64,000 nucleotides of DNA from Pacificispira spongiicola (GTDB lineage Bacteria; Pseudomonadota; Alphaproteobacteria; UBA8366; Aestuariispiraceae). The DNA lies in the NCBI RefSeq assembly GCF_012926505.1, contig NZ_JABBNT010000002.1:1-64000 (forward strand). Reading direction: 5' to 3'. Position numbers and translations under genes: made by a program. The notes beneath the pieces were generated by a model. That model saw only the letters and a program-made list of their open reading frames with translations, was not told the DNA's origin and did not search any database. Position 1 is the stretch's first letter. Each line of letters begins with the position of its first letter. Of this stretch, positions 1 through 64,000 are shown piece after piece.

Positions 1-168
1 GAGCTGCACCCGTCGCCCGCACCCTCGCCGCCCGCCCCCCACATGTGCGGGGTAGAGTCCGACCCGGCCACCAGGGGTAGGGGGTGTCAATTTCTAGGGG
101 TTCGGAGCCCCATGTCCGGGCTCGGGCTAAATTTTCCGCAATGGCAAATAGAAAAATGGAAATCGACG

Positions 169-564
169 ATGGCTATTCGAGGGAAACACCCAGATTCACC
201 GAACTTGCGGCTAATTACGGGAACGCACCGTAAGGATAGGCATGGCGAGATTTCAGCGACAAAAGCGAGTGTCCGATCTGCCCGCAAATCCTTCGGGAAT
301 CTTGAACAACCCGAAGGATTGAAAGGCGAAGCGCTCAAGGCGTGGAAGAAGTTCATCGCCCCCGCCGGATGGTTGGACGGGAGTCGAGAGCCTTCGGCCA
401 TCGCTTTTTGCGAACTATGGTCTGAATTCCGTTCGAACCCTTCGGAGTTCCTGGCTTCAAAACATGCGCAACTTCGCGGCTATATGGCGGATCTTGGAAT
501 TACTGACGAACGCAACCGGCCGGTCCGCGAAGAGGACGAGCGGGACGAGTTCTTCGACGACTGA
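169..564 (+). CDS. Phage terminase small subunit, P27 family
   Basis: The protein of about 131 residues begins MAIRGKHPDSPNLRLITGT, which matches the family's usual start (a GRKPKP-like basic patch, then a L-x-L-x-x-G-T stretch). The middle has the helical pattern L-x-G-E-A-L-K-A-W-K-K and the end has L-G-I-T-D-E-R-N-R-P followed by an acidic tail ending DEFFDD, as in small terminases that recognise phage DNA for packaging. The frame stays open to the window start, but the ATG at 169 is preferred for the family-like N-terminus and a GGAA ribosome site just upstream. The large terminase that should follow is missing; the tape measure gene comes next after 26 bases. Confidence 0.75.
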   Translation: MAIRGKHPDSPNLRLITGTHRKDRHGEISATKASVRSARKSFGNLEQPEGLKGEALKAWKKFIAPAGWLDGSREPSAIAFCELWSEFRSNPSEFLASKHAQLRGYMADLGITDERNRPVREEDERDEFFDD

Positions 565-590
565 AGGCTTGAGATTCAAGGAACTAAACG

Positions 591-2645
591 ATGGCCATTG
601 AACAAGTCGGCATGGCGGTGACGATTGAGGCGCAATTGGAGCGCTTCGACCGGAACATGAAGGCCAGCGGAGTCATTGTCGATACCGTCGCCACTGGCAT
701 GGATAAAGCGACGAAACGCGCCGCTACCAGCTTCAATCGGTTGGAGGGGGCGCTTAATCCGGCAGCCGCCGCGACACGTCGGTACGAAAGGGATGTTCAG
801 CGCGTCAAAACCGCACTTGATAGCGGCGTAGTCAGTAACGAGCGTGCAGCACAGGTCTTGTCGCGTCTGGGGGATCAGTACGAGCGAGCATCACAAACCG
901 GGTCCAATATGACTCGGTCCCTGGGGCAAAGCGCGCGCGGCTCCCGTCAGATGGGCATGGCTATTCAACAGGCCGGTTATCAGGTCGGTGACTTTGCGGT
1001 TCAGGTTGCTTCCGGTCAAAACCCGCTTCGCGCCTTCATCCAGCAGGGGACCCAGCTTGTCTCTATGTTTGGCCCGTGGGGTGCGGTTATCGGCGCGGCT
1101 GGTGCGGTCGTCGGGGCACTCGTGACCGCGTTTTGGGAGAGCAACGAGGCGGCGGAGACGGCGACCGACAAAATTGATGCGTTCGCGCTGGCCACCCAAA
1201 ATATGGATTCGCTTGTCGCGCACGGTGCGAAATCCCTGGGAGAAATGCGAACGGCTTTTTCGCAATTGGATAGCACGATCCGGGAAATCGAAACCGTAAA
1301 AATACAGACCCAAATCGACACCACGAGGGCAGCGATGCGCGCCCTCGCGGTCGACGCGTCGCAGTATCGGAAATCGATCGAAGACATTTCCGATCTATCG
1401 TTCATGCCTTCGTCAGAATCCGGCCCGGTTCTAACGATTTCGGATGACGCCGCTCAGTTTGAATCCCAGATCAAAGAACTTAGTAAATCCATCGAGGCGG
1501 CGCGCAAGGCGGGCGACCTTGAAGCCGCCCAGGCGATGCTGAAGCGCCTGAACGAAATTCAGGAGCTCCAGCGTCGGTTGGACGCGCTCCAGAACAGTCT
1601 GGAAACACTGGGCGGCGGCGGGAAGGAATTTGGAGACGGCTTGTCGCCGGAAAAACAGTGGGATCGCGTCAAAAATGTGATGGCGTCCACACAAGGCGTC
1701 AATTCTCTGACCACCGGCGGACCGTCCCCGGAGTCTCAGGCAGTTTTCGACCGCGCCAACGCCAGTACCGACCGTTACCGGGACACGCTGGAACGGCTGA
1801 AAAAGGCGATGGAGGACGGCAAGGCGGTCGAGCTATCCGTCCGTACCGAACGGGAGCAGCACGCCGATACCCTGGAACGTCTGGATCGTCTCCTGATGCA
1901 GGGTGCTATCAGTCAGGAAACCTATAACCGGGCCGCTCAGAATGCGAACCGGACGCTGATGCAGTCGGACCCGGTGCTAAGTACGGTTGCTCATGGACTG
2001 GATTCCACGACAACCGGCTTGTTTCGGTTTGGTGATGCGGCGGAAAGCAATGCGGAGCGTGTGCGGAATGCGCTAGTCGGCATGTTGAACGACATCAGCG
2101 AGGAATTCGGTCGACGCGCACTGACTAACCCACTTCTCAATCTGCTGTTCGACGCTGGATTGCCGACGTTGACGGGATTGTTCAGCGGTGGTGGCGGAAT
2201 CAACATCGCCAGCAACGCTCTTGCGTCCGGTTCCGTTCTGCCGCCTAGCCTTGCGGCTGGATTGTTCCACAGTGGCGGTATCGTCGGTAGTGGCGGTGTG
2301 CAGCGCGATGTCCCTGCGGCGCTGTTCGCAGAAGCCCCACGCTATCACAGCGGTGGCGTGGTTATGCCTGGAGAGGTTCCGGCAATCCTGAAACGTGACG
2401 AGGAAGTTCTGACGCGAAGCGATCCGCGACACCGCTACAATTTCGGTCGTGGTTCCGGCGCGGCCAGCGGCCCCACATTCAACATCGACGCGCGCGGTGC
2501 GGATCGCCAGGGCATGGCCGAACTTAGCGCTACGGTTCGTGCGTTGAACGGGAAAATAAATCGTATCGACGCCACTTTGGAGCCCCGCGCCGTCAAGTCG
2601 ATGGTCGATACGCGACGCCGGAATCCGAAAATCTTCAGTGGATAA
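591..2645 (+). CDS. Phage tail tape measure protein
   Basis: 684 residues. The N-terminal half is helical and coiled-coil-like (repeated Ala/Arg/Glu heptads), with a Gly-rich segment QMGMAIQQAGYQVGDFAVQV at about residues 122-141 and a hydrophobic stretch around 160-178 (WGAVIGAAGAVVGALVTAF). The C-terminus has the Gly-rich motifs common to tape measure proteins: FHSGGIVGSGG, YHSGGVVMPGEVPAILKRDEEV and a basic end. These proteins set tail length and sit inside the tail tube. AAGGAA lies 8 bases before the ATG. Its size would fit a short siphophage-like tail. It directly follows the small terminase gene, so packaging, head and other tail genes have been lost or lie elsewhere. Confidence 0.8.
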   Translation: MAIEQVGMAVTIEAQLERFDRNMKASGVIVDTVATGMDKATKRAATSFNRLEGALNPAAAATRRYERDVQRVKTALDSGVVSNERAAQVLSRLGDQYERASQTGSNMTRSLGQSARGSRQMGMAIQQAGYQVGDFAVQVASGQNPLRAFIQQGTQLVSMFGPWGAVIGAAGAVVGALVTAFWESNEAAETATDKIDAFALATQNMDSLVAHGAKSLGEMRTAFSQLDSTIREIETVKIQTQIDTTRAAMRALAVDASQYRKSIEDISDLSFMPSSESGPVLTISDDAAQFESQIKELSKSIEAARKAGDLEAAQAMLKRLNEIQELQRRLDALQNSLETLGGGGKEFGDGLSPEKQWDRVKNVMASTQGVNSLTTGGPSPESQAVFDRANASTDRYRDTLERLKKAMEDGKAVELSVRTEREQHADTLERLDRLLMQGAISQETYNRAAQNANRTLMQSDPVLSTVAHGLDSTTTGLFRFGDAAESNAERVRNALVGMLNDISEEFGRRALTNPLLNLLFDAGLPTLTGLFSGGGGINIASNALASGSVLPPSLAAGLFHSGGIVGSGGVQRDVPAALFAEAPRYHSGGVVMPGEVPAILKRDEEVLTRSDPRHRYNFGRGSGAASGPTFNIDARGADRQGMAELSATVRALNGKINRIDATLEPRAVKSMVDTRRRNPKIFSG

Positions 2646-2946
2646 GCGAATGTGTTCGGAACCGATCAGAAACCACCCCGCATTCGTTTCACGAGAAGGT
2701 TTCGTCGCCTTCATGGCAGAAATCTGGCCCCATCTGGACCTATGTCTCGCCATCACAGAGGACTTCACGACGACCGGCGATGCGGGCCCCTATCGGCTCG
2801 GGGGAACACCCATTGAAATCGCTGACGACGCCGAATCTAAAGCGGCGTTACTGGAGCATATGGCGAGCCTGCTTCGGTGTTCCGCTCAGATCGTCCGCGC
2901 ATCGGATTCCACGGTCTTCCACTTGATCGACGGCGGGAAGAAATAG
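2638..2946 (+). CDS. Small phage-associated hypothetical protein
   Basis: 102 residues from a GTG that overlaps the tape measure stop by 8 bases; an ATG at 2650 is a possible alternative start. The protein is acidic, with no membrane segment and no motif I recognise (IWPHLDLCLAITEDF in the middle, FHLIDGGKK at the end). Close coupling to the tape measure gene suggests it belongs to the same tail operon. Confidence 0.5.
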   Translation: MDKRMCSEPIRNHPAFVSREGFVAFMAEIWPHLDLCLAITEDFTTTGDAGPYRLGGTPIEIADDAESKAALLEHMASLLRCSAQIVRASDSTVFHLIDGGKK

Positions 2947-3365
2947 CAGCTAGCTCTTTGCCTGCTAGGCTGCGCTATTGTGTTGACCGCAGATTGAGGC
3001 TTGGCCGCGCCCTAATGCCTCAGTCGGGCGGCACGGTCGGTGCGGAGACCGGAAGCCCAAAGCCTTTGTCTCCAAGAGACACATACCACAATGCATATAT
3101 CCTTCAGCGGTTAATGCCGACAGGTAATGTAACGAGGGCGCAACCGAGGGAACAAGGGTTTGGTGAGCAGTGATCCGGGTGTTGAGTATCTACTTTTCAG
3201 GCAAGAATTCAAAACTGAGGTCGTTTCGTATGACCTATAACTTGTGCCTAAAAAATAAAACCATACTATATAATGAATTCATTCTTACAATTACCTAATA
3301 TTATTTGACAGACCTCGAATAAACAAAAATCATTCAAGGGTTGTTAATGGTCGGGGGCGCCCATC
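2947..3365. other. AT-rich intergenic segment between tail genes and the methyltransferase
   Basis: No convincing gene. The first half has normal base composition with a weak inverted repeat (TGAGGC at 2995-3000, GCCTCA at 3018-3023). From about 3190 the sequence becomes strongly AT-rich, unlike the surroundings, and leads into the low-GC methyltransferase gene. I read this as the left junction of a separately acquired cassette. Confidence 0.5.
3305..3333 (+). promoter_or_regulatory. Possible sigma-70-type promoter for the methyltransferase gene
   Basis: A perfect TTGACA box at 3305-3310 is followed after 17 bases by AATCAT (3328-3333), a weak -10 element, inside AT-rich DNA about 30 bases before the ATG. 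This is a pattern match only. Confidence 0.3.
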
Positions 3366-5084
3366 ATGAGTAACATCCTTTATTTTGGCGACAACTTAGA
3401 GATACTGCGTGAACGCGTGTCTGGTAACTCTGTCGACCTTATTTATCTGGATCCACCGTTCAACAGCCAAGCGCAATATAACGTGCTTTTTGAGAGTCCC
3501 GACGAAGATGCCGCTGCTGCTCAGGCGGGCGCGTTTCGAGACATGTGGGCGTGGGGTGAAGAGGCTGAGTCGGCCTACTCAGATGTTATGAAAATCGGGG
3601 GAGCTGTCGCGCGCTTTGTTGACGCCATGCGGTCAGCGCTTGGGGAAAGCGACCTTATGGCATACTTAGCGATGATGTCTGTCCGACTTATTGAGCTACG
3701 CAGGGTTCTCAAAGACGATGGAACTTTATATCTGCACTGCGATGCTAATGCTTCACATTATTTGAAAGTAATTCTAGACGGAATATTTGGAGCCAATCGA
3801 TTTACTAATGAAATCATTTGGCAGAGGAGCAACGCAAAGAGTCACGCTTACAATAGGTTCTCTTCTGGTCATGATGCTCTCCTCATGTACCGTAAGGGCG
3901 ATAAATTCACGTGGAACACTCAATACAAACCACACTCTGAAAAATATATAAAAAGCCACTACTCAAAGGTAGAGCCAAGTACTGGTCGAAACTATACATT
4001 GGGTGATTGCCTAAATCCAAATCCAAATAGGCCTAATCTAACATATGAGTGGAATGGACATGTTCGCGTTTGGCGGTGGAAGAAGGAAAAAATGCAGGCA
4101 CTGCATAACCAAGGCCGTCTAGTATACACCAAGACCGGCATGCCGCGTTACAAGCGTTACCTCGATGAAATGAAAGGAACCCCCTTCACTACAGTATGGA
4201 CCGACATCCCGCCTTTAAACTCGCAGGCTCGAGAACGTCTTGGATATCCAACGCAAAAGCCTTTAACCCTCTTGGAGAGAATAGTTTCCGCCTCTTCGAA
4301 TGAAGGTGATGTTGTTTTGGACCCATTCTGCGGGTGCGGAACTACGATTGAGGCCGCTCAACGGCTAAATAGGGCGTGGATCGGAATCGATGTTGCTATT
4401 CATGCCGTAAAAGTTGTTGAAGGCCGTTTAGAGAAGGTTGCCAATGCAGGCAGATCGTATGGTCTGGAGGGTATTCCAAGAGACTTCGCGTCGGCGGTTC
4501 GACTTGCCGAGAAGGATAAGTATCAGTTCCAATGGTGGGCCAATTACCTCTTTAATCCCCATGCTCTTCGAGAACAGAAGCGTGGAGCCGATAGAGGGGT
4601 GGATGGTGAGCTGTATTTCCCGAATGGGCCAGGACGCCCTTGGGGGCGGATGCTTACGTCGGTGAAGGGCGGCGACAACATCGGCCCCGCGATGGTGAGA
4701 GACTTTCGAGGAGTGCTGGACCGCGAAAAGGCTGAGCTTGGTCTTTTTATTAGCCTACGGCGTCCGACTAAGTCGATGGTCGCGGAGGCGGCTTCTGCTG
4801 GCCTAGCCAAGACTGTGCATGGTTCGATTCCTCGCCTTCAGATCGTTTCCATAGAAGATTGGTTTTCTGGTAAAAAGCCTCAACTCCCACCGGTTGAGCA
4901 CCTCCCCTCCGCTGCATTCTCTTCTACCGCACGAAAAGAAGCAAAAGCGCGCGACATTCCCGATCCAAGGCAGCCTGAACTTCCCCTTTCCTTCAAGGGC
5001 GGAAAGGCCAAAAGCGACACCGTCCTGCACTTTAACCCACGTATGATAGATTACGACGGAATTGACAGACGGGCAGCACAATAG
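3366..5084 (+). CDS. Beta-class DNA methyltransferase fused to an Mrr-like nuclease domain
   Basis: 572 residues. Residues 1-360 are an amino-methyltransferase of the N6-adenine/N4-cytosine type: motif IV DPPF at 29-32 precedes the AdoMet-binding motif FCGCGTT at about 321-327, the order seen in the beta class. The C-terminal part (about 385-500) looks like a restriction endonuclease (Mrr_cat/PD-(D/E)xK) fold: RGADRGVDGELYF supplies the acidic residue, and TSVKGG, about 20 residues on, supplies the lysine. The enzyme may both methylate and cut, or use the second domain for DNA contacts. Base composition is lower in GC than the neighbours, mainly 3700-4250, which points to transfer. No partner specificity or endonuclease gene is adjacent. 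The methyltransferase call is firm; the nuclease activity is inferred. Confidence 0.85.
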   Translation: MSNILYFGDNLEILRERVSGNSVDLIYLDPPFNSQAQYNVLFESPDEDAAAAQAGAFRDMWAWGEEAESAYSDVMKIGGAVARFVDAMRSALGESDLMAYLAMMSVRLIELRRVLKDDGTLYLHCDANASHYLKVILDGIFGANRFTNEIIWQRSNAKSHAYNRFSSGHDALLMYRKGDKFTWNTQYKPHSEKYIKSHYSKVEPSTGRNYTLGDCLNPNPNRPNLTYEWNGHVRVWRWKKEKMQALHNQGRLVYTKTGMPRYKRYLDEMKGTPFTTVWTDIPPLNSQARERLGYPTQKPLTLLERIVSASSNEGDVVLDPFCGCGTTIEAAQRLNRAWIGIDVAIHAVKVVEGRLEKVANAGRSYGLEGIPRDFASAVRLAEKDKYQFQWWANYLFNPHALREQKRGADRGVDGELYFPNGPGRPWGRMLTSVKGGDNIGPAMVRDFRGVLDREKAELGLFISLRRPTKSMVAEAASAGLAKTVHGSIPRLQIVSIEDWFSGKKPQLPPVEHLPSAAFSSTARKEAKARDIPDPRQPELPLSFKGGKAKSDTVLHFNPRMIDYDGIDRRAAQ

Positions 5085-5118
5085 AGTTTGTTGCCAGCGC
5101 AACAGGCCGATCACCTGA

Positions 5119-5465
5119 TGTGGCGCAAGGAGGTGTGGGAGTGGATCAGGAATAGTGGAACAATTTGTTCCACTTTAACCGGGCGCGGGAACACAGCGTT
5201 CGCATCTGAAACCGCCGCCGCAATCGGCAAAACGAAACAAGACATCAACCGCGCTGTCTCACGAGCCGAAAAAATCGCCCCCGATGTTCTGGCGGAAGTA
5301 TCCGGCACGGACCACGACAAGGGTGTGGAACTGGACGCGCTGAAGCGGCTGTCGCCAGACGAACAGCGGCAGGCTTTGCAATCATTCCTGAAAGTTACCT
5401 TTAGACGCGAGCGCCAGAGTTTCAATGTCATCAGGCGCGTATCGTTTGTGACGGGGGTAAATTAA
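5119..5465 (+). pseudogene. ParB-like C-terminal fragment (truncated partition-type protein)
   Basis: The readable part, TAAAIGKTKQDINRAVSRAE then KIAPDVLAEVSGTDHDKGVE and LDALKRLSPDEQRQAL, matches the helix-turn-helix and following segment of phage and plasmid ParB-like proteins. The whole N-terminal ParB nuclease/CTPase domain is missing. A TTG at 5088 could add ten residues upstream but does not restore the domain. The last 84 bases overlap the convergent gene at 5382-5885, and the tail (TFRRERQSFNVIRRV) does not look like family sequence, so both ends are probably damaged. It lies 3 to 34 bases after the methyltransferase gene depending on start. Confidence 0.6.
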
Positions 5466-5885
5466 ACGCTCCAATAGCGGCGCAGACTTCGACCACCGAA
5501 GATACAAATCAAGACCCTTCGGCTTATCAGATAAAGTCATCCGAATTTCGCGATGCGTTCCAGGCGGAATAGCAGCGAAAACCGACGCGACGTTGTTTGG
5601 CGATCCAGAATCTATGTCCTTATGAAAGGATCGGTGGAGCGAACCATGAAGGTCAATTCCATGTGGGTAGGCATCAAACGCAAAATCGCCATCCGTCACC
5701 GCGTGGACGGTCTCTAGGATGATCGTTCGGCGGGATGGATTCTGAATCAGAAGGTAGAATTCTTCGTCACCGTCGTCCCGGCATAGCAATTCCGCCGTCG
5801 GAATGTTGCCGCTAACCTGTCGGATATATGTCAGGACCGCTATAGTGGCACTGACAAACGACACAACGATTGCCAGGACATCCAT
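5382..5885 (-). CDS. Hypothetical membrane-anchored protein
   Basis: 167 residues with one N-terminal membrane segment (MDVLAIVVSFVSATIAVLTY) and a soluble region with beta-like stretches (FYLLIQNPSRRTIILETVHA) and no family I recognise. An excellent AAGGAG ribosome site lies upstream of the ATG. It follows the regulator gene and another small membrane protein on the same strand (6514 down to 5382), so the three may form an operon controlled by the XRE repressor. The 3' end overlaps the ParB-like fragment tail-to-tail. Confidence 0.6.
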   Translation of the reverse strand: MDVLAIVVSFVSATIAVLTYIRQVSGNIPTAELLCRDDGDEEFYLLIQNPSRRTIILETVHAVTDGDFAFDAYPHGIDLHGSLHRSFHKDIDSGSPNNVASVFAAIPPGTHREIRMTLSDKPKGLDLYLRWSKSAPLLERLIYPRHKRYAPDDIETLALASKGNFQE

Positions 5886-5954
5886 ACCTTAACTCCTTCC
5901 GAAACCGCCCCGAATCCGACGATCATTTGAGCAGCAGGTCCTCGATTAACTCGA

Positions 5955-6284
5955 TTACATATCCCCACGAATCAACAGCGTAGCAAAGCTGCCCAAAACG
6001 GCTGCCACAACAGCTATGAGCATTTCCCGGCCGGTCCGCCACCACACGGACCGGCGCTCCAATTGTTGCAGTCTCACGACAGACGCTTCCTTGACGATTA
6101 AAGACCAACTTTTATGACGCTCATCTAGATCGTGATCGGGCCCATAGAGGAGGCTGTCATTCAACAATACAAGAAATGCCCGGAGATCATCGACTGACGC
6201 GGAGTAAATCGCTGATTCAAGCTCGGGGGAGCGTTCCACCCGAAGAGCAGCGACAAGTGCCTGCAATCCCCGTGATCTATCCAC
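5955..6284 (-). CDS. Hypothetical protein with C-terminal membrane anchor
   Basis: About 110 residues: a soluble helical part (LESAIYSASVDDLRAFLVLL) and one C-terminal membrane segment (MLIAVVAAVLGSFATLLI). Two in-frame GTG codons are available, 6290 (overlapping the regulator stop) and 6284; the AAGGAG box is correctly spaced only for 6284, which I chose. Its position directly after the XRE regulator suggests co-transcription. Function unknown. Confidence 0.6.
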   Translation of the reverse strand: MDRSRGLQALVAALRVERSPELESAIYSASVDDLRAFLVLLNDSLLYGPDHDLDERHKSWSLIVKEASVVRLQQLERRSVWWRTGREMLIAVVAAVLGSFATLLIRGDM

Positions 6285-6286
6285 GC

Positions 6287-6514
6287 TCACTCCTTCCGCA
6301 GCCTAACACCTGCCCCGCCCCCATTCTCAGGGATGAAGACGACGCCAGCGGCCTCTAGGGCGCTGCGCATCTTGTCGACGGTCGAAAGACGGATATCTCC
6401 GCCCGCCTCATAGCGAGTGACGGTATTCCGCCCCACGCTCGCAGCTTCTGCAAGCTGCGACGTTGACCAACCTAGCGCAGCGCGCCCCATACGACATTGT
6501 TCACGAGTCATCAT
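6287..6514 (-). CDS. XRE-family phage repressor-like regulator
   Basis: About 76 residues forming one helix-turn-helix domain (CRMGRAALGWSTSQLAEAAS, then VGRNTVTRYEAGGDIRLSTV). A longer frame starts at 6532, but its first codons lie inside a palindromic operator, so the ATG pair at 6514/6511 is more likely. No ribosome site precedes 6514; a leaderless message, as for some phage repressors, is possible. It is transcribed divergently from the Tat-leader gene at 6640, and the shared gap holds at least two copies of GGTGCA-N3-TGCACC. It is probably an autoregulating repressor. Confidence 0.8.
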   Translation of the reverse strand: MMTREQCRMGRAALGWSTSQLAEAASVGRNTVTRYEAGGDIRLSTVDKMRSALEAAGVVFIPENGGGAGVRLRKE

Positions 6515-6515
6515 T

Positions 6516-6530
6516 GGTGCAATTTGCACC
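6516..6530. promoter_or_regulatory. Palindromic operator 1 (GGTGCAA-T-TTGCACC)
   Basis: A perfect 7-base inverted repeat with one central base, immediately upstream of the probable XRE start codon. A near-identical site lies at 6572-6586, and a GTGCAC half-like element at 6559-6564. The size and placement between divergent genes fit binding by the adjacent XRE dimer. Confidence 0.6.
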
Positions 6531-6571
6531 ATTTTGCACTTGACCGCAACAATTCTATGTGCACTCTATTT

Positions 6572-6586
6572 GGTGCATTTTGCACC
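6572..6586. promoter_or_regulatory. Palindromic operator 2 (GGTGCA-TTT-TGCACC)
   Basis: A 6-base inverted repeat with a 3-base centre, 56 bases (about 5 helical turns) from operator 1 and 54 bases before the ATG at 6640. It probably overlaps the plus-strand promoter, giving repression of the Tat-leader gene. Confidence 0.6.
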
Positions 6587-6639
6587 ACTAAAGGAATTGC
6601 GCTGCGTCCAGCCGGACGAACCAAGAGGGAGAGATTGAA

Positions 6640-7107
6640 ATGAACACCGAAACGAAGACATCAACCCGCCGTTCCATCTTGAAAGGCAGTGCAGCGGCAC
6701 TCGCCGGGATGGCATTAGTTCCCACGATGGCAAAGGCCGCTGCCGATCCACACCCGGTTTGGCTGGCCGAACTGACGGCCATTCGCGCCGAGGGCAAGAA
6801 ACAGATCGAACCGCTTTACCGCGAAGCCGAAACGCGGTTTCCCGGCGAGCACAACGACATGGAACGAATTCGCTACTGCCTCGCCACGATCACCCCTGTC
6901 GCGGACGATTTCAGCGACAGGCACGGCGCGCGAGCGGCGGAACTGGAGCGACTGATCTTGACGACGCCCGCAAAGACCGTCGCCGGGATTAAGGCACAAG
7001 TCGGTATGGCCTGTGACGGGTCCAATATCAGCTCCGCGCTGTTTCCATCTTATGATCCTTGGGACGTTCTCCGCTCCTTGGAGGCATCGCTTGCCGAGAT
7101 GGCATAA
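6640..7107 (+). CDS. Tat-leader exported protein of unknown function (copy 1)
   Basis: 155 residues. The N-terminus has a twin-arginine export signal (STRRSILKGSAAALAGMALV, then PTMAKAA) with a predicted cut near residue 34. The mature part is helical and begins DPHPVWLAEL; it contains LILTTPAKTVAGIKAQV, which matches LMVDTPAKTLAGVHAQM in the gene at 7244, so the two are paralogues. A GAGGGAGA ribosome site precedes the ATG. Similar Tat-leader proteins occur in alphaproteobacterial prophages, with unknown role. The divergent XRE repressor and its operators probably control it. Confidence 0.65.
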   Translation: MNTETKTSTRRSILKGSAAALAGMALVPTMAKAAADPHPVWLAELTAIRAEGKKQIEPLYREAETRFPGEHNDMERIRYCLATITPVADDFSDRHGARAAELERLILTTPAKTVAGIKAQVGMACDGSNISSALFPSYDPWDVLRSLEASLAEMA

Positions 7108-7243
7108 GCCGGACGACTGACGGGAACAGACGCCAATCACCCCCCGCCAATCGCCCGCACCCCCTAGTCACCTAGAGAAACCCGACTATGCACCGCGCCC
7201 GAAACAGCAACAAGGTCGGTCCTAGTCGGGGGGAGAACACAGA

Positions 7244-7912
7244 ATGAAAACCGATATCACCCGCCGCGCCGCCCTGGCAGGCTCCACCGCCGCGATTTTT
7301 GCGGCTGGCATGGATACCGCCGAAGCGGCCCCCGTCGATCCGCACATCGCTTGGTTGGCCGAACTGGATCGCATTCACACTGTGCATGTAGCGCTGGGGA
7401 GCCAGGAAGACGTGCTTAACGGTGCCTTGCTCCGCGACTTGGGCGGGCTTGGTCCTGACGTAACGGTCAGCACGGGTACCTATGTGACGGACAGGCAAGC
7501 GATCATCGATATGCTGGATGGACTGCCGACGCCCGACGACCTGAAAGACCGGGACACGCTCAACCAAGTGTCGTTTCGTCGCCTCCGGCAGACGTGGGAA
7601 AAAGCCCTGGAAGAGTTCGACGCCAAGACGGCGCGCTTCGAAGCCCATCCGGCATATCAACGGATGAAGGAATGTAAGGGGCGGACTAACGACCTTATCG
7701 TTCAAGAGGAAAAGATTGCCCGGCTTATGGTCGATACCCCCGCCAAGACGCTGGCCGGTGTTCACGCCCAAATGGTCCTTCTCGAACAATGGATCGGTGA
7801 CGATTTTGAGTATATAGACGCGCGGGATATTAAGCTCGCGGCCCGTATCCGTGAGACGCTGGCGACGATTATCGTAGAGCAAAAGCCGGGCGTGCTTCCC
7901 CGACTCGCCTAG
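7244..7912 (+). CDS. Tat-leader exported protein of unknown function (copy 2)
   Basis: 222 residues, a longer paralogue of the gene at 6640. The leader is DITRRAALAGSTAAIFAAG with a twin arginine, and the mature part begins DPHIAWLAELDRIHT. The conserved TPAKTLAGVHAQM lies near residue 165. The inserted middle section is helical and charged. A GGGGGAG ribosome site precedes the ATG. It ends in a clear intrinsic terminator at 7934-7961. Its role is unknown; a helper protein of the exported phage cargo is one guess. Confidence 0.6.
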   Translation: MKTDITRRAALAGSTAAIFAAGMDTAEAAPVDPHIAWLAELDRIHTVHVALGSQEDVLNGALLRDLGGLGPDVTVSTGTYVTDRQAIIDMLDGLPTPDDLKDRDTLNQVSFRRLRQTWEKALEEFDAKTARFEAHPAYQRMKECKGRTNDLIVQEEKIARLMVDTPAKTLAGVHAQMVLLEQWIGDDFEYIDARDIKLAARIRETLATIIVEQKPGVLPRLA

Positions 7913-7933
7913 CATGACAAACATGCAATTTCG

Positions 7934-7961
7934 GCCCCTGCCACGGCGGGGGCTTTTTCTT
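7934..7961 (+). terminator. Intrinsic terminator after the second Tat-leader gene
   Basis: A GC-rich hairpin (GCCCC pairing with GGGGC around CTGCCACGGC) is followed by TTTTTCTTT. It ends the 6640-7912 transcription unit 20 bases after the stop codon. Confidence 0.75.
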
Positions 7962-8075
7962 TGTGTGGTGAATGAGTGCAGGAAAAACCGCTGATATCCG
8001 CGTTTCATATCGCTATCGTCAGCCGCCTGTGATTTATTATCGATAAATTATACGCCCTATAAGGGAGTTGTCTCG

Positions 8076-8333
8076 ATGCGCAGAATTTTCGCGCTCGCAC
8101 TTTGTGCCCTAGCCCTCGTCGGCTGCGATGAGCGGACCGCAACCCCGCTGAGCGATGGAACCGTGGAACTGCGATACCATGATCCGTTTACGAACCACCC
8201 TCGCGCTGCTGCGTCTATCCTTCACTATGAAGCGATGGAATCGTGTCCCAACGGCTACGAGAAATTGACCGACCGCACCGAAACGAATGACGAGAAAAAT
8301 CTATGGTACGTCTGGACCGTGCGCTGCAACTGA
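8076..8333 (+). CDS. Small lipoprotein
   Basis: 85 residues. The signal peptide ends in the lipobox LVGC (cysteine at about residue 17), so the mature protein is lipid-anchored. The rest has two further cysteines (ESCPNGY and the C-terminal VRCN), a possible disulfide. An AAGGGAG ribosome site precedes the ATG. It lies just before the secreted nuclease gene (42-base gap) and may be co-transcribed. Function unknown. Confidence 0.65.
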   Translation: MRRIFALALCALALVGCDERTATPLSDGTVELRYHDPFTNHPRAAASILHYEAMESCPNGYEKLTDRTETNDEKNLWYVWTVRCN

Positions 8334-8374
8334 ACCTCGATCCTAAAAGCTCCCATTCTGTAAAGGGAAAGCCG

Positions 8375-9118
8375 ATGCGACATATGGTTATGGCGTTGCT
8401 AATCGGGCTTGCTGCGTTTGCCGCAGTTCCGGCACGGGCGGACACGATCATCCTGGATTATCCCGGATTTACGCTTTGGTACGATTGTGCAATCGGCGGA
8501 GCCGTCGCCGCGCGGTACGAGATTGGACCCGATACCGGCTCGTTAGAGCGCGACCACGCATTTTTCCTAGACGAGAATCTGCCTGACGACTGCAAGGGCC
8601 AAGTCAGCACGGACACATATGCTTCGGTCCCGAACGCCCCAGACGATTACGACCTGGGCCACCTCGTACCGGCCAATCATCTGGACGACAGGAAGGACGC
8701 AATCGCGGCGTCCAATGTCATGACCAACATCACGCCCCAGCAATCATCATTCAATCGTACCGGCGCATGGCGGAAGACAGAGAAGTTAATCGAATGCTGG
8801 CGAGACGAAACCGACAAAGGCCCGCTGATAATTTGGATTGCCGTTGTCTGGGGTACCGATGCGAGCAACGATCATTTCATACAGTCGCATGGAATCGTCA
8901 CGCCCGACCGATTCATGAAATTAGTCTATCGGCCTGTGACGGGCGATGCCGTCGCCTGGGACTTCCCAAATGCTAAAATCCGATCTGGCGATACGTCAAA
9001 TTATCTGACCACGCCTGCCGAAGTTATCAAGGCGCTGGGCGTGCCCCTGCATCTGGGCGGCATCGACATCGACAAGAAAACGACGACTTGGCCCGATCCA
9101 GGTTGCGATCAAGGGTGA
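8375..9118 (+). CDS. Secreted DNA/RNA non-specific endonuclease (NucA/Nuc1-like)
   Basis: About 247 residues from the ATG at 8375, chosen because an AAAGGG box precedes it and it gives a clean signal peptide (MALLIGLAAFAAVPARA). The catalytic region shows YDLGHLVPANH, corresponding to the family DRGH motif with Leu in place of Arg, and the second motif SNVMTNITPQQSSFNRTGAW, where the Asn residues bind the metal. The enzyme should cut DNA and RNA outside the cytoplasm. The substitution in DRGH occurs in some relatives, so activity is likely. Its place in a phage remnant suggests cargo. Confidence 0.85.
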   Translation: MRHMVMALLIGLAAFAAVPARADTIILDYPGFTLWYDCAIGGAVAARYEIGPDTGSLERDHAFFLDENLPDDCKGQVSTDTYASVPNAPDDYDLGHLVPANHLDDRKDAIAASNVMTNITPQQSSFNRTGAWRKTEKLIECWRDETDKGPLIIWIAVVWGTDASNDHFIQSHGIVTPDRFMKLVYRPVTGDAVAWDFPNAKIRSGDTSNYLTTPAEVIKALGVPLHLGGIDIDKKTTTWPDPGCDQG

Positions 9119-9127
9119 TCCTCAGTC

Positions 9128-9316
9128 GTGGACCCAAAAGACATATTCCGAACCGCAAAGATCTTGATCGATCAACATGGCGAAGACGCCTGCATTGAGG
9201 CCGCTGTCAACGCGGATCGCTTTCTCGACAAGGGCGATATTGAGGGAGCCGCAGTCTGGCGGAAAATTGTCAAAGCCATTGCCGATCTACAGGCCGAGAC
9301 CGGGACGATCCACTAG
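9128..9316 (+). CDS. Small hypothetical protein
   Basis: 62 residues from a GTG 9 bases after the nuclease stop. It is helical: KILIDQHGEDACIEAAVNAD, then GDIEGAAVWRKIVKAIADLQ. This pattern resembles short conserved alphaproteobacterial proteins of unknown function that often sit near mobile genes. It may be translationally coupled to the nuclease gene. Confidence 0.5.
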   Translation: MDPKDIFRTAKILIDQHGEDACIEAAVNADRFLDKGDIEGAAVWRKIVKAIADLQAETGTIH

Positions 9317-9388
9317 AATTGCATGGGTCACGCCATGAATAATATGGGGTACGATCAAGGTTAGCTATTTCAGTTGAAGGCCACACAC

Positions 9389-9700
9389 ATGACTAACTTC
9401 CTGAATGAAAAAACCGCCCGTGATCAGGGAAGGCAGCAAAGCCTATCACCCGAACAGGCCACCGCTGGCTTCACCGCAGCCGCGTCCAAAGTTGTCGGAT
9501 GGTTGCTGGTTATCATCGGCATCGGTGGATCGGCAATCACTGCCCTTACGCTCGCCGTCTCTGAGGGCGCGATCCGTGCGACCGACGCCGTATCACTCGT
9601 TGCGCCGTTCTTCGCGTTAGGATTGGCTGGGCTGCTATTTGCCGTTCTCGGGCGCGCCCTTGATTTGCTTCATAGAATTGCCGACGGGAAACGCACCTAG
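9389..9700 (+). CDS. Small two-span membrane protein
   Basis: About 103 residues from the ATG at 9389, which has GAAGG upstream. Two membrane segments are visible (VVGWLLVIIGIGGSAITALT and VAPFFALGLAGLLFAVLG), with a Gln-rich N-terminus and a basic C-terminus. The size and two-helix shape would suit a holin-like or accessory phage protein, but nothing proves it. Confidence 0.5.
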   Translation: MTNFLNEKTARDQGRQQSLSPEQATAGFTAAASKVVGWLLVIIGIGGSAITALTLAVSEGAIRATDAVSLVAPFFALGLAGLLFAVLGRALDLLHRIADGKRT

Positions 9701-9750
9701 CCTCCCAATTGGCGCGCCCCCTAGCATTTAATCAGAAGTGAGGTTTTCGT

Positions 9751-10092
9751 ATGTGCAGCGATTTTTCCGACGAGGTAGCTCGTCTCGATCGAATACTTGG
9801 TATCGAGACCCCGCGTCAAAACGCTACGCCTCCTGATTCCCAAGGCGAGTATCAACTAAAACCACCCAAAATATCGGTGATGCGGCCATGGCCTGCCGCG
9901 ATGGACGTTAAAACAGCGTGTGCCTATTGCGGAAATCTGTCGCCCACAATGCTGCGAACACATGCACCGCCACCAAGGAGAATCGGCGGGCGGAGAGTTT
10001 GGCTAAAGGATCAGTTGGACGATTGGCTGCTACGCCTTCCTGGCGCACATTCGATAGATCCTCTTGAACCGCAGGATTGGCCCGACGATTAG
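9751..10092 (+). CDS. Excisionase/AlpA-like helix-turn-helix protein
   Basis: 113 residues. The C-terminal part (about 47-98) reads AAMDVKTACAYCGNLSPTML followed by GGRRVWLKDQLDDWL, the MerR-like winged helix of excisionase/AlpA regulators: choose-a-helix, then R-x-x-x-KxxLDxWL. The N-terminal 45 residues look disordered. It could be a phage excisionase or a small regulator, and it is the last phage-like gene before the chromosomal sensor kinase. Confidence 0.55.
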   Translation: MCSDFSDEVARLDRILGIETPRQNATPPDSQGEYQLKPPKISVMRPWPAAMDVKTACAYCGNLSPTMLRTHAPPPRRIGGRRVWLKDQLDDWLLRLPGAHSIDPLEPQDWPDD

Positions 10093-10538
10093 CAGTAAAT
10101 AGTGCGGCCCGTTTGTCCTGCGCTCAAGCGCTGTTTTAAGGGTGGGTCAAAACGTGGGTTTTATAAATATACCAGAAATAACTAATTGTTTTTCAATACA
10201 ATTGAGCGGACACCCTGTCCGCCAGATTTTCGATGCGCGCCGCCGCCCGCCAACCCGGCGCGCATGGCTTCGGGTTCGAACTTCGTTTCTCTCCCTCCGC
10301 CAGATTTCCATATCTCACGGCCATTCGTTTCGCTCTTGCCTCTGATGGGCCGTTACCATAGCGAAAGGCATGGTAACGAATGCTTGAACGGGCGGACTCG
10401 TCAAATATCGAGTACGATCCTTGGGGAACCCGGCAGTATACATAGATTTTACAATGCCATTCCGGGAACGGTAGAAAAAATCGATAGATCGGTCACCGTC
10501 CTACGAACCGGTGAACGGGTTGTTTGAGAGGGGTATGC
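10093..10538. other. Intergenic region with a degenerate tRNA-like 3' end, direct repeats and a hairpin
   Basis: No convincing gene; the open frames here have phage- or protein-unlike composition. Seen: CCGCCAGATTT twice (10219-10229 and 10297-10307). The second copy follows GGGTTCGAAC and CTCTCCCTCCGCCA, which resemble a tRNA T-loop and a tRNA-Ser-like 3' end but do not fold. Also seen is a perfect 9-base inverted repeat with a 10-base loop, CGTTACCAT/ATGGTAACG (10351-10378). This could be a decayed right attachment site of the prophage. Confidence 0.4.
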
Positions 10539-12359
10539 GTGACAAAGACCGCTGCCAGAACCGCACTTGTTCTCGTAGCCTTTGGCGCGATCGCGATTCT
10601 TTTGACCTTCGTCATTAACTTGGCCGGAAATGCCCGCAATCAGGAGGAAACTCGTATCCAGGAATCCGTAACCGGGTTTGCGCGTGCCCTGGACCACGAA
10701 CTCTTCACATCGATACAGCAATTGCAGGCGCTATCCGCTTTTGTCGATTCCAGTGAATTCGTCAGTTCGGACGAATTTCACCATTTCATTCAGCGCACGG
10801 ATATTTTCTCTCGGGTCGGACTATTAAGATCGGTTGCTCTGGCGGCGGTGCTGAAAGACGAAGATATGGAGGCGTATCGGGCGTGGAGCGGGAACACTCG
10901 TCCACCGGTCGTGTCGGACGGCATGCCGAAAGTTCATGCGCCGATAATCTTCCAACTCGGGTCGCCGTCCCTCGCAATCCCCGGCATCGGCGACGACCTC
11001 ATCCATTTGGATGGTGTGGCGGCGGCCGCGCAACTGGCGGAAGGCAGCGCGACCCCGACAATCACGGTCCTAGAGCCGGACGCCGGATCAAAGACCAAGC
11101 CTCGCCCCATCGTCGCGCTGATTATCCCACTTCACACATCGGCCAGCATCGGTTTTCCGAAAATAGGTCAGGACGGGCGGAGCGACGGGAACGTCGTTCT
11201 GATTTTCGCCGAACTTTATCTGGAACGGGCGATGCGGGATCTTTTGCACAGTATCGTTAGCCTCAACACATACCGTATCCGCCTTGTCGACCTTTCCGGC
11301 GATACGGCCGTCCAACTTTATGAATCGGCGACCATTGCCGAGTATGAAAAGCCAATCGACACCCGAGATATCGAACGGGCCGGTCGCCGCTGGCAAATCC
11401 AATTATACAAACCGTTCGGGGAAATTCCTCCGGCGCCCGGTAATATTTTCATTCTCTTTGGGGTTTTGGGGATCGGGTTGATCATCGCGCTCGCCATCGT
11501 CATCGACCGTTTGATGCAAATTCAGCGGTCCCTGGAAAACGAGGTCCTATCCCGAACGGAAGAGTTGCGTAGCGTCAATATGGAATTGAAGCTCGTCGCG
11601 CATCAGGCACAGAACGAAAGTGCCGCGAAGTCCCGCTTTCTGGCGCATATGAGCCACGAGCTCAGAACACCACTCAACGCGATCATCGGGTTTTCCCAGA
11701 TTCTGGAAGGCGAGCATCTGGGGCCGCTTGGGAATGAAAACTACCGCGATTATGTCAAAATGATCTCCCAGGCCGGAAAGGCGCAATTGGCCCTCGTGGA
11801 TGGTATTCTTACCATCGCAGATGCCGGGAACGATCATCTTTACATCGATACGACCGCATCGGCCTGTGACATTGTCGCGTTGGTAGGCAGTTGCGTTCAA
11901 AAACGCCAATGCGATGCAGAAAAGAAAAAGATTTCCCTTGAATACGATGCGCCCGAAAACGACGCCATGTTCCTGTGTCCGCCGAAAACGGTCAGTAGGA
12001 TTTTCGACAACGTCCTATCCAATGCCTTGAAATACACGGATAAAGGCGGTTCTGTCAGAGTGACCGTCACAGAGAACGAAGCTGCCGGAACCTTCTCCAT
12101 AACCGTTTCGGATACAGGCATCGGCATGGATCAGGCCCTGCTCGACAGGGTCCTGAATCCGTTCGAATCCAATGGGTTGAATCCCTATACGGCGAGAAGC
12201 GGTGCGGGGATCGGCTTGGCCTCCGCCAACAACCTCATCAACCGGTGCGGCGGCAGCCTGTCGATCGACTCGACGCCGGGTCAGGGTACGACCGTGACGT
12301 TGCTGTTTCGCTTCGATCGCGCCGCGCACAACGACGAAAACCGCAAACCTCCCCAATAA
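10539..12359 (+). CDS. CHASE-domain sensor histidine kinase
   Basis: About 606 residues from a GTG with GAGGGG six bases upstream. Layout: one N-terminal membrane helix (ALVLVAFGAIAILLTFVINL), a periplasmic sensor of about 270 residues resembling CHASE domains, a second membrane helix (IFILFGVLGIGLIIALAIVI, about residue 305-325), a coiled linker, HisKA with the phospho-acceptor in SHELRTPLNAIIGFS, and a HATPase domain with N-box DNVLSNALKYT, G1 DTGIG and G2 GAGIGL. It should autophosphorylate and signal to an unlinked response regulator; none is directly adjacent, though a receiver protein follows infA. Confidence 0.85.
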   Translation: MTKTAARTALVLVAFGAIAILLTFVINLAGNARNQEETRIQESVTGFARALDHELFTSIQQLQALSAFVDSSEFVSSDEFHHFIQRTDIFSRVGLLRSVALAAVLKDEDMEAYRAWSGNTRPPVVSDGMPKVHAPIIFQLGSPSLAIPGIGDDLIHLDGVAAAAQLAEGSATPTITVLEPDAGSKTKPRPIVALIIPLHTSASIGFPKIGQDGRSDGNVVLIFAELYLERAMRDLLHSIVSLNTYRIRLVDLSGDTAVQLYESATIAEYEKPIDTRDIERAGRRWQIQLYKPFGEIPPAPGNIFILFGVLGIGLIIALAIVIDRLMQIQRSLENEVLSRTEELRSVNMELKLVAHQAQNESAAKSRFLAHMSHELRTPLNAIIGFSQILEGEHLGPLGNENYRDYVKMISQAGKAQLALVDGILTIADAGNDHLYIDTTASACDIVALVGSCVQKRQCDAEKKKISLEYDAPENDAMFLCPPKTVSRIFDNVLSNALKYTDKGGSVRVTVTENEAAGTFSITVSDTGIGMDQALLDRVLNPFESNGLNPYTARSGAGIGLASANNLINRCGGSLSIDSTPGQGTTVTLLFRFDRAAHNDENRKPPQ

Positions 12360-12397
12360 GCGGAGTTTTGCGGCCGTTTCCAGTCGGAATACGCGCC

Positions 12398-12616
12398 TTA
12401 TTTATGGCGGAACGTAATACGGCCCTTGGTCAGGTCGTAGGGCGTCATTTCAACGTCGACCTTATCGCCGACCATGACGCGGATGCGGAATTTACGCATC
12501 TTCCCCGCAGTATGAGCAATGATTTCATGCCCATTCTCAAGCTCGACCCGAAACGTTGCGTTGGGCAGCTTTTCCACCACGGTACCTTGAAACTCGATCA
12601 GTTCTTCTTTCGACAT
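12398..12616 (-). CDS. infA: Translation initiation factor IF-1
   Basis: 72 residues of the expected length, a single S1-like OB fold. Landmarks are [33 protein letters not shown] and the C-terminal [11 protein letters not shown], all typical of bacterial IF-1, which helps place the initiator tRNA in the 30S subunit. It stands alone between two signalling genes; its 3' end faces the sensor kinase gene. The identification is certain from sequence. Confidence 0.98.
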
Positions 12617-12966
12617 ATATGCCGTCCAGGCTCTTTCCTTCGTTATTAGGATCGGGGGAACCCGGCCCTTTCAGATGCGCGGAATACGCCACGCGGCCGC
12701 AAGGGCCGTCAATCGTGTCGATCCCGACGGTTTCCGTCTCGTTGACCGAAGCCGCCTGCCCGCCCTGTGGGAACGGGGTCCCGATCGTCGAGGAAGCGCG
12801 CGTAGGGTATGGTCTAAAACACTCGGAAAAACAAGCCCCGGCGGGCCGCGTTGTGAAGTGGCCGAACCATTCCGCCCAAAAAACGCTGACCGTCGGTCTT
12901 TAGGCGGGTGACAATCGACTGATTAAACGCCAACATTGATTCCGGGAAAAGCGGAGCGTTGGGGTT
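12617..12966. other. Intergenic region between infA and the receiver gene
   Basis: About 350 bases upstream of two divergent genes (infA on minus, receiver protein on plus), so both promoters must lie here. I see no gene: open frames at 12556-12911 have Arg/Pro-rich, non-biological composition. No strong repeat or terminator is visible. Confidence 0.4.
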
Positions 12967-13473
12967 ATGACCTATGATTTAAGCGAGTTGTCCGTCCTTG
13001 TCGTGGATGATGACGTGTTCGTTTTGAAGATGATGCGGTCATTGCTGAACGGCTTCGGAATCGTCAAGGTCCGAACCGTCGGAAACTCCGTCATGGCCTT
13101 GTCGGAATTGGAGTCAGAGGGCGCGGATATCGTCTTCGTCGATTGGGATATGTCGCCGGAAAACGGCATCGAGTTCACCAAAATGCTGCGCCTGGGTGAT
13201 TACAGCCCAGATCGATACGTCCCGATCATCATCATGACGGGGCATACGGAACGATCCCTTGTCCTGTCCGCCCGCGATGCCGGTGTGAACGAATTCCTGG
13301 CGAAACCGATGACGGTTCGCTCCCTGTATCAGCGCATCATGTCCGTGATCGAACGGCCCCGCCCCTTCGTCCGGTCACCGGACTATTTCGGTCCCGACCG
13401 TCGACGCATCACCGACCCGAACTACAAGGGCCCCGACCGCCGGGCATCGTCTGACGAACTGGTCGATATCTGA
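12967..13473 (+). CDS. CheY-like receiver-domain response regulator
   Basis: 168 residues: one receiver domain (1-125) with acidic pocket VVDDD at 12-16, phospho-acceptor Asp59 in FVDWDMSP, the Thr switch in IIMTGH and the Lys in FLAKPM. It has no output domain. A short tail carries two GPDRR motifs (YFGPDRRRITDPNYKGPDRR), a signature of many alphaproteobacterial single-domain regulators. It could take phosphate from either sensor kinase in the window, but partnership is not shown. Its 3' end overlaps the convergent DUF6285 gene by 52 bases. Confidence 0.85.
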   Translation: MTYDLSELSVLVVDDDVFVLKMMRSLLNGFGIVKVRTVGNSVMALSELESEGADIVFVDWDMSPENGIEFTKMLRLGDYSPDRYVPIIIMTGHTERSLVLSARDAGVNEFLAKPMTVRSLYQRIMSVIERPRPFVRSPDYFGPDRRRITDPNYKGPDRRASSDELVDI

Positions 13474-13826
13474 TCCGCCGCCTTCAGATAATCCGGGTTC
13501 ACCAAGGCCAGACGGTCCCTTACGTCTTCCATCAGCGTCTCATAGAGCCGTAGAGCACCATCTGGATCGTCAAAATCACCGTTTCGGATCGCGGCACACA
13601 GATCACCTACCGTCGCCCCGGTCGGCAGAATCCGCTCCATCCGGCGGGCCTGCCGCTCCCGCAGGCCACCAGCATCCTCCAAATCCCGTTCCGCACAGCC
13701 CAGGGCGGCCAAGATCATCAACGCATCCAACTGCTTTTCTTCCGGCAGCGACGGCATCAATTCCTGACGAAAAACATCTGCGGCGGCACGCAGAAGATCG
13801 GCGGTGTGCGGCTTATCCGGTGTCAT
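13422..13826 (-). CDS. DUF6285 domain protein
   Basis: 134 residues from the ATG at 13826 (ATGA overlap with the upstream phosphotransferase gene). Typical stretches are HTADLLRAAADVFRQELMP, ALGCAERDLEDAG, IRNGDFDDPDGALRLYETL and RDRLALVNPDYL. This family is regularly encoded beside acyl-CoA dehydrogenase-type and phosphotransferase genes and is of unknown function. The overlap indicates translational coupling. The last part extends over the 3' end of the convergent receiver gene. Confidence 0.8.
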   Translation of the reverse strand: MTPDKPHTADLLRAAADVFRQELMPSLPEEKQLDALMILAALGCAERDLEDAGGLRERQARRMERILPTGATVGDLCAAIRNGDFDDPDGALRLYETLMEDVRDRLALVNPDYLKAADQISTSSSDDARRSGPL

Positions 13827-14872
13827 GCTCCCGTCCTCTCCGGTGCGGTCATCCGCAGAATCTCCAACTCCAGTTCCGCAGGTCGACGCCCGGTCAAACC
13901 AAGGTCGAGCGTCCGCTCCCCGCCGACAAGATAGCGGTTCACCTGCTGCAGCGCGATCACCGCCCACCGCAGATGGGCATAGACTTCCCACCAAAACGCT
14001 TTCCGCGGGTCGATGGAAATGCCGCTTTCCGCCTCGTATCCGCACCGAAACGCTTCCCGTGTTCCGATGCCGCCCGCCGGCAAGTCGCGTCGGGCGAAAC
14101 GCCAGCACATGCCATGAAACCAGCCGATATCCTCATGACGGTCCGACCAACCAGCGAATTCCCAGTCCAGAATCGCGGTCAATCCCGCCTCATCCAGCAT
14201 ATAGTTGCCGGTGCGAAAATCGTGATGGGCCAGGACGATTTCCGCCGGTGCCGGTTTGTGCCGGTATAACCAGCGAAACGCCCATTCCAGGACAGGCCGT
14301 TGCGCGCCCATTTTATCCAGAAATCCGCGCATCGCGGCCAATTCCGCTTCTGCCGCGTCGATGGGCGGCGGTTGAAGGAAATCAAAACGATGGGATTTCG
14401 GCGTGATCTTGTGAATGCGCGCCAGTTCCCGCCCCAACCGTTCGGTCAACGCGTCCCGGTCGCCGCCGATCCGTTCGTCCCGTGTGATTTTCTGTCCCAA
14501 TGCCGTGCCGCGCACCCGGCGCATCAGGCAGAAATCCTTGCCGATCACCGATTTGTCGGTCACGCAGGCCATCGGTTCCGGGACGGTCACGCCCAAATCC
14601 CAAGCGGCGCGCAGTAGCTCAAATTCCTGCGCGCGTCCCAGGCTGATTTCCACACCGGTCGGGCTATCCGTGCGCAAAACGCATTCCAGACGTTCCGGAC
14701 CGCCACTCTCCCTTTGGATGGTCAGATCGACGGCCCAGTTTTCCTGAATCGCGCCGCCGGAAAGCGGCCATAGCCCGTCTATCGAGATGTCCGTGGCCAA
14801 CAATGGGGCTTTCAGGCTTTCCGCTACTCTGGCCTGGGCTTCAGCATTTCCGGCCAAACCGACGCCTGTCAT
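13823..14872 (-). CDS. Aminoglycoside-phosphotransferase-like kinase (APH fold)
   Basis: 349 residues of the APH/choline-kinase fold. Visible motifs: LSGGAIQENW near the start (Gly-rich loop), the catalytic loop LAHHDFRTGNYMLDE (about residues 221-235) and the metal-binding AILDWEFA. Relatives found beside DUF6285, SDR and acyl-CoA ligase genes are related to the kinase part of ACAD10/11 that phosphorylates hydroxyacyl-CoA; drug phosphorylation is less likely. Its start is not preceded by a strong ribosome site. It begins a unit with the DUF6285 gene. Confidence 0.8.
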   Translation of the reverse strand: MTGVGLAGNAEAQARVAESLKAPLLATDISIDGLWPLSGGAIQENWAVDLTIQRESGGPERLECVLRTDSPTGVEISLGRAQEFELLRAAWDLGVTVPEPMACVTDKSVIGKDFCLMRRVRGTALGQKITRDERIGGDRDALTERLGRELARIHKITPKSHRFDFLQPPPIDAAEAELAAMRGFLDKMGAQRPVLEWAFRWLYRHKPAPAEIVLAHHDFRTGNYMLDEAGLTAILDWEFAGWSDRHEDIGWFHGMCWRFARRDLPAGGIGTREAFRCGYEAESGISIDPRKAFWWEVYAHLRWAVIALQQVNRYLVGGERTLDLGLTGRRPAELELEILRMTAPERTGA

Positions 14873-14997
14873 TTCTCGGCACTCTCCATCACCCGGCTCA
14901 TCATTCTATTTCCGTCAGGAATAGCCGCTTCCACAGCCCGATACAGCGTATCGGCGACCTGTATCTTCGTAATGGAGACGATTGTCTGAAGCGACGA

Positions 14998-15312
14998 TCA
15001 GGGTTTGAAGAACGGCGCCGGCGAAACGATCTTGTTCTGCATCTTTTGCAGCAGCGGCAGAGCGGCTTTCAGATACTCGCCCCAGCCCGGCTCCGCCGCA
15101 AGCTGCGCGCGCTTGGCAGCGCGGTCAGAAAGATCGTCGTATTTCCAGATATGCACGACCTGGTTCAGCTCACCGATATCCATGGATACGTACCAACCGA
15201 CAGGCTCCCCCAGATATTTACGTTGAAGCGGGAAACCCTTTTCCTCGTATACCTTCAGGAAATCGTTCAGTTTTCCGGGGATGACGTCATAGGTACGATG
15301 ATCGAAAATCAT
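14998..15312 (-). CDS. NIPSNAP family protein
   Basis: 104 residues, a full-length single NIPSNAP domain (dimeric alpha/beta barrel): starts MIFDHRTYDVIPGKLNDFLK, then GWYVSMDIGELNQVVHIWKY, and WGEYLKAALPLLQKMQNKI. Members are small proteins of uncertain enzymatic role, often with acyl or aromatic catabolism genes. It lies 22 bases after the SDR gene on the same strand, probably in one operon. Confidence 0.9.
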   Translation of the reverse strand: MIFDHRTYDVIPGKLNDFLKVYEEKGFPLQRKYLGEPVGWYVSMDIGELNQVVHIWKYDDLSDRAAKRAQLAAEPGWGEYLKAALPLLQKMQNKIVSPAPFFKP

Positions 15313-15334
15313 GGGGATTCTCCTAATGATGAAA

Positions 15335-16096
15335 TCAGGGGGTAACGAGAGAATGACCGCCGTCGACGGTCATGATTTGGCCAGTCATCCAGGCAGACGC
15401 GTCGGTAGACAGATACAGCAAGGCGCCATCTAGGTCTTCCGGTTTGCCGAAGCGCCGGATCGGGATTTCCCGCATCATCTCCCGCCCCGCATCGCTCTCC
15501 AAAAAGGCGCGGTTCAGGTCGGTGACGATATAGCCGGGAGCAATGGCGTTCACGCGGATTCCGTATTTCGCCCATTCATAGGCAAGCGCCCGCGTCATAT
15601 GCGACAGGCCCGCCTTGGACACGCAATACGAAATCTCCGTCTTCGAGACACGGTCGGCAAGCAGGCTGGAGATATTGACGATCGTCCCGGATTTCTGTGC
15701 GCTCATTCGCTTGGCGCAGGCCTTGGCCATGAAAAACGCGCCCTTCAGATTGACGTCCAGGACCGCATCCCAGTCTTCTTCGGTCTGTGACAGGGACGGC
15801 TTTACAATGACGGTCCCGGCATTGTTCACAAGCAGGTCGATCCCGCCCAAGGCGCTATCCGCCGCCGCCACGCATTCTTCGATCGACTCGGTATCCGCGA
15901 TGTCCAGGGCGACCGGCAGGGTTCGGCGACCGGTCTCCGCGGCGATTTTCTCCGCCTCTTCCGTCAAACGGTCTTCGCGGCGCGCGGCGAGGACGATATC
16001 GGCACCGGCCCGCGCCAGAGTCCAGGCAAAGTGCCGCCCAAAGCCGCTGGACGCCCCAGTCACAAGCGCACGTTTACCGTCGAGCCGCAATTCCAT
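15335..16096 (-). CDS. Short-chain dehydrogenase/reductase
   Basis: 253 residues from the ATG at 16096, the normal SDR length; the frame reads on upstream but that part lies inside the preceding gene. The NAD(P)-binding motif TGASSGFG is at about 13-20, NNAG near 91, the catalytic Ser in NISSLLADRV, and YCVSK gives the Tyr/Lys pair. ARREDR after the second strand suggests NADP preference. The end has GQIMTVDGGHS. It probably reduces or oxidises a hydroxyacyl or similar substrate in the same pathway as the ligase at 16132. Confidence 0.92.
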   Translation of the reverse strand: MELRLDGKRALVTGASSGFGRHFAWTLARAGADIVLAARREDRLTEEAEKIAAETGRRTLPVALDIADTESIEECVAAADSALGGIDLLVNNAGTVIVKPSLSQTEEDWDAVLDVNLKGAFFMAKACAKRMSAQKSGTIVNISSLLADRVSKTEISYCVSKAGLSHMTRALAYEWAKYGIRVNAIAPGYIVTDLNRAFLESDAGREMMREIPIRRFGKPEDLDGALLYLSTDASAWMTGQIMTVDGGHSLVTP

Positions 16097-16131
16097 GACT
16101 CCCTCCAGGTCTTTACCGGTATCCGCCCGCC

Positions 16132-17775
16132 TTACAGGTCCCTCGCCTGGGACCGCAGCACGAATTTCTGAATCTTGCCGGTCGCCGTTTTGGGCAGCGG
16201 CCCGAAGATCACCTTCGTCGGCGCCTTGTATCGCGCCATGTTGTTCTTGCAATAGTCGATGACGTCTTGCGCGCTCAACGCATCTTCATGCCCCGGTGCC
16301 ATGGTGACATAGGCGCAGGGCGTTTCACCCCACTTCTCGTCCGGCGCGGCGACCACCGCGGCTTCCATGATATGTGGATGACGGAACAAGACCTCTTCGA
16401 CTTCCAAGGAAGATATGTTTTCCCCGCCGGAAATGATGATGTCCTTGGCGCGGTCCTTGACCTCGATATAACCGTCTTCATGCATCACGGCCAAATCCCC
16501 GGTATTCAGCCAGCCGCCTTTCAAGGCCTCCGCCGTTGCCGTCGGGTTCTTCAAATATCCGCGCATGACGGTATTCGACCGGATCATCAGCATGCCGATG
16601 GTCTCTCCGTCGGGGGGAACGTCTTCGAAGGTTTCCGGATCCGCGACCCGTTGCCCGTCGAGCGCGACCATGGCCACGCCTTGCCGCGCCATCAGCGGTG
16701 CGCGCTGGTCCAGGGGCATATCGTCCCATTCCGGCTGCCAGGCGCAGACCGTGGACGGGCCGTAGCATTCGGTCATGCCGTACATATGGGTGACGTTGAA
16801 GCCCATCGCCTCCATCTTCGCAATCACGGCGGACGGTGGCGCGGCCCCGCCGGTGCAGACTTCAACCCGCTGCGGGAATTCGCATTTCTGGCTGTCCGGC
16901 GCGTGAATCAGCATGGTCAGTACGATCGGCGCGCCGCACATATGGGTGACCTTGTAGTCCCGAAGCATCGGGAAGATCAGCGCCGGATCGACGCGGCGCA
17001 GGCAGACATGCGTCCCGCAGGCCGCCGTCACGGCCCAGGTATAGGTCCAGCCGTTGCAATGAAACATCGGCAAGGTCCATAGATAGACCGACCGACTGTT
17101 CAACTGGAACGTCAGGGCGTTCGACATGGCGTTCAGATAGGCGCCGCGGTGATGATAGACGACGCCTTTCGGGTTCCCGGTGGTGCCGGATGTGTAATTG
17201 AGCGCCAGGGCGTCCCATTCGTCGACGGGCGGGTCGTGGCGGAAATCGGGATCGCCTTCCGCATCCAGCATCGTTTCGTAGTCGGTCGTGCCGACGCGCG
17301 GGCCTTCCGGCGCTTCCGGATCGATAATATCGACGATGATCTCCGGCTTATTCTTGGTGATCTTCAGCGCCTCGCCCATCACATCGTTCAGGGAACATTC
17401 GGACAGCACCGCTTTCGATTCCCCATGCTCCAGAATGAAGGCAAGCGTCGGCGCGTCCAGCCGCGTGTTCAACGCATTCAGGACCGCACCGATCATCGGG
17501 ACCGCATAGTGCGCTTCCAACAATGCCGGGATATTCGGCGACAGAACGGAAACCGTATCCCCACGCCCGATGCCGCGCGCCTTCAAGGCCGAGGCAAACC
17601 GCCGGACCCGTTCCAGAAACTGCGCATAGGTATATCGGATATCGCCATGAATGACGGCCGTGCGGTTCGGATAGACAGTCGCGGCGCGGATCAGGAACCC
17701 GACAGGCGATAACGGGACGTAATTCGCCGGTCCCTTGTCCAAATCCGTGTCGAAAATCGTTTCCAAACCGGACAT
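16132..17775 (-). CDS. Acyl-CoA synthetase (AMP-forming)
   Basis: 547 residues, full length for medium-chain acyl-CoA ligases. ATP-binding P-loop YTSGTTGNPKGVVYHH at about residues 190-205, MYGMTECYGP (A5), GWLNTGDLA (A7), VKDRAKDIIISGGENISSLE (A8) and the C-terminal catalytic Lys in PKTATGKIQK. It activates a carboxylic acid to its acyl-CoA. The sequence is close in style to the AlkK/DmdB group (medium-chain fatty acids or 3-methylmercaptopropionate), so the substrate is not certain. It leads the minus-strand cluster ligase-SDR-NIPSNAP. Confidence 0.92.
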   Translation of the reverse strand: MSGLETIFDTDLDKGPANYVPLSPVGFLIRAATVYPNRTAVIHGDIRYTYAQFLERVRRFASALKARGIGRGDTVSVLSPNIPALLEAHYAVPMIGAVLNALNTRLDAPTLAFILEHGESKAVLSECSLNDVMGEALKITKNKPEIIVDIIDPEAPEGPRVGTTDYETMLDAEGDPDFRHDPPVDEWDALALNYTSGTTGNPKGVVYHHRGAYLNAMSNALTFQLNSRSVYLWTLPMFHCNGWTYTWAVTAACGTHVCLRRVDPALIFPMLRDYKVTHMCGAPIVLTMLIHAPDSQKCEFPQRVEVCTGGAAPPSAVIAKMEAMGFNVTHMYGMTECYGPSTVCAWQPEWDDMPLDQRAPLMARQGVAMVALDGQRVADPETFEDVPPDGETIGMLMIRSNTVMRGYLKNPTATAEALKGGWLNTGDLAVMHEDGYIEVKDRAKDIIISGGENISSLEVEEVLFRHPHIMEAAVVAAPDEKWGETPCAYVTMAPGHEDALSAQDVIDYCKNNMARYKAPTKVIFGPLPKTATGKIQKFVLRSQARDL

Positions 17776-17966
17776 CGCTGCGCTTCCTCCCCTGATGCCC
17801 CGTCCTTGGCTTCCCCATTATTACGCGGAAGGGGGATTTCGCTCGCAACGGGGAAACGTTTTGATATCTTTGTTGATGAGTAGGCCGACAAGGTCAAGGG
17901 TGATCGCAGCGTTGCTTCGGTCGTCGAATGCGGCGCGCAACGCGTGTCGACCGAGAGGGAGTATTT

Positions 17967-19316
17967 ATGCAGACCCGACATATAGCCTATATCCTTATCG
18001 GCGATCCCGACCCTGACAGGGCGCTCTCCCTTTCCGATACGCTGACCCGTGCCGGATATCGCTGCATCCAGGCATCCGACTACAACACCGTTCTGGGCCT
18101 CGTGGACAAACGCCGACCGGATTTGGTGCTCCTATCCGGTTTCACCGGGGCACCGACCGATATGGATATTGCGGGCGCGTTGAAATCCGCAAGCGCGACC
18201 GAGAACATTCCCGTCGTGCTGCTGAATTCCGATATGTCCGACGATACGATGGCCCTGGGCAAGGAAATCGGCGTCGACGATATCTTGCCGAACGGGGCCA
18301 GTGACGGCGAAATCCTGACCCGCCTGCCCCGCCTGATCCGGTCGTCCGTGATGTTCGCGGAACTGGCCCGGCGCTGCGACACCGCGCGGGATATGGGGCT
18401 GGACGTTGATCCGCGCACCTATCACCGGCACTACACCGACGCGCCCTTGGTGATGGCCGTCGCTTTTGGAACGGGCGATTTAGATGGGCTGGGGGACGCG
18501 TTGGACGCATCGGGCCTGGATTGTCGGCGGGAAGCCGATCCCTACAAGGCTGCCGACCGCCTGCACGAAGAACGGTTCGACGCTGTTGTCGTCGCGACGG
18601 GACTTGGCACGAACAACCTGGAACGGGTGCAGTATCTCTGTTCGCATATCCGCAGCAACCCGCGCCTGTTCAACCTGCCAATCCTGGTCCTGTCGGATGG
18701 TGGTAGCGAGGAAATGGACGCACTGTATCGGGGCGGCGCGGCGATCGTGCTGCCGTCCTCCTCCTCCGCCCTGCGGATCGCGACCTATATTCATATGCTT
18801 GTCGCCCGCCAGCGTCAGAAATGGTCCTTGCGCGATGCCTTCGTCGCGACCCGTAAGGGCGATGCCGCCGATAAGTGCGGAAAGGCGTATTCTGCGGCAT
18901 TCTGGGACGCCCATCTGGCGCGCGACCTGAAGAATGCGGAAGAGCGCGGCCGGAACCTGTCCGTCGCCTATATCACCGTTCCCACCCTGCCCCGGATCCT
19001 CGAAGAATATGGGGAGGAAAACGCCGACATCCTGGCGCAGCAACTGGCGGACTGGATGAACGGCATGACACGTATCGAAGATACCGTCGCGCGCATCCGT
19101 CAGGACGCTTTCGCGATCCTGCTGCCCGATACGTCGGAATATGAGGCGAACCGCGTCGTGCATCGCATTATCGGGATTCTGCATACATCCGAATTTCATC
19201 TGGGCGAGGAAGTCATGCAGGTCATCCATGCCTGGGTCGAAGGCGGCGTTGCGGGGCTTCAAGCGGGCGACAATCCAGCATCACTGTTGGATCGCGCCCG
19301 TGCCGCAGCCCTCTAA
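17967..19316 (+). CDS. PleD-like protein with degenerate receivers and degenerate GGDEF domain
   Basis: 449 residues from the ATG at 17967, which has GAGGGAG upstream. Two receiver-like domains are followed by a GGDEF-like domain, the PleD layout. All expected active residues are altered: the first receiver has LVLLSGFT where a phospho-acceptor Asp is expected, the second has VVVATGLG, and the cyclase signature GGDEF is replaced by RQDAF (RIRQDAFAILLPD). It is therefore unlikely to make c-di-GMP or accept phosphate and may act as a scaffold or binding protein. It is divergent from the acyl-CoA ligase gene. Confidence 0.75.
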   Translation: MQTRHIAYILIGDPDPDRALSLSDTLTRAGYRCIQASDYNTVLGLVDKRRPDLVLLSGFTGAPTDMDIAGALKSASATENIPVVLLNSDMSDDTMALGKEIGVDDILPNGASDGEILTRLPRLIRSSVMFAELARRCDTARDMGLDVDPRTYHRHYTDAPLVMAVAFGTGDLDGLGDALDASGLDCRREADPYKAADRLHEERFDAVVVATGLGTNNLERVQYLCSHIRSNPRLFNLPILVLSDGGSEEMDALYRGGAAIVLPSSSSALRIATYIHMLVARQRQKWSLRDAFVATRKGDAADKCGKAYSAAFWDAHLARDLKNAEERGRNLSVAYITVPTLPRILEEYGEENADILAQQLADWMNGMTRIEDTVARIRQDAFAILLPDTSEYEANRVVHRIIGILHTSEFHLGEEVMQVIHAWVEGGVAGLQAGDNPASLLDRARAAAL

Positions 19317-19391
19317 TATTTTGGGGTCGGAATACTTACGACCGGGTCACATCCCCGTGACCGTGCTGGACCAGTCGAACACGCGACCTAT

Positions 19392-20063
19392 GTGAGCGGT
19401 ATGGTTACGATAGAAATATACGCGGACCCGATCTGTCCCTGGTGCTTCATCGGTAAAAAGCGCCTTGAAGCGGCGCTTGCCCTGCGCCCGGATGTGAAGA
19501 CCGAAATACGCTGGCGCACCTTCCAACTGAATCCCGACATGCCCAGCGACGGAATGGAACGACAAAGCTATTTGAGTGCCAAATTCGGCGGGGCCGGTCG
19601 CGCGAACGAGATTTATTCCCACATCCGCAAGGTCGGCGAGCAGGTCGGCATTCCCTTCGCCTTCGACCGAATTCACCGTACGCCGAATACGATGAAGGCG
19701 CATCGCCTGATCCGCTATGCCCAGACCCAGGAAGACGCATCCGGCCCGACCGGCATGACCGACCGGCTGGTCGAGTCGCTCTACACCTCATATTTCCTAA
19801 ATGGGGCGGATATCGGGTCGGACGAAATCCTGTTGGATTTGGCGGAAGACGCCGGTTTGGCTCGAAGCGCGGTACAGACCTATCTGGATGGGCGGCTGAA
19901 CGAAGCCGAACTCCAATCGGAAGACATGTTGGCCCGACGCTTGGGCATCGGCGGCGTGCCATGCTTCATCGTCGACGGTCGATATGCCCTGTCCGGCGCT
20001 CAGGAACCTGAAGCCTTCCTGCCCTTGCTTGAAATGGCGATGCAGGAAGCCGCCGTCGAATAA
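19392..20063 (+). CDS. DsbA-family thiol oxidoreductase (FrnE-like)
   Basis: 223 residues without signal peptide, so cytoplasmic. The thioredoxin-fold active site is CPWC in DPICPWCFIGKKRLE (about residues 15-18), followed by the family motif WRTFQLNPDMP and the cis-Pro region GIGGVPCFIVDGRYALSGAQ. These are hallmarks of FrnE-type DsbA relatives linked to disulfide exchange and stress resistance. The start is GTG 19392 or ATG 19401; neither has a clear ribosome site. It converges on mfd with only 6 bases between stops. Confidence 0.9.
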   Translation: MSGMVTIEIYADPICPWCFIGKKRLEAALALRPDVKTEIRWRTFQLNPDMPSDGMERQSYLSAKFGGAGRANEIYSHIRKVGEQVGIPFAFDRIHRTPNTMKAHRLIRYAQTQEDASGPTGMTDRLVESLYTSYFLNGADIGSDEILLDLAEDAGLARSAVQTYLDGRLNEAELQSEDMLARRLGIGGVPCFIVDGRYALSGAQEPEAFLPLLEMAMQEAAVE

Positions 20064-20069
20064 CCCTCT

Positions 20070-23000
20070 CTAATTCGCAACCTTCGCCAGGGCTTCCGCG
20101 ACCTTGCGAACACCGGTCAACCGGCGTTTCGGTTCGGTCCACGGCCGCATGACAACCATCTTGTGGTCGGGCCGCAGTTTCGCCGTCCCCGCCATTTTCT
20201 GGATAAAGCCGATCAGCCCCGCCGGGTTGGAGAAATCGTCGTTTCGGAAGGATATCGACGCGCCCTTCGGTCCCGCATCGATCTTGTCGATCCCGGCTTT
20301 CTTGCAGGCCTGCTTGATGGCCACGATTTCCAGCAGGTTTTCCACCTCGTCCGGCATTGGGCCGAAGCGGTCGACGATTTCCACCGCGAAAGCATCGATT
20401 TCCTTGCGGGATGTCAGGTCCGACAGGCGGCGGTACAGGCCGAGGCGAACCGAGAGATCATGGACGTATTTTTCGGGGATCAACACAGCGATCCCGACAT
20501 TGATCGTCGGGGTCCAGGTTTCCTCGATCTCCTCCGCCCGGATATGGTCGCGGGCGGCGGCGACGGCCTCTTCCAGCATGCGCTGGTACAGTTCCACGCC
20601 GACTTCCTTGACGTGGCCGGACTGTTCCTCCCCGACGAGATTCCCCGCCCCGCGAATATCCAGATCGTGGCTGGCCAGCGTGAATCCGGCACCCAAGCTA
20701 TCGAGCGTCTGCATGACGTCCAGGCGTTTTCGGGCCGTTTCCGTCAGGACCTTGCCCGGCGGCAGCGTCAGGTAACAATAGGCGCGCTGCTTGCCGCGTC
20801 CGATGCGTCCCCGCAACTGATACAGCTGCGCCAAACCGAACATATCCGCCCGATGAATAATCATCGTGTTCGCGTTCGGGATGTCGAGGCCGCTTTCCAC
20901 GATATTCGTGGACAGCAGGATATCGTATTTCCCAGCCACGAAATCGGTCATGACGTCTTCCAACTCCTTCGCGGGCATGCGGCCATGGGCCACGGCAACG
21001 GAGGAGTTCGGGGTCAGTTCGCTGATCCGTTCGCGGACCCGGTCCAGATCGGCCAGACGCGGGCAGACATAGAATATCTGACCGCCGCGATAGCGTTCCC
21101 GGCGGATAGCCTCGCGCAAGACCACCGGATCGAACGGCAGGACGAATGTCCGCACCGCCAATCGATCGACCGGCGGGCTGGCGATGATCGACATTTCCCG
21201 TACCCCGGCCAGGGCCATCTGCAACGTGCGCGGGATCGGCGTCGCGGTCAGGGTCAGCACATGCACATTGGTGCGCAGTTGTTTCAGGCGTTCCTTCTGC
21301 TGCACGCCGAAATGCTGTTCCTCATCGACGATCAGCAGGCCCAGATTGCGGAACTTGATCGATTTGGCCAACAACGCGTGCGTGCCGACGACGATATCGA
21401 CCGATCCGTCCTCGATTCCGGATTTGGTTTCTTCCGCCGCCTTGCCGGTGACGAGCCGCGACAATTGCCGGACGCGGACCGGCAGACCTTCAAACCGTTC
21501 CTTGAAGTTGCGGTAATGCTGACGCGCCAACAAGGTCGTCGGCACGACGACGGCAACCTGCTTCCCCGACAGTGCCACGAGGAAGGCCGCGCGCAGCCCG
21601 ACTTCCGTCTTGCCGAACCCGACATCCCCGCAGATCAATCGGTCCATCGGCTTGCCCGACGCCAGGTCGCCGAAAACGTCCTCGATCGCCTTCATCTGAT
21701 CGTCGGTTTCGGTATAGGCGAAACGGGCGCAGAATTCGTCATAGGCCCCTTCCGGCGGCACCACGGAATCACCCTTTCGCAAGGCCCGTTCCGCGGCGAT
21801 TTTCATCAGCCCTTCCGCGATTTCGCGGACGCGTTCCTTCAGTTTCGCCTTACGCGCCTGCCAGGCGACGCCGCCCAGCTTATCCAGCTGAACGCCGGAC
21901 TCCTCGGACCCATATCGCGACAGGACTTCCAGGTTTTCAACGGGCAGGAACAGACGATCGTCCCCGGCATAGATCAGCCGCAGGCAGTCATGGGGAGCGC
22001 CGTCGATCTTCAGCGTCTCCAATCCGTCGTATCGGCCGATACCGTGATCGACATGAACGACGAGGTCTCCGGTTTCGATCGCGGACAATTCCGCAATGAA
22101 CTCCTCCCCCCGACGACGACGGCGGGCCGGACGGGCCATGCGTTCGCCCAAAATATCGGTTTCGCTGATGATCTGAACGCCGTCGATTTCGAACCCGGCA
22201 TCCAGGGGCATCAGACCGATGACCGCCTTCCCCATCGGAACGGCGTCGATATCGGCCCAGGATTTCGCATCCCCCAGATCCTCGATACCGCCGTCGCGGA
22301 TCAGCAATTTCAAACGTTCCCGCGCCCCTTCGCTGGACGCCGCGAACAGGGTGCGTTTTGACGGTGCCCGGGCGACACGCTGCGCCACGGCCTCGAACAG
22401 GTCCTGATCCGGCGCCTTCCGCGCGGCGGCGAAATCCGGAATCCGGCGGGCGCCCGCATCGACCCCTGCCGCGCCGTCCGGTTGCGGATATGGGTTCAAC
22501 GCGTAATGCCGCGCCTGGGACAGCCGATCTTTCCACTCCGACTCCCCGAAATACAGATGGTCCGGTGGGATGGGTTTATAGGGTGGGACCGCGTCCTCTC
22601 CGGCCTTTCCGCGCCGCTTCGCGCGGATTTGTTCTTCCTCCACACGGGCGCCGTAATGATCGCGGATCGTTTCCAACCGCGCCGCAATCGCCTCGTCCGC
22701 CTGGATATCCAGGAAAATGGGGGAATCGGGCAGCCAGTCCGGCACCGTCTCCATATGGTCGTGGAACAAGGGCAGCCAATGTTCGACGCCGGGCGCTCGG
22801 CGGCCTTCGCTGACCGCCTCAAACAGGGGATCGCCGGTCGCATCGCCGCCGAACATGGCGCGATAGGCTTGCCGGAATCGGTCGATATGCGGCCGGTCCA
22901 ACATGATCTCGCTGACCGGGCGCAGGACCAGTTCCACCGCATCCCCCAGGGTTCGTTGCGACATGGCGTCGAAACGGCGGATGGTTTCCAACTCGTCTCC

Positions 23001-23549
23001 GAAGAAATCGAGCCGAAGCGGGTCATCCTCCCCCGGCGGGAACACATCCATGATGCCGCCACGTATCGCATATTCCCCCGGCTCGCGAACCGTCGTCGCG
23101 CGGCGGTACCCGTTGCGCTCAAAAAACGCCTGGATAACGTCGACGCCGACATGCGTGCCGATTTTTGCCTCTAAGGTCGATTCGCGGAAGGATTTCGCTG
23201 GTGGAACCCGCTGCAAAACAGACGAAATCGTCGTTAGAACAATCGCTTGACCAGATATACCGGCAGCCAAACTTGACAGTGTGTCAAGGCGATGCGCGAC
23301 CGATTCAGCGTTCGGAGAAACCCGATCGTAGGGCAGACAATCCCATGCCGGAAGCACATATTGACGAATATCGGGGGCAACGAAGCTCAAGCGTTCCGCA
23401 ACCTGATGCATTCGGGATTCGTCCCGCATCACGATCAGCACGGGGGCGTCATGGGCCCGCGCCGCATCGGCGAAAATCAGGCTATCGGCCCCTTCCGGCG
23501 CACCGGCCATATCGACCCTGCCCGGCGCACGCGACGAAAAATCGATCAC
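20070..23549 (-). CDS. mfd: Transcription-repair coupling factor Mfd
   Basis: 1159 residues, normal length. Domains in order: UvrB-homology region (GEYAIRGGIMDVFPPGEDDP), RNA polymerase-interacting domain (DLVVHVDHGIGRYDGLETL), and a RecG-like SF2 translocase with Walker A GDVGFGKTEVGLRAA, DEEQHFGVQQKE, LTLTATPIPRTLQMAL and the TRG-type motif near RGRIGRGKQRAYCYL, then the C-terminal UvrA-binding regulatory domain. Mfd removes RNA polymerase stalled at DNA damage and recruits UvrA. It ends a minus-strand run whose upstream neighbour is sdhE, 3 bases away. Confidence 0.98.
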   Translation of the reverse strand: MIDFSSRAPGRVDMAGAPEGADSLIFADAARAHDAPVLIVMRDESRMHQVAERLSFVAPDIRQYVLPAWDCLPYDRVSPNAESVAHRLDTLSSLAAGISGQAIVLTTISSVLQRVPPAKSFRESTLEAKIGTHVGVDVIQAFFERNGYRRATTVREPGEYAIRGGIMDVFPPGEDDPLRLDFFGDELETIRRFDAMSQRTLGDAVELVLRPVSEIMLDRPHIDRFRQAYRAMFGGDATGDPLFEAVSEGRRAPGVEHWLPLFHDHMETVPDWLPDSPIFLDIQADEAIAARLETIRDHYGARVEEEQIRAKRRGKAGEDAVPPYKPIPPDHLYFGESEWKDRLSQARHYALNPYPQPDGAAGVDAGARRIPDFAAARKAPDQDLFEAVAQRVARAPSKRTLFAASSEGARERLKLLIRDGGIEDLGDAKSWADIDAVPMGKAVIGLMPLDAGFEIDGVQIISETDILGERMARPARRRRRGEEFIAELSAIETGDLVVHVDHGIGRYDGLETLKIDGAPHDCLRLIYAGDDRLFLPVENLEVLSRYGSEESGVQLDKLGGVAWQARKAKLKERVREIAEGLMKIAAERALRKGDSVVPPEGAYDEFCARFAYTETDDQMKAIEDVFGDLASGKPMDRLICGDVGFGKTEVGLRAAFLVALSGKQVAVVVPTTLLARQHYRNFKERFEGLPVRVRQLSRLVTGKAAEETKSGIEDGSVDIVVGTHALLAKSIKFRNLGLLIVDEEQHFGVQQKERLKQLRTNVHVLTLTATPIPRTLQMALAGVREMSIIASPPVDRLAVRTFVLPFDPVVLREAIRRERYRGGQIFYVCPRLADLDRVRERISELTPNSSVAVAHGRMPAKELEDVMTDFVAGKYDILLSTNIVESGLDIPNANTMIIHRADMFGLAQLYQLRGRIGRGKQRAYCYLTLPPGKVLTETARKRLDVMQTLDSLGAGFTLASHDLDIRGAGNLVGEEQSGHVKEVGVELYQRMLEEAVAAARDHIRAEEIEETWTPTINVGIAVLIPEKYVHDLSVRLGLYRRLSDLTSRKEIDAFAVEIVDRFGPMPDEVENLLEIVAIKQACKKAGIDKIDAGPKGASISFRNDDFSNPAGLIGFIQKMAGTAKLRPDHKMVVMRPWTEPKRRLTGVRKVAEALAKVAN

Positions 23550-23552
23550 GCG

Positions 23553-23861
23553 TCAGTCCTCCACCGGCGCGCGGGCGCCCAAAGGATCTTCCGAAAACCG
23601 CAGGATGCGATGAAACAGGGGCGTGTCGACGATGTCCGGGATCGGCGCGTTATGGGCCAACATCGCATAAAACGCCTGATCCGGGATTTGCAGCAGCCGT
23701 TCGAATTCGTCCAGATCGGCAGCATCGAAACTTTCCAGATATCGATCGGCAAAATTGCCAAGGATGATATCCATCTCCTTGATGCCGCGATGCCATGCGC
23801 GGAACTTCAGCTTTTTGCGCCGATTGTCGAGATTCTGTTCGTTGTCGTTGCCGGCCGTCAT
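23553..23861 (-). CDS. sdhE: FAD assembly factor SdhE (succinate dehydrogenase assembly factor 2)
   Basis: 102 residues from the ATG at 23861, which has AAGGA upstream. The family core is RRKKLKFRAWHRGIKEMDII followed by LGNFADRY, with the conserved RGxxE (HRGIKEMD) that delivers FAD to the flavoprotein subunit of succinate dehydrogenase. The rest is helical (LDEFERLLQIPDQAFYAML). It is 3 bases upstream of mfd and divergent from recG; this trio is a common arrangement in Alphaproteobacteria. Confidence 0.93.
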   Translation of the reverse strand: MTAGNDNEQNLDNRRKKLKFRAWHRGIKEMDIILGNFADRYLESFDAADLDEFERLLQIPDQAFYAMLAHNAPIPDIVDTPLFHRILRFSEDPLGARAPVED

Positions 23862-24020
23862 CGTGCCTGTTCCTTTTTGGAGAGAACCGGGTTTTACCCT
23901 TCCAAAAGCCGCATCGCAAACCCGCCTCGGCTTTTGCGGTGCAATTCCTGACATTGTCTTGTACGGCACGGCAGTTAGACTGTCGGGCGATCCCGTCCAC
24001 CCCTGTTTCCAACGATTGTC

Positions 24021-26105
24021 ATGCGCCCGGAAATCCTCTTCCCGCTCTTTGCGAAGCTCGACAGCCTGAAAGGCGTCGGACCGCGTATCGCGGCGCTGAT
24101 GGAAAAGGCGGCGGGGCCGCATGTCGTCGACCTGCTGTGGCACCTGCCGCGAGAGATCATCGATCGGCGCGATCGCCCGACGGTCGCCGCGGCCCTTCCC
24201 GGCAAGATCGTCACATTGACGGTGCGTGTCGGTCGCCATGAAGCCCCATCAGACAGGCGGCGGCCCTATCGTATCCACACCGCTGACGATACCGGGAATC
24301 TGATCCTGACCTACTTTCGCGGGGATCGGAAATATCTGGAACAGATCCTGCCGCCCGGCGAGACGCGAATCGTTTCCGGACGCTTGGATCTCTATAACGG
24401 GATCAAGCAGATGGCACATCCCGACCATGTGCAGCCCTTGGACAGGGCCGACGAGATCCCGGGAATCGAAGCCGTATATCCCCTGACCCAGGGCATCACG
24501 CCGAAAGTCCTGGCGAAGGCCATTCATGCCGCCCTGGATCGCGCGCCAGAAATGCCGGAATGGCTGGACGACGCCTTCCTGAAACAGCGCGAGTGGCCGA
24601 CTTGGCGGCAGGCGATCACAACCGCCCATGCCCCAGAAGGGTCCGGCGACCTGTCCCCCCTGTCCCGATCGCGCCTGCGTCTCGCCTATGACGAATTACT
24701 GGCGAACCAGTTGGCGTTGACCCTGGTGCGGATGCGGGCAAAGCGTCAAGGCGGGCAGGTCATCAAGGGCGACGGCTCCCTGCGCCGCAGGGTGGAAAGC
24801 GCCCTGCCCTTCGCCCTGACCGGCAGCCAGATCACGGCGCTGTCAGAAATATACGGCGACATGGCCTCCCCACACCGGATGTTGCGCCTGCTGCAAGGCG
24901 ATGTCGGCAGCGGGAAGACCGTCGTCGCGTTACTGGCCATGCTGAACGCGGTTGAAACCGGCGGACAGGCCGCCCTGATGGCGCCAACCGAAATCCTGGC
25001 GCGGCAGCATTTCGACACCATTGCCCCCCTGTTGACCCCGCTCGGCCTGAAATGCGTGGTCCTGACCGGTCGGGACAAGGGGGCGGTGCGGCGTGATGCC
25101 TTGGCGGCACTTGCGGAAGGCAGCGCGAAACTCGCCATCGGCACCCATGCCCTGTTCCAGGATGATGTCGAATTTCGTGACCTGAAGCTGGCGGTCATCG
25201 ACGAACAGCACCGGTTCGGCGTGCATCAGCGCCTGACACTTGGCGCCAAAGGGGCAAAGACGGATATGCTGGTCATGACCGCGACGCCGATCCCGCGCAC
25301 GCTGACCATGACGGCTTATGGTGACCTCGACTCCTCCCGCCTGACCGACAAACCGCCGGGGCGCAAGCCGATCAAGACAGTGGTGGTCGCCCATCACCGC
25401 TTGACGGAGGTCGTCGACGGTCTGACCCGGAAACTACGCGAAGGGGCGAAAATCTATTGGGTCTGTCCCCTCGTGGAGGAATCCGAGACCAACGATCTCG
25501 CCAATGCCGAAGGTCGCCATGCCGATCTGATCAAGCATTTCGGGGAAGATCGCGTCGCCCTTGTTCATGGTCGTATGAAGGGTAAGGAAAAGGACGCGGC
25601 GATGGACCGCTTCGTCAACGGACCGGGGGATATCCTGGTCGCCACGACGGTGATCGAGGTCGGCGTCAACGTCCCCGCCGCCACCGTCATGGTGATTGAA
25701 CAGGCGGAACGCTTCGGACTGGCACAGTTGCACCAGTTGCGCGGTCGGATCGGACGCGGCGACGCGGAATCCACCTGCATCCTGGTCCGGTCCGAAGAGC
25801 TGACGCAGACGGCCCGCGAACGCCTGCGCACCCTGTCCGAAACCGAAGACGGTTTCGTGATCGCCGAAAAGGACCTGGAACTACGCGGCGCGGGGGAAAT
25901 TCTGGGCACGAAGCAAAGCGGCCTGCCGGAATTCCGTCTCGCGGACATCGCCCTGCACGGCGAATTGATGCGGATCGCCAATGACGACGCGAAACTGGTG
26001 TTGGAACGGGACCCGGACCTGACCGGCGACCGCGGCAAGCGCCTGCGACTGCTGCTGTATCTATTCGAACGCGACGCGGCGATCGCGAATTTGAAGTCCG
26101 GTTAG
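24021..26105 (+). CDS. recG: ATP-dependent DNA helicase RecG
   Basis: 694 residues, expected length. N-terminal wedge/OB domain (LKGVGPRIAALMEKA, then GRLDLYNGIKQMAHPDHV), helicase Walker A GDVGSGKTVVALLA, motif II as DEQHRFGVHQR, MTATPIPRTLTMTAYGDLD and LRGRIGRGDAESTCIL. RecG remodels stalled forks and branches Holliday junctions. It starts 159 bases from sdhE in the opposite direction, and its last 4 bases overlap the convergent DUF502 gene. Confidence 0.97.
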   Translation: MRPEILFPLFAKLDSLKGVGPRIAALMEKAAGPHVVDLLWHLPREIIDRRDRPTVAAALPGKIVTLTVRVGRHEAPSDRRRPYRIHTADDTGNLILTYFRGDRKYLEQILPPGETRIVSGRLDLYNGIKQMAHPDHVQPLDRADEIPGIEAVYPLTQGITPKVLAKAIHAALDRAPEMPEWLDDAFLKQREWPTWRQAITTAHAPEGSGDLSPLSRSRLRLAYDELLANQLALTLVRMRAKRQGGQVIKGDGSLRRRVESALPFALTGSQITALSEIYGDMASPHRMLRLLQGDVGSGKTVVALLAMLNAVETGGQAALMAPTEILARQHFDTIAPLLTPLGLKCVVLTGRDKGAVRRDALAALAEGSAKLAIGTHALFQDDVEFRDLKLAVIDEQHRFGVHQRLTLGAKGAKTDMLVMTATPIPRTLTMTAYGDLDSSRLTDKPPGRKPIKTVVVAHHRLTEVVDGLTRKLREGAKIYWVCPLVEESETNDLANAEGRHADLIKHFGEDRVALVHGRMKGKEKDAAMDRFVNGPGDILVATTVIEVGVNVPAATVMVIEQAERFGLAQLHQLRGRIGRGDAESTCILVRSEELTQTARERLRTLSETEDGFVIAEKDLELRGAGEILGTKQSGLPEFRLADIALHGELMRIANDDAKLVLERDPDLTGDRGKRLRLLLYLFERDAAIANLKSG

Positions 26106-26815
26106 GATTGCGGGCTTTTTCCGTTGCCGTTTTCCCCCACCAGATGGTCGCCCGGATGAACGATCCCGGCGGAAATGACCAGCTTCACCGCGTCTTCCAC
26201 CGGCATGTCGAGGACGCGAATATCTTCCTTCGGGACGAATAGCAGGAAGCCGGAGGTCGGGTTCGGCGTCGTCGGCAGGAAAACGTTCACATGCTCCCCG
26301 CCCAGCTTCGCCTTCAATTCGCCCTGAGTATTGGCGGTGACGAAAGCGATCGCCCAGATCCCCTTGCGCGGATATTCAACCAGAACCGCCTGCCGGAACG
26401 CGTCGGACTGGTTTTGCAGCACCGTCTGAAAAATCTGCTTCGTCAGCTTGTAAAGGCTGCGGATGATCGGCATCCGGTCCAGCAAGTGCTCGCCCATGCG
26501 AACGACCCAGCGGCCCACGAGCCCGGCGGTAAAGGCGCCGATCATCGTGATCACCGTGACCAGAACGACGACCCCCAATCCGGGTAGACCGAAATCGATG
26601 CCGAGATACTGCTGGATATACGTGTCGGGATTGTAGCGGGCCGGGATCAGTGGAACGATCGTATCGTCGACATAGGATACGATCCAGACGGCCAGGGCGA
26701 TCGTGATTGCGATCGGCGCGGTTACAAGAACCCCGGCGAAGAAATACGCCCTGAGCTTGCTGAAAACGCCCGAGCGGGAGGGGTGTTCTTCGTCGTCATG
26801 CGAACTGTCGTTCAT
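26102..26815 (-). CDS. DUF502 family membrane protein
   Basis: 237 residues. Two membrane segments (YFFAGVLVTAPIAITIALAV and GLPGLGVVVLVTVITMIGAF), then the family core: MPIIRSLYKLTKQIFQTVL, AFRQAVLVEYPRKGIWAIAF and VFLPTTPNPTSGFLLFVP. The C-terminal tail is soluble. Function is unknown although the family is widespread. It converges on recG with a 4-base overlap. Confidence 0.92.
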   Translation of the reverse strand: MNDSSHDDEEHPSRSGVFSKLRAYFFAGVLVTAPIAITIALAVWIVSYVDDTIVPLIPARYNPDTYIQQYLGIDFGLPGLGVVVLVTVITMIGAFTAGLVGRWVVRMGEHLLDRMPIIRSLYKLTKQIFQTVLQNQSDAFRQAVLVEYPRKGIWAIAFVTANTQGELKAKLGGEHVNVFLPTTPNPTSGFLLFVPKEDIRVLDMPVEDAVKLVISAGIVHPGDHLVGENGNGKSPQS

Positions 26816-26911
26816 TTACCGATCACGCTTTCCGGCTACGGATGCTGCATCGCACCCAAGCGCTCACTATACCGGCGTTACGACGCACCGCAATCGCGAT
26901 CCGCAACGGGA

Positions 26912-28591
26912 TTACAGATCGTAACTGACCCGGTTCGGTTTGAAGATCACGGTCGCCGTCGTCCCCTTCCCCGGGAAAGATACGATTTCAAGATCGGCAT
27001 CGTGCAATTGTGCCATGTTCTGCGCCAACGGCAGCCCCAGTCCGGTCCCGGAGGAATCGCGTTCCACACCGTCGTTCAATTGCTTGAACTTGGACAGTGC
27101 GACCGGAATGTCCTGCGGCCGCATCCCGATCCCGGTATCCTTTACCTGAAGATGGAAACTGCCGTCCTCTGCCAGGAAAGCGGAAATTTCGACATGGCCG
27201 CCACGCGGCGTGAACTTGATCGCATTGGACAGAAGGTTCAGCAGGATTTGTTTCACCCGTCGTTCGTCGCACCGCAGATACGGCAATGTCTTCTGAACCT
27301 CGGTGCTGATTTCGACCCCGGCATTGCGGGCACGTTCGTGAACCAGCCGGACTGTTGAATCGATCAGGGCCGCCGGGATCACATAATCCTCGTCCAGCTC
27401 CAGATGTCCGGCCTCCGCCTTCGACAAGTCCAGAATATCGTTGATCAGCGCCAAAAGGTGACGGCCGCTTTGGCAGATATCAGACGAGTATTCGCGATAC
27501 TTTTGCCAGGCATCCGGCCCGTGCAGTTGGTCTTCCAGGATTTCCGAAAAACCGATAATGGCATTCAGCGGCGTGCGCAGCTCATGGCTCATATTCGCCA
27601 AGAATTCGGATTTGGTCCGGTTCGCGAGTTCCGCCTGATCGCGGGCCCTTGCCAATTCGACCGTCCGCGCCTTCACCGCTTGCGTCACTCGACGGTTCAA
27701 CAACAGCAGGGACGCGATCAACACCCCGACCAAAACAAACAAGACCGTACCGCCCAAGCGCACCATGAAGCCCAGGGATTGCTCGGACCCGGCCTGATAG
27801 GTCGGCAACATTTCCCAAATATAGCGCCATGTCGTCTGCCCATAGGTAACCGGCAAGACGAAGGTACGCACCGTATTCGCGGCCTCTTCCGGATTGCCCA
27901 TGATCGACCGCCGGTTCGCGCCGGTATGGTCCTGTTCCTCCAGACGCAGGACCAAGCCGTCGGGCGCCGCCGTGCTCATCAAATTCTTGAAATAGGTGCC
28001 TATATCGAACATCGCGATGACGACCGCGTCCTCGTCATCGAACTGCACGGCAGTGATCAGGCTGGAAAGGCTGCTGCCGTTACTCTGCGCCAGGGATGAG
28101 CTCAGCACCACATCCCCCTGATTTTCCAAAGCCATTTTCGCGCAGTCCAAAAAGGGTGTCGTCTGCGCCAGGGAGGCGCCTACCTTCAAGGGCCCGGCCC
28201 CGTCTGAACTGTAGACGATGGAAAAGTCATCGACGGGTATTTCTCCGCTCGGGCGGGATCTCGTCGCCAGGGCGACAGACAGGAAACGGACGGAATCCGC
28301 ATATCGGACGGATTTTTTTACCAGCGAATCGAACCGTGACCGATCCAGACTTTCCGCGGCCGACAATCTCTCGGAAATGACCTGGGTTGCGATATAGCCC
28401 TGTTTTAGGGCCAGGGTCGCGAATTCGGTCAACCGCACGGCATCGTTCCTGGCGCGGTTAATCAGCGACGCCTGCTCCTGATAGTCCAACCGGTCCGCCG
28501 CATAGAAGGTCGTCGCCAGCCCACCGACAACGATGGACAGCGCGAACAATGCCACCCAAAGCACACTGGACCCGAACCTGAACCGCTTCAT
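26912..28591 (-). CDS. Membrane sensor histidine kinase
   Basis: 559 residues from the ATG at 28591, chosen for the GGGGAG box just upstream. First membrane helix (SSVLWVALFALSIVVGGLAT), a periplasmic region of about 240 residues, second helix (VLFVLVGVLIASLLLLNRRV), HisKA with SHELRTPLNAIIGFSEILED and HATPase motifs NLLSNAIKFTPRGG, DTGIGM and SGTGLGLPLAQ. It is of the DivJ/PleC type by overall shape, though the sensor domain differs and its partner is not in the immediate vicinity. It is divergent from the Crp/Fnr gene; the shared 167-base gap holds both promoters. Confidence 0.85.
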   Translation of the reverse strand: MKRFRFGSSVLWVALFALSIVVGGLATTFYAADRLDYQEQASLINRARNDAVRLTEFATLALKQGYIATQVISERLSAAESLDRSRFDSLVKKSVRYADSVRFLSVALATRSRPSGEIPVDDFSIVYSSDGAGPLKVGASLAQTTPFLDCAKMALENQGDVVLSSSLAQSNGSSLSSLITAVQFDDEDAVVIAMFDIGTYFKNLMSTAAPDGLVLRLEEQDHTGANRRSIMGNPEEAANTVRTFVLPVTYGQTTWRYIWEMLPTYQAGSEQSLGFMVRLGGTVLFVLVGVLIASLLLLNRRVTQAVKARTVELARARDQAELANRTKSEFLANMSHELRTPLNAIIGFSEILEDQLHGPDAWQKYREYSSDICQSGRHLLALINDILDLSKAEAGHLELDEDYVIPAALIDSTVRLVHERARNAGVEISTEVQKTLPYLRCDERRVKQILLNLLSNAIKFTPRGGHVEISAFLAEDGSFHLQVKDTGIGMRPQDIPVALSKFKQLNDGVERDSSGTGLGLPLAQNMAQLHDADLEIVSFPGKGTTATVIFKPNRVSYDL

Positions 28592-28758
28592 ACGCTCCCC
28601 GTATGCCCTACTACCGCGAAGAAACACCGAAAACTACTCATATAAAGGTAGTATTTACTAGCCTAATCCGTATTACGGCGCTTGGCGATAACCCGCTCGC
28701 CATACTCCGGTAGTTGGGATAGGGTTTCGCCGACCGTTTGGGGACAGGAGAAAATTGT

Positions 28759-29457
28759 ATGTCAGGGGATTCGGATCGCAGTCTTGCGAGCATTTTCCTG
28801 TTCAAGGGATTGTCCGAAGACGCATTGCGGAAGATCGAGGAACGCTGTCGCTGGCGGGATTACGCCCCGCAGGAGACAATCATCGATTTCAAGGACGATT
28901 CCGAAGACGTTTATTTCATCACCAAGGGGGTCGCCCGGGTCGTGAACTACTCCGTTTCGGGCCGTGAGGTCGCCTTCGACGATCTGCGCACGGGATCGCT
29001 GTTCGGTGAACTGGCCGCGATCGACGGGGAGCCCCGCTCCGCCAATGTCGTCGCCATCGCCCCATCCACCGTCGCGACGATGAATGCCTCCACCTTCCGC
29101 AGCATGCTGGAAGAACACCCGCCGGTCGCCATTGTCCTGATGAAGCGTCTGGCGCAAATGGTCCGACTGTCCGTCGAACGAATCATGGACCTCAGCACCT
29201 TGGGCGCGAACAACCGGGTTCACGCGGAATTGCTGCGCCTTGCGAAATCGAACATCCGCGATGACGGGTCCGCCGTCATCTCCCCCGTCCCGATTCATAG
29301 CGAACTGGCCAGCCGCGTTTCGACGACCCGTGAAACCGTCGCCCGCGTCCTCAGCGACCTGACACGCAAGGGTTTGGTGAAAAAGAGTGGTAACAGTCTG
29401 ATTCTATTGGATACGGAACGCCTGCAAGACATGGTCGAACAGTTCCGCGGCGATTGA
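28759..29457 (+). CDS. Crp/Fnr family transcriptional regulator
   Basis: 232 residues from the ATG at 28759 with AGGAGA at a good distance; a TTG at 28738 also lies in frame. N-terminal cyclic-nucleotide-binding fold with the phosphate-loop sequence SLFGELAAIDGEPRSANVVA (GELA and PRSA as in cNMP binders), a long dimer helix, and a C-terminal winged helix with SELASRVSTTRETVARVLSD as the recognition helix. There are no Fnr-type N-terminal Cys ligands, so it is more likely to sense a nucleotide or other ligand than oxygen. Confidence 0.88.
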   Translation: MSGDSDRSLASIFLFKGLSEDALRKIEERCRWRDYAPQETIIDFKDDSEDVYFITKGVARVVNYSVSGREVAFDDLRTGSLFGELAAIDGEPRSANVVAIAPSTVATMNASTFRSMLEEHPPVAIVLMKRLAQMVRLSVERIMDLSTLGANNRVHAELLRLAKSNIRDDGSAVISPVPIHSELASRVSTTRETVARVLSDLTRKGLVKKSGNSLILLDTERLQDMVEQFRGD

Positions 29458-29836
29458 TCCGCCCCCTTCCTCGATGGGTGGATACCCAAAAATCGCCACA
29501 TTTTCGCCGTCTCCCGTGACCGTCGTCACTGCATGATCCTCCGTGTTCGGGCACAATCCTGAACGAGAAGAGGAGATGAAGAGATGGTTCAGATTAAAAC
29601 ACTGCTCCTGACGGTCCCCCTCAGCCTATTGGCCCTGTTGCTGAGCGCGGGCGAGAAGTGGTTCCTGGTATCGTTCTGAGTATCGTTCTGATCGATAGAG
29701 GGGCGCGTTTCCGGAGCTCTCCGACCATCGGAAAGAAATGCTGCCGATCGTGCGCACAAATGATTGACCACCCGGTCCGGCTTGCCTATGTTCCGCCCCG
29801 TTCGCCGGGGCGGCCAATCAGTCCCCCTTTGCGCAC
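29458..29836. other. Intergenic region before tRNA-Lys
   Basis: About 380 bases. It contains one candidate small membrane peptide gene (29584-29679). The rest is untranslated; just before the tRNA is a C-rich, T-containing stretch. The longer open frames on the minus strand (29295-29817) are read through the Crp gene end and have no supporting features. Confidence 0.4.
29584..29679 (+). CDS. Candidate small hydrophobic peptide
   Basis: 31 codons: a positive start (MVQIK), a hydrophobic helix (TLLLTVPLSLLALLLSAG) and a short end EKWFLVSF. A strong purine-rich site, AGAGGAGATGAAGAG, lies directly upstream; the ATG at 29575 inside it would read another frame of only 11 codons. The combination of strong ribosome site and single membrane helix fits bacterial small membrane proteins, but with this length chance cannot be excluded. 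Confidence 0.35.
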   Translation: MVQIKTLLLTVPLSLLALLLSAGEKWFLVSF

Positions 29837-29912
29837 GGGCACTTAGCTCAGTTGGTAGAGCATTCGACTTTTAATCGAACGGTCACAGGTTCGAATCCTG
29901 TAGTGCCCACCA
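29837..29912 (+). tRNA. tRNA-Lys (anticodon UUU)
   Basis: 76 nucleotides with all arms paired: acceptor GGGCACT with AGTGCCC, D-arm GCTC/GAGC, anticodon stem TTCGA/TCGAA around loop CTTTTAA (anticodon TTT), T-arm ACAGG/CCTGT around TTCGAAT, and an encoded ACCA end. It marks the border between core genes and the accessory region to the right; tRNA genes are common integration targets, but I found no second copy of its 3' end in the window. Confidence 0.97.
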
Positions 29913-30026
29913 CCGCTTTCCGCTGATTCGCTTGGGATCGATTCTATGGTCCCACTGGTGGCGCTGCAAGCCCTAACGAAGGGGTTTGCGGAAAATCACG
30001 CTTATTACGCGAACATAGATCCGGAT

Positions 30027-30067
30027 AAAAAGAGAGCCGGCAGCCCTGCCAGGCTCCGGCTCTTTTT
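30027..30067. terminator. Bidirectional intrinsic terminator after tRNA-Lys
   Basis: AAAAAGAGAGCCGG (30027-30040) pairs with CCGGCTCTTTTT (30056-30067), with a two-base bulge and a GC-rich loop that itself has GGCAG/CTGCC pairing. The A-run on one side and T-run on the other let it stop transcripts in both directions, ending the tRNA transcript and shielding the island. Confidence 0.7.
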
Positions 30068-30099
30068 GAAGCACCGGCAGCCCACAAGCTACTCAGCAC

Positions 30100-30120
30100 C
30101 TCACGAAATCTCACAATTTC
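30100..30120. repeat. Two 10-bp tandem repeats (CTCACGAAAT, CTCACAATTT)
   Basis: Adjacent 10-base units at 30100-30109 and 30110-30119. The stretch TCTCACAATTTC (30109-30120) is identical to 30109's counterpart at 36280-36291 in the large repeat array upstream of the serine recombinase; a looser copy, TCTCACGTTTTCGA, is at 31441-31454, after the RepC-like gene. They lie between the tRNA terminator and the RepC-like gene and may be protein-binding sites or element-end sequences. Confidence 0.5.
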
Positions 30121-30190
30121 GAGGCTAGTGGGCTTCCGAATGCCTGTCAACGGGAAACGGCTGTTTCCCGAACGGACCTGCTTTGCCCAT

Positions 30191-31417
30191 ATGCGCACTC
30201 CGCGCCCCGGGAGGATACGGTTGTCCCACCCGGCGCTGTCCCGCATTCAACGGCTCCATGCCGCCATGGATGCACGAGAAATCAATACGCTTGTCGCCTG
30301 CCGAGAGATCGCCAGCTTGGCGAAGGAATTGCAGGAAACCGATCCAGATGCCTTCTCTCGATACGAGGCATTGGCGGCAGAAAGACGGGCCAAACAGTAT
30401 CGCGACTACGAATCGCAACCGGCGAATAACGCCCCAGAGGTTCTCAAGCCGGCCGACAAGGCTGCGAAATCGGCAATCAAGCCGCTGCGCAATCTCTACT
30501 GCGACGCAGCCGAACGCCGGCGCACGAGCGCCAATGCCCGTCGCTGGTGCATCGAATCGGGGGTTTGGACGATCCGCGATCTGACCGACACGCAGTCCCG
30601 TGTCCTGGTCGAACTCCTACGCGAATGCCTCAAGGCTAAGCGCAAGGCAACGTACCTGACCCACGATCAACTCGCTGAGCGCGCCGGTTGCTCCCGCAGT
30701 TCGGTCAAAACGACGATTCGTCTGCTGGTCGAACGCAGCCTTATCTTCGTCCGTCGTGAGCGGATCTCAGCACGCAAGAACGCCCCGAACCTTTATCTTC
30801 CCTGCCGCCAGATTGTTCAGGCGCTCGGCCCTTATGTGTCGACGACGATGAGTATAGGGGGGCAAGACACCGCCCCCCTTGGTTTAAGAGATAATAAATC
30901 AATAAATCCTACAGAGAATCCTACGCCACCGGAAAAAGCCAAAAAACGTAGGACGGTTAACGGCAAGAACGATAGCGACAGGAAATCGCCCCCCAGACCT
31001 TCCTTCAACGCCGAGGATCGCGAAATCGTCATCCAAGCCATCCCGCTCCTCGACGGCAAACCGATCTCCCCCCGCATTGCCGACGGTGAGTTGCACGCCA
31101 GGATCGACATGATCCGTGCCGTACTGCTGCCCGAAATCTCAGCGGCGCAATACGGCATTGCGCTCCGAGAGAGAGGTACAGACGGCGCCATCGCGCTACT
31201 AGCGACGGCCTTGAAGGCTATGACAAGGACAACCGCCCCCATCCGCTCCCCCGTCGCCTACTTCAGAGGTACCGTGAGTTTTAGACGAACGACTTTCAAT
31301 CCCGCAAAATCCCTACGCTCTACGATCGGGACCCACCTAGAATGCGCTAACAAACAAGAAATCGCGGAGATATTTGTCGAGCGAGTCCTAGCGTGGAGGG
31401 TAGACCTTCTTCACTGA
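30191..31417 (+). CDS. RepC-like / winged-helix replication initiator-type protein
   Basis: About 409 residues from ATG 30191 (a GTG at 30128 gives 429). The N-terminal 140 residues are helical and basic; then YLTHDQLAERAGCSRSSVKT followed by TIRLLVERSLIFVRR forms a clear winged helix, as in plasmid RepC/replication proteins and ICE-encoded HTH proteins. A Pro/Lys-rich linker (residues 255-290) leads to a C-terminal helical domain (ISAAQYGIALRERGTDGAIA). The layout is that of RepC initiators, yet no repA or repB partner is adjacent, so it may be a regulator or element-replication protein. Confidence 0.55.
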   Translation: MRTPRPGRIRLSHPALSRIQRLHAAMDAREINTLVACREIASLAKELQETDPDAFSRYEALAAERRAKQYRDYESQPANNAPEVLKPADKAAKSAIKPLRNLYCDAAERRRTSANARRWCIESGVWTIRDLTDTQSRVLVELLRECLKAKRKATYLTHDQLAERAGCSRSSVKTTIRLLVERSLIFVRRERISARKNAPNLYLPCRQIVQALGPYVSTTMSIGGQDTAPLGLRDNKSINPTENPTPPEKAKKRRTVNGKNDSDRKSPPRPSFNAEDREIVIQAIPLLDGKPISPRIADGELHARIDMIRAVLLPEISAAQYGIALRERGTDGAIALLATALKAMTRTTAPIRSPVAYFRGTVSFRRTTFNPAKSLRSTIGTHLECANKQEIAEIFVERVLAWRVDLLH

Positions 31418-31568
31418 CACTACAGTCTTGTTTGCCAAAATCTCACGTTTTCGATGGACAAATTCTTCGGAACGGGGTCACCGGTCAAACAGGGTACTCT
31501 CGCAGTTCTGGCTTAGGATGCAGTTAACTTGCCCATGAACTGGCAATAGAATCGTCATTATCGGATTG

Positions 31569-34214
31569 TCACTTTTTCGATTTTTTGCCGTCGCTAATGG
31601 CCTGCTTTGTTGTTTTCACACGCTCGATCAATGCTTCAAGGTCATCAGGATCAAGCGTTCCCCCTGTGTATTCATCTGAATGTGAATGCCCGCCGATTAA
31701 ACGGGATACATCACCGTGCAGGTTGCGAAGCGCTTCTGCTATCTCATCCGTCCAGAAAATTTGCCGCAGATTGTTGACGCGTATGTGCTCTTCCCATCTA
31801 ACGACCGTGCCGTTGAGAAGCTCGTGAATTATCGTTTCTTCAATCGTCCTCCGTAGGGCATCCGCGCCCTTTTCAATAAGGTCAACACGCTCCTGTCCGG
31901 CTGACTTCTTGGCCTTAGCGAGGCATTCACTTGCTTTGTGGACTGAAAGGTATGATTTGTGATTGGCTGGAGAGTCATTGAGCTTCACCGCTCCCGGGTT
32001 GCCGGAATAATCACGCTCAATCCAATGAACATCGGCAGAAATCCCATCCTGCGATTTAGTAAGCTCGGTTAACATCGTCACGAAGACAATATCGTGCGAG
32101 AACACAATCACTTGCCTGATAGCTGATTCTTCCACAAGACGACGGGCAATGCGCTTTTTACGCATGTGATCAAGTGACGTTACAGGATCATCAAAGATGA
32201 TAGCGGCACTTGCGGGGTTTAAGTTTACTTCAGTCAGGAAGTCGGCAAGGGCTAAGGCGCGCTGCTCCCCTTCGCTGAATATATCTTCCGGCTTGTGCCC
32301 ACCCTGCACCTTTAATCCGCGAAGCGTCTTACCTGCGCTTCCGCGTGCCTTAAACTCAATGGGGAGCGCACATTCAAGTTTGGCGCATTCTTCTTCCAGT
32401 CGGGCTTTGTAGGCACCCTCGATCAGGGTCTGGAAAAGACCTTTCTGCTTTTCGGTTACAAAGCGCGGATTAGGCTTGGCCTTTCCGGCCATTTCTATCC
32501 ACGCAAGACCCTCAACAAACGCGGCAACATCCTCGATATTTTTACCGAGAACCTGACGCTGCCGAAGGGTGATGTGCTCGGATTTGAGATTAGCAAGCAT
32601 TTCGTCGAATTTGCCGTCTTTGAGCGCCGTTTCCTGTGCATGTATTTCGGCAACCGAATTGGCGATTTCGGCATCGGGCAAGGTCAAATTTCCGGCGGGT
32701 AGATGATCCGCCTGCCCGGCATCAAGCGCCCCAACAAGCACTTCTCGGCGCGCGGCAAAGGTTGCCGATACCCCGTCAAATGTCGCGACAAGATCGGGAT
32801 TGATTTTTGCGAGTTCCGATCGGGCACGGCTATCGGCAGGCAACAATGTAAGCTTGAGCGCCCGAAGCTCATTTAGGTAGGCATTAATTTTCTCGTCGGC
32901 GGATACCGCCGCCTTGCGAGCATCAGCGTCCAGATACCCCCACATACGTTTTATAAGCGTGGCGCTCGGTTCGTCTAAGGGGCGATGACACAAAAGACAT
33001 GGGTCGCCTTCCGCTGGGTAAGTGTCGCTCTCGGCCTGACCGAGCGTGCGGCTGGCCTCTACAAAGGCATCCCACTCATCGGTTCCGGTTTTCGTGAGGT
33101 TTGGGTGCGATACAGTTTCGGCACCAACCTTGATCGCCCCCGCCGTAGCCGCTCGGTGCTCGCCTAGCATCGTGCGTGCCTTAACACTGGCCTCGTCACC
33201 CAAGCTCCCACAAATTTCGTCCATTTTCTTTTGCAAGGCAGCGATATCCACCTTGGCCGTCGCGAGCGCCTTTAAGGTCTCAACAGGGGACTTTGCGAGA
33301 AGCTCCTTTTCCTGGCGGGCAACCTCATCAAGTCGCTCTTGCTCGGCTTGACCAAAGACCGAAAGCGTCCGGAGCGCCGCAATGTCACTTTTGGAGGTGA
33401 GCTTGGCCAGTTGATCGGCAATCGGGCCAGAGTCGGCAAAGAGTTGATCGAATTTGTTTGGCTTGGTTCGCGAGGCGATATCGGCATCCAGCTTTTCAAT
33501 GATAAGCCCGACAACCCGCATCAACTCATCAAACACATCAAACCCAGCGGGCTGAAAGCCGAGTTCGCTCTCTTTTGCCAAGTGGACACGGGCAACCGAC
33601 GAGTCAAAAACGCTGATGCGCTGAAGGTCGGAATCCTCATCGCCGACGGTAAAAGCGATGGCCTCACTCTTGCCAGTTCCCTTTTCAATCAAAAACTCCG
33701 CCGTCGCGGGCGTGTCCGGCGCTTTATTATCATAGATATTATGAATGATTGTCGGATCGGATCGGCTGAAACATGCCGATGACAGCATTCGGGCAAAGCC
33801 ACTTTTCCCAGCCCCGTTGTGCCCATAAACAACAGTGAGCCCTGCGCCAAATGTCAAAGACGAGGTTTCTGGGATAGCGTTGACGTTTTTAAGGGCCCGC
33901 ATTTCTTGGAGGACAAGCGAGCTCACGCCTGCAACTGCTGCACGACCGGTGACAGAAGCAGGGATATCGGGCAATTCCTCATCGCCCGCATCGAGTTTGT
34001 TGTCCCGTTGAAAGAGCCGATAAGCCTCATTCACCCGCTCGTCAGTGAGCGTCCCGTCACGCACCGCATGGGAGACTATGAACCGCTGCCAGCTTGCTAG
34101 AGTCAGCCCCCAATCGTTTAACTCATCCCAGATCGTCTTAGTAGTAGCGGGCGCTTCCACAAAAAATTCACCAAGCGCCTCAGCTAAACCTTCAATATAT
34201 ATTTCATCGGCCAT
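31569..34214 (-). CDS. SMC/Rad50-like ATPase with CxxC zinc hook (RloC/PrrC-like, probable phage defence)
   Basis: 881 residues. Walker A GHNGAGKS at 131-138, long coiled-coil-rich middle (about 240-620) interrupted by a CxxC hook, CLLC at 406-409 in the DPCLLCHRPLD stretch, ABC signature FSEGEQRALALADF (about 646-659) and Walker B AAIIFDDPVTSLDH (670-683). A zinc hook inside a PrrC-like ATPase is the mark of RloC, an anticodon nuclease that cuts tRNA on phage infection. The C-terminal 150 residues contain R788-x3-E792 and H843, which could be the Arg-Glu-His nuclease triad, but this assignment is tentative. Single gene, minus strand, beside a recombinase. Confidence 0.7.
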   Translation of the reverse strand: MADEIYIEGLAEALGEFFVEAPATTKTIWDELNDWGLTLASWQRFIVSHAVRDGTLTDERVNEAYRLFQRDNKLDAGDEELPDIPASVTGRAAVAGVSSLVLQEMRALKNVNAIPETSSLTFGAGLTVVYGHNGAGKSGFARMLSSACFSRSDPTIIHNIYDNKAPDTPATAEFLIEKGTGKSEAIAFTVGDEDSDLQRISVFDSSVARVHLAKESELGFQPAGFDVFDELMRVVGLIIEKLDADIASRTKPNKFDQLFADSGPIADQLAKLTSKSDIAALRTLSVFGQAEQERLDEVARQEKELLAKSPVETLKALATAKVDIAALQKKMDEICGSLGDEASVKARTMLGEHRAATAGAIKVGAETVSHPNLTKTGTDEWDAFVEASRTLGQAESDTYPAEGDPCLLCHRPLDEPSATLIKRMWGYLDADARKAAVSADEKINAYLNELRALKLTLLPADSRARSELAKINPDLVATFDGVSATFAARREVLVGALDAGQADHLPAGNLTLPDAEIANSVAEIHAQETALKDGKFDEMLANLKSEHITLRQRQVLGKNIEDVAAFVEGLAWIEMAGKAKPNPRFVTEKQKGLFQTLIEGAYKARLEEECAKLECALPIEFKARGSAGKTLRGLKVQGGHKPEDIFSEGEQRALALADFLTEVNLNPASAAIIFDDPVTSLDHMRKKRIARRLVEESAIRQVIVFSHDIVFVTMLTELTKSQDGISADVHWIERDYSGNPGAVKLNDSPANHKSYLSVHKASECLAKAKKSAGQERVDLIEKGADALRRTIEETIIHELLNGTVVRWEEHIRVNNLRQIFWTDEIAEALRNLHGDVSRLIGGHSHSDEYTGGTLDPDDLEALIERVKTTKQAISDGKKSKK

Positions 34215-34469
34215 GGAACGTGCCCCACACTGATCTTCTTTGTGGAGGTTAACACAACCTTAAGCGGATGGAAGGCGGCTCCGCTCTTAATCATTAGTAA
34301 AGGTGCTTTTTGAATAGCCCTTTCTGTAACTGGACTTTGTGAGCCAATCCCTATTGCGTAGTCCTGTCACCGATGTCTTGCTTCTGTATGAGGTCGGCAT
34401 GCAATCGCCACCTGATTGGTTTTGATTAGGATAAGGCCGACCAATCTAGAAACGCGCGATCACGATGCC

Positions 34470-36095
34470 TCACGCAATTTTGGCACTGTTCGCATAAGTG
34501 CGAGACGGTTCAAACAAGTCCGGCCACAAATCTGCCGCGTCACAGTAGAACGTAGCCCAGCCATCCGGCTTAAGGAAAATCTCGAGACTTTCACCGTGAT
34601 GTTTCGATTTGATTGGCGACAACTCAATTTTCGCGACCAAATGCTCGATCAACCGTTGAATTAGCCGTGCATATTTTTGATCTAAGAATCTGGCTTCTGC
34701 CCGGTTTAAAGCGGTTTTGAGGCGCCCTTTTATCTCCGCCGTTGAATCCGGCACAGAAGGCGGAGGCGCTATTGCCTTGAGTTCGTTCAACCGTGCTTCC
34801 AAGTTGACGATCCGCTCAACCGTGCTCCCAGGATTTACACCGTTTTCTACGGCGTCCAACAATCGCGCGTGGCGTTTTTCCAGGTCTCGGATCTCCGTTT
34901 CTACCCCTTCATAAGAGGCCCATCGAGGAGCTAACGATTCAACAAGGCACTCTATCCATCTACTTTCAGCATCAATCCGGGCGAATAAGAACTCGAATAG
35001 GACATTTTTTAGAACCTCTTCTTTGGTCCCTCGGTTATTCGAGCACTTTCCTTCCTGGAATCGCGCGACGTTGCAGACATACCGTCCGGCATTCGCAATA
35101 CCCTTTTCTCCGCCGCATTCACCGCAAACCACCAACGACGTGAGCGGCCGTTTGTTGATTGGCCGCCCCCGTATATGCCCGATCTTTCCTGTCGCCGGGG
35201 ATAGTCGGCGCTCAGCTCGGCGCCGTTGCACCTGTTCCAACAAACTGTCCGGGATAATCTGAAGCTCGGGAACAAAACGCTTGTCCCACTGATCCTTGGG
35301 CTTCAGGACATGGCGCGCCTTGCCTGTTCGCGGATCTATGACTTTTCGGCTTCGGTTATAGACGATCCAACCGCTATACATCTCATTGTTCAGTATTCCC
35401 TGGCTTCTGGATGGCGCGCCCAGGATCGCAGATACACGCCAGGCTTTTCCGCCCGGACTTGGGATCATGTCCGCATTCAATGATCGGGCGATTTGGTTTG
35501 GCGTAGTTCCTGATGCGAACTCCTCGAAGATCCGCAGCACTACAGCCGACTCTTCGGGATGGATCATCCGTAGACCGGTTTCATAATTTCCTCGAGCATC
35601 CAGAACGCCTTTCACCACGCGGTATCCATAGCACAAACCGGCCGGGACCCTCCCCTGCGCCAAGCGGCTCTTGTGCGCGCGCCGGACCTTATCCCGCAGG
35701 TCCTTCAGGAACACGGCATTCATTGTCCCCTTGAATCCAATATGGAGGTCTGAGATCCGGCCTTCATGGGCAGTCAGAATTGAGACGTCCTGGCATTGGA
35801 GAGTCCGATAAATCGACGCGATATCTGCGAGATCGCGTGACAAACGATCAAGTCCTTCGGCGATAATGATATCAACGCCTCCTGCTTCGGCCAATGCGAG
35901 CAGATCGATTACGCCCGGGCGATTCAAGGTCGCACCGGTATAGGCCGCGTCGGTGAACACGCCGACAGGTCTCACGACACCGAGCTCTTTCTTCATTAAT
36001 TCGGTGCAAAGGAAGACCTGATCTTCAATCGACGAGGGATTTTGAAGATCTGAAGAATAGCGCGCATATATCGCGACCCGGCTGCGTCGAGACAT
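34470..36095 (-). CDS. Large serine recombinase
   Basis: 541 residues. The N-terminal resolvase domain (1-150) has catalytic Ser in ARYSSDLQNPSSIEDQ and the conserved EGLDRLSRD; then the recombinase domain (about 165-290, with FEEFASGTTPNQIARSLN), a zinc-ribbon (VVCGECGG... YVCNVARFQEGKCSNN, about 313-345) and a coiled C-terminal region. This is the layout of phage- and ICE-type integrases that recombine attP and attB. The start lies next to the phased repeat array at 36218-36300, which may be its regulatory or attachment region. Confidence 0.9.
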   Translation of the reverse strand: MSRRSRVAIYARYSSDLQNPSSIEDQVFLCTELMKKELGVVRPVGVFTDAAYTGATLNRPGVIDLLALAEAGGVDIIIAEGLDRLSRDLADIASIYRTLQCQDVSILTAHEGRISDLHIGFKGTMNAVFLKDLRDKVRRAHKSRLAQGRVPAGLCYGYRVVKGVLDARGNYETGLRMIHPEESAVVLRIFEEFASGTTPNQIARSLNADMIPSPGGKAWRVSAILGAPSRSQGILNNEMYSGWIVYNRSRKVIDPRTGKARHVLKPKDQWDKRFVPELQIIPDSLLEQVQRRRAERRLSPATGKIGHIRGRPINKRPLTSLVVCGECGGEKGIANAGRYVCNVARFQEGKCSNNRGTKEEVLKNVLFEFLFARIDAESRWIECLVESLAPRWASYEGVETEIRDLEKRHARLLDAVENGVNPGSTVERIVNLEARLNELKAIAPPPSVPDSTAEIKGRLKTALNRAEARFLDQKYARLIQRLIEHLVAKIELSPIKSKHHGESLEIFLKPDGWATFYCDAADLWPDLFEPSRTYANSAKIA

Positions 36096-36217
36096 CCTAA
36101 CCTACTGATTCCGTGAAGGAACGAAGGAAAGGAGCTTACCCTCGTTCTCAAGAGTAACAACCCTTTAGCGGTTAGTCGCCGGGGATGCACTCCCTAAATG
36201 GTTGCATTCAAATGGTA

Positions 36218-36300
36218 TTCTCAGAAATTCTCAAATTTTCTCGCAATTGACCCGAATTGGGTCTCGAATTCTCAAATCTTCTCACAATTTCTCACGTCGT
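36218..36300. repeat. Phased 10-bp repeat array flanking a palindrome
   Basis: Three TTCTC units start at 36218, 36228 and 36238, exactly 10 bases apart; three more start at 36269, 36279 and 36289, again 10 apart. Between the blocks is GACCCGAATTGGGTC (36249-36263), a near palindrome with GACCC/GGGTC arms. Consensus of the units is about TTCTCAcAAT. The spacing of one helical turn puts all binding faces on one side of the DNA, as in iteron or recombination-factor arrays. It lies 123 bases upstream of the serine recombinase start. Confidence 0.6.
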
Positions 36301-36317
36301 AGGTTGGCAAGATAGGT

Positions 36318-36333
36318 GAAGTGGTCCCACTTC
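36318..36333. promoter_or_regulatory. Perfect inverted repeat GAAGTGG-TC-CCACTTC
   Basis: Seven-base arms with a two-base centre, 18 bases beyond the repeat array. It could be an operator or part of a recombination site. No flanking T-run is present, so it is not a terminator. A second small hairpin GCGGC-TTC-GCCGC follows at 36351-36363. Confidence 0.4.
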
Positions 36334-36895
36334 TCGAACCGGGCGTATTCGCGGCTTCGCCGCTCAATGCAAATGAGACCATATTTCAGACCTATTGATT
36401 CGTGATACTTCTACGCAGTGAGCCGCGCTCCGATTTTGAACATACCGGTTGGGCCTTCATAAAGGCGATAGGGAAATTTCAATGCGAAAGCCCCAAACTA
36501 TCTGCCTTCACTTCCGCTCAGGTCATTATCTTTGCCGCCGCCCGTTCCAAATTACAGCTATTCCCAAAAGCCATCCCTACAATATCTGGGAGGGCGCGCA
36601 AGTTTGCCCCCAGCCGCCGTTCCATTTCTCTCAAACCTATTGAAGATTCGGCTACAACGTCGTCGCTATTCATATAGTAAAATTGATAGAAAAGTCGCCA
36701 ACCAGAGGCTCCCAGAAAAGCCCCGAATCCGCCTCAAAATAGCCTAAAATCAGGGCTTTAAGTGCCATCCGAGGAAACACGAACCTTCTAAATCGACTCG
36801 CAGCTGGTGCATTGGGAGAAAGAATTTCCGACTTACCGCTCGAACCATGCCCAAACTCAGAATCAGCTATTAAATTAAAATAGGACCGAACAGAC
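36334..36895. other. Intergenic stretch between recombinase control region and ABC gene
   Basis: About 560 bases, less GC-rich than the core. Open frames at 36402-36677 give Ser/Arg-rich sequences with no motif, and no ribosome site supports them. I see no RNA gene. The stretch before 36896 must hold the promoter of the ABC membrane gene, but no clear elements stand out. Confidence 0.35.
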
Positions 36896-38044
36896 GTGAT
36901 CGAACTTGTTCATTCATACGTAGACAACTATTCCGCCTTAGTTAACAACGGATCACACTGGTGGGTTCATACAGTACTATTTTTTACAATGTACGCTCTG
37001 CCGCTCCTCCTAGGAGCTCAGATACTGAATTCGATCTTACCGTTTCTTAAGCGTATTCTAATTGCGAAACTTGCGTCGCAACGGTCTGGCTGGATCAGCA
37101 AAGCATCACTCGGCAGTTATGTCCTCAAGCATTCGTGGCGGCGGCAAATTAAGCTCGCGGTATTGGCCACGTTATCGCTACCAGCATTGTACGCAAGTCT
37201 CGAACTTCCCAAAGTAATAATAAATAACGCCATAGAGTCTGGCCATTATCCAATTAAGTATCTCGTATTCGAGATTACTCAGACTTCAGCACTTATAATT
37301 TTGTGTATCTTGTTCTTGGTGGTTGTGGGCGTTCATGGATTTCTTAAGTTCCATGTGAATATGCAGGCCGGAGCGCTTGCTGAACATATTTCGAGGCGCC
37401 TGCGGCTCGACATCTCACGAACCACATTCAAAAAGAATCGAAACAAGAACGGTGACCTAATACCCATTATTGTTCAGGAAGTAGAGCCGGTTGCGGGATT
37501 CGCAGCGGAATCGATTGTACTCCCTCTCCTGCAAGGCGGAACTTTCCTGACGATTTTAACATTCATGCTAGTCCAGGACGTTGTCCTTGGCCTTGCAGCG
37601 ATGGCTCTCCTACCCATCCAAATTTATATTGTTCCGAAATTTCAGCGTAAAATCAACATGCTATCCCGTTCCCGACTTGTCGAAGTCCGCGAGTTGGGAG
37701 AACGGATTAGCGAACGCAGTGGAATGAGCGGAGAGGAGACCCGGAAAATTTACCTTTCATACAGAGTTCTTCAAAATATCCGCATTGGAATTCACAAGAA
37801 AAAATATCTTCTCAAAACGATAAACAACTTCATATCGCAGTTGACGCCATTTTTCTTCTATACAATTGGAGGATACCTTGTGATTTCCGGCGACTTGTCT
37901 CTTGGAGCACTGATCGCCGTGCTGACGGCTTACAAAGACATCGGTGCCCCCTTAAAAGAGGTCTTTCGTTACTATCAAGCGCAGGCCGACGCAAATGTCA
38001 GGTACAGCGAGATAGCACCGTACCTAAGTAGGAAGCCAGCGTAG
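36896..38044 (+). CDS. ABC-exporter transmembrane domain without ATPase domain
   Basis: 382 residues, all membrane-domain type: helices at about 25-45, 85-105, 130-150, 200-240 and 320-345, with the coupling-helix-like YKDIGAPLKEVFRYYQAQADANVRYSEI at the end, as in type I exporter halves just before the nucleotide-binding domain. The ATPase domain that normally follows is absent; the protein stops at LSRKPA, 38 bases before the cytochrome gene's end. Either a stand-alone permease that borrows an ATPase, or a gene cut by insertion of the copper island. GC content is lower than in its neighbours. Confidence 0.65.
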   Translation: MIELVHSYVDNYSALVNNGSHWWVHTVLFFTMYALPLLLGAQILNSILPFLKRILIAKLASQRSGWISKASLGSYVLKHSWRRQIKLAVLATLSLPALYASLELPKVIINNAIESGHYPIKYLVFEITQTSALIILCILFLVVVGVHGFLKFHVNMQAGALAEHISRRLRLDISRTTFKKNRNKNGDLIPIIVQEVEPVAGFAAESIVLPLLQGGTFLTILTFMLVQDVVLGLAAMALLPIQIYIVPKFQRKINMLSRSRLVEVRELGERISERSGMSGEETRKIYLSYRVLQNIRIGIHKKKYLLKTINNFISQLTPFFFYTIGGYLVISGDLSLGALIAVLTAYKDIGAPLKEVFRYYQAQADANVRYSEIAPYLSRKPA

Positions 38045-38082
38045 GGCGGCCCCCAAAAGTGCGGACCGTCCTAGAGACTTGG

Positions 38083-38526
38083 CTACATTGTGTGCTTTTC
38101 GTAACGGATCCCGTTCGCGGACTGAAGTTCACGAATATATGCTACAATACGAGCAACTTCTTGCGGACTTACGTGCTGTTGCGCAGGCATATCGCCGAAT
38201 CTCCAGTGGTGCTGTCTCGCCCCCATGGCAACAGCACGATAAAATGCTTCGTCGGAGTGATGGCCCGGGTTGTAAATGTTGTGGATAAGCGGAGGTCCGC
38301 TTTTTGTCCCAATCGCATTCATTCCGTGACATTTTGCGCAGGTATTGTTGAAAGACTGCTCGCCTGCAAACGCGACCTCAGAGAATTCTGGAATCACCAA
38401 GGTTGCACCAGCTTCCGATGGCTTATCGGCGCTTTGCCGCCATAGGTACGCACCGCCAGCAACTGATGCGATAGCAACGATCGTAACGATCGATTTGAGG
38501 CCGAATTTTTTCTTTGCGTCCTTCAT
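38083..38526 (-). CDS. Membrane-anchored mono-heme cytochrome c
   Basis: 147 residues: an N-terminal membrane helix (SIVTIVAIASVAGGAYLW) acting as uncleaved anchor or signal, then a single class I cytochrome c domain with heme site CAKCH (63-67) and the likely axial Met113 in GDMPAQQ. The C-terminal helix VARIVAYIRELQ is typical. It would carry electrons in the periplasm, perhaps for the copper oxidase. It is the last gene of the minus-strand copper cluster, 28 bases after the VTT gene. Confidence 0.88.
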   Translation of the reverse strand: MKDAKKKFGLKSIVTIVAIASVAGGAYLWRQSADKPSEAGATLVIPEFSEVAFAGEQSFNNTCAKCHGMNAIGTKSGPPLIHNIYNPGHHSDEAFYRAVAMGARQHHWRFGDMPAQQHVSPQEVARIVAYIRELQSANGIRYEKHTM

Positions 38527-38554
38527 AACCTTGTTTCCCTTTTGAGTATTTATT

Positions 38555-39226
38555 TTATCGGTTTCGTCTTGTGTTGAACAATATGCCGCCGATTGTGAGT
38601 AGCCCTAGAGCCCCTAGGGCGAACAGGATATCGATCATGCCACCTTCCGAAGCACGAATACCGGCACCGGCATGCGATAGAAGGAATGTCGCGGGAACCA
38701 TTCCAAACAGTGTTGAGATTGCGAACCAGCGCCGATGGATTTCCGTCAATCCAGCCGCGTAACTGACAACATCGAACGAAACCGCGGGCAACAGCCGCGT
38801 TAACAACACCATCGCAGACAATCCAATTTGCGATTTCGATGTCAGTACCGGTATTGACCGCCCGGATATCCACTCTCTTGTCGGTACGCGCGCAAAACGC
38901 CGGGCAATTTCAAATGCTATCAATGCACCAATTTCGGCGCCAACAAGCGCGTAGATGGTTCCCCAGAAATGTCCGTAAGCGGCGCCAGCCGCCAAAGTGA
39001 TCGGTGCGCTGGGAATGGGGCTGACGACAACGGCGAACACCATGATCAGAACTAGTATGACCGGACCAATCAGGGGATGACGATCAAGTACTGCTATCAA
39101 GGATTCCGAAAAGCCCTGGTCATCTTGACCGAAATACAAAAGAAACAGAGCGACGGCCAGGGCCGCGATTATCAATGCCGCGAGCCGGGTTAATCGTTGA
39201 GAAAAGATATTTCGCTTCGTACCCAT
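38555..39226 (-). CDS. TVP38/TMEM64 (VTT domain) membrane protein
   Basis: 223 residues, about six membrane segments. The VTT core is visible: VVVSPIPSAPITLAAGAAYG with the conserved Pro-rich loop, then GAEIGALIAFEIARRFAR, and LLTRLLPAVSFDVVSYAAG. Members are DedA-like and are often found in metal-resistance clusters, possibly in lipid or ion transport; the substrate is unknown. It is separated from the APC permease by 6 bases, so they should be co-transcribed. Confidence 0.88.
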   Translation of the reverse strand: MGTKRNIFSQRLTRLAALIIAALAVALFLLYFGQDDQGFSESLIAVLDRHPLIGPVILVLIMVFAVVVSPIPSAPITLAAGAAYGHFWGTIYALVGAEIGALIAFEIARRFARVPTREWISGRSIPVLTSKSQIGLSAMVLLTRLLPAVSFDVVSYAAGLTEIHRRWFAISTLFGMVPATFLLSHAGAGIRASEGGMIDILFALGALGLLTIGGILFNTRRNR

Positions 39227-39232
39227 GGCATA

Positions 39233-40582
39233 TCAATGCCCAGACATGCCTTCATCGGTCGGAGCGCGCCATCGCGACAGATAAAAGCGCTCGAAGACGA
39301 ATACCGCCGCAATCGCCGCTACCGCGTAGACGACAATGGTTGGGTCGTACTGTAGTTTCATCACTGTGAATACGACGAGAACTATCGCGTCGAAAGAAAA
39401 GGCTGTTAGCAGGACAAGACCTGCAGCTCCGATCTCTTTTCTTCGAAACCGCCAGACCCCCCAATGCACAGCCATATCCATGACAAGGTAGAAAAATGCG
39501 CCCAACGAGGCGATCCTGCTCAGATCGAATAGGACAGCGAGCGTAGAGGCAATTACTACGGTATACACCAATGTATGACGCTGAATTGGCCCTGACATGC
39601 CGAAGTGGCTGTGGGGTATCATTTTCATGTCGGTCAGCATCGTGAGCATTCGCGAAACGGCGAAAACACTGGCAAGCACAGCGGAAGCAGTTGCGACGAC
39701 TGCCAACAAAATAGTTAGTAGGAAGCCGACTTGTCCCAGCGTTGGCTCGGCAGCTTCGGCTAATGAATAGTCTCGGGCAGCAACAATTTTCTCGATTGGA
39801 AGGCTCGCTCCAACGCCATATGCGACCATCAGATAGACAATGACGCATAGAGCAATGGAAATGGTAATCGCACGCCCCACATTTTTATGCGGCTCCGTTA
39901 TTTCCGAACCACTATTCGTAATTGTAGTGAAACCCTTAAATGCAAGAATAGCCAACGCAACCGACGCGACGAATCCTGTCAGGCCGTAAGAGTCACCGGC
40001 GCTGGGCTCTGTCGCGAAACCTAAGCCACTGCCCCAAATCGCGGCTCCACCGAATAATGCAATACCGCCAATTTTGATCACAGCCATGACGATCGAGAAA
40101 AGACCGATAGACCGGTTCCCGGCAATATTGATCAGAAATGCGAACAGGATAACGGCCACAGCAAGTACAGGAACTAGCGGCCCGCCTTCCATATCGAACG
40201 GGCGCAGCAAATAGGTCGCAAATGTGCGTGCAACGAGACTTTCAGCGATGACCATGCTGAACGCCATCAGCAGGGCGGCGCCGGCAGCGATCGCACCCGC
40301 CCCATAGCACTTCTGTAGGATCATCGCGATTCCGCCCGCTGAAGGCCAGGCATTCGACATTTTGACATAGCTATAAGCGCTGAAGCTGGTGATGATCGCT
40401 CCTGCCACAAAGGCCAGCGGGAAAAGCGGTCCGGCGAGCTCTGCAATTTGTCCGGTTAAGGCAAATATGCCTGCACCGATCATTACGCCGGTTCCCATGG
40501 CAACGGCGCCACCGAGAGTGATCGAGCCGGACTTATATTCGTTAGTCTCGTGCATATGGTCCATCGTCTCTCTCATCTTCAC
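39233..40582 (-). CDS. APC superfamily permease
   Basis: 449 residues with about 12 membrane helices. The first helix carries the family signature GTGVMIGAGIFALTG, and the middle has LAILAFKGFTTITNSGSEI followed by TEPHKNVGRAI, typical of amino acid-polyamine-organocation transporters. It probably imports an amino acid or related cation by proton symport; the link to copper is unclear. Its start overlaps the end of the methyltransferase-like gene by 4 bases (ATGA). Confidence 0.88.
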   Translation of the reverse strand: MKMRETMDHMHETNEYKSGSITLGGAVAMGTGVMIGAGIFALTGQIAELAGPLFPLAFVAGAIITSFSAYSYVKMSNAWPSAGGIAMILQKCYGAGAIAAGAALLMAFSMVIAESLVARTFATYLLRPFDMEGGPLVPVLAVAVILFAFLINIAGNRSIGLFSIVMAVIKIGGIALFGGAAIWGSGLGFATEPSAGDSYGLTGFVASVALAILAFKGFTTITNSGSEITEPHKNVGRAITISIALCVIVYLMVAYGVGASLPIEKIVAARDYSLAEAAEPTLGQVGFLLTILLAVVATASAVLASVFAVSRMLTMLTDMKMIPHSHFGMSGPIQRHTLVYTVVIASTLAVLFDLSRIASLGAFFYLVMDMAVHWGVWRFRRKEIGAAGLVLLTAFSFDAIVLVVFTVMKLQYDPTIVVYAVAAIAAVFVFERFYLSRWRAPTDEGMSGH

Positions 40583-41229
40583 GCAATATATGGGCCTGCA
40601 CCAAAGTTCGGTATGAATCGCGGAACGTGCGCTGCGTAACGATGATAATCCTCCCCAAACCGAGCGTACGAGTCAGCTTCCTCCGATCTTGCAAGACGCA
40701 CATACATCCATACGAGTGCTGGAAACATGACAAGCGTGAGCAACGTCGGCCATTGCACCAGGAAACCTGCCAGGATGAGGACAAATCCGGCATATTGAGG
40801 GTGTCTCACGCGTGCGTATGGCCCAGTGACCGCGAGCTGTCCCGATCTTTGGGCGGCCCAAAGGTGGTGCCAAGCCACCGAGATCAGCCAAAAACCAGCC
40901 CCGATCAACGCAAAACTCAGCAGGTGAAATGGGCCGAAGTGCGGGTTTGTTTTCCAACCGAACATCATTTCTGGCAGGTGGCCGCTATCGTGCGCAAACC
41001 AATCTATGCCAGGCCAGTTCGATTGTAGCCATCCTGACAGGACAAAGATTGTGAGTGGAAAACCGTACATTTCGGTAAACAAAGCGATGATGAAGGCGCT
41101 GAATGCACCAAAACTCCGCCAGTCTCGAGACGTTTTCGGCTTGTAAAAGCTAAAAGCGAAAATGATGAAAACGGCCGAGTTCACAATCACCATCAGCCAA
41201 AGACCATAGGACGGGCCAGCTTCATTCAT
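40579..41229 (-). CDS. Isoprenylcysteine carboxyl methyltransferase-like membrane protein
   Basis: 216 residues with about five membrane helices. The C-terminal half holds the ICMT/PEMT signature: VTGPYARVRHPQYAGFVLI, then RLARSEEADSYARFGEDYHR, which bind AdoMet at the membrane face. In bacteria the substrate is unknown; such genes recur in heavy-metal islands. It overlaps both neighbours by 4 bases. Confidence 0.85.
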   Translation of the reverse strand: MNEAGPSYGLWLMVIVNSAVFIIFAFSFYKPKTSRDWRSFGAFSAFIIALFTEMYGFPLTIFVLSGWLQSNWPGIDWFAHDSGHLPEMMFGWKTNPHFGPFHLLSFALIGAGFWLISVAWHHLWAAQRSGQLAVTGPYARVRHPQYAGFVLILAGFLVQWPTLLTLVMFPALVWMYVRLARSEEADSYARFGEDYHRYAAHVPRFIPNFGAGPYIA

Positions 41230-41495
41230 GCCTTGTCCTCGTCAGAGTTGCGGTTGCTACCGTGACCACCGTGACCACCATGCATAAAAAAATGCATGCC
41301 GACGCATATGAGGATCGGCAACCAGATGACCCAATCGCTCCCGGCGATATGAACGCGATGTTCGTAGGCCAGCATTAAACCTGCGACGACAATCAGGACG
41401 ACAAGCGTCATGCCTGTTCTCGATCGCAAGAAAGGTACAAGTTGGACCTTATTATCCGATTGAGGGTCTCTGTCGGGCGTCGAGGGAACGCTCAT
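41226..41495 (-). CDS. DUF2933 small membrane protein
   Basis: About 89 residues from the ATG at 41495, chosen for the AGGAGA box right upstream. Two short membrane segments (GMTLVVLIVVAGLMLAY and DWVIWLPILICVGMHFFM) precede the His-rich HGGHGGHGSNRN tail, the DUF2933 hallmark. The tail may bind copper or other metals. It lies between the Cu ATPase and the ICMT-like gene in the copper operon. Confidence 0.85.
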   Translation of the reverse strand: MSVPSTPDRDPQSDNKVQLVPFLRSRTGMTLVVLIVVAGLMLAYEHRVHIAGSDWVIWLPILICVGMHFFMHGGHGGHGSNRNSDEDKA

Positions 41496-41511
41496 TTCGC
41501 TTCTCCTGTTT

Positions 41512-43740
41512 TCAGATTTTCGCACTGCGCAGTCGTAACGAGTTCAGCACAACAGAGATGGACGAGGCGCTCATCGCAAAAGCCGCAAACATGGGACTGA
41601 TCAAAATCCCGAAGAATGGGAATAGAACACCCGCCGCCACTGGCACACCCGCTGCGTTGTATATCAACGCGAAGAAGAGATTCTGGCGGATGTTGTTCAT
41701 TGTCGACTGCGCAAGTCGCCGCGCACGTACAATTCCGTCCAGATTTCCTTTCACCAAGGTAATTCCGGCGCTTTCAATCGCGACATCCGCCCCGGTCCCC
41801 ATTGCGATCCCCACATCGGCTTGCGCGAGGGCTGGAGCATCGTTCACGCCGTCACCAGCCATCGCTACCTTTTTGCCTGCCGCTTGAAGGTCGCGAATGA
41901 TGCGCGCTTTGTCTTCAGGCAGGACATCTGCGCGGATTTCATCGATGCCTAGCTTTGCTGCCACGGCCGTTGCGGTCCGTTCATTGTCTCCGGTTGCCAT
42001 GATGATCCGAAAGCCGAGCTCATGGAGCGCTTGCAGCGCCGCTGGCGTCGACTCCTTCACCGGGTCGGCGACACTGATAAGGCCGCCCAAGCGACCATCG
42101 ACAATAACGAACATTACAGTCTCGCCTTCGTCGCGGCGGGTGTTCGCAACCTCCGAAACCGAACCGCCATCGATGCCCAGATCGTGGAGCATTTTTGCGT
42201 TACCAAGTGCAACCGACTGGCCTGCGATGCTTCCCTTAACCCCCTTCCCGGTGACGGCCTCGAAATCCGTCGCTTCCGTCAGCGCGACGCTTTTCTCCTC
42301 CGCACCGCGGACGATGGCTTCCGCGAGAGGATGTTCTGAACCCTTTTCCAAGGTCGCCGCGAGCCGAAGCACATCTGCTTCATCGAAGCCGTCTTCCGGC
42401 AAGACCGCGACCAACCTGGGTTTCCCTTCCGTCAACGTTCCAGTTTTATCGACAATCAACGTGTCGATTTTCTCGAACCTTTCGAGGGCTTCGGCGTTTT
42501 TGATCAGCACGCCGAGTTGAGCGCCCCGCCCGGTCGCGGTCATGATCGACATAGGAGTCGCCAATCCCAATGCGCATGGGCATGCGATAATCAGAACTGC
42601 GACCGCTGATATAAGTGCATATGACAATGCGGGGTTTGGTCCCCATACTGCCCACCCTACAAACGCCAATGCCGCGATCCCGATAACTCCCGGCACGAAG
42701 TAACCGGCGACCATATCCGCATACTTTTGGATAGGCGCGCGAGATCGCTGAGCCTTTGAAACCATGTCAACGATCTGAGAGAGCATCGTGTCGGCCCCGA
42801 CCCTTGTCGCCTCCATGATAAAGCTGCCGGTTCCATTAATTGTAGCGCCAGTCAATGGATCGCCGGGCGTCTTTTCGACCGGTACCGGTTCACCCGTAAT
42901 CATGCTTTCGTCAACGGACGAACGCCCGTCCAGCACTACTCCATCCACCGGGATCTTTTCGCCCGGCCGGACCCGTATCCGGGCACCAATCTCGACATCT
43001 TCGAGCGCTATTTCGTGTTCCTGTCCATCGGGCCCGATAACTCGAGCGGTTTTTGCTGCTAGATCCAAGAGCGCTCGTATCGCTTTGCCCGTGCCTTCCC
43101 GAGCCCGCAATTCCATAACCTGACCAAGAAGTACAAGCGTGACGATAACTGCAGCCGCCTCGAAATATACGCCCACATGTCCATCCGCGTTTCGGAACCC
43201 GTCCGGAAACACCTCTGGCCATGCCACGGCTACAATGCTGAATGCCCAGGCTGACGAAATTCCCATCGCTATAAGCGAAAACATGTTCAAGTTGATTGTG
43301 CGGAAAGAATTCCATCCTCTTACCAGGAACGGCCAACCGCACCACAAAACAACGGGTGTTCCCAATGCCATTTCGATCCAGAGTGTGGTTCGTTCCCCAA
43401 ATATGTCTCTAACGCCGCTTAATCCGACAAATGGTCCCATGGTTAGAATAAGAAGCGGCAAGGTCAGGATCGCTCCGCCCCAGAACCGTCTCGTAAAATC
43501 CACTAACTCCAGGTTTGGGCCTTCTTCAGCCATATTGCCGCTTTCCAACTCCAACCCCATGCCGCAAATCGGGCACGAGCCCGGGTTCGGTTGCCGAACC
43601 TGAGGATGCATCGGACAGGTATAAACAGGACCGGTATGGCCTGGTGGAACCTGGTCGAACTCTCCGTCGGCGTCCGTCTTCGACTCGTGATGACAGTGGT
43701 CATGGCCTTTGGCTTGATGGTGGCTATCGTGTCCGGACAT
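41512..43740 (-). CDS. Cu(I)-exporting P1B-type ATPase
   Basis: 742 residues. His-rich N-terminus ([18 protein letters not shown]), then a heavy-metal-binding domain [20 protein letters not shown] (40-59) instead of the usual GMxCxxC fold; six to eight membrane helices with the metal channel motif CPC in [13 protein letters not shown]; phosphorylation site [16 protein letters not shown] (HP motif) and [14 protein letters not shown]. These define a copper/silver efflux pump in the inner membrane. The proposed role is removal of Cu(I) from the cytoplasm, with CopA and CopB handling it in the periplasm. Confidence 0.95.
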
Positions 43741-43844
43741 GCTCGTCTCCTGCGGTTTGGAACGAATGTGACGTATCCAGTCACTGGAAGGTCAATGCTG
43801 ATTTTGCGATATTGCCGTGCGATAACCACACGGTTCTTTTTGCG

Positions 43845-43874
43845 GACCCCAGCGAAACTGATTTCGCTGGGGTC
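43845..43874. other. Long perfect hairpin between copB and the Cu ATPase gene
   Basis: GACCCCAGCGAAA (43845-43857) pairs perfectly with 43862-43874 around a CTGA loop: a 13-bp stem. For minus-strand transcripts it follows the copB stop by 8 bases but is followed by an A-rich, not U-rich, run, so it is not a standard terminator. It could slow polymerase, protect the 3' end of copB mRNA, or act as a processing site that sets unequal output of copAB and the ATPase. Confidence 0.55.
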
Positions 43875-43881
43875 ATTCGCC

Positions 43882-44580
43882 TTAGAACAGCATCTTTAAA
43901 CCGGTTACGAGGTATGTAGCGTCCCGGCTTTTTCCGTCCTCAGATCGATAGCGTGCGGTATCGCCATATGTACTTTCGTAATGCACACCGACATAAGGCG
44001 ACAGAAGGCGGTCCACGAGATCATAGCTTAATCGCAGGCCGATTTCGCTTTTAATTCCCCCGGCACCGAGTCCGATTACAGGATCGTCCTTGAGCGGGAG
44101 CGTCACTTCCCAACTTGGTGTAAGCGTCACCCGGTTCGTGATCAGTCCTTCATAGTCGATTTCGGCGCGGGCGAACGGTTTGTTCGAAACATAGAGGTCC
44201 ATATCAACTTCGAACCATTGCTTCGCCAGACCATGAAGTCCGAGCACGCCATAAAAGCGATCCGGCCCTTTCGGTGTCGAAGCGAGAACACCGACAACGC
44301 CGTCGAAGAATGTCGAGACCGGGATCTGCACCCTCGCTTGGTTGTCGAGAACCTCGAAACTGCGTTCGTCCGTTGCATATTCCGCCTCGCTTCTCCACAC
44401 GAACTTCATTTCGTCTGTACCCACGAGAGCATCGAAATCCCACGCGTAGGCGTTTCCGTTTTGCTCCCCCAGGCGGTACTCGAATTTCTCGACATCGACC
44501 CCCCAAATTAAAGGTTCCGCCGACGCTGCCGTTACTCCGGCGAGAGTAAAAGCTGCCGCTATAAGAGTCCGTTTAATCAT
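43882..44580 (-). CDS. copB: Outer membrane copper resistance protein CopB
   Basis: 232 residues: signal peptide (IAAAFTLAGVTAASA) and a beta-barrel. The CopB family regions FEYRLGEQNGNAYAWDFDAL, WRSEAEYA, KGPDRFYGVLGLHGLAKQWF and AEIDYEGLITNRVTLTP are plain, and the end YLVTGLKMLF is a barrel C-terminus. It lacks the long Met/His-rich N-terminal extension of many CopB proteins. It may bind or sequester copper at the outer membrane. Its start overlaps the CopA stop (ATGA). Confidence 0.9.
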   Translation of the reverse strand: MIKRTLIAAAFTLAGVTAASAEPLIWGVDVEKFEYRLGEQNGNAYAWDFDALVGTDEMKFVWRSEAEYATDERSFEVLDNQARVQIPVSTFFDGVVGVLASTPKGPDRFYGVLGLHGLAKQWFEVDMDLYVSNKPFARAEIDYEGLITNRVTLTPSWEVTLPLKDDPVIGLGAGGIKSEIGLRLSYDLVDRLLSPYVGVHYESTYGDTARYRSEDGKSRDATYLVTGLKMLF

Positions 44581-46400
44581 TGTACACCTCCCGCCAGGAT
44601 GTCATTGCCGGATGCAGCAGCTTGTTGATTGGGGCCGCCTTCAACAACGACTTTCCGGAACATGCCGCTATCAGCATGGTAGGAAAGATGACAGTGGAAG
44701 GCCCACTGACCCGGTGCGTCCACCTCCGTCTCGGTGTAAACGGTCGTTCCCGGCGCGACGCTGATCACGTGTTTAACAGGATCAAATTTGCCGTTTCCAT
44801 TGTCGAGAATGGACCACATGCCGTGCAGATGCATCGGATGCGCCATCATCGTCTCGTTGACGAATTTGAACCGCACTCTCTCACCGTATTGAAGGACGAT
44901 CGGATCTGCGTCGGCATACTTTACGCCGTTTATAGACCAGATATATCTCTCCATATTTCCTGTGAGTCGAAGTTCTATTTCCCGCGTTGCCTCTCTATCC
45001 GGGTAAAGAGGTTTCTGGGCCTTCAGGTCAGCGTAGGATAGGAACTTGCCATCATTGTAGGCCGTAGGCGTCAATCCGCTGCCAGGGGCGTAGAACGGGT
45101 CTGCCGTATCTACGGCCATACCGCCATGTGCCGAATGATCCATTCCCTCCATGCTGCTGCCATCGGGCATGACATGAGCATTTGTCGAAGACATGCCTTG
45201 GCCCATCGAATTATGGTCCATGCCGGACATCATTTTCCCATCCTGCATTACATGTTCACCCATAGGCATGCCGGACTGACCCATGGTGCCGTGGTTCATA
45301 GCGCCATTGTCCATAGCCATGGCACCATGATCCATTCCTTCATGCGCCATTCCCATATCAGCCATGGTCAAGAGGGGCGGTTCGCGGAGCATAGGAACCT
45401 CGGCTGTCATACCTTCCGCAGGAGCAAGGGTACCGCGCGCAAAAGCGGAACGGCTCATGGATTCAGCGAACAAAGTGAAGGCCTTTGCCTCCTTGGGCTG
45501 AACGATGACATCATATGTCTCAGCGACGGCAATTCGGAATTCGTCGACTTTAACGGGCTGAACGTTGTTGCCGTCCGACTGCACGATTGTCATTTGCAGC
45601 CCCGGAATACGGATGTCGAAATAGGTCATTGCAGACGAGTTGATGAACCTAAGGCGGATTCGTTCTCCCGGCTCAAACAACCCGGTCCAGTTCGCCGTCG
45701 GCCCCATACCATTGATCAGAGGAGTCACACCCTGAAGGTCTTCTATGTCCGTTGGCATCATCCGCATATCGCCCCAATCGGCGCGGTCCGATAAGGTGGG
45801 TTCGAGACCTTTGCTGTCGACGTCGGACAAAAAGTCCATGAACGTCCGTTGTTGACGGTTGTAGTAGTCCGGCATCATTTTCAGGTTTCGCATGACACGC
45901 GAGCCTGAATGGGGGTGTGCATCGGTCAACTGTACGACGTATTCACGGTCGAATCGGAAAGGTTCTCGGCCTTTCGGCTCTATAACGATTGCCCCGTAGG
46001 CCCCATCCGGCTCCTGAAACCCAGAATGGCTGTGAAACCAATACGTGCCGCTCTGCACGATCGGAAAGCGGTAGGTGAAGGTTTCGCCCGGTTCGATGCC
46101 GGTATAACTGATACCTGGGACGCCGTCCTGCTCGAATGGCAGGATCAACCCATGCCAATGGATTGATGTCGACGAAGAAAGGTTATTGGTGACATTGATT
46201 GTCACGTCCTCTCCTTCTTTGAAGCGAAGGACAGGACCAGGTGAGGTGCCGTTGTATCCGATACCGGTACGCGTGAAATCGCCAGTATCGATCGTCACTT
46301 GGTCAACAGTTAGGTTGTATGTTTCGGCCTGTACCGCCGTCATCGGCGGTAGCAGACCGATCCCGATCACAATGACCGGGACCAGCCGCGTGAGCTTCAT
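44577..46400 (-). CDS. copA: Periplasmic multicopper oxidase CopA (copper resistance)
   Basis: 607 residues. The three cupredoxin domains carry the copper sites: HWHG, WFHSHSG, HPMHLHG and HCHLSYHADSGM (T1 to T3 ligands). A Met/His-rich segment at about 350-430 (MGMAHEGMDHGAMAMDNGAM and repeats) should bind extra Cu(I). It oxidises Cu(I) in the periplasm. Odd point: the leader (TRLVPVIVIGIGLLPPMTAV) looks Sec-type with a single Arg, whereas classical CopA uses a twin-arginine leader. It leads CopB with a 4-base overlap. Confidence 0.93.
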   Translation of the reverse strand: MKLTRLVPVIVIGIGLLPPMTAVQAETYNLTVDQVTIDTGDFTRTGIGYNGTSPGPVLRFKEGEDVTINVTNNLSSSTSIHWHGLILPFEQDGVPGISYTGIEPGETFTYRFPIVQSGTYWFHSHSGFQEPDGAYGAIVIEPKGREPFRFDREYVVQLTDAHPHSGSRVMRNLKMMPDYYNRQQRTFMDFLSDVDSKGLEPTLSDRADWGDMRMMPTDIEDLQGVTPLINGMGPTANWTGLFEPGERIRLRFINSSAMTYFDIRIPGLQMTIVQSDGNNVQPVKVDEFRIAVAETYDVIVQPKEAKAFTLFAESMSRSAFARGTLAPAEGMTAEVPMLREPPLLTMADMGMAHEGMDHGAMAMDNGAMNHGTMGQSGMPMGEHVMQDGKMMSGMDHNSMGQGMSSTNAHVMPDGSSMEGMDHSAHGGMAVDTADPFYAPGSGLTPTAYNDGKFLSYADLKAQKPLYPDREATREIELRLTGNMERYIWSINGVKYADADPIVLQYGERVRFKFVNETMMAHPMHLHGMWSILDNGNGKFDPVKHVISVAPGTTVYTETEVDAPGQWAFHCHLSYHADSGMFRKVVVEGGPNQQAAASGNDILAGGVQ

Positions 46401-46419
46401 GTCAGATAGTTCCCGTTCG

Positions 46420-46965
46420 TCAGTGCGAAAGCTTGATTTGACCCATCATCCCGGAGTCGTAGTGCCCTGGAACGTTGCAGGCGAATTCAAGTTCAGCGTG
46501 TTCGGGAAACTGCCAGACGATCTCGGCTTCCTGACCCGGCTCCAATAACGCACTATTCGCATCGTCATGCATTCCGTGTCCCATCGACTGCTGCATCGCC
46601 TTCGCGGCATCCCAGTCGATACGATCGGAAAGGAGCACCCCGTGCTCCATCATCATCATCATCTCCGACTGATGGTCGGCATGCATAGCGGCTGTTCCGA
46701 TATTGAATTCGTGAACGAATTCGCCGCTATTCTTGATGACGAATTTTACGGTCTCGCCTTCTTTGATCGAGACATTTTCCGGCTCGTAATAATTGTCGAA
46801 CATCTCGATTTGGATGGTCCGTGTAACCTTTGAAGGGTCGCCGGGCTGCCCAACCTCTCCCATCATGCCGGAATGTCCCCCAGCGGCGATCGCCGAGGAC
46901 GTAGCAAAGGAAACTGCGGACACGAGGATGCTGGCCGACGCAATGCGGCTGAAAGCGGTCTTCAT
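46420..46965 (-). CDS. Periplasmic cupredoxin-like copper protein
   Basis: 181 residues from the ATG at 46965 (GGGAG box upstream), with a signal peptide. The plastocyanin-like fold shows the type 1 copper ligands in FVHEFN (His) and FACNVPGHYDSGM (Cys, His, Met). A Met-rich insert (HADHQSEMMMMMEHG and MQQSMGHGMHDD) may bind extra copper. It probably shuttles copper or electrons to CopA. It is the first clear gene of the copper operon (20 bases before CopA). Confidence 0.88.
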   Translation of the reverse strand: MKTAFSRIASASILVSAVSFATSSAIAAGGHSGMMGEVGQPGDPSKVTRTIQIEMFDNYYEPENVSIKEGETVKFVIKNSGEFVHEFNIGTAAMHADHQSEMMMMMEHGVLLSDRIDWDAAKAMQQSMGHGMHDDANSALLEPGQEAEIVWQFPEHAELEFACNVPGHYDSGMMGQIKLSH

Positions 46966-47035
46966 TCTTGAAACTCCCAGATAAACTTGACGGTTGCCTG
47001 TCACAACAGGCCGATTTTTCAAATGGCGGGAACCG

Positions 47036-47359
47036 TCAGGCTCTAGGAGGGCGGGGGTCCGATGGGATGTTTCGGCCCATCAGAAATGTGTCTTCAGTGA
47101 AAAAACTTGCCTCACCGACCGCAAATTTCACACTCGAAGTTTGAGGAGTGCCGATGGCCAACGGAGCACAGTTGCCGCCGAAGACCATGCAGTGAAAGTC
47201 CGCTATCGGGCAGGGAGACGAGTCCTGATCCAACATCCGATCAATCTTACCGGAAGCCATGTGGTCTGCGTGGTCGTTAGCCTGCGCGTTCGGAACCACG
47301 GCACTCGCCATCGACATGACGAACGCCCCCAACACGATTAGCTTGAGCAATTTGCGCAT
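47036..47359 (-). CDS. Small secreted protein of the copper operon (hypothetical)
   Basis: About 107 residues from ATG 47359 (47365 and 47416 are in-frame alternatives; none has a clear ribosome site). A signal peptide (LLKLIVLGAFVMSMASAVV) precedes a His-containing stretch (NDHADHMAS) and two Cys-rich spots (PCPIADFHCMVFGGNCAP) that could bind copper. It resembles short periplasmic proteins found in other copper clusters. Its place upstream of the cupredoxin on the same strand suggests the same regulon. Confidence 0.55.
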   Translation of the reverse strand: MRKLLKLIVLGAFVMSMASAVVPNAQANDHADHMASGKIDRMLDQDSSPCPIADFHCMVFGGNCAPLAIGTPQTSSVKFAVGEASFFTEDTFLMGRNIPSDPRPPRA

Positions 47360-47453
47360 CCACATGAGAGCTTTTATGGTGTGGTGGCAATGATAAGTCA
47401 ATAGCGACGGCATCACACGGATTGGTCTTCAAGATGTTATTCGTTGCGACTTC

Positions 47454-48890
47454 CTATCTTATCTTTGTCATTTCCTGGACCGTAACTTTAGAAACCCGCC
47501 AAACATAACGATTTGCGCCGAATCTCGCTCGACCAGGCCATCTTCCGGTACTCTTTTTAGCCATTTCGTCTCCGAGAGAAATCGAAATCACGTCGCCCCG
47601 CTTCACCTTCCCTGCCTCAACCGCTTGCCCGAGGTCGTTCCCCCAGATCGTCGCCGGTGCGCGATCGCCTGTCCGGATCGTAACGAAGTAAGAGTCCGGA
47701 GCGCCCTCTTTATGTCGATAAGGTGCCTTGCCGTGGTCAAGAAGGATCGTCTTCTCAGGCACCTTCGGCTCCATCGAACGAGCCGCCGCACTTTTGGCGA
47801 CCTCCGAGGTCCTTCGCGCGGGTCTCGACGCATCTGCCCCCACCAACAGATCCAGCAGGCCTCGATGACTGAGGATCAGCGCCATCGCGAGCGGATCGAT
47901 CAGCGCATCTGCATAGAGAAAGGCCTTCCAGTTTCGATAGAGTTTCCCGACCAGGCTCGGCGCCTTCGCCTGGCGTCCGCGCATTGTCACATAGTGCCGC
48001 CACATCGACCCCATGCCCGCCAGACGCTTTGACGGCCGCACCCGGTTGAACCGGGTCACTTTTGCTGGCGCCGTACGCCGAGACGGCTCGAACGCGCCTA
48101 GCTTCTCCTCCAGGGCCTTCCGGGAGAAGTTCCGGCCAAGCGTGCTGGCCTTGATTCCCTTCCCGCCTTTGAGCGTCAGCAGCGCCAAGCCGTTACCGCG
48201 TTTGGCAAAGGCGAGGCCTTCCTTCGCGGCGAGGTCCTGGAGCTGCGCCCAGGTCGTCGCCTGTCCAAAGACCTCAGCCAGACGCTCACGGTGCTCCAGG
48301 ATCTTGCGCTCCGTCGACGCCTCCCAGGTCGTCGCCTCGTAATCGCGTGCCTTGGGCGTCAACAGGCGTTCGATCGGGTCCTTGTCCTGGGTGATACCGG
48401 GCTGAAGCCCGTATTTCTGCTCCATGGCGCGACAGGTCCGGGCGAGCGCCTTAAAATCCTGCCTCGGCTCGTGGATCGTCAGCTTCTCCGGGTGGATCTT
48501 CGAATAGGCAATATGGATGTGATAGTGATCCGTATTGTCATGGGTACCGGCAACACGGGCGTGATCCTCGAAGCCGAGCGCCTGGGCGAAGTGCCGCTCG
48601 ATGTCCTTCAGCACGTCCAGCTCCGGCTTTTCGCCGGCGGCGAAGCTGACGACGAGGTGATAGGTCTTGTCGGCCTGGGAACGGGTATTGAGACTATGCG
48701 CCGCCATGATCTCCTTTACCGCCAGGTCGAGATCCTCCCGCTCCGTGCCGGCATCGGCATTCACGATCCACAGATGATCGAGCTTCTCGTCGCCCTCCTT
48801 GGCGGCCGCGATGTAATAGGCGCGCTTGGAGAAGGGCGGCGGTTTTCCCGCCGCCCTGTCCTTCTTTTCCATAACCTTATGCGCGATCAT
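47454..48890 (-). CDS. Relaxase/mobilization nuclease (MOBP-like)
   Basis: 478 residues. The relaxase domain (about 1-180) holds the three-His metal motif in HDNTDHYHIHIA (117-128), with Tyr25/Tyr26 as candidate nucleophiles. The C-terminus (about 400-478) reads FVTIRTGDRAPATIWGNDLG, then VEAGKVKRGDVISISLG, a domain found at the end of many conjugative relaxases. It nicks oriT and pilots the DNA strand. It follows the MobC-like gene by 2 bases. The missing primase function is supplied by the fusion gene at 49233. Confidence 0.9.
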   Translation of the reverse strand: MIAHKVMEKKDRAAGKPPPFSKRAYYIAAAKEGDEKLDHLWIVNADAGTEREDLDLAVKEIMAAHSLNTRSQADKTYHLVVSFAAGEKPELDVLKDIERHFAQALGFEDHARVAGTHDNTDHYHIHIAYSKIHPEKLTIHEPRQDFKALARTCRAMEQKYGLQPGITQDKDPIERLLTPKARDYEATTWEASTERKILEHRERLAEVFGQATTWAQLQDLAAKEGLAFAKRGNGLALLTLKGGKGIKASTLGRNFSRKALEEKLGAFEPSRRTAPAKVTRFNRVRPSKRLAGMGSMWRHYVTMRGRQAKAPSLVGKLYRNWKAFLYADALIDPLAMALILSHRGLLDLLVGADASRPARRTSEVAKSAAARSMEPKVPEKTILLDHGKAPYRHKEGAPDSYFVTIRTGDRAPATIWGNDLGQAVEAGKVKRGDVISISLGDEMAKKSTGRWPGRARFGANRYVWRVSKVTVQEMTKIR

Positions 48891-48892
48891 CG

Positions 48893-49225
48893 CTAGATTG
48901 TCCGAACGATGGCCTTAAGGCGGTCCTGAAGGACCCGGATATCGCCGATGAGCTCCTCGACGGAGCAGGTCCCGTCCGGCGTATCCGTCCGCCATCCGTC
49001 GTCATCGAGCGCGAGGCGCAGCAGGTTGCCGAGCCGGGCCTGGTCCGCATTCACCTTCAGGAGATCGCGGATCGTATTCGCCCGCTCCGGCGCCGGTACC
49101 GAGAGGCCCGTCACGATCCGGCGGATGTAATCGGAGATCGAGAGATTGGCGGCGCCGGCCTTGGCGACCAGCTCCGCCTTCTCCTCGACCTCCAGATAGC
49201 ACTTGGTGAGTTTCTTCTTTCCCAT
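48893..49225 (-). CDS. MobC/TraJ-like relaxosome accessory protein
   Basis: 110 residues: ribbon-helix-helix-like N-terminus (KCYLEVEEKAELVAKAGAAN, then LSISDYIRRIVTG) and a helical C-terminus (VNADQARLGNLLRLALDDD). This matches accessory proteins that bind oriT beside MOBP relaxases. It is tightly coupled to the relaxase gene (2-base gap) and 7 bases after the ArdC/primase gene. Confidence 0.82.
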   Translation of the reverse strand: MGKKKLTKCYLEVEEKAELVAKAGAANLSISDYIRRIVTGLSVPAPERANTIRDLLKVNADQARLGNLLRLALDDDGWRTDTPDGTCSVEELIGDIRVLQDRLKAIVRTI

Positions 49226-49232
49226 GGTGCCG

Positions 49233-51365
49233 TCACATCGCCAGGGACTGAGCGCGTCCCGCCGTCTTGCGCTCCCCCGCGTTGCGCTCCGGAGAGCCCG
49301 AGCGCGGCCGGCCGATCACCGCATCGAAGATATCCTTCACGACCGCCTTGCCGGCACTCCGGGCTTTGTCGTTGAAGTCGGTCATGCCGGCCTCGCGCTC
49401 CGCCGGCGTCAGACCCGGATTGACCGCGATTCCGCCGACCGCCTTCGCCGCCTCCTCACCCTTGCGGAGACCGGCGTTCCGGTCCTTGGCGTGATCGTCA
49501 TCGGCAGCGACGAAGATCCGCGCCTCGGGATAGGTCTCCCGGATCGTCTCGGCCACGGGGCGTAGATTGCCGGCGTCAAAGGCTACGACGACGGGATAGC
49601 CGGTCGCCTCGTGGATCGTTGCCGCCGTCGAATAGCCCTCGCCGATCACAACGGGGCCTTTCGCGTCGATCTCACCGATGACGTGATAGAGACCGGCCTT
49701 GCGGCCACCCTTCAGGAAGCGCTTTTCGCCTTCCGGCGAGATCCGTTGGATGTTCCAGGTCTTCCCGGCCGCATCGCGCAGCGGCACCATCAACTGACCT
49801 GTCGCATCTTCGAGCAGACCATGCGCCGCCACACCCTTCGCCAGGAGATAGGGATGTTCGGGCGACGGCGCTCCTCGTTCCGAGGCGGTCCGCCATTGCA
49901 CGTCGCTCCAGGTCGCGGCGAGCTCCTGCCTTTCCTGAAGCTCCCTCTCCCGCTCCACCCGGCGTTCCTCGACCGCACGGCGGGCGCGATCGATCTCCTC
50001 CTTGGATAGCGTATTGCCGGTCGCAACCCATTTGAGGGATTTCTCGCCGGTCTTGAAGTTCATCGCTTGGCCGTTCGGTGCCCCATCCAGGAAGCCGCGA
50101 TAAGAGCCGGATTTCTGGCCGGGCTTGTCGCCCTCGACCGAGACGCGATGCCAGTCGCCGTCCATCTGGGGGGCGCCGTCGATCTGGAGGCCGGCGTCCT
50201 GAAGGAAGATTGTAAACTCGGCAACAGGATCGACCTCATTGCGCGCCTTGTCGCTGGGCGTGACCCACCGGGCCAGCTGGTCGAGATCCGCCCCGTCCGG
50301 CGCGTACCAGGATTTGGCGCGCTTGTCCCATTTGGCGCCGGCGGCCTTGGCAGCTTCCTTTTCCTCGAAGGGGACCGTCAGGAAGTGGCGGGTTTTGCTC
50401 TCTGGCTCGGCTGTCTGCATGGCCTGCTCCTGTTGCGGGGATTGAGTACGGCCCTGCTGGGCGATGCGCTCCAGCTCCTGGCGGCGCTCCGGCTCCATCA
50501 CCCAGGACCGGATGATCTCGGCATCCCGCGCCGCGCGGAACAGCACGTTGCGATCCTCCTTGATCGCCTTCAGCCAGGAGCCGACATAGCCGGCATGGCG
50601 TTCCGGATAATGGCCGAGCGACAGATCGCGGCCGACCATATAGGCCGACATTTCCGCGCGGAGCTCCTCGATCGCATAGGTCTCGGACCCGAAGGGACCG
50701 AACTCCCGCGCGAGCCGGCTTTCATGGCCGCTGGCATGTCCCAGTTCGTGCAGCGCCGTTGCGTAGTATTCGTAGGCGCTCGGGAAGGCCGCCTTATGCG
50801 GCAGATGGATGCGATCCTCCCTCGGCGTGTAAAAGGCGCGGTCGGCCTGATCGTGACGGATATCGACACCGCCGGCCGCCAGAACCCGTTCCGCCTCCTC
50901 GACCGGCTCGAAGCGGATCGGCGGGGCCTGGAACGGTTCGATCCCGTCGATCTGGTCGCCGTTGAAGACATTGGCGTAGAAGACCTGCGGCCGCTCGAGG
51001 CGATACTCGACCGTTTGCGGCTTCCCGGCCTCATCCAGCACCGGCCTGCCGTCCCCGTCGAGAAGGGCGCTGCGCTCGGTCCATTTCCAATACTCGACGG
51101 AGGTCGATCGCTCCCCCTTTCGGACCTGGCCGCCCAACTCCTGCGCCTGGCGATAGGTCAGCCAACGCGGATCGACCCAGCCCTGCAGTTCCAGCCACCA
51201 GGCATTGATGCCGCGATAGGGCTTGTTGGAGATCGGATTGAATGGCGCCGAGATGCCGACATTGGGCTCCCAGGGTTTCTGCCAGGAGGCCTCGCCCTGT
51301 TCGATCAATCGGGTGAACTCCTCGGCGACGGTCTCGCGGAAGGGTTTGCGGGTGTCAGTCGCCAT
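49233..51365 (-). CDS. ArdC-like antirestriction / TOPRIM primase fusion
   Basis: 710 residues in three parts. 1-310: ArdC-like region with ssDNA-binding N-terminus and metallopeptidase motif HELGH (206-210) followed by E in EELRAEMSAYM. About 328-370: DUF5710 (VPFEEKEAAKAAGAKWDKRA, then KSWYAPDG). 500-690: TOPRIM primase of TraC type (GPVVIGEGYSTAATIHEATG, then IFVAADDDHAKDRNAG). Such proteins protect incoming single-stranded DNA from restriction and prime its second strand. The fusion is common in alphaproteobacterial conjugative elements. Confidence 0.88.
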   Translation of the reverse strand: MATDTRKPFRETVAEEFTRLIEQGEASWQKPWEPNVGISAPFNPISNKPYRGINAWWLELQGWVDPRWLTYRQAQELGGQVRKGERSTSVEYWKWTERSALLDGDGRPVLDEAGKPQTVEYRLERPQVFYANVFNGDQIDGIEPFQAPPIRFEPVEEAERVLAAGGVDIRHDQADRAFYTPREDRIHLPHKAAFPSAYEYYATALHELGHASGHESRLAREFGPFGSETYAIEELRAEMSAYMVGRDLSLGHYPERHAGYVGSWLKAIKEDRNVLFRAARDAEIIRSWVMEPERRQELERIAQQGRTQSPQQEQAMQTAEPESKTRHFLTVPFEEKEAAKAAGAKWDKRAKSWYAPDGADLDQLARWVTPSDKARNEVDPVAEFTIFLQDAGLQIDGAPQMDGDWHRVSVEGDKPGQKSGSYRGFLDGAPNGQAMNFKTGEKSLKWVATGNTLSKEEIDRARRAVEERRVERERELQERQELAATWSDVQWRTASERGAPSPEHPYLLAKGVAAHGLLEDATGQLMVPLRDAAGKTWNIQRISPEGEKRFLKGGRKAGLYHVIGEIDAKGPVVIGEGYSTAATIHEATGYPVVVAFDAGNLRPVAETIRETYPEARIFVAADDDHAKDRNAGLRKGEEAAKAVGGIAVNPGLTPAEREAGMTDFNDKARSAGKAVVKDIFDAVIGRPRSGSPERNAGERKTAGRAQSLAM

Positions 51366-51522
51366 CGCTCAGCCCTCCGGACTCGCGCGCCGTCTCTTCG
51401 TCGAGCGCATCCTCCTCAAAGGCCCCCATGGCGCCGGCCGCCTCCGGATCGACCGAGACCGGCACGCCTTTCAGCGTCAGCCGCTCGATCGTCGCGATCT
51501 CATCTTTCGGATCTGTCGTCAT
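51355..51522 (-). CDS. Small acidic protein in the transfer operon
   Basis: 55 residues (MTTDPKDEIATIERLTLKGV, then PVSVDPEAAGAM and an acidic tail). GGAAGAGGG lies just upstream of the ATG, and the end overlaps the start of the ArdC gene by 11 bases, so translation is coupled. The protein is acidic throughout and has no motif I recognise; DNA mimicry is a speculative role. It is too short for routine gene callers to find easily. Confidence 0.6.
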   Translation of the reverse strand: MTTDPKDEIATIERLTLKGVPVSVDPEAAGAMGAFEEDALDEETARESGGLSDGD

Positions 51523-51564
51523 ACCCTCTTCCTTTCCTGATTTATTTGTTCTAAGTGTGTTCTC

Positions 51565-51816
51565 ATGATTGAGTTACGCGCCGTTTCCATCGACCTCCTG
51601 CGCAAAGCCCGTATCCTGGTGGCGAAGCCGAACCATCCCGGCAGCGGTGTGCCGGCACTGCGGCGCGAAGTTTTGGCCGGGTTGGACGAGGCGATCGCGA
51701 GCGCCGCCCCGCGCTTGGCAGGCCCTTTGGCACCCCATTCCACCCCCGATCCGGGGTTCACAATGGATACAGACCCGATCACGCCCCACTCCCTTCCTGA
51801 CGAGGGACGGCGGTGA
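51565..51816 (+). CDS. Possible small plus-strand protein
   Basis: 83 codons starting MIELRAVSIDLLRKARILVA followed by KPNHPGSGVPALRREVLAGL; protein-like composition but no ribosome site. It is in the gap between two minus-strand genes and overlaps the XRE gene's end by 38 bases. Frames on the other strand in this gap are equally open, so it may be chance. Confidence 0.25.
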   Translation: MIELRAVSIDLLRKARILVAKPNHPGSGVPALRREVLAGLDEAIASAAPRLAGPLAPHSTPDPGFTMDTDPITPHSLPDEGRR

Positions 51817-52045
51817 ACTTGATCCCGTCTAGGAACCAGCGGACCTCGACACCGAGCCGTTCGGCGAAGGTCAGGAGTTCCGAGTTCCGCATCTTCCGGA
51901 AGCCGAGTTCGTAATCCCGAAGCGTCTCCACAGCGACGCCGGTCTCCTCGGCGAAGACCTCCCGGCTCAATCCGGCTTCCTCGCGCCGCAGCCGCAACCG
52001 CGAGCCGACCGCATAATCGATCTCGCTCATGATGCGTTTGGTCAT
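51779..52045 (-). CDS. XRE-family transcriptional regulator
   Basis: 88 residues with one clear helix-turn-helix: SRLRLRREEAGLSREVFAEE, then TGVAVETLRDYELGFRKM. C-terminal helices include LTFAERLGVEVRWFLDG, an HTH_3-type tail. It overlaps the virD4 stop by 4 bases (ATGA), so it is made from the transfer transcript and may adjust transfer gene expression or its own downstream genes. Confidence 0.85.
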   Translation of the reverse strand: MTKRIMSEIDYAVGSRLRLRREEAGLSREVFAEETGVAVETLRDYELGFRKMRNSELLTFAERLGVEVRWFLDGIKFTAVPRQEGSGA

Positions 52046-53907
52046 GCTGTCCCTCCCCCGTTCAAAGCCTGTTCGTAACGATCAACCGGCGACAGGGTCG
52101 CAGCCGGCGTCGGCGGCGCGGCCGGTTCCGTCGGCACGGTCTCCTCACCTTCCACGCCCGGCCCCGGCGCCGGCATGCGGGCACGACGCAGCAGTTCCTT
52201 GTCTTGGAAGTAGAGGGTCTGTCGGCCCAGGATCGGCGCTGAACCGGACGGGAAGATCAGCATGTCGCCGGCGCGCGTGGCGTTGCCCTTCCAATCCTTC
52301 TCCAACCCGCGCAGTTTCATGCATTCGTCGACGGTCATAAGCGGGCGCGTCGTCTCCTGAAGGCTTTCCGAGACGCTGCCGATCGCAGACCCGGCCGCGC
52401 CGGACCGCGACCGCTTGCGCTGCACGACGGTGGTGGTGCCGGCCATCTTGGAGAGCGTCTCGGCCGTCTCGACCTCGTTGGGCGCGGCGGCGATCCGGAT
52501 ATGGCAATTGGCCGTGATCGCCTCGTCGCGGCCGTATTCCTTCCGCAACTGGCGTAGGTCCTGGATGATGATGAAGGCCTTCAGCCCGTAGCCGGCCATG
52601 AAGGCGAGCGCGCGTTCGAAGATCTCCAGCTTGCCGACCGACGTAAACTCATCGAGCATCAACAGGAGACGGTGCTTGTATCCCTTGAGGCTGCGCCCCT
52701 CGCCGAAGGCCATCTCCGAGGTAAGCCGCCGGAGGAACTGGTTCATCAGAATACGCGTCAGCGGCCGCAACCGGTCGATATCCGACGGCGGGATGACGAT
52801 ATAGAGCGACGCCGGCCGATCGCCGTTCATCAGATCGTCGAGCCGGAAGTCGCTTTCCGCGATATTCTTCGAGACGATCGGATCGGCATAGAGCGCCAAT
52901 TGCACGGCGGCCGAACTGTGGACGCCGGAACGCTCCGGATGCGCCTTGATGCGCATCTTGGACGCGCCGCGACGGACCTCGTCATCAACGAGATCCAGAC
53001 CATGATCGAACGCCAGAATGTCATCCAGGAAGGCGTCAAAACTGTCTTCGCCGCCGGCGCCGCCCTCGCCGATCGAGACCGCCGACATGAACCGGTTCAC
53101 GTCCTTCAGATTGGCCCGCCGGTCGTCGTCGCGCTCGACGCGGTAGGTCACATGCAGGATGACGACGGAGAGCCATTCCCAACCGGACTGCATCCAGAAG
53201 TCCTTCAGCCCCTTGCCGTCCGGATCGATGATCATCGAGGCGATGTTCTGACAATCCTCGATAATGTGGCCGGAACCGACCCGGACTTCTCGAAGCGGGT
53301 TGTAGCGGATCGATCCGACCGGGGCCGTCGGCTCAAAGCGCAGGATGCGCTGTCCGATGGAGGCGCGATAACCGGCGGTCAGCGCATAGTTCTCGCCCTT
53401 GATGTCGAGCACCAGGACCGAGTCCGGCCAGGTCAGCAGCGTCGGGATGACAAGCCCGACGCCCTTGCCGGACCGGGTCGGCATGAAAGCCATGACATGC
53501 TCCGGCCCGTCATGGCGCAGGGTCTGGATCTTGCGCCAGGTCTTCCAGCCCCCGACCACGACACCACGCGGCGAGAACAAGCCCGCCTTGCGGATCTCGG
53601 AGACCCTTGCCCAGGCGGCGGAGCCGTGCAGCGCCTTGGAGCCGCGCCCGCCATGCAGGGTCGCTGCCGAGGCGCGCGATGCGAGGACCAAGACGACGAG
53701 AGCGCCGAGGATCATGCCGCCACCGGCGTAATAGGTCGGATACAGCAGGTCCGCCGGCAGACCGCCGGTCCGGCGCACCACCTGCCAAAGCCATTGCCAC
53801 CATCTTGCATCTTGCCATTGGAAGCCGATGGCTTCGCGCCACCGCCACAGGACGAAGACGCCACCCAACACCGGAAGGCTCAGAAGCGAGAGGCGGATCG
53901 CGATCAT
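52042..53907 (-). CDS. virD4: Type IV coupling protein VirD4/TraG
   Basis: 621 residues. Two N-terminal membrane helices (LSLLSLPVLGGVFVLWRW, MILGALVVLVLASRASA), Walker A in MPTRSGKGVGLVIPTLLTWP, Walker B in LLLMLDEFTSVGKLEIFERA and the family end CMKLRGLEKDWKGNATRAGD. The coupling protein brings the relaxosome to the secretion channel and powers DNA transfer. Its start overlaps the VirB11 stop by 4 bases. Confidence 0.95.
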   Translation of the reverse strand: MIAIRLSLLSLPVLGGVFVLWRWREAIGFQWQDARWWQWLWQVVRRTGGLPADLLYPTYYAGGGMILGALVVLVLASRASAATLHGGRGSKALHGSAAWARVSEIRKAGLFSPRGVVVGGWKTWRKIQTLRHDGPEHVMAFMPTRSGKGVGLVIPTLLTWPDSVLVLDIKGENYALTAGYRASIGQRILRFEPTAPVGSIRYNPLREVRVGSGHIIEDCQNIASMIIDPDGKGLKDFWMQSGWEWLSVVILHVTYRVERDDDRRANLKDVNRFMSAVSIGEGGAGGEDSFDAFLDDILAFDHGLDLVDDEVRRGASKMRIKAHPERSGVHSSAAVQLALYADPIVSKNIAESDFRLDDLMNGDRPASLYIVIPPSDIDRLRPLTRILMNQFLRRLTSEMAFGEGRSLKGYKHRLLLMLDEFTSVGKLEIFERALAFMAGYGLKAFIIIQDLRQLRKEYGRDEAITANCHIRIAAAPNEVETAETLSKMAGTTTVVQRKRSRSGAAGSAIGSVSESLQETTRPLMTVDECMKLRGLEKDWKGNATRAGDMLIFPSGSAPILGRQTLYFQDKELLRRARMPAPGPGVEGEETVPTEPAAPPTPAATLSPVDRYEQALNGGGTA

Positions 53908-54866
53908 GCGCCGGTCTCCTTCCCGTCCTTCAAGACGAAGCGGTCGGCGCGCGGCTCATAGATATCGGTGATGCGGCGGAAGCCGGAACTGTCGCGCTTG
54001 ATCTGCACCACCACGTCGACCAGTTCGGAGAGGAACTCCGGCACACGCGGCATGGTCTCTCCGGACCAGGCGATGTTCTGATCGAACTTGCGATGGATCG
54101 CTTGATGCGGGCTCTCCGCGTGGATCGTGCACATGAAGCCGGTGACGCCGCTATTCAGCGCCGCCAGGGCCGCAAAGGCGTTCTGCGTCGAGATCTCCCC
54201 GAAGACGATGTGATCCGGCGTCGCGCGCATAAGGTGGTCGTAGAGCTGACGCCAGGTCTGGAGACCGGTCGCGTGGCTGCCGCCCTCCTCCCGGGCCGCG
54301 ATCAGGCCGACGCCGTCCCAGAACCGGCCAAGCGACAGTTCGGGCGTATCCTCGACCCCGATCACCCGGCGATGGTCCGGAAGACCGGCCAACAGCATGT
54401 TCAACAAAGTCGTCTTACCGGTATTGGTCGCGCCCGAGACGATCAGGTTGCGCTCCCCGTCGACCGCGTCCGTTAAATAACGAACCACCGCCTCCGATGC
54501 CCCTACCTGATCCCAACTCGGCGTGAAGGGATGTTTGCAACGGATCGCCAGCGACAGGCCGGACTGGACCGACGGGCCGACCAGGCATTCGAAGCGATGC
54601 CCGCCCGGCAGCACGCAGGAGAGTTTGGGTCGGTCCTCTCCGTTAAAGCCCAGGCCATGATAGTTGCCGAGCGACCGCGCGACCGCCTCGACGGCCGCAA
54701 GCGTCAATCCCTCGTCCCTGACCGCTTGCTTCCCCGTTCCCCGCCGATCGGTGATGACGATCCCGGGCTTGGTCATGCGGATCTCGACGGTCGCCGGATC
54801 GTCGTAATGGGCCGAGAGCGGCGCCAGGGTCTCGCGCAGCAGCGGGCTGATCGCGATGTTGCCCAT
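53904..54866 (-). CDS. virB11: Type IV secretion ATPase VirB11/TrbB
   Basis: 320 residues from the ATG at 54866, chosen for the GGAGGG box upstream and a TGATG coupling to the preceding gene. Traffic-ATPase core: Walker A SGATNTGKTTLLN, Asp box GVEDTPEL, Walker B ATPDHIVFGEISTQ (GEI) and the His box MCTIHAESP. It forms a hexamer that powers pilus building and substrate transfer. N-terminal features are as in TrbB (RETLAPLSAHYDDPATVEI). Confidence 0.95.
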   Translation of the reverse strand: MGNIAISPLLRETLAPLSAHYDDPATVEIRMTKPGIVITDRRGTGKQAVRDEGLTLAAVEAVARSLGNYHGLGFNGEDRPKLSCVLPGGHRFECLVGPSVQSGLSLAIRCKHPFTPSWDQVGASEAVVRYLTDAVDGERNLIVSGATNTGKTTLLNMLLAGLPDHRRVIGVEDTPELSLGRFWDGVGLIAAREEGGSHATGLQTWRQLYDHLMRATPDHIVFGEISTQNAFAALAALNSGVTGFMCTIHAESPHQAIHRKFDQNIAWSGETMPRVPEFLSELVDVVVQIKRDSSGFRRITDIYEPRADRFVLKDGKETGA

Positions 54867-57001
54867 CACCAGCCCTCCGCCTGGTTCCATTCGGTCGTGG
54901 AAGAACCGAAGTAGACAGAGCCGTCAGCCGAGAACCCGTCGCGCGTCACCAAATTTGGGTTGGGACTGCACCCAGCCGCTTGATAGATGATGGTGTGAGA
55001 ACTGTTGGACACCTGGACAATAGCTTGCCCGTCGTCACGCTGAAGCACCCGCTCTCCGCGATAAACTCGATAAATCACCTGATTGCTGTAACCGTAGGAG
55101 CATCCGCCCGATTGCGAATATTGGCTCCCGTCGACGTAACGCCAGGTCGGGGTCTGAACGACCGAAGAACAGGCGTCCTCGGAATAAGGAACACCGTCCC
55201 CGATCGGCTTCTTGTAATCCGTCCCATCCGGTCGCTCATGGATTTCATAAACTGTTGTCAGCCGCAGCGCATCGCAGCCGGCATATTCCGACTGTCCGTT
55301 CCATTCCGTGACACTGTTTTGGAAGACATAGGGCTGCTGGACGGCACCGTTCAGGACCGTCGCCGTCGTGATGTCATAGCGGCCGGAAGCCGGTTCGATA
55401 TAGACCGTGCTCAGCGGCAGCGCGTAGAGCTGATCGTCGTGGTTCTGCCAACCGTTGGTCTCGTGCTGATGCGGCACCGCCGCCAACACGACGGATTCTT
55501 GGCATTCCGTAACCCGAACCTGTTTGCCGTCTTCCGTAAAATAGTACCGATCCTTCGGATAGGACCAACCGCCGGCGACGTCGTGGCGCCACAGCGCCGG
55601 GCTTGCGCAGCCCTCTTCCGTCCGTGTGACCGTCTTATCCGCATCCGGCGTGCAGTCGGTAATGAAGGCCGGAACCTCGTCGACCGTGATCCGGATCTTC
55701 TTCTGCGCGGCGATCGGTTCGCCACCCGCATCCGTCACCGGGCTGCAGAGGCTCTTCCCGCTCCCGTCGACATAGACCGATTGATGCGGATAGACCGTCT
55801 CGATATCGGCGCAACCGCCATGCTGATATTGGATGCCGTCCAGCTCATAGGTCCAGGCCGCCTGCTGCACGCTCTCCCCCGCGTCCCAATCGTGCCGGAT
55901 GCCGCAAACCGTCGTGCTCTTGACCAGATCGACCGGCGCCTCGCTTTCCGACGCCGCGCAGCCGCGCGCCTCGACCTCCTTATTCGTGTGATTGACGTAA
56001 ACCAGCCGTTCCTGAGGGGTCGCCGTCTCGGCGGTCACATCGACTTCGATCTTGCAGGCAGCGGCCACGATATCGAAGACCAGGTCCTCGTCCGCCAGAC
56101 AATCGTCGCCGACATCCTGACGGTTGCCACCGCCATCGACATAGTAAGGCTGATATTGAGCGGTCGCCTTGCGGGCCTCCAAATCCTCGTTGTAAGCGCA
56201 GGACGCATAACTCCGCTTGATCGGATAGCTCACGCCGCTGTCGGAGCATTCCGTCTCGGAACTCACCACCCCATCGGTCAGCGTCAATCGCTTGTTCTGG
56301 ACCTTTGCCAGTTCCGCATCGAGATCCACATCGATGAAGCAGCCCTCCGTCGTGATCATCGAGGTTTCGATCGGATCGGCGCTTTGCGTCACCGTGACGG
56401 CTTCAGGCGTTTTGTAAGAACCCGCCTGATCGTTCTGCGTCCCGCTGCCGCCGACTTCCCGCGCCCCGTTATCCTCCGCCTGGACGATCTGCTGCGACTC
56501 TTCCTCCGAGGGTGCCCCGTCCGGCTCGGCCAATCGGCGCAGGGCCGCGACCAGTTCCGGCCCGTCCCCCTTGATGGTGACGGATTGCGTGTTCAACGCC
56601 GCGTCTTCCAGATCGAACTGGGCCGCGAACTTCTCCGGCGTCAGCGCTTCCTGCTTTGCCCCCTTGGCAACGCCGGTCAGCACCACCTGGCCGATCTTGC
56701 GCCCGTCCACATCGACATAGCGCGCAAAGCCCTTCGCGGTGACGCCGGTCGCCAGCCCGGGCTCCGCGCCCGGCACCGAGACCAGGCTCAGATCCACCGC
56801 GACCGGCTCACCCGAAGCCAGAGGCACTACCGCCGGCGACCGGGCAACGATATCGACGAGCTGCGTCAGACTGTCCTCTGACGTTCCTGTCGTTTCCGCC
56901 GGTTCTGAGGATGTTGTCTGTGCCAGGACCGGGACGCTCAGCGCCGGCGCCGGCAGAATAAAGCCAGCCAGCACGGCGGCCATGAGATGCCGTTTCATCA
57001 T
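54866..57001 (-). CDS. Exported cysteine-rich repeat protein inside the transfer operon
   Basis: About 711 residues with a Sec signal (HLMAAVLAGFILPAPALS). The N-terminal third (to about residue 215) is Cys-free and mildly acidic. The rest has 16 cysteines in an ordered pattern. Two blocks of about 85 residues match closely: Cys-x30-Cys-x15-Cys-x32-Cys and Cys-x31-Cys-x17-Cys-x30-Cys; later blocks repeat WTYELDGIQYQHGGC-like ends (WRYVDGSQYSQSGGC). It overlaps virB10 by ATGA and virB11 by TGATG, so it is translated with the secretion core. It may be surface-exposed and disulfide-locked, perhaps a pilus- or contact-related part. I know no family for it. Confidence 0.75.
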   Translation of the reverse strand: MMKRHLMAAVLAGFILPAPALSVPVLAQTTSSEPAETTGTSEDSLTQLVDIVARSPAVVPLASGEPVAVDLSLVSVPGAEPGLATGVTAKGFARYVDVDGRKIGQVVLTGVAKGAKQEALTPEKFAAQFDLEDAALNTQSVTIKGDGPELVAALRRLAEPDGAPSEEESQQIVQAEDNGAREVGGSGTQNDQAGSYKTPEAVTVTQSADPIETSMITTEGCFIDVDLDAELAKVQNKRLTLTDGVVSSETECSDSGVSYPIKRSYASCAYNEDLEARKATAQYQPYYVDGGGNRQDVGDDCLADEDLVFDIVAAACKIEVDVTAETATPQERLVYVNHTNKEVEARGCAASESEAPVDLVKSTTVCGIRHDWDAGESVQQAAWTYELDGIQYQHGGCADIETVYPHQSVYVDGSGKSLCSPVTDAGGEPIAAQKKIRITVDEVPAFITDCTPDADKTVTRTEEGCASPALWRHDVAGGWSYPKDRYYFTEDGKQVRVTECQESVVLAAVPHQHETNGWQNHDDQLYALPLSTVYIEPASGRYDITTATVLNGAVQQPYVFQNSVTEWNGQSEYAGCDALRLTTVYEIHERPDGTDYKKPIGDGVPYSEDACSSVVQTPTWRYVDGSQYSQSGGCSYGYSNQVIYRVYRGERVLQRDDGQAIVQVSNSSHTIIYQAAGCSPNPNLVTRDGFSADGSVYFGSSTTEWNQAEGW

Positions 57002-58086
57002 TCTCCACCTTTCACTTGCTTGAGATACCAATCGAACTGCGGCCGGATCTGGACGCGCGTTCCCTGCGCCACCGTGACGATGGGCTTCAGATTGACCGTC
57101 TGTTCCAGGATCGAGGCGGTGATCTCGCCGAGCTTCTCGCTCAGCTCCTGCGCGCCCGTATCCGCGATACTGGAGATCGCATTGCCGTCATCGGCCACCG
57201 CCGTCGCGGCGCTTGCCAGACGCACGGCCCCGGAGATACCGGCCAGGACAAAGGCCGTGCCGTATTTTTCCCAAAACCGCGTATCGACCTCGCCGGTGAT
57301 CCCGCCGCGTCCCTGCACATCGCCGACCGTCGCCTTCAATTGCAGGATCTCGGCCCGGTGCCCCGCGATCAGGATGCGCTTGCAGGTCAGCGCGATGCGG
57401 GTTTCGCCCAAATTCTCCGGGCTCTTGTAATCGCAGATCAGCCGCGAGCCCTTGGGGATCAGAATATGACGGTCGTGATAGCCGAAGACCGGACGGCTGG
57501 TCTGAATGATGACCTGCCCGCCCTCTTCCGAGCTCACCTGGCTATTGATCCCGGTCTCGACAATCCCGCTGATATAGCGATCGGCCGTCACGATCCGCGC
57601 ATTGTCGACCGGCCCGGTCGAGATCCGGCCTTCCGCCTGATAATGCTCCTCCGGGATCGGCACCGGCGGCGGCGCGATCGCCGCCAGAGGCCTGGCGCTC
57701 AACGGATCGATACCATCGAGATCCGACACGGTCGACGCGGCGATCCGCACAAGGCCCGTATCCTCCGTCGCACGGGCCGGGAGCGCGGCCGCAAGCGCCA
57801 GACGGAACGGGTTCGGCGCCGGCGGCTCAACGAAGACCGGCTCCGGCAGTGCCACAGGCAACGGCGCCACGGGCGCGGCCTGTTCGCGTATGACGATCGG
57901 CGGGAAGTTTGGGGTCGGCGCCGGCGCGGGCGGCGGCGGTTCGGCTACCGGTTCGGGCGGTGGAGGTGGCGCGAAGGTCCAGACCTCCTTGTCCTCCGCC
58001 GGAAGATCGACCGCCTCCGGCGGGGCGCCGGGCTTGCAGATCCCGCCCAGTGTCAGGCCGAGCGCCAAGGCCGCTTCGCAGAGCAT
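56998..58086 (-). CDS. virB10: Type IV secretion protein VirB10/TrbI
   Basis: 362 residues from the ATG at 58086 (TGATG overlap with virB9). A short hydrophobic start (EAALALGLTLGGI), a Pro-rich spacer (about 45-75) and the conserved C-terminal domain: QTSRPVFGYHDRHILIPKGS followed by RLICDYKS, LTCKRILIAG and the barrel/antenna region ITGEVDTRFWEKYGTAFVLA. It spans the envelope as the core channel. The N-terminal membrane part is shorter than in typical VirB10. Confidence 0.9.
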   Translation of the reverse strand: MLCEAALALGLTLGGICKPGAPPEAVDLPAEDKEVWTFAPPPPPEPVAEPPPPAPAPTPNFPPIVIREQAAPVAPLPVALPEPVFVEPPAPNPFRLALAAALPARATEDTGLVRIAASTVSDLDGIDPLSARPLAAIAPPPVPIPEEHYQAEGRISTGPVDNARIVTADRYISGIVETGINSQVSSEEGGQVIIQTSRPVFGYHDRHILIPKGSRLICDYKSPENLGETRIALTCKRILIAGHRAEILQLKATVGDVQGRGGITGEVDTRFWEKYGTAFVLAGISGAVRLASAATAVADDGNAISSIADTGAQELSEKLGEITASILEQTVNLKPIVTVAQGTRVQIRPQFDWYLKQVKGGE

Positions 58087-59066
58087 CACGCCGCCCCTTC
58101 CGGATAGCGGATGCACAGATAGCGCGCCCCGGATTTGAGCGTGATGAGACGCTGCGTGCTCTCGACGATGAAGGTCGCGCCCTGGACGCGCGTATTCACC
58201 AACTCGTCCACGCCGTCGACGGTCACATAGGCCGTCGGAAGCTCCACATCCTTCCACGCCTGACCGAAGCGGATATAGGTGAAGTAGTCGTCCCTAAAGA
58301 CCGTCTCCGGCCGGAGCCCGTCATCGCCCCACAGCTCATACTCGCCCCAGCCCCGCAACCTGTCCGGATCGAAGCGCGCCTCCTGGACATAGTCGCCTTC
58401 TTTGCTTTCCGGGGCGGCGGTTTCCAGCCCGTCGATCGCCTGCGCAAGATCGCCGGCCGGCCGGCCCGCCATCGAACCGGATGATGACATCGAGACCGAA
58501 CCGACAAGATCCGGCCCGTCCTTCTCGATTCCGCCGACCAGGCGCACGACGAAGTCGGTGATATTCTCCGAGTTGAAGGCCTCGGCCCGCAGATAAAAAG
58601 GATAGACTGCGCCCGATGTCCCATAGACGACGAGGTTCGTATCCACCCCCATCGTCAGCGGCTTGACCGCGATCAACCGAGACGATCGCGATTCCACCTT
58701 GAAAGCCGCCGTATCGCCGAGATCGGCCGCCTTGAACATCTCGCCATCCGGCAGTTCTAGGACCGTGACCATCTGTTCGCGCAGCCGGACCTTATACGTA
58801 CAACGCGCGCAGGCCTTGTATTCGAAGACGGCGCTGCCCTCGTCGCCCTCGTCCCAGGCCTCCTGGATCTGTCCTCCGACCCGCGCCCGGCGCATCGCAC
58901 CGAACTGCCCGTCGGCCTGCGCCTCGGCCTGCCGCACAACATCCTCGGAGACCGGCATGGGCGGCGGGTCCGAGGATGGTGGCGGTGTGAACGGGGTTTG
59001 TGCCAGGACCGGGCCAACCGGCAGGCACGACAGAAGGAACGCAGCGGCGAGAAGGTCGCGCTTCAT
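58086..59066 (-). CDS. virB9: Type IV secretion protein VirB9/TrbG
   Basis: 326 residues from the ATG at 59066, giving a signal peptide (LLAAAFLLSCLPVGPVLA). Typical VirB9 beta-strand features: ACARCTYKVRLREQMVTVLE followed by LPDGE, TNLVVYGTSGAVYPFYLRA and the C-terminal domain with DDYFTYIRFGQAWKDVELPT. It builds the outer membrane core with VirB7 and VirB10. ATGA overlap with virB8. Length as expected. Confidence 0.9.
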   Translation of the reverse strand: MKRDLLAAAFLLSCLPVGPVLAQTPFTPPPSSDPPPMPVSEDVVRQAEAQADGQFGAMRRARVGGQIQEAWDEGDEGSAVFEYKACARCTYKVRLREQMVTVLELPDGEMFKAADLGDTAAFKVESRSSRLIAVKPLTMGVDTNLVVYGTSGAVYPFYLRAEAFNSENITDFVVRLVGGIEKDGPDLVGSVSMSSSGSMAGRPAGDLAQAIDGLETAAPESKEGDYVQEARFDPDRLRGWGEYELWGDDGLRPETVFRDDYFTYIRFGQAWKDVELPTAYVTVDGVDELVNTRVQGATFIVESTQRLITLKSGARYLCIRYPEGAA

Positions 59067-59788
59067 GAATTTGCCCTTTCTTTGAGGGAGAGATCGAGGA
59101 CCGTAATACCCAGCGGGTTTTCGAAGCGATCCGCCTCGCGCACCGTCTGCGGCCTGGTCGTAATAGAGAGATAGGCACGGATTTTCCGGGTCTCGACCAC
59201 AGCCCCCCGTCGGGTATCGGTCTGGACCAGGTCGACCGCGTACTTGAAGACGCCGCCATGGAAGCTCTCGATCCGATCGACGCTTTCGACGGTGATCGAT
59301 CGTGTCAGCCCGGTATCGAGCGCGGCCTGAATCGCGCCGCTGTCGATCCGCTCCTTGCGGAAGCGTTCGTAAAACGCCTTGTCCGACATGGCGAAGGCCT
59401 GGCGGAGCCGTTCCGTCTGCGTCACCGGATCGATCTCCAGGAGCGAGCGGACATACCACCGTGCCTTCTGCTCCAGCAGCAGACCGAACCCGTCGACGGC
59501 CTCAGAGATCGGCTCGATCCGGATCAACTGGTTCTCGACCGCATCGTGCCGCACCAGGGCGATCTCCGTCGTCTTCAACGGGAAGAGATGCGAGAGCGCG
59601 GTCAGCGCCGTCGTCAGCGACAGAGCGAGAACCACATTGGTCGCGGCGGAGATGCGGAGCATCCAGGCAAGCCGGCGATGCGCGATCTCGAAGCTGTAGG
59701 GATCGGTGCGGCGCACGGCATCATGCCGCCCGGTCACCGCCTCACGCCGCCGGAAGAGTGCCCGCCCGGGAAGGCTCAGCTCAACCAT
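59063..59788 (-). CDS. virB8: Type IV secretion protein VirB8/TrbF
   Basis: 241 residues: cytoplasmic N-terminus, one membrane helix (RISAATNVVLALSLTTALTA) and a periplasmic NTF2-like domain (RHDAVENQLIRIEPISEAVD, SLLEIDPVTQTERLRQAFAM, FKYAVDLVQTDTRRG). VirB8 is the assembly factor of the channel. Its start overlaps the small lipoprotein gene by 13 bases. Confidence 0.9.
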   Translation of the reverse strand: MVELSLPGRALFRRREAVTGRHDAVRRTDPYSFEIAHRRLAWMLRISAATNVVLALSLTTALTALSHLFPLKTTEIALVRHDAVENQLIRIEPISEAVDGFGLLLEQKARWYVRSLLEIDPVTQTERLRQAFAMSDKAFYERFRKERIDSGAIQAALDTGLTRSITVESVDRIESFHGGVFKYAVDLVQTDTRRGAVVETRKIRAYLSITTRPQTVREADRFENPLGITVLDLSLKERANS

Positions 59789-59958
59789 TCGAAGCCGCTC
59801 CCGTCATAATCCAATTGAAGGCAGGCGCAGGGGCTCGGCCGCATGAAGTCCGCCCCATCACCGTTGTTGCGGGGCATTTCCGTATTATTCGTCGTCTGGC
59901 AGCCGCACACGGCCAAAAGCGCCAGGCCGGCCGCGATCAGGATCGGGAGCCGATGCAT
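59776..59958 (-). CDS. Small lipoprotein, VirB7-like
   Basis: 60 residues. The signal ends LLAVCGC with two candidate lipid-modified cysteines (18 and 20; 20 better fits the lipobox). The mature part has Asn/Gly-rich start (QTTNNTEMPRNNGDG) and a CAC pair. Its position directly before virB8 and after virB6 is that of VirB7, the lipoprotein that anchors the outer ring. Sequence alone cannot separate it from an entry-exclusion lipoprotein of the TrbK type. Confidence 0.7.
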   Translation of the reverse strand: MHRLPILIAAGLALLAVCGCQTTNNTEMPRNNGDGADFMRPSPCACLQLDYDGSGFEWLS

Positions 59959-59960
59959 GG

Positions 59961-61118
59961 TTATTCTCCTTTCAGATTGGTGAAGCCGGCCTGCATTTTG
60001 TCGCGGTAAGCCTGCGCGATCTCCGCCGCCCGCAGCGCCACCGCGCCCGCCGGTGTGGCGCCGAGTGCCTTGCCGGCAAAGAAGGCGGCATTGGAGGCAG
60101 CCGACCCTGCCGCCCCTTTGGCAGCCCCCATCGCGGCCTGTGTGCCGGATGCGTTCTGGAACGCCTTCCCGGCTGCGATCCCCGACGCGGTCGCGCCGGC
60201 GGTGATGACGCCGACGCCGGTATTGGTCAGCGCGGATTCCGTGATGGAGTTCGCGATCCCTGTTGCCTCGGTCATGAAGGCCGTACCCATCCAGCCGAGC
60301 GCCACGGCCAGGATGAAGGCGGGATTTGTGATCGAGGCCCATTCGCCGACATCGACCCCTTCCTCCCCGACGCCAAGCGACGAGACGCCGTAGAGCATGA
60401 CGGCCAAGGCGGCCGTCGCGCCGAACAGCACCATGAAGGACGAGATCACTGTCTTGACGCCCTTCACCGCCATCTCGCGGCCCCAACCGAAGCCGAAGCC
60501 GAGCATCATGTAGGGCGACAAGGCCGACAGCATCATGATCCGGAAGATCGAGATCACGACCTGGCTGAAGTAGACGATCAGGACGATGCAATAGGGCAGC
60601 AGCAGCACGATCGCCGCCAGGATCATCAGCGGATTGGTGATCGACCACTCCCCGGCGATCTCCCAGGCCATGTTGATGACCTTCATGAGACCTTCCTCGG
60701 CGGCACTCACGAGCGCGTCCATACCGGTGCCAAGATCGCCACCCGCAGGGATAGAACCGCCGCCTTGCCGGCCGACCGTCAGAGCAACGCTCGCCGCCGC
60801 CCCCATTGTCTTCAGAGAGGCTTGATAAACAATATTAACAAGCCCTGGGCCTTGGCCTCCCAGGAGAACGGATGCTACAATCACAAAGATAAATTCTTGC
60901 GAGATCGCAAGCGGATTGGCCCGGCCGATGGAGAGCTTGATGCCTTGGATGACAACCCACACCCCGACGATTGCCATGAACAGCAATTGCATCGGAACAA
61001 GCAGCGCTTGGCTCAGATCCTGGGTGAAGGAGTTCGCGAGGTTCACATACTCCGTCACAATCGGGACGAGCAAGCCCTCCGCTACAACCTCAGAGCCTCC
61101 GAACGTATTACCGGCCAT
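59961..61118 (-). CDS. virB6: Type IV secretion inner-membrane protein VirB6/TrbL
   Basis: About 385 residues from the ATG at 61118 with GAGGAGG upstream. Five or more membrane segments (VPMQLLFMAIVGVWVVIQGI, ITNPLMILAAIVLLLPYCIV, SAFIRIM region, VISSFMVLFGATAALAVMLY), then an Ala/Gly-rich tail. VirB6 forms the inner channel gate. The upstream plus-strand genes at 61138-61987 interrupt the operon here. Two bases separate it from the VirB7-like gene. Confidence 0.9.
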   Translation of the reverse strand: MAGNTFGGSEVVAEGLLVPIVTEYVNLANSFTQDLSQALLVPMQLLFMAIVGVWVVIQGIKLSIGRANPLAISQEFIFVIVASVLLGGQGPGLVNIVYQASLKTMGAAASVALTVGRQGGGSIPAGGDLGTGMDALVSAAEEGLMKVINMAWEIAGEWSITNPLMILAAIVLLLPYCIVLIVYFSQVVISIFRIMMLSALSPYMMLGFGFGWGREMAVKGVKTVISSFMVLFGATAALAVMLYGVSSLGVGEEGVDVGEWASITNPAFILAVALGWMGTAFMTEATGIANSITESALTNTGVGVITAGATASGIAAGKAFQNASGTQAAMGAAKGAAGSAASNAAFFAGKALGATPAGAVALRAAEIAQAYRDKMQAGFTNLKGE

Positions 61119-61137
61119 TGCTGTCCTCCTCGTAGCG

Positions 61138-61632
61138 ATGGTTTTCGGCATCGCTACTCAAGCGAATGCGGCGCCCGTGCGTGCGGATCAGTTCTTTAAT
61201 TTCGATAGGGCTAAGTCTGTTTGGAGCAGTACAAAGGACCTCGCCGCGCTGAACGACTTGGCTGAGCCGCTTGACCCTGGCGACGAGTACAAAAAATGGA
61301 TCAAACGCTATAATGAGAACCCAAACGCCGCAGCCGACGAACCGATCGCGAAGCGCATGAAGGAACTCCACGATCTTTGGCTGACCTACAATGTGTGGAA
61401 CGAGGCCTATCGAATGTATCTCTACGCTCGAGACGGTGCCGGGATGTCTTTCAACCGGGTGCACACAATGCTCGACTGCGCATCGATAGCCATGAAGGCC
61501 AAGCTGTTCACGAACGACTGCAACGCGCTTCCCGACTGGCGGAAGCCGGAGAGCAAACTCCGTGACGAGGAACTCGCCCTGAAGAAGCGCACGCAGATGA
61601 AGCAGAACGGCACTTGGAAGTGGGGAGAGTGA
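61138..61632 (+). CDS. Exported protein of unknown function (insert in virB operon)
   Basis: About 164 residues from the ATG at 61138; the hydrophobic signal-like core AIAVLLVAMVFGIATQANA begins upstream of this codon, so part of the leader is outside the called gene or the start has been lost. Mature part begins APVRADQFFNFDRAKSVW; it is charged and helical with two cysteines (MLDCASIAM, TNDCNALPD). No family recognised. It is on the plus strand, head-to-head with virB6, and coupled to the gene at 61634 by a 1-base gap. Confidence 0.55.
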   Translation: MVFGIATQANAAPVRADQFFNFDRAKSVWSSTKDLAALNDLAEPLDPGDEYKKWIKRYNENPNAAADEPIAKRMKELHDLWLTYNVWNEAYRMYLYARDGAGMSFNRVHTMLDCASIAMKAKLFTNDCNALPDWRKPESKLRDEELALKKRTQMKQNGTWKWGE

Positions 61633-61633
61633 C

Positions 61634-61987
61634 ATGGAATTGATGACCGAGGCAGCCGGGTGGTTTCTCGGATTGATGTCCGCCATGTTGGCTACAGTTC
61701 TACTTCTCAGCCTTGTTAAATATGCGATTTTGGTTCTGATCGCGCTCTTTGGTGATTTCCTAACCCGTCCCTGGCAGGACGACTTCGGGATGTTCGCAGC
61801 CTGGTGCGTTGCAATGGGTGAACGGGCCAATGAACAGGAACGCCGCAGAACCGAGAAAGCGAAGTCCGCACGGAAGAACCCGAACCGTCCTATCGGAGGC
61901 TCGATTACCGGCGAAGCCATGTTGTTCGACGGCGACCCTATGAAAATCAAGGCAGCACGCCGCATCAGAAACGCCTTTTTCGAATAG
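61634..61987 (+). CDS. Membrane protein of unknown function (insert in virB operon)
   Basis: 117 residues with GGGGAGAG just upstream. One or two N-terminal membrane segments (FLGLMSAMLATVLLLSLV, AILVLIALFGDFL) and a basic soluble tail (RANEQERRRTEKAKSARKNP, then RPIGGSITGEA). It follows the gene at 61138 and ends 12 bases before the virB5 stop. It could be a surface- or entry-exclusion-type protein or a toxin-guard pair with its neighbour; unknown. Confidence 0.6.
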   Translation: MELMTEAAGWFLGLMSAMLATVLLLSLVKYAILVLIALFGDFLTRPWQDDFGMFAAWCVAMGERANEQERRRTEKAKSARKNPNRPIGGSITGEAMLFDGDPMKIKAARRIRNAFFE

Positions 61988-61999
61988 GCATTCATCGGC

Positions 62000-62731
62000 T
62001 CACTCCTCCTCTTCCACGGCGATGATGCTGTCGACCGGGACGCCGGCCTTCATGATGAAGGCCGCCTGAAGCTTCAGCATCGTCGCCAGGATCTGGTTCT
62101 GCTGCGCGAGCGCGCGCGCCGTCATGACCTGGCCCTGTGCGATCAGGTTCAGCCGTTCATTGCTCTGTTGCGTGGCCCGAACGTTGGTCTCGTATTCGTC
62201 TGCCGCCTCGTTCAGTTGCACGGCCGTGTCGGCCGCCATGTCACCCTGCGCCAAGGCTTTTGATGTCACATCGACCAGGATGTTTTCGCGGCGCGTGTTG
62301 ACCTCCGCCCGCAGATCCGTCTGCTCGCCAAAGGGCAGAGCGTTCTTATCGGACGGATCGATCCAAAGCGTCTGCCGATAGACGCTCGACCGATCGCAGA
62401 TCGACCCGAAAGATATGTCCTCGAAGTCGAGACTTGGCATGAGTTTTGTGAGGTCGGGCAGCAGGCACTGCGCATCCTGACGAAGCTGGCTCCCGATTTT
62501 CGCCATGTTGAAGACCGGCAAGGTGATTTGTCCCGCCGCGCCGACCGCATCCAGCTGCGATTGCAGTGTCGAGACCATCTCCGTCAGCTGCTCGATCTGC
62601 TTATTAGCCGCCTCAAGCGCCTTTCGCAGTTGCTCGATCGCCACCGCGTCATGCGTCGGGTATTCCGCACTCGCCGGGACCGCGACGATGAGCAGGGCGG
62701 CCGCAACGCCGCTTCTAAGAAGGTGCTTCAT
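62000..62731 (-). CDS. virB5: Type IV secretion protein VirB5/TrbJ
   Basis: 243 residues: signal peptide (AAALLIVAVPASA), long helices (EQLRKALEAANKQIEQLTEM, VSTLQSQLDAV), two cysteines in the middle (AQCLLPD, GSICDRS) and C-terminal helices (ILATMLKLQAAFIMKAG). These are the hallmarks of the pilus-tip component VirB5/TrbJ. It overlaps the upstream 200-residue gene by 4 bases. Confidence 0.87.
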   Translation of the reverse strand: MKHLLRSGVAAALLIVAVPASAEYPTHDAVAIEQLRKALEAANKQIEQLTEMVSTLQSQLDAVGAAGQITLPVFNMAKIGSQLRQDAQCLLPDLTKLMPSLDFEDISFGSICDRSSVYRQTLWIDPSDKNALPFGEQTDLRAEVNTRRENILVDVTSKALAQGDMAADTAVQLNEAADEYETNVRATQQSNERLNLIAQGQVMTARALAQQNQILATMLKLQAAFIMKAGVPVDSIIAVEEEE

Positions 62732-63330
62732 TTCGCGCCACCTTTCCCAAAGACGGCTTCCGTTGCGGCCAAGATCGCCGGCGGCACCGCCGACTTATGG
62801 CCGTAACGCATCAGCGCCTGCGCCATCGTCGCGGCCGACCGGCATTTGAGGGGATCGACACCCTGGCGATCCGCATGGAAGGACCAGAAGTGGACGGCGG
62901 CCGCTTCGAAGGCCGAGAGCCATCGGCGGCTTTCCTCGTCCCAATGCGGCAGCAGGATGTATGTGGGCATTTCCGGGGTGGCGCGATGCAGGATCGACCC
63001 CGGCGCTAAGAGATCCTCAACCGTCGTCAATCCGGCAACGGACGACAGCCCCCGCGTCTCTCCCGGTTTGACGTCCGGCAGGTTCCGATCCGGCCAGGCG
63101 CGCATACCCGCCGCTGTGGCAAGCGCCCTCTCCGGTTTGGTGGCGGCAAGATTGCTGCAAAGGTCCGCATAATAGTCGAGCGTCAACGGCGCCAAACTAT
63201 CGGCCGCGACAAGCGCGAAGGCGAAGAGGTCCGGCGCGGCGTCCCGCAATTCGTTACCGGTCAGCCACTCCCGCGCCGTCATAAACGGTCGCACCGACCC
63301 ATCGGCCGGCGTTACAGGTAACGCGCCCAT
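62728..63330 (-). CDS. Conserved-type transfer operon protein of unknown function
   Basis: 200 residues without membrane segment or signal. It contains DLFAFALVAADSLAPLTLDY and HWDEESRRWLSAFEAAAVHF followed by WSFHADRQG. It lies between virB4 and virB5, overlapping virB4 by 19 bases and virB5 by 4, so it is made with the channel. It may be a cytoplasmic partner of VirB4; no family is recognised. ATG 63282 is a possible later start. Confidence 0.6.
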   Translation of the reverse strand: MGALPVTPADGSVRPFMTAREWLTGNELRDAAPDLFAFALVAADSLAPLTLDYYADLCSNLAATKPERALATAAGMRAWPDRNLPDVKPGETRGLSSVAGLTTVEDLLAPGSILHRATPEMPTYILLPHWDEESRRWLSAFEAAAVHFWSFHADRQGVDPLKCRSAATMAQALMRYGHKSAVPPAILAATEAVFGKGGAK

Positions 63331-64000
63331 TCCATACCCCAGTTCTGTTTAAGATCGTTGAGACGTTGAACCGAGGACGGTCCGGAATCGTAAAACCGCG
63401 TCACGTCGCCGAGCGCGCCCAGGTCGACATCGACGATCGCACTTTCCTCGAAGCCGGCAGCGGCATCCTGTTTGACGACGAGCACACGGCGTTGCCCCGG
63501 CGCCGGCGGCGTCATGATGAAGCCGATCTGCTCGCTGTTCAGGTTGAAGCGTTGCAGCGCCGTCAAATTGGCTTTCGGATTCGGGAAGAAGATCGTCGTC
63601 GCGGTGTTCTCGACCACCGCTTCGGCGACGCCGCTGTCGAACAAGGCGGTCGGGTCCTGGAAGGCGACACCGATCGCGCCGTTCAGCTTGCGGATCTCGC
63701 GATACCATTCCGCGACCAGGCTCTTGAAGCCGGCATTGCGCATCAGGTTCGCCGCCTCATCGATGAAGACGTTGAACCCGCCGACATCGCCCAACTGGTT
63801 ATGCGCCGCCGTTTCGATCGCGGACGCGATATGCGTTACGATCGGCGGCCCCAGGACCGGATCGCCGAGCGCCTCGTTCATGTTGATGCCGACCAGGAAA
63901 GACTGCCCAAGGAAGCCGCTCAGACTGTCCCGGGGCGCATTGAAGATATGCGCGTTCAGGCCCGCATTCCCCTTCCCGTCCGTCACCCATTTGGACATGG
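63312..64000 (-). CDS. virB4: Type IV secretion ATPase VirB4 (C-terminal part; cut by the window end)
   Basis: About 229 residues of the C-terminal part. The Walker B region GFNVFIDEAANLMRNAGFKS and the sensor/Arg region IRKLNGAIGVAFQDPTALFD followed by VVENTATTIFFPNPKA are standard VirB4/TrbE landmarks; the Walker A domain lies beyond the window. VirB4 is the main ATPase of the channel. The listed start at 63998 is internal to a longer gene. Confidence 0.92.
   Translation of the reverse strand, partial: MSKWVTDGKGNAGLNAHIFNAPRDSLSGFLGQSFLVGINMNEALGDPVLGPPIVTHIASAIETAAHNQLGDVGGFNVFIDEAANLMRNAGFKSLVAEWYREIRKLNGAIGVAFQDPTALFDSGVAEAVVENTATTIFFPNPKANLTALQRFNLNSEQIGFIMTPPAPGQRRVLVVKQDAAAGFEESAIVDVDLGALGDVTRFYDSGPSSVQRLNDLKQNWGMEWARYL

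Follow-up and report, generated by a model that had tools for sequence, protein, structure and literature searches.

A cysteine-rich repeat protein with an exchangeable C-terminal tip, encoded between virB10 and virB11, as a candidate contact factor of a VirB/VirD4 conjugation lineage

What does a large, exported, cysteine-rich protein do when its gene lies between two core genes of a VirB/VirD4 conjugation machine? The question is raised by a gene of Pacificispira spongiicola, hereafter X, located in the first 64,000 nucleotides of contig NZ_JABBNT010000002.1, the whole stretch of DNA analysed here (the window). Donor adhesins with variable tips choose the recipient in F and IncI plasmids, and a 2023 review found no specific recipient factor for R388 (IncW) or RP4 (IncP) (PMC10516633). 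On the strength of sequence comparisons, we consider X to be rather probably a lineage-specific accessory of the VirB/VirD4 conjugation machine that serves on the donor surface as an adhesin or as a sensor of the recipient. This reading is based on its export signal, its fixed slot in the operon, the purifying selection acting on its body, its repeats, the exchange of its tip and the presence of this tip on a second carrier.

An earlier sequence-only reading had described X as a large exported open reading frame fused to both neighbouring secretion genes, and such is the case: its start overlaps the stop of virB10 by about 4 nt (GGAGAATGATGAAA) and its stop overlaps the start of virB11 to the same extent (GGCTGGTGATGGGC). 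Pfam searches placed genes for a MobA/VirD2-type relaxase and a NikA-like protein beyond virD4, and the locus is therefore part of a DNA-transfer element (Table 1). The transfer region also encodes, at positions 49233-51365 of the window, a fusion of an ArdC N-terminal domain, a zincin-like metallopeptidase, DUF5710 and Toprim.

Table 1. Coordinates in the window of X, its parts and the neighbouring transfer genes.
Feature	Coordinates	Strand	Basis
X, exported Cys-rich protein, 711 aa	54866..57001	-	between virB10 and virB11; translation and homologues
Signal-peptide-like N-terminus, residues ~1-28, without lipobox Cys	56918..57001	-	sequence
Cys-free N-domain, residues 46-160, mainly beta with one helix	56522..56866	-	AlphaFold2 pLDDT ~84, conservation
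Variable linker, low confidence, residues 162-210	56372..56518	-	pLDDT 28-44
Repeat 1, Cys221-Cys252	56246..56341	-	repeat homology
Repeat 2, Cys268-Cys301	56099..56200	-	repeat homology
Repeat 3, Cys316-Cys348	55958..56056	-	repeat homology
Repeat 4, Cys366-Cys397	55811..55906	-	repeat homology
Repeat 5, Cys419-Cys450	55652..55747	-	repeat homology
Repeat 6, Cys465-Cys500	55502..55609	-	repeat homology
Possible degenerate repeat (GWQNHDDQL motif) and neck Cys576-Cys611, residues 501-611	55169..55501	-	
Hypervariable exchanged C-terminal tip, residues 612-711, end ..WNQAEGW	54869..55168	-	
virB10 (TrbI family)	56998..58257	-	PF03743 1.7e-37; ORF limits, true start maybe internal
virB11 (T2SSE ATPase)	53904..54890	-	PF00437 5e-17; ORF limits, start likely 54867
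virD4 coupling protein	52042..53907	-	PF02534 6e-100
virB9 (CagX family)	58086..59459	-	PF03524 7e-27; ORF limits
virB8	59063..59788	-	PF04335 1e-11
virB6-like	59961..61151	-	PF04610 sub-threshold, 23.5 bits vs cut-off 25.9; position
Relaxase, MobA/VirD2-type, with TraI-like middle domain	47454..48890	-	PF03432 1.8e-29, PF22863
NikA-like mobilization protein	48893..49225	-	PF21983 3.8e-12

From its N-terminus, X consists of a cysteine-free N-domain, a linker and six two-cysteine repeats, followed by a neck and, at the C-terminus, a tip of about 100-140 residues. A hydrophobic leader with an A-x-A end is common among its homologues, the N-domain bears a conserved motif (GVTAKGFAR...IGQVVL), and neither a lipobox nor an outer-membrane anchor was seen in the sequence. 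The protein contains exactly 16 cysteines (residues 221, 252, 268, 301, 316, 348, 366, 397, 419, 450, 465, 500, 576, 611, 634 and 678), leaving the first 31% Cys-free, as initially noted from the sequence. Among 37 homologues, the first 14 cysteines are conserved at 95-100%, while the last two, Cys634 (76%) and Cys678 (5%), fall in the variable tip. The six repeats (residues ~213-507) are about 49 residues long, contain two cysteines spaced by 30-35 residues and are mutually homologous, with hhalign probabilities of 62-98.6% in 15/15 comparisons between segments of the family alignment, against less than 1% for the negative control, repeats versus N-domain. The modular repeats anticipated by the sequence-only reading are thus retained, and its two matched blocks of about 85 residues give way to six shorter units. 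Segment 500-572 lacks cysteines, reaches hhalign probabilities of 1-29% against the repeats and may be a degenerate repeat; the neck pair Cys576/Cys611 has no homology to them. AlphaFold2, run with 15 sequences, predicted an all-beta repeat region (pLDDT ~90), a disordered linker and a poorly resolved tip; the pTM of X is 0.33 and the mutual placement of its domains is not fixed by the model. The notion of a modular, exported and probably disulfide-bonded protein is supported. In Magnetospirillum molischianum (L055:7797-10829), duplication of the Cys-rich repeat block has produced a 1019-aa open reading frame, and the Roseibium copies of X carry an extra repeat-like insert; hence the length of the putative stalk varies.

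Homologues of X, called "hypothetical protein" where annotated, were found at about 30 loci of Alphaproteobacteria, some of them metagenome-assembled, and on one plasmid each of Nitrosospira and Desulfovibrio; their hosts include Thalassospira, Magnetospirillum, Magnetospira, Telmatospirillum, Roseibium, Azospirillum, the betaproteobacterium Nitrosospira and Desulfovibrio ferrophilus. Two queries of PLSDB retrieved X homologues from 14 plasmid records. Searched against genome contigs, X alone returned nothing, and a profile of four aligned members recovered 20 loci in GTDB genomes, one of which is merely a fragment beside transposase-like ORFs. The gene order virB6-virB8-virB9-virB10-X-virB11-virD4 is found in essentially all loci with enough flanking sequence, and X occupies the virB10-virB11 gap in all related clusters for which this flank is available. 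In Thalassospira, 22 copies of X without internal stops occur in 16/29 genomes, and the N-domain and repeats evolve under strong purifying selection (dN/dS 0.02-0.09; 0.015-0.075 for the N-domain), which establishes X as a real gene beyond chance.

An even sample of Alphaproteobacteria contained X in about 3% of the genomes (10/289). When the nearest virB11 genes in a sample of this kind were ranked, the ten accompanied by X included all seven best-scoring ones; six virB11 loci lacked X, and virB10 was recognisable upstream in one of these, nothing being recognised in the other five. On the VirB11 tree, the distribution of X is explained by at most two changes (one is possible), compared with a mean of 5.6 when labels are shuffled. 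Given the fixed slot and this clustering, X is, as judged from sequence data, a part stably retained by one T4SS lineage, in line with the earlier supposition that it is special to one family of transfer systems; its constant position in the virB operon and its co-inheritance with virB11 are those of a VirB/D4 (MPF_T-like) component. Plasmid pMSR-1 of Magnetospirillum gryphiswaldense MSR-1, a relative that carries X, is typed MPF_T. A point against the conjugation reading is that many plasmids of the family are classified as "non-mobilizable" by MOB-suite, yet several carry relaxases. The genome of P. spongiicola itself has a second T4SS copy on another contig, with X in the same position (L002, G000:C16:38744-40888); this copy is 95% identical to that of the window in virB11 and 78% identical in X, i.e., 86% in the repeats and about 38% in the tip.

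Searches of X against Pfam, NCBIfam, PHROGs, PADLOC and PDB sequences gave no significant match, nor did searches of the repeats and tips against known families, and 11 members of the family failed to match Pfam, including Shufflon_N and the type IV prepilin N-terminus. The TraN profiles PF06986 and TIGR02750 (Pfam, NCBIfam) did not hit X at E<=0.1, and profile comparison gave no homology to TraN, the hhalign probability between the X family and five TraN proteins being 0.9%. Structural comparisons were equally unrevealing: the best Z score for the whole X model (2.9) is uninterpretable as regards fold membership, as is that of the LptE/CsgG-like rows for the tip model (4.5); Foldseek searches with X models yielded nothing significant (E >= 0.002 for PDB, E >= 0.005 for viral structures), and no receptor-binding fold was recognised for the tip by either approach. 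X relatives were not found in viral contigs and phages, and no published description of X was found in the open-access literature. The view that no VirB component resembles X has therefore held in sequence and profile searches, which matched it to neither a known enzyme nor a known T4SS component.

The strongest functional clue, which the sequence-only reading did not foresee, is the exchangeable hypervariable tip formed by the last ~100-140 residues of X. When pairs of homologues with repeats at least 80% identical (residues 221-576) were compared, the tips were less than 50% identical in 38 of the 51 pairs and at least 60% identical in the other 13, and no pair fell between 50 and 60%. At the DNA level, the Thalassospira loci L010 and L050, whose repeats are ~95% identical, and likewise L040 and L042, share ~90% identity through virB10 and X except for ~360 nt at the tip, where the value is about 30-60%; at the stop of X and in virB11 it is again 80-95%. 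Synonymous divergence follows the same pattern, with dS ranging from 1.6 to saturation in swapped tips versus 0.3-0.9 in the repeats. In other pairs, it is the tip that has diverged more recently than the rest of its gene: tip dS is 0.29, below a core dS of 0.76, for L040 and L054; it is 0.09 versus 0.27 in the repeats for L040 and L041; and the tips of L035 and L040 are 100% identical, with repeats ~95% identical. Tips thus move between genes, and sequence comparisons indicate that their variation is due to cassette exchange by recombination and not to fast point mutation. Inside one tip type, dN/dS is 0.04-0.25. Most tips retain a neck cysteine as well as the R-(E/D)DG and terminal GW motifs, and so vary on a common beta scaffold instead of being unrelated domains.

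As the source of this diversity, a shufflon or a set of silent cassettes was rejected, neither reserve tips nor convincing inverted repeats having been found near X: within the loci, tip copies outside X are limited to a standalone protein described below and to plasmids with a truncated X, and no silent tip was found in the genome of P. spongiicola. A diversity-generating retroelement was likewise rejected, since a search of this genome found no reverse transcriptase and the differences are saturated and include indels.

The standalone protein is encoded by plasmid NZ_CP004389.1 of Thalassospira xiamenensis M-5 (L057:7572-8387), a strain that also has two copies of X on its main contig. It is a separate secreted protein of 271 aa with a signal peptide, in which a short N-terminus is followed by a neck and tip of the X type that share 66% identity with an X tip. 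Its gene adjoins those for PilS, a PilV-like protein matching Shufflon_N below threshold, PilO2 and type IVb pilus ATPase. Although this is a single case, it makes the tip a portable module used in two kinds of cell-contact cluster. The PilV-like gene (L057:10135-11259) is in itself a sub-threshold Shufflon_N occurrence on a marine alphaproteobacterial plasmid.

Taken together with the exchangeable tip, the second carrier makes plausible the suggestion that X is a cell-contact factor, and we envision the following mode of action. X would cross the inner membrane by export, and its N-domain would probably dock where the machine meets the outer membrane, on the VirB9/VirB10 cap, as we infer from its invariant synteny with virB9 and virB10 and its low dN/dS. 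The six repeats, whose homology is established and whose beta structure is predicted, would form an elongated stalk stapled by disulfides within each repeat and hold the tip outside the donor cell. There, the tip could touch a structure of the recipient surface and thereby stabilise or select mating pairs. Recombination in the conserved flanks, as the sequence comparisons show, swaps tips between related elements, which might retarget transfer to other recipients or allow escape from a changed receptor or from a phage that uses the tip.

By analogy, X would work like TraN of F or PilV of R64, without being related to either in sequence. TraN of F has 602 aa and 22 cysteines (PMC10516633); TraN proteins combine a conserved base with a variable tip, the swapping of which changes species specificity (PMC13104618). 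Like TraN, X is large, exported, Cys-rich, encoded inside the transfer operon, and made of a conserved base with an exchangeable hypervariable tip. However, the two share no sequence or profile similarity, the tip of TraN is internal (e.g., residues 230-360 of 912; PMC13104618) whereas that of X is C-terminal and carried by a chain of homologous 49-aa repeats, and TraN belongs to F-type (MPF_F) systems while X has VirB8, VirB9, VirB10, VirB11 and VirD4 as neighbours. The variable C-terminal adhesins of PilV recognise the recipient surface (PMC9045228, PMC10516633). PilV of the R64/TP114-type thin pili (shufflon, PF04917) resembles X in displaying a variable C-terminal tip on a constant N-terminal part, and the X-type tip encoded beside PilS and a PilV-like gene provides a further link; X nonetheless lacks a pilin or Shufflon_N domain, and the reserve cassettes or invertible repeats of a shufflon were found neither in its surroundings nor in this genome. 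Within VirB systems, VirB5 and pilus-tip minor subunits are small, exported and presumed to function in contact. X is additional to the gene in the VirB5 position (62000-62731), three times larger, Cys-rich and built of repeats.

Several features of X would also suit other functions. The hardest alternative to exclude, although we regard it as unlikely, is that the outer-membrane cap or pilus of the T4SS is structurally extended by X, whose tip would vary to escape phages or other predators docking on it and not to choose recipients. Such a role would agree with the purifying selection and the fixed slot, the base domain of pKpQIL TraN is thought to be structural in pilus biogenesis (PMC13104618), and a variable tip is also compatible with phage escape; the occurrence of the tip module on a separate secreted protein of another pilus-bearing cluster is nevertheless more natural for a binding module. 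A surface determinant of entry or surface exclusion, by which recipients displaying the same tip would block transfer, seems still less probable, and this part of the sequence-only reading has lost ground. Exclusion systems typically show variable paired specificities. The variability of the tip is compatible with this role, as are the genomes, including that of P. spongiicola (window copy and L002), that hold two or three copies of X with different tips; on the other hand, no gene within ~8 kb of X co-varies with tip type. For instance, the alignments of L040 with L042 and with L044 are interrupted solely by the tip, by a single gene inserted near virB11/virD4 and by an indel at a distal position, and L041 and L054 possess the L040 tip without this inserted gene.

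A constant N-terminal part followed by a hypervariable C-terminus of ~100-140 aa is equally the layout of CDI/Rhs-like polymorphic toxins, in which case the tip would be the toxin. We judge this highly improbable, as virB11 starts within the stop of X and leaves no space for an immunity gene, and no toxin family was matched among the tips scanned; the lack of any co-varying gene nearby, and the cysteine, R-(E/D)DG motif and terminal GW shared by most tips on one beta fold, also speak against it. The adhesin or sensor reading stays close to what had been proposed from the sequence, which was right in direction and is sharpened here to a probably surface-exposed, tip-swapping contact protein of a VirB/D4 lineage.

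The exchange of the X tip as a cassette between close relatives is new here. We see an even chance that VirB/D4-type conjugation has in X its first recognised adhesin for recipient selection, a repeat-stalk protein unrelated to TraN and PilV that has arrived at their design of a constant base with an exchangeable tip and whose tip modules are shared with a type IVb pilus-bearing transfer cluster; if true, the host range of plasmids might be predicted in part from their tip type. With such a constant, tip-swapping candidate at the surface, recipient choice in this lineage becomes directly testable through one segment of ~300-400 bp, and a family of "hypothetical proteins" known mainly from Alphaproteobacteria, but also met as outliers in Betaproteobacteria and in Desulfovibrio, gains a name and a likely role.

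Some members of the family depart from the usual arrangement. In decaying transfer systems on a plasmid of Roseibium aggregatum S1616 (L011:5986-8721) and at locus L103 (genome G119), X is split into pieces and virB11 is likewise truncated or broken. Finally, X-like repeats adjoin virB10 in three small alphaproteobacterial genomes of 0.9-1.8 Mb (L022, L024 and L025, from genomes G211, G245 and G119, respectively); these are possibly host-associated bacteria, and their T4SS may serve another purpose.
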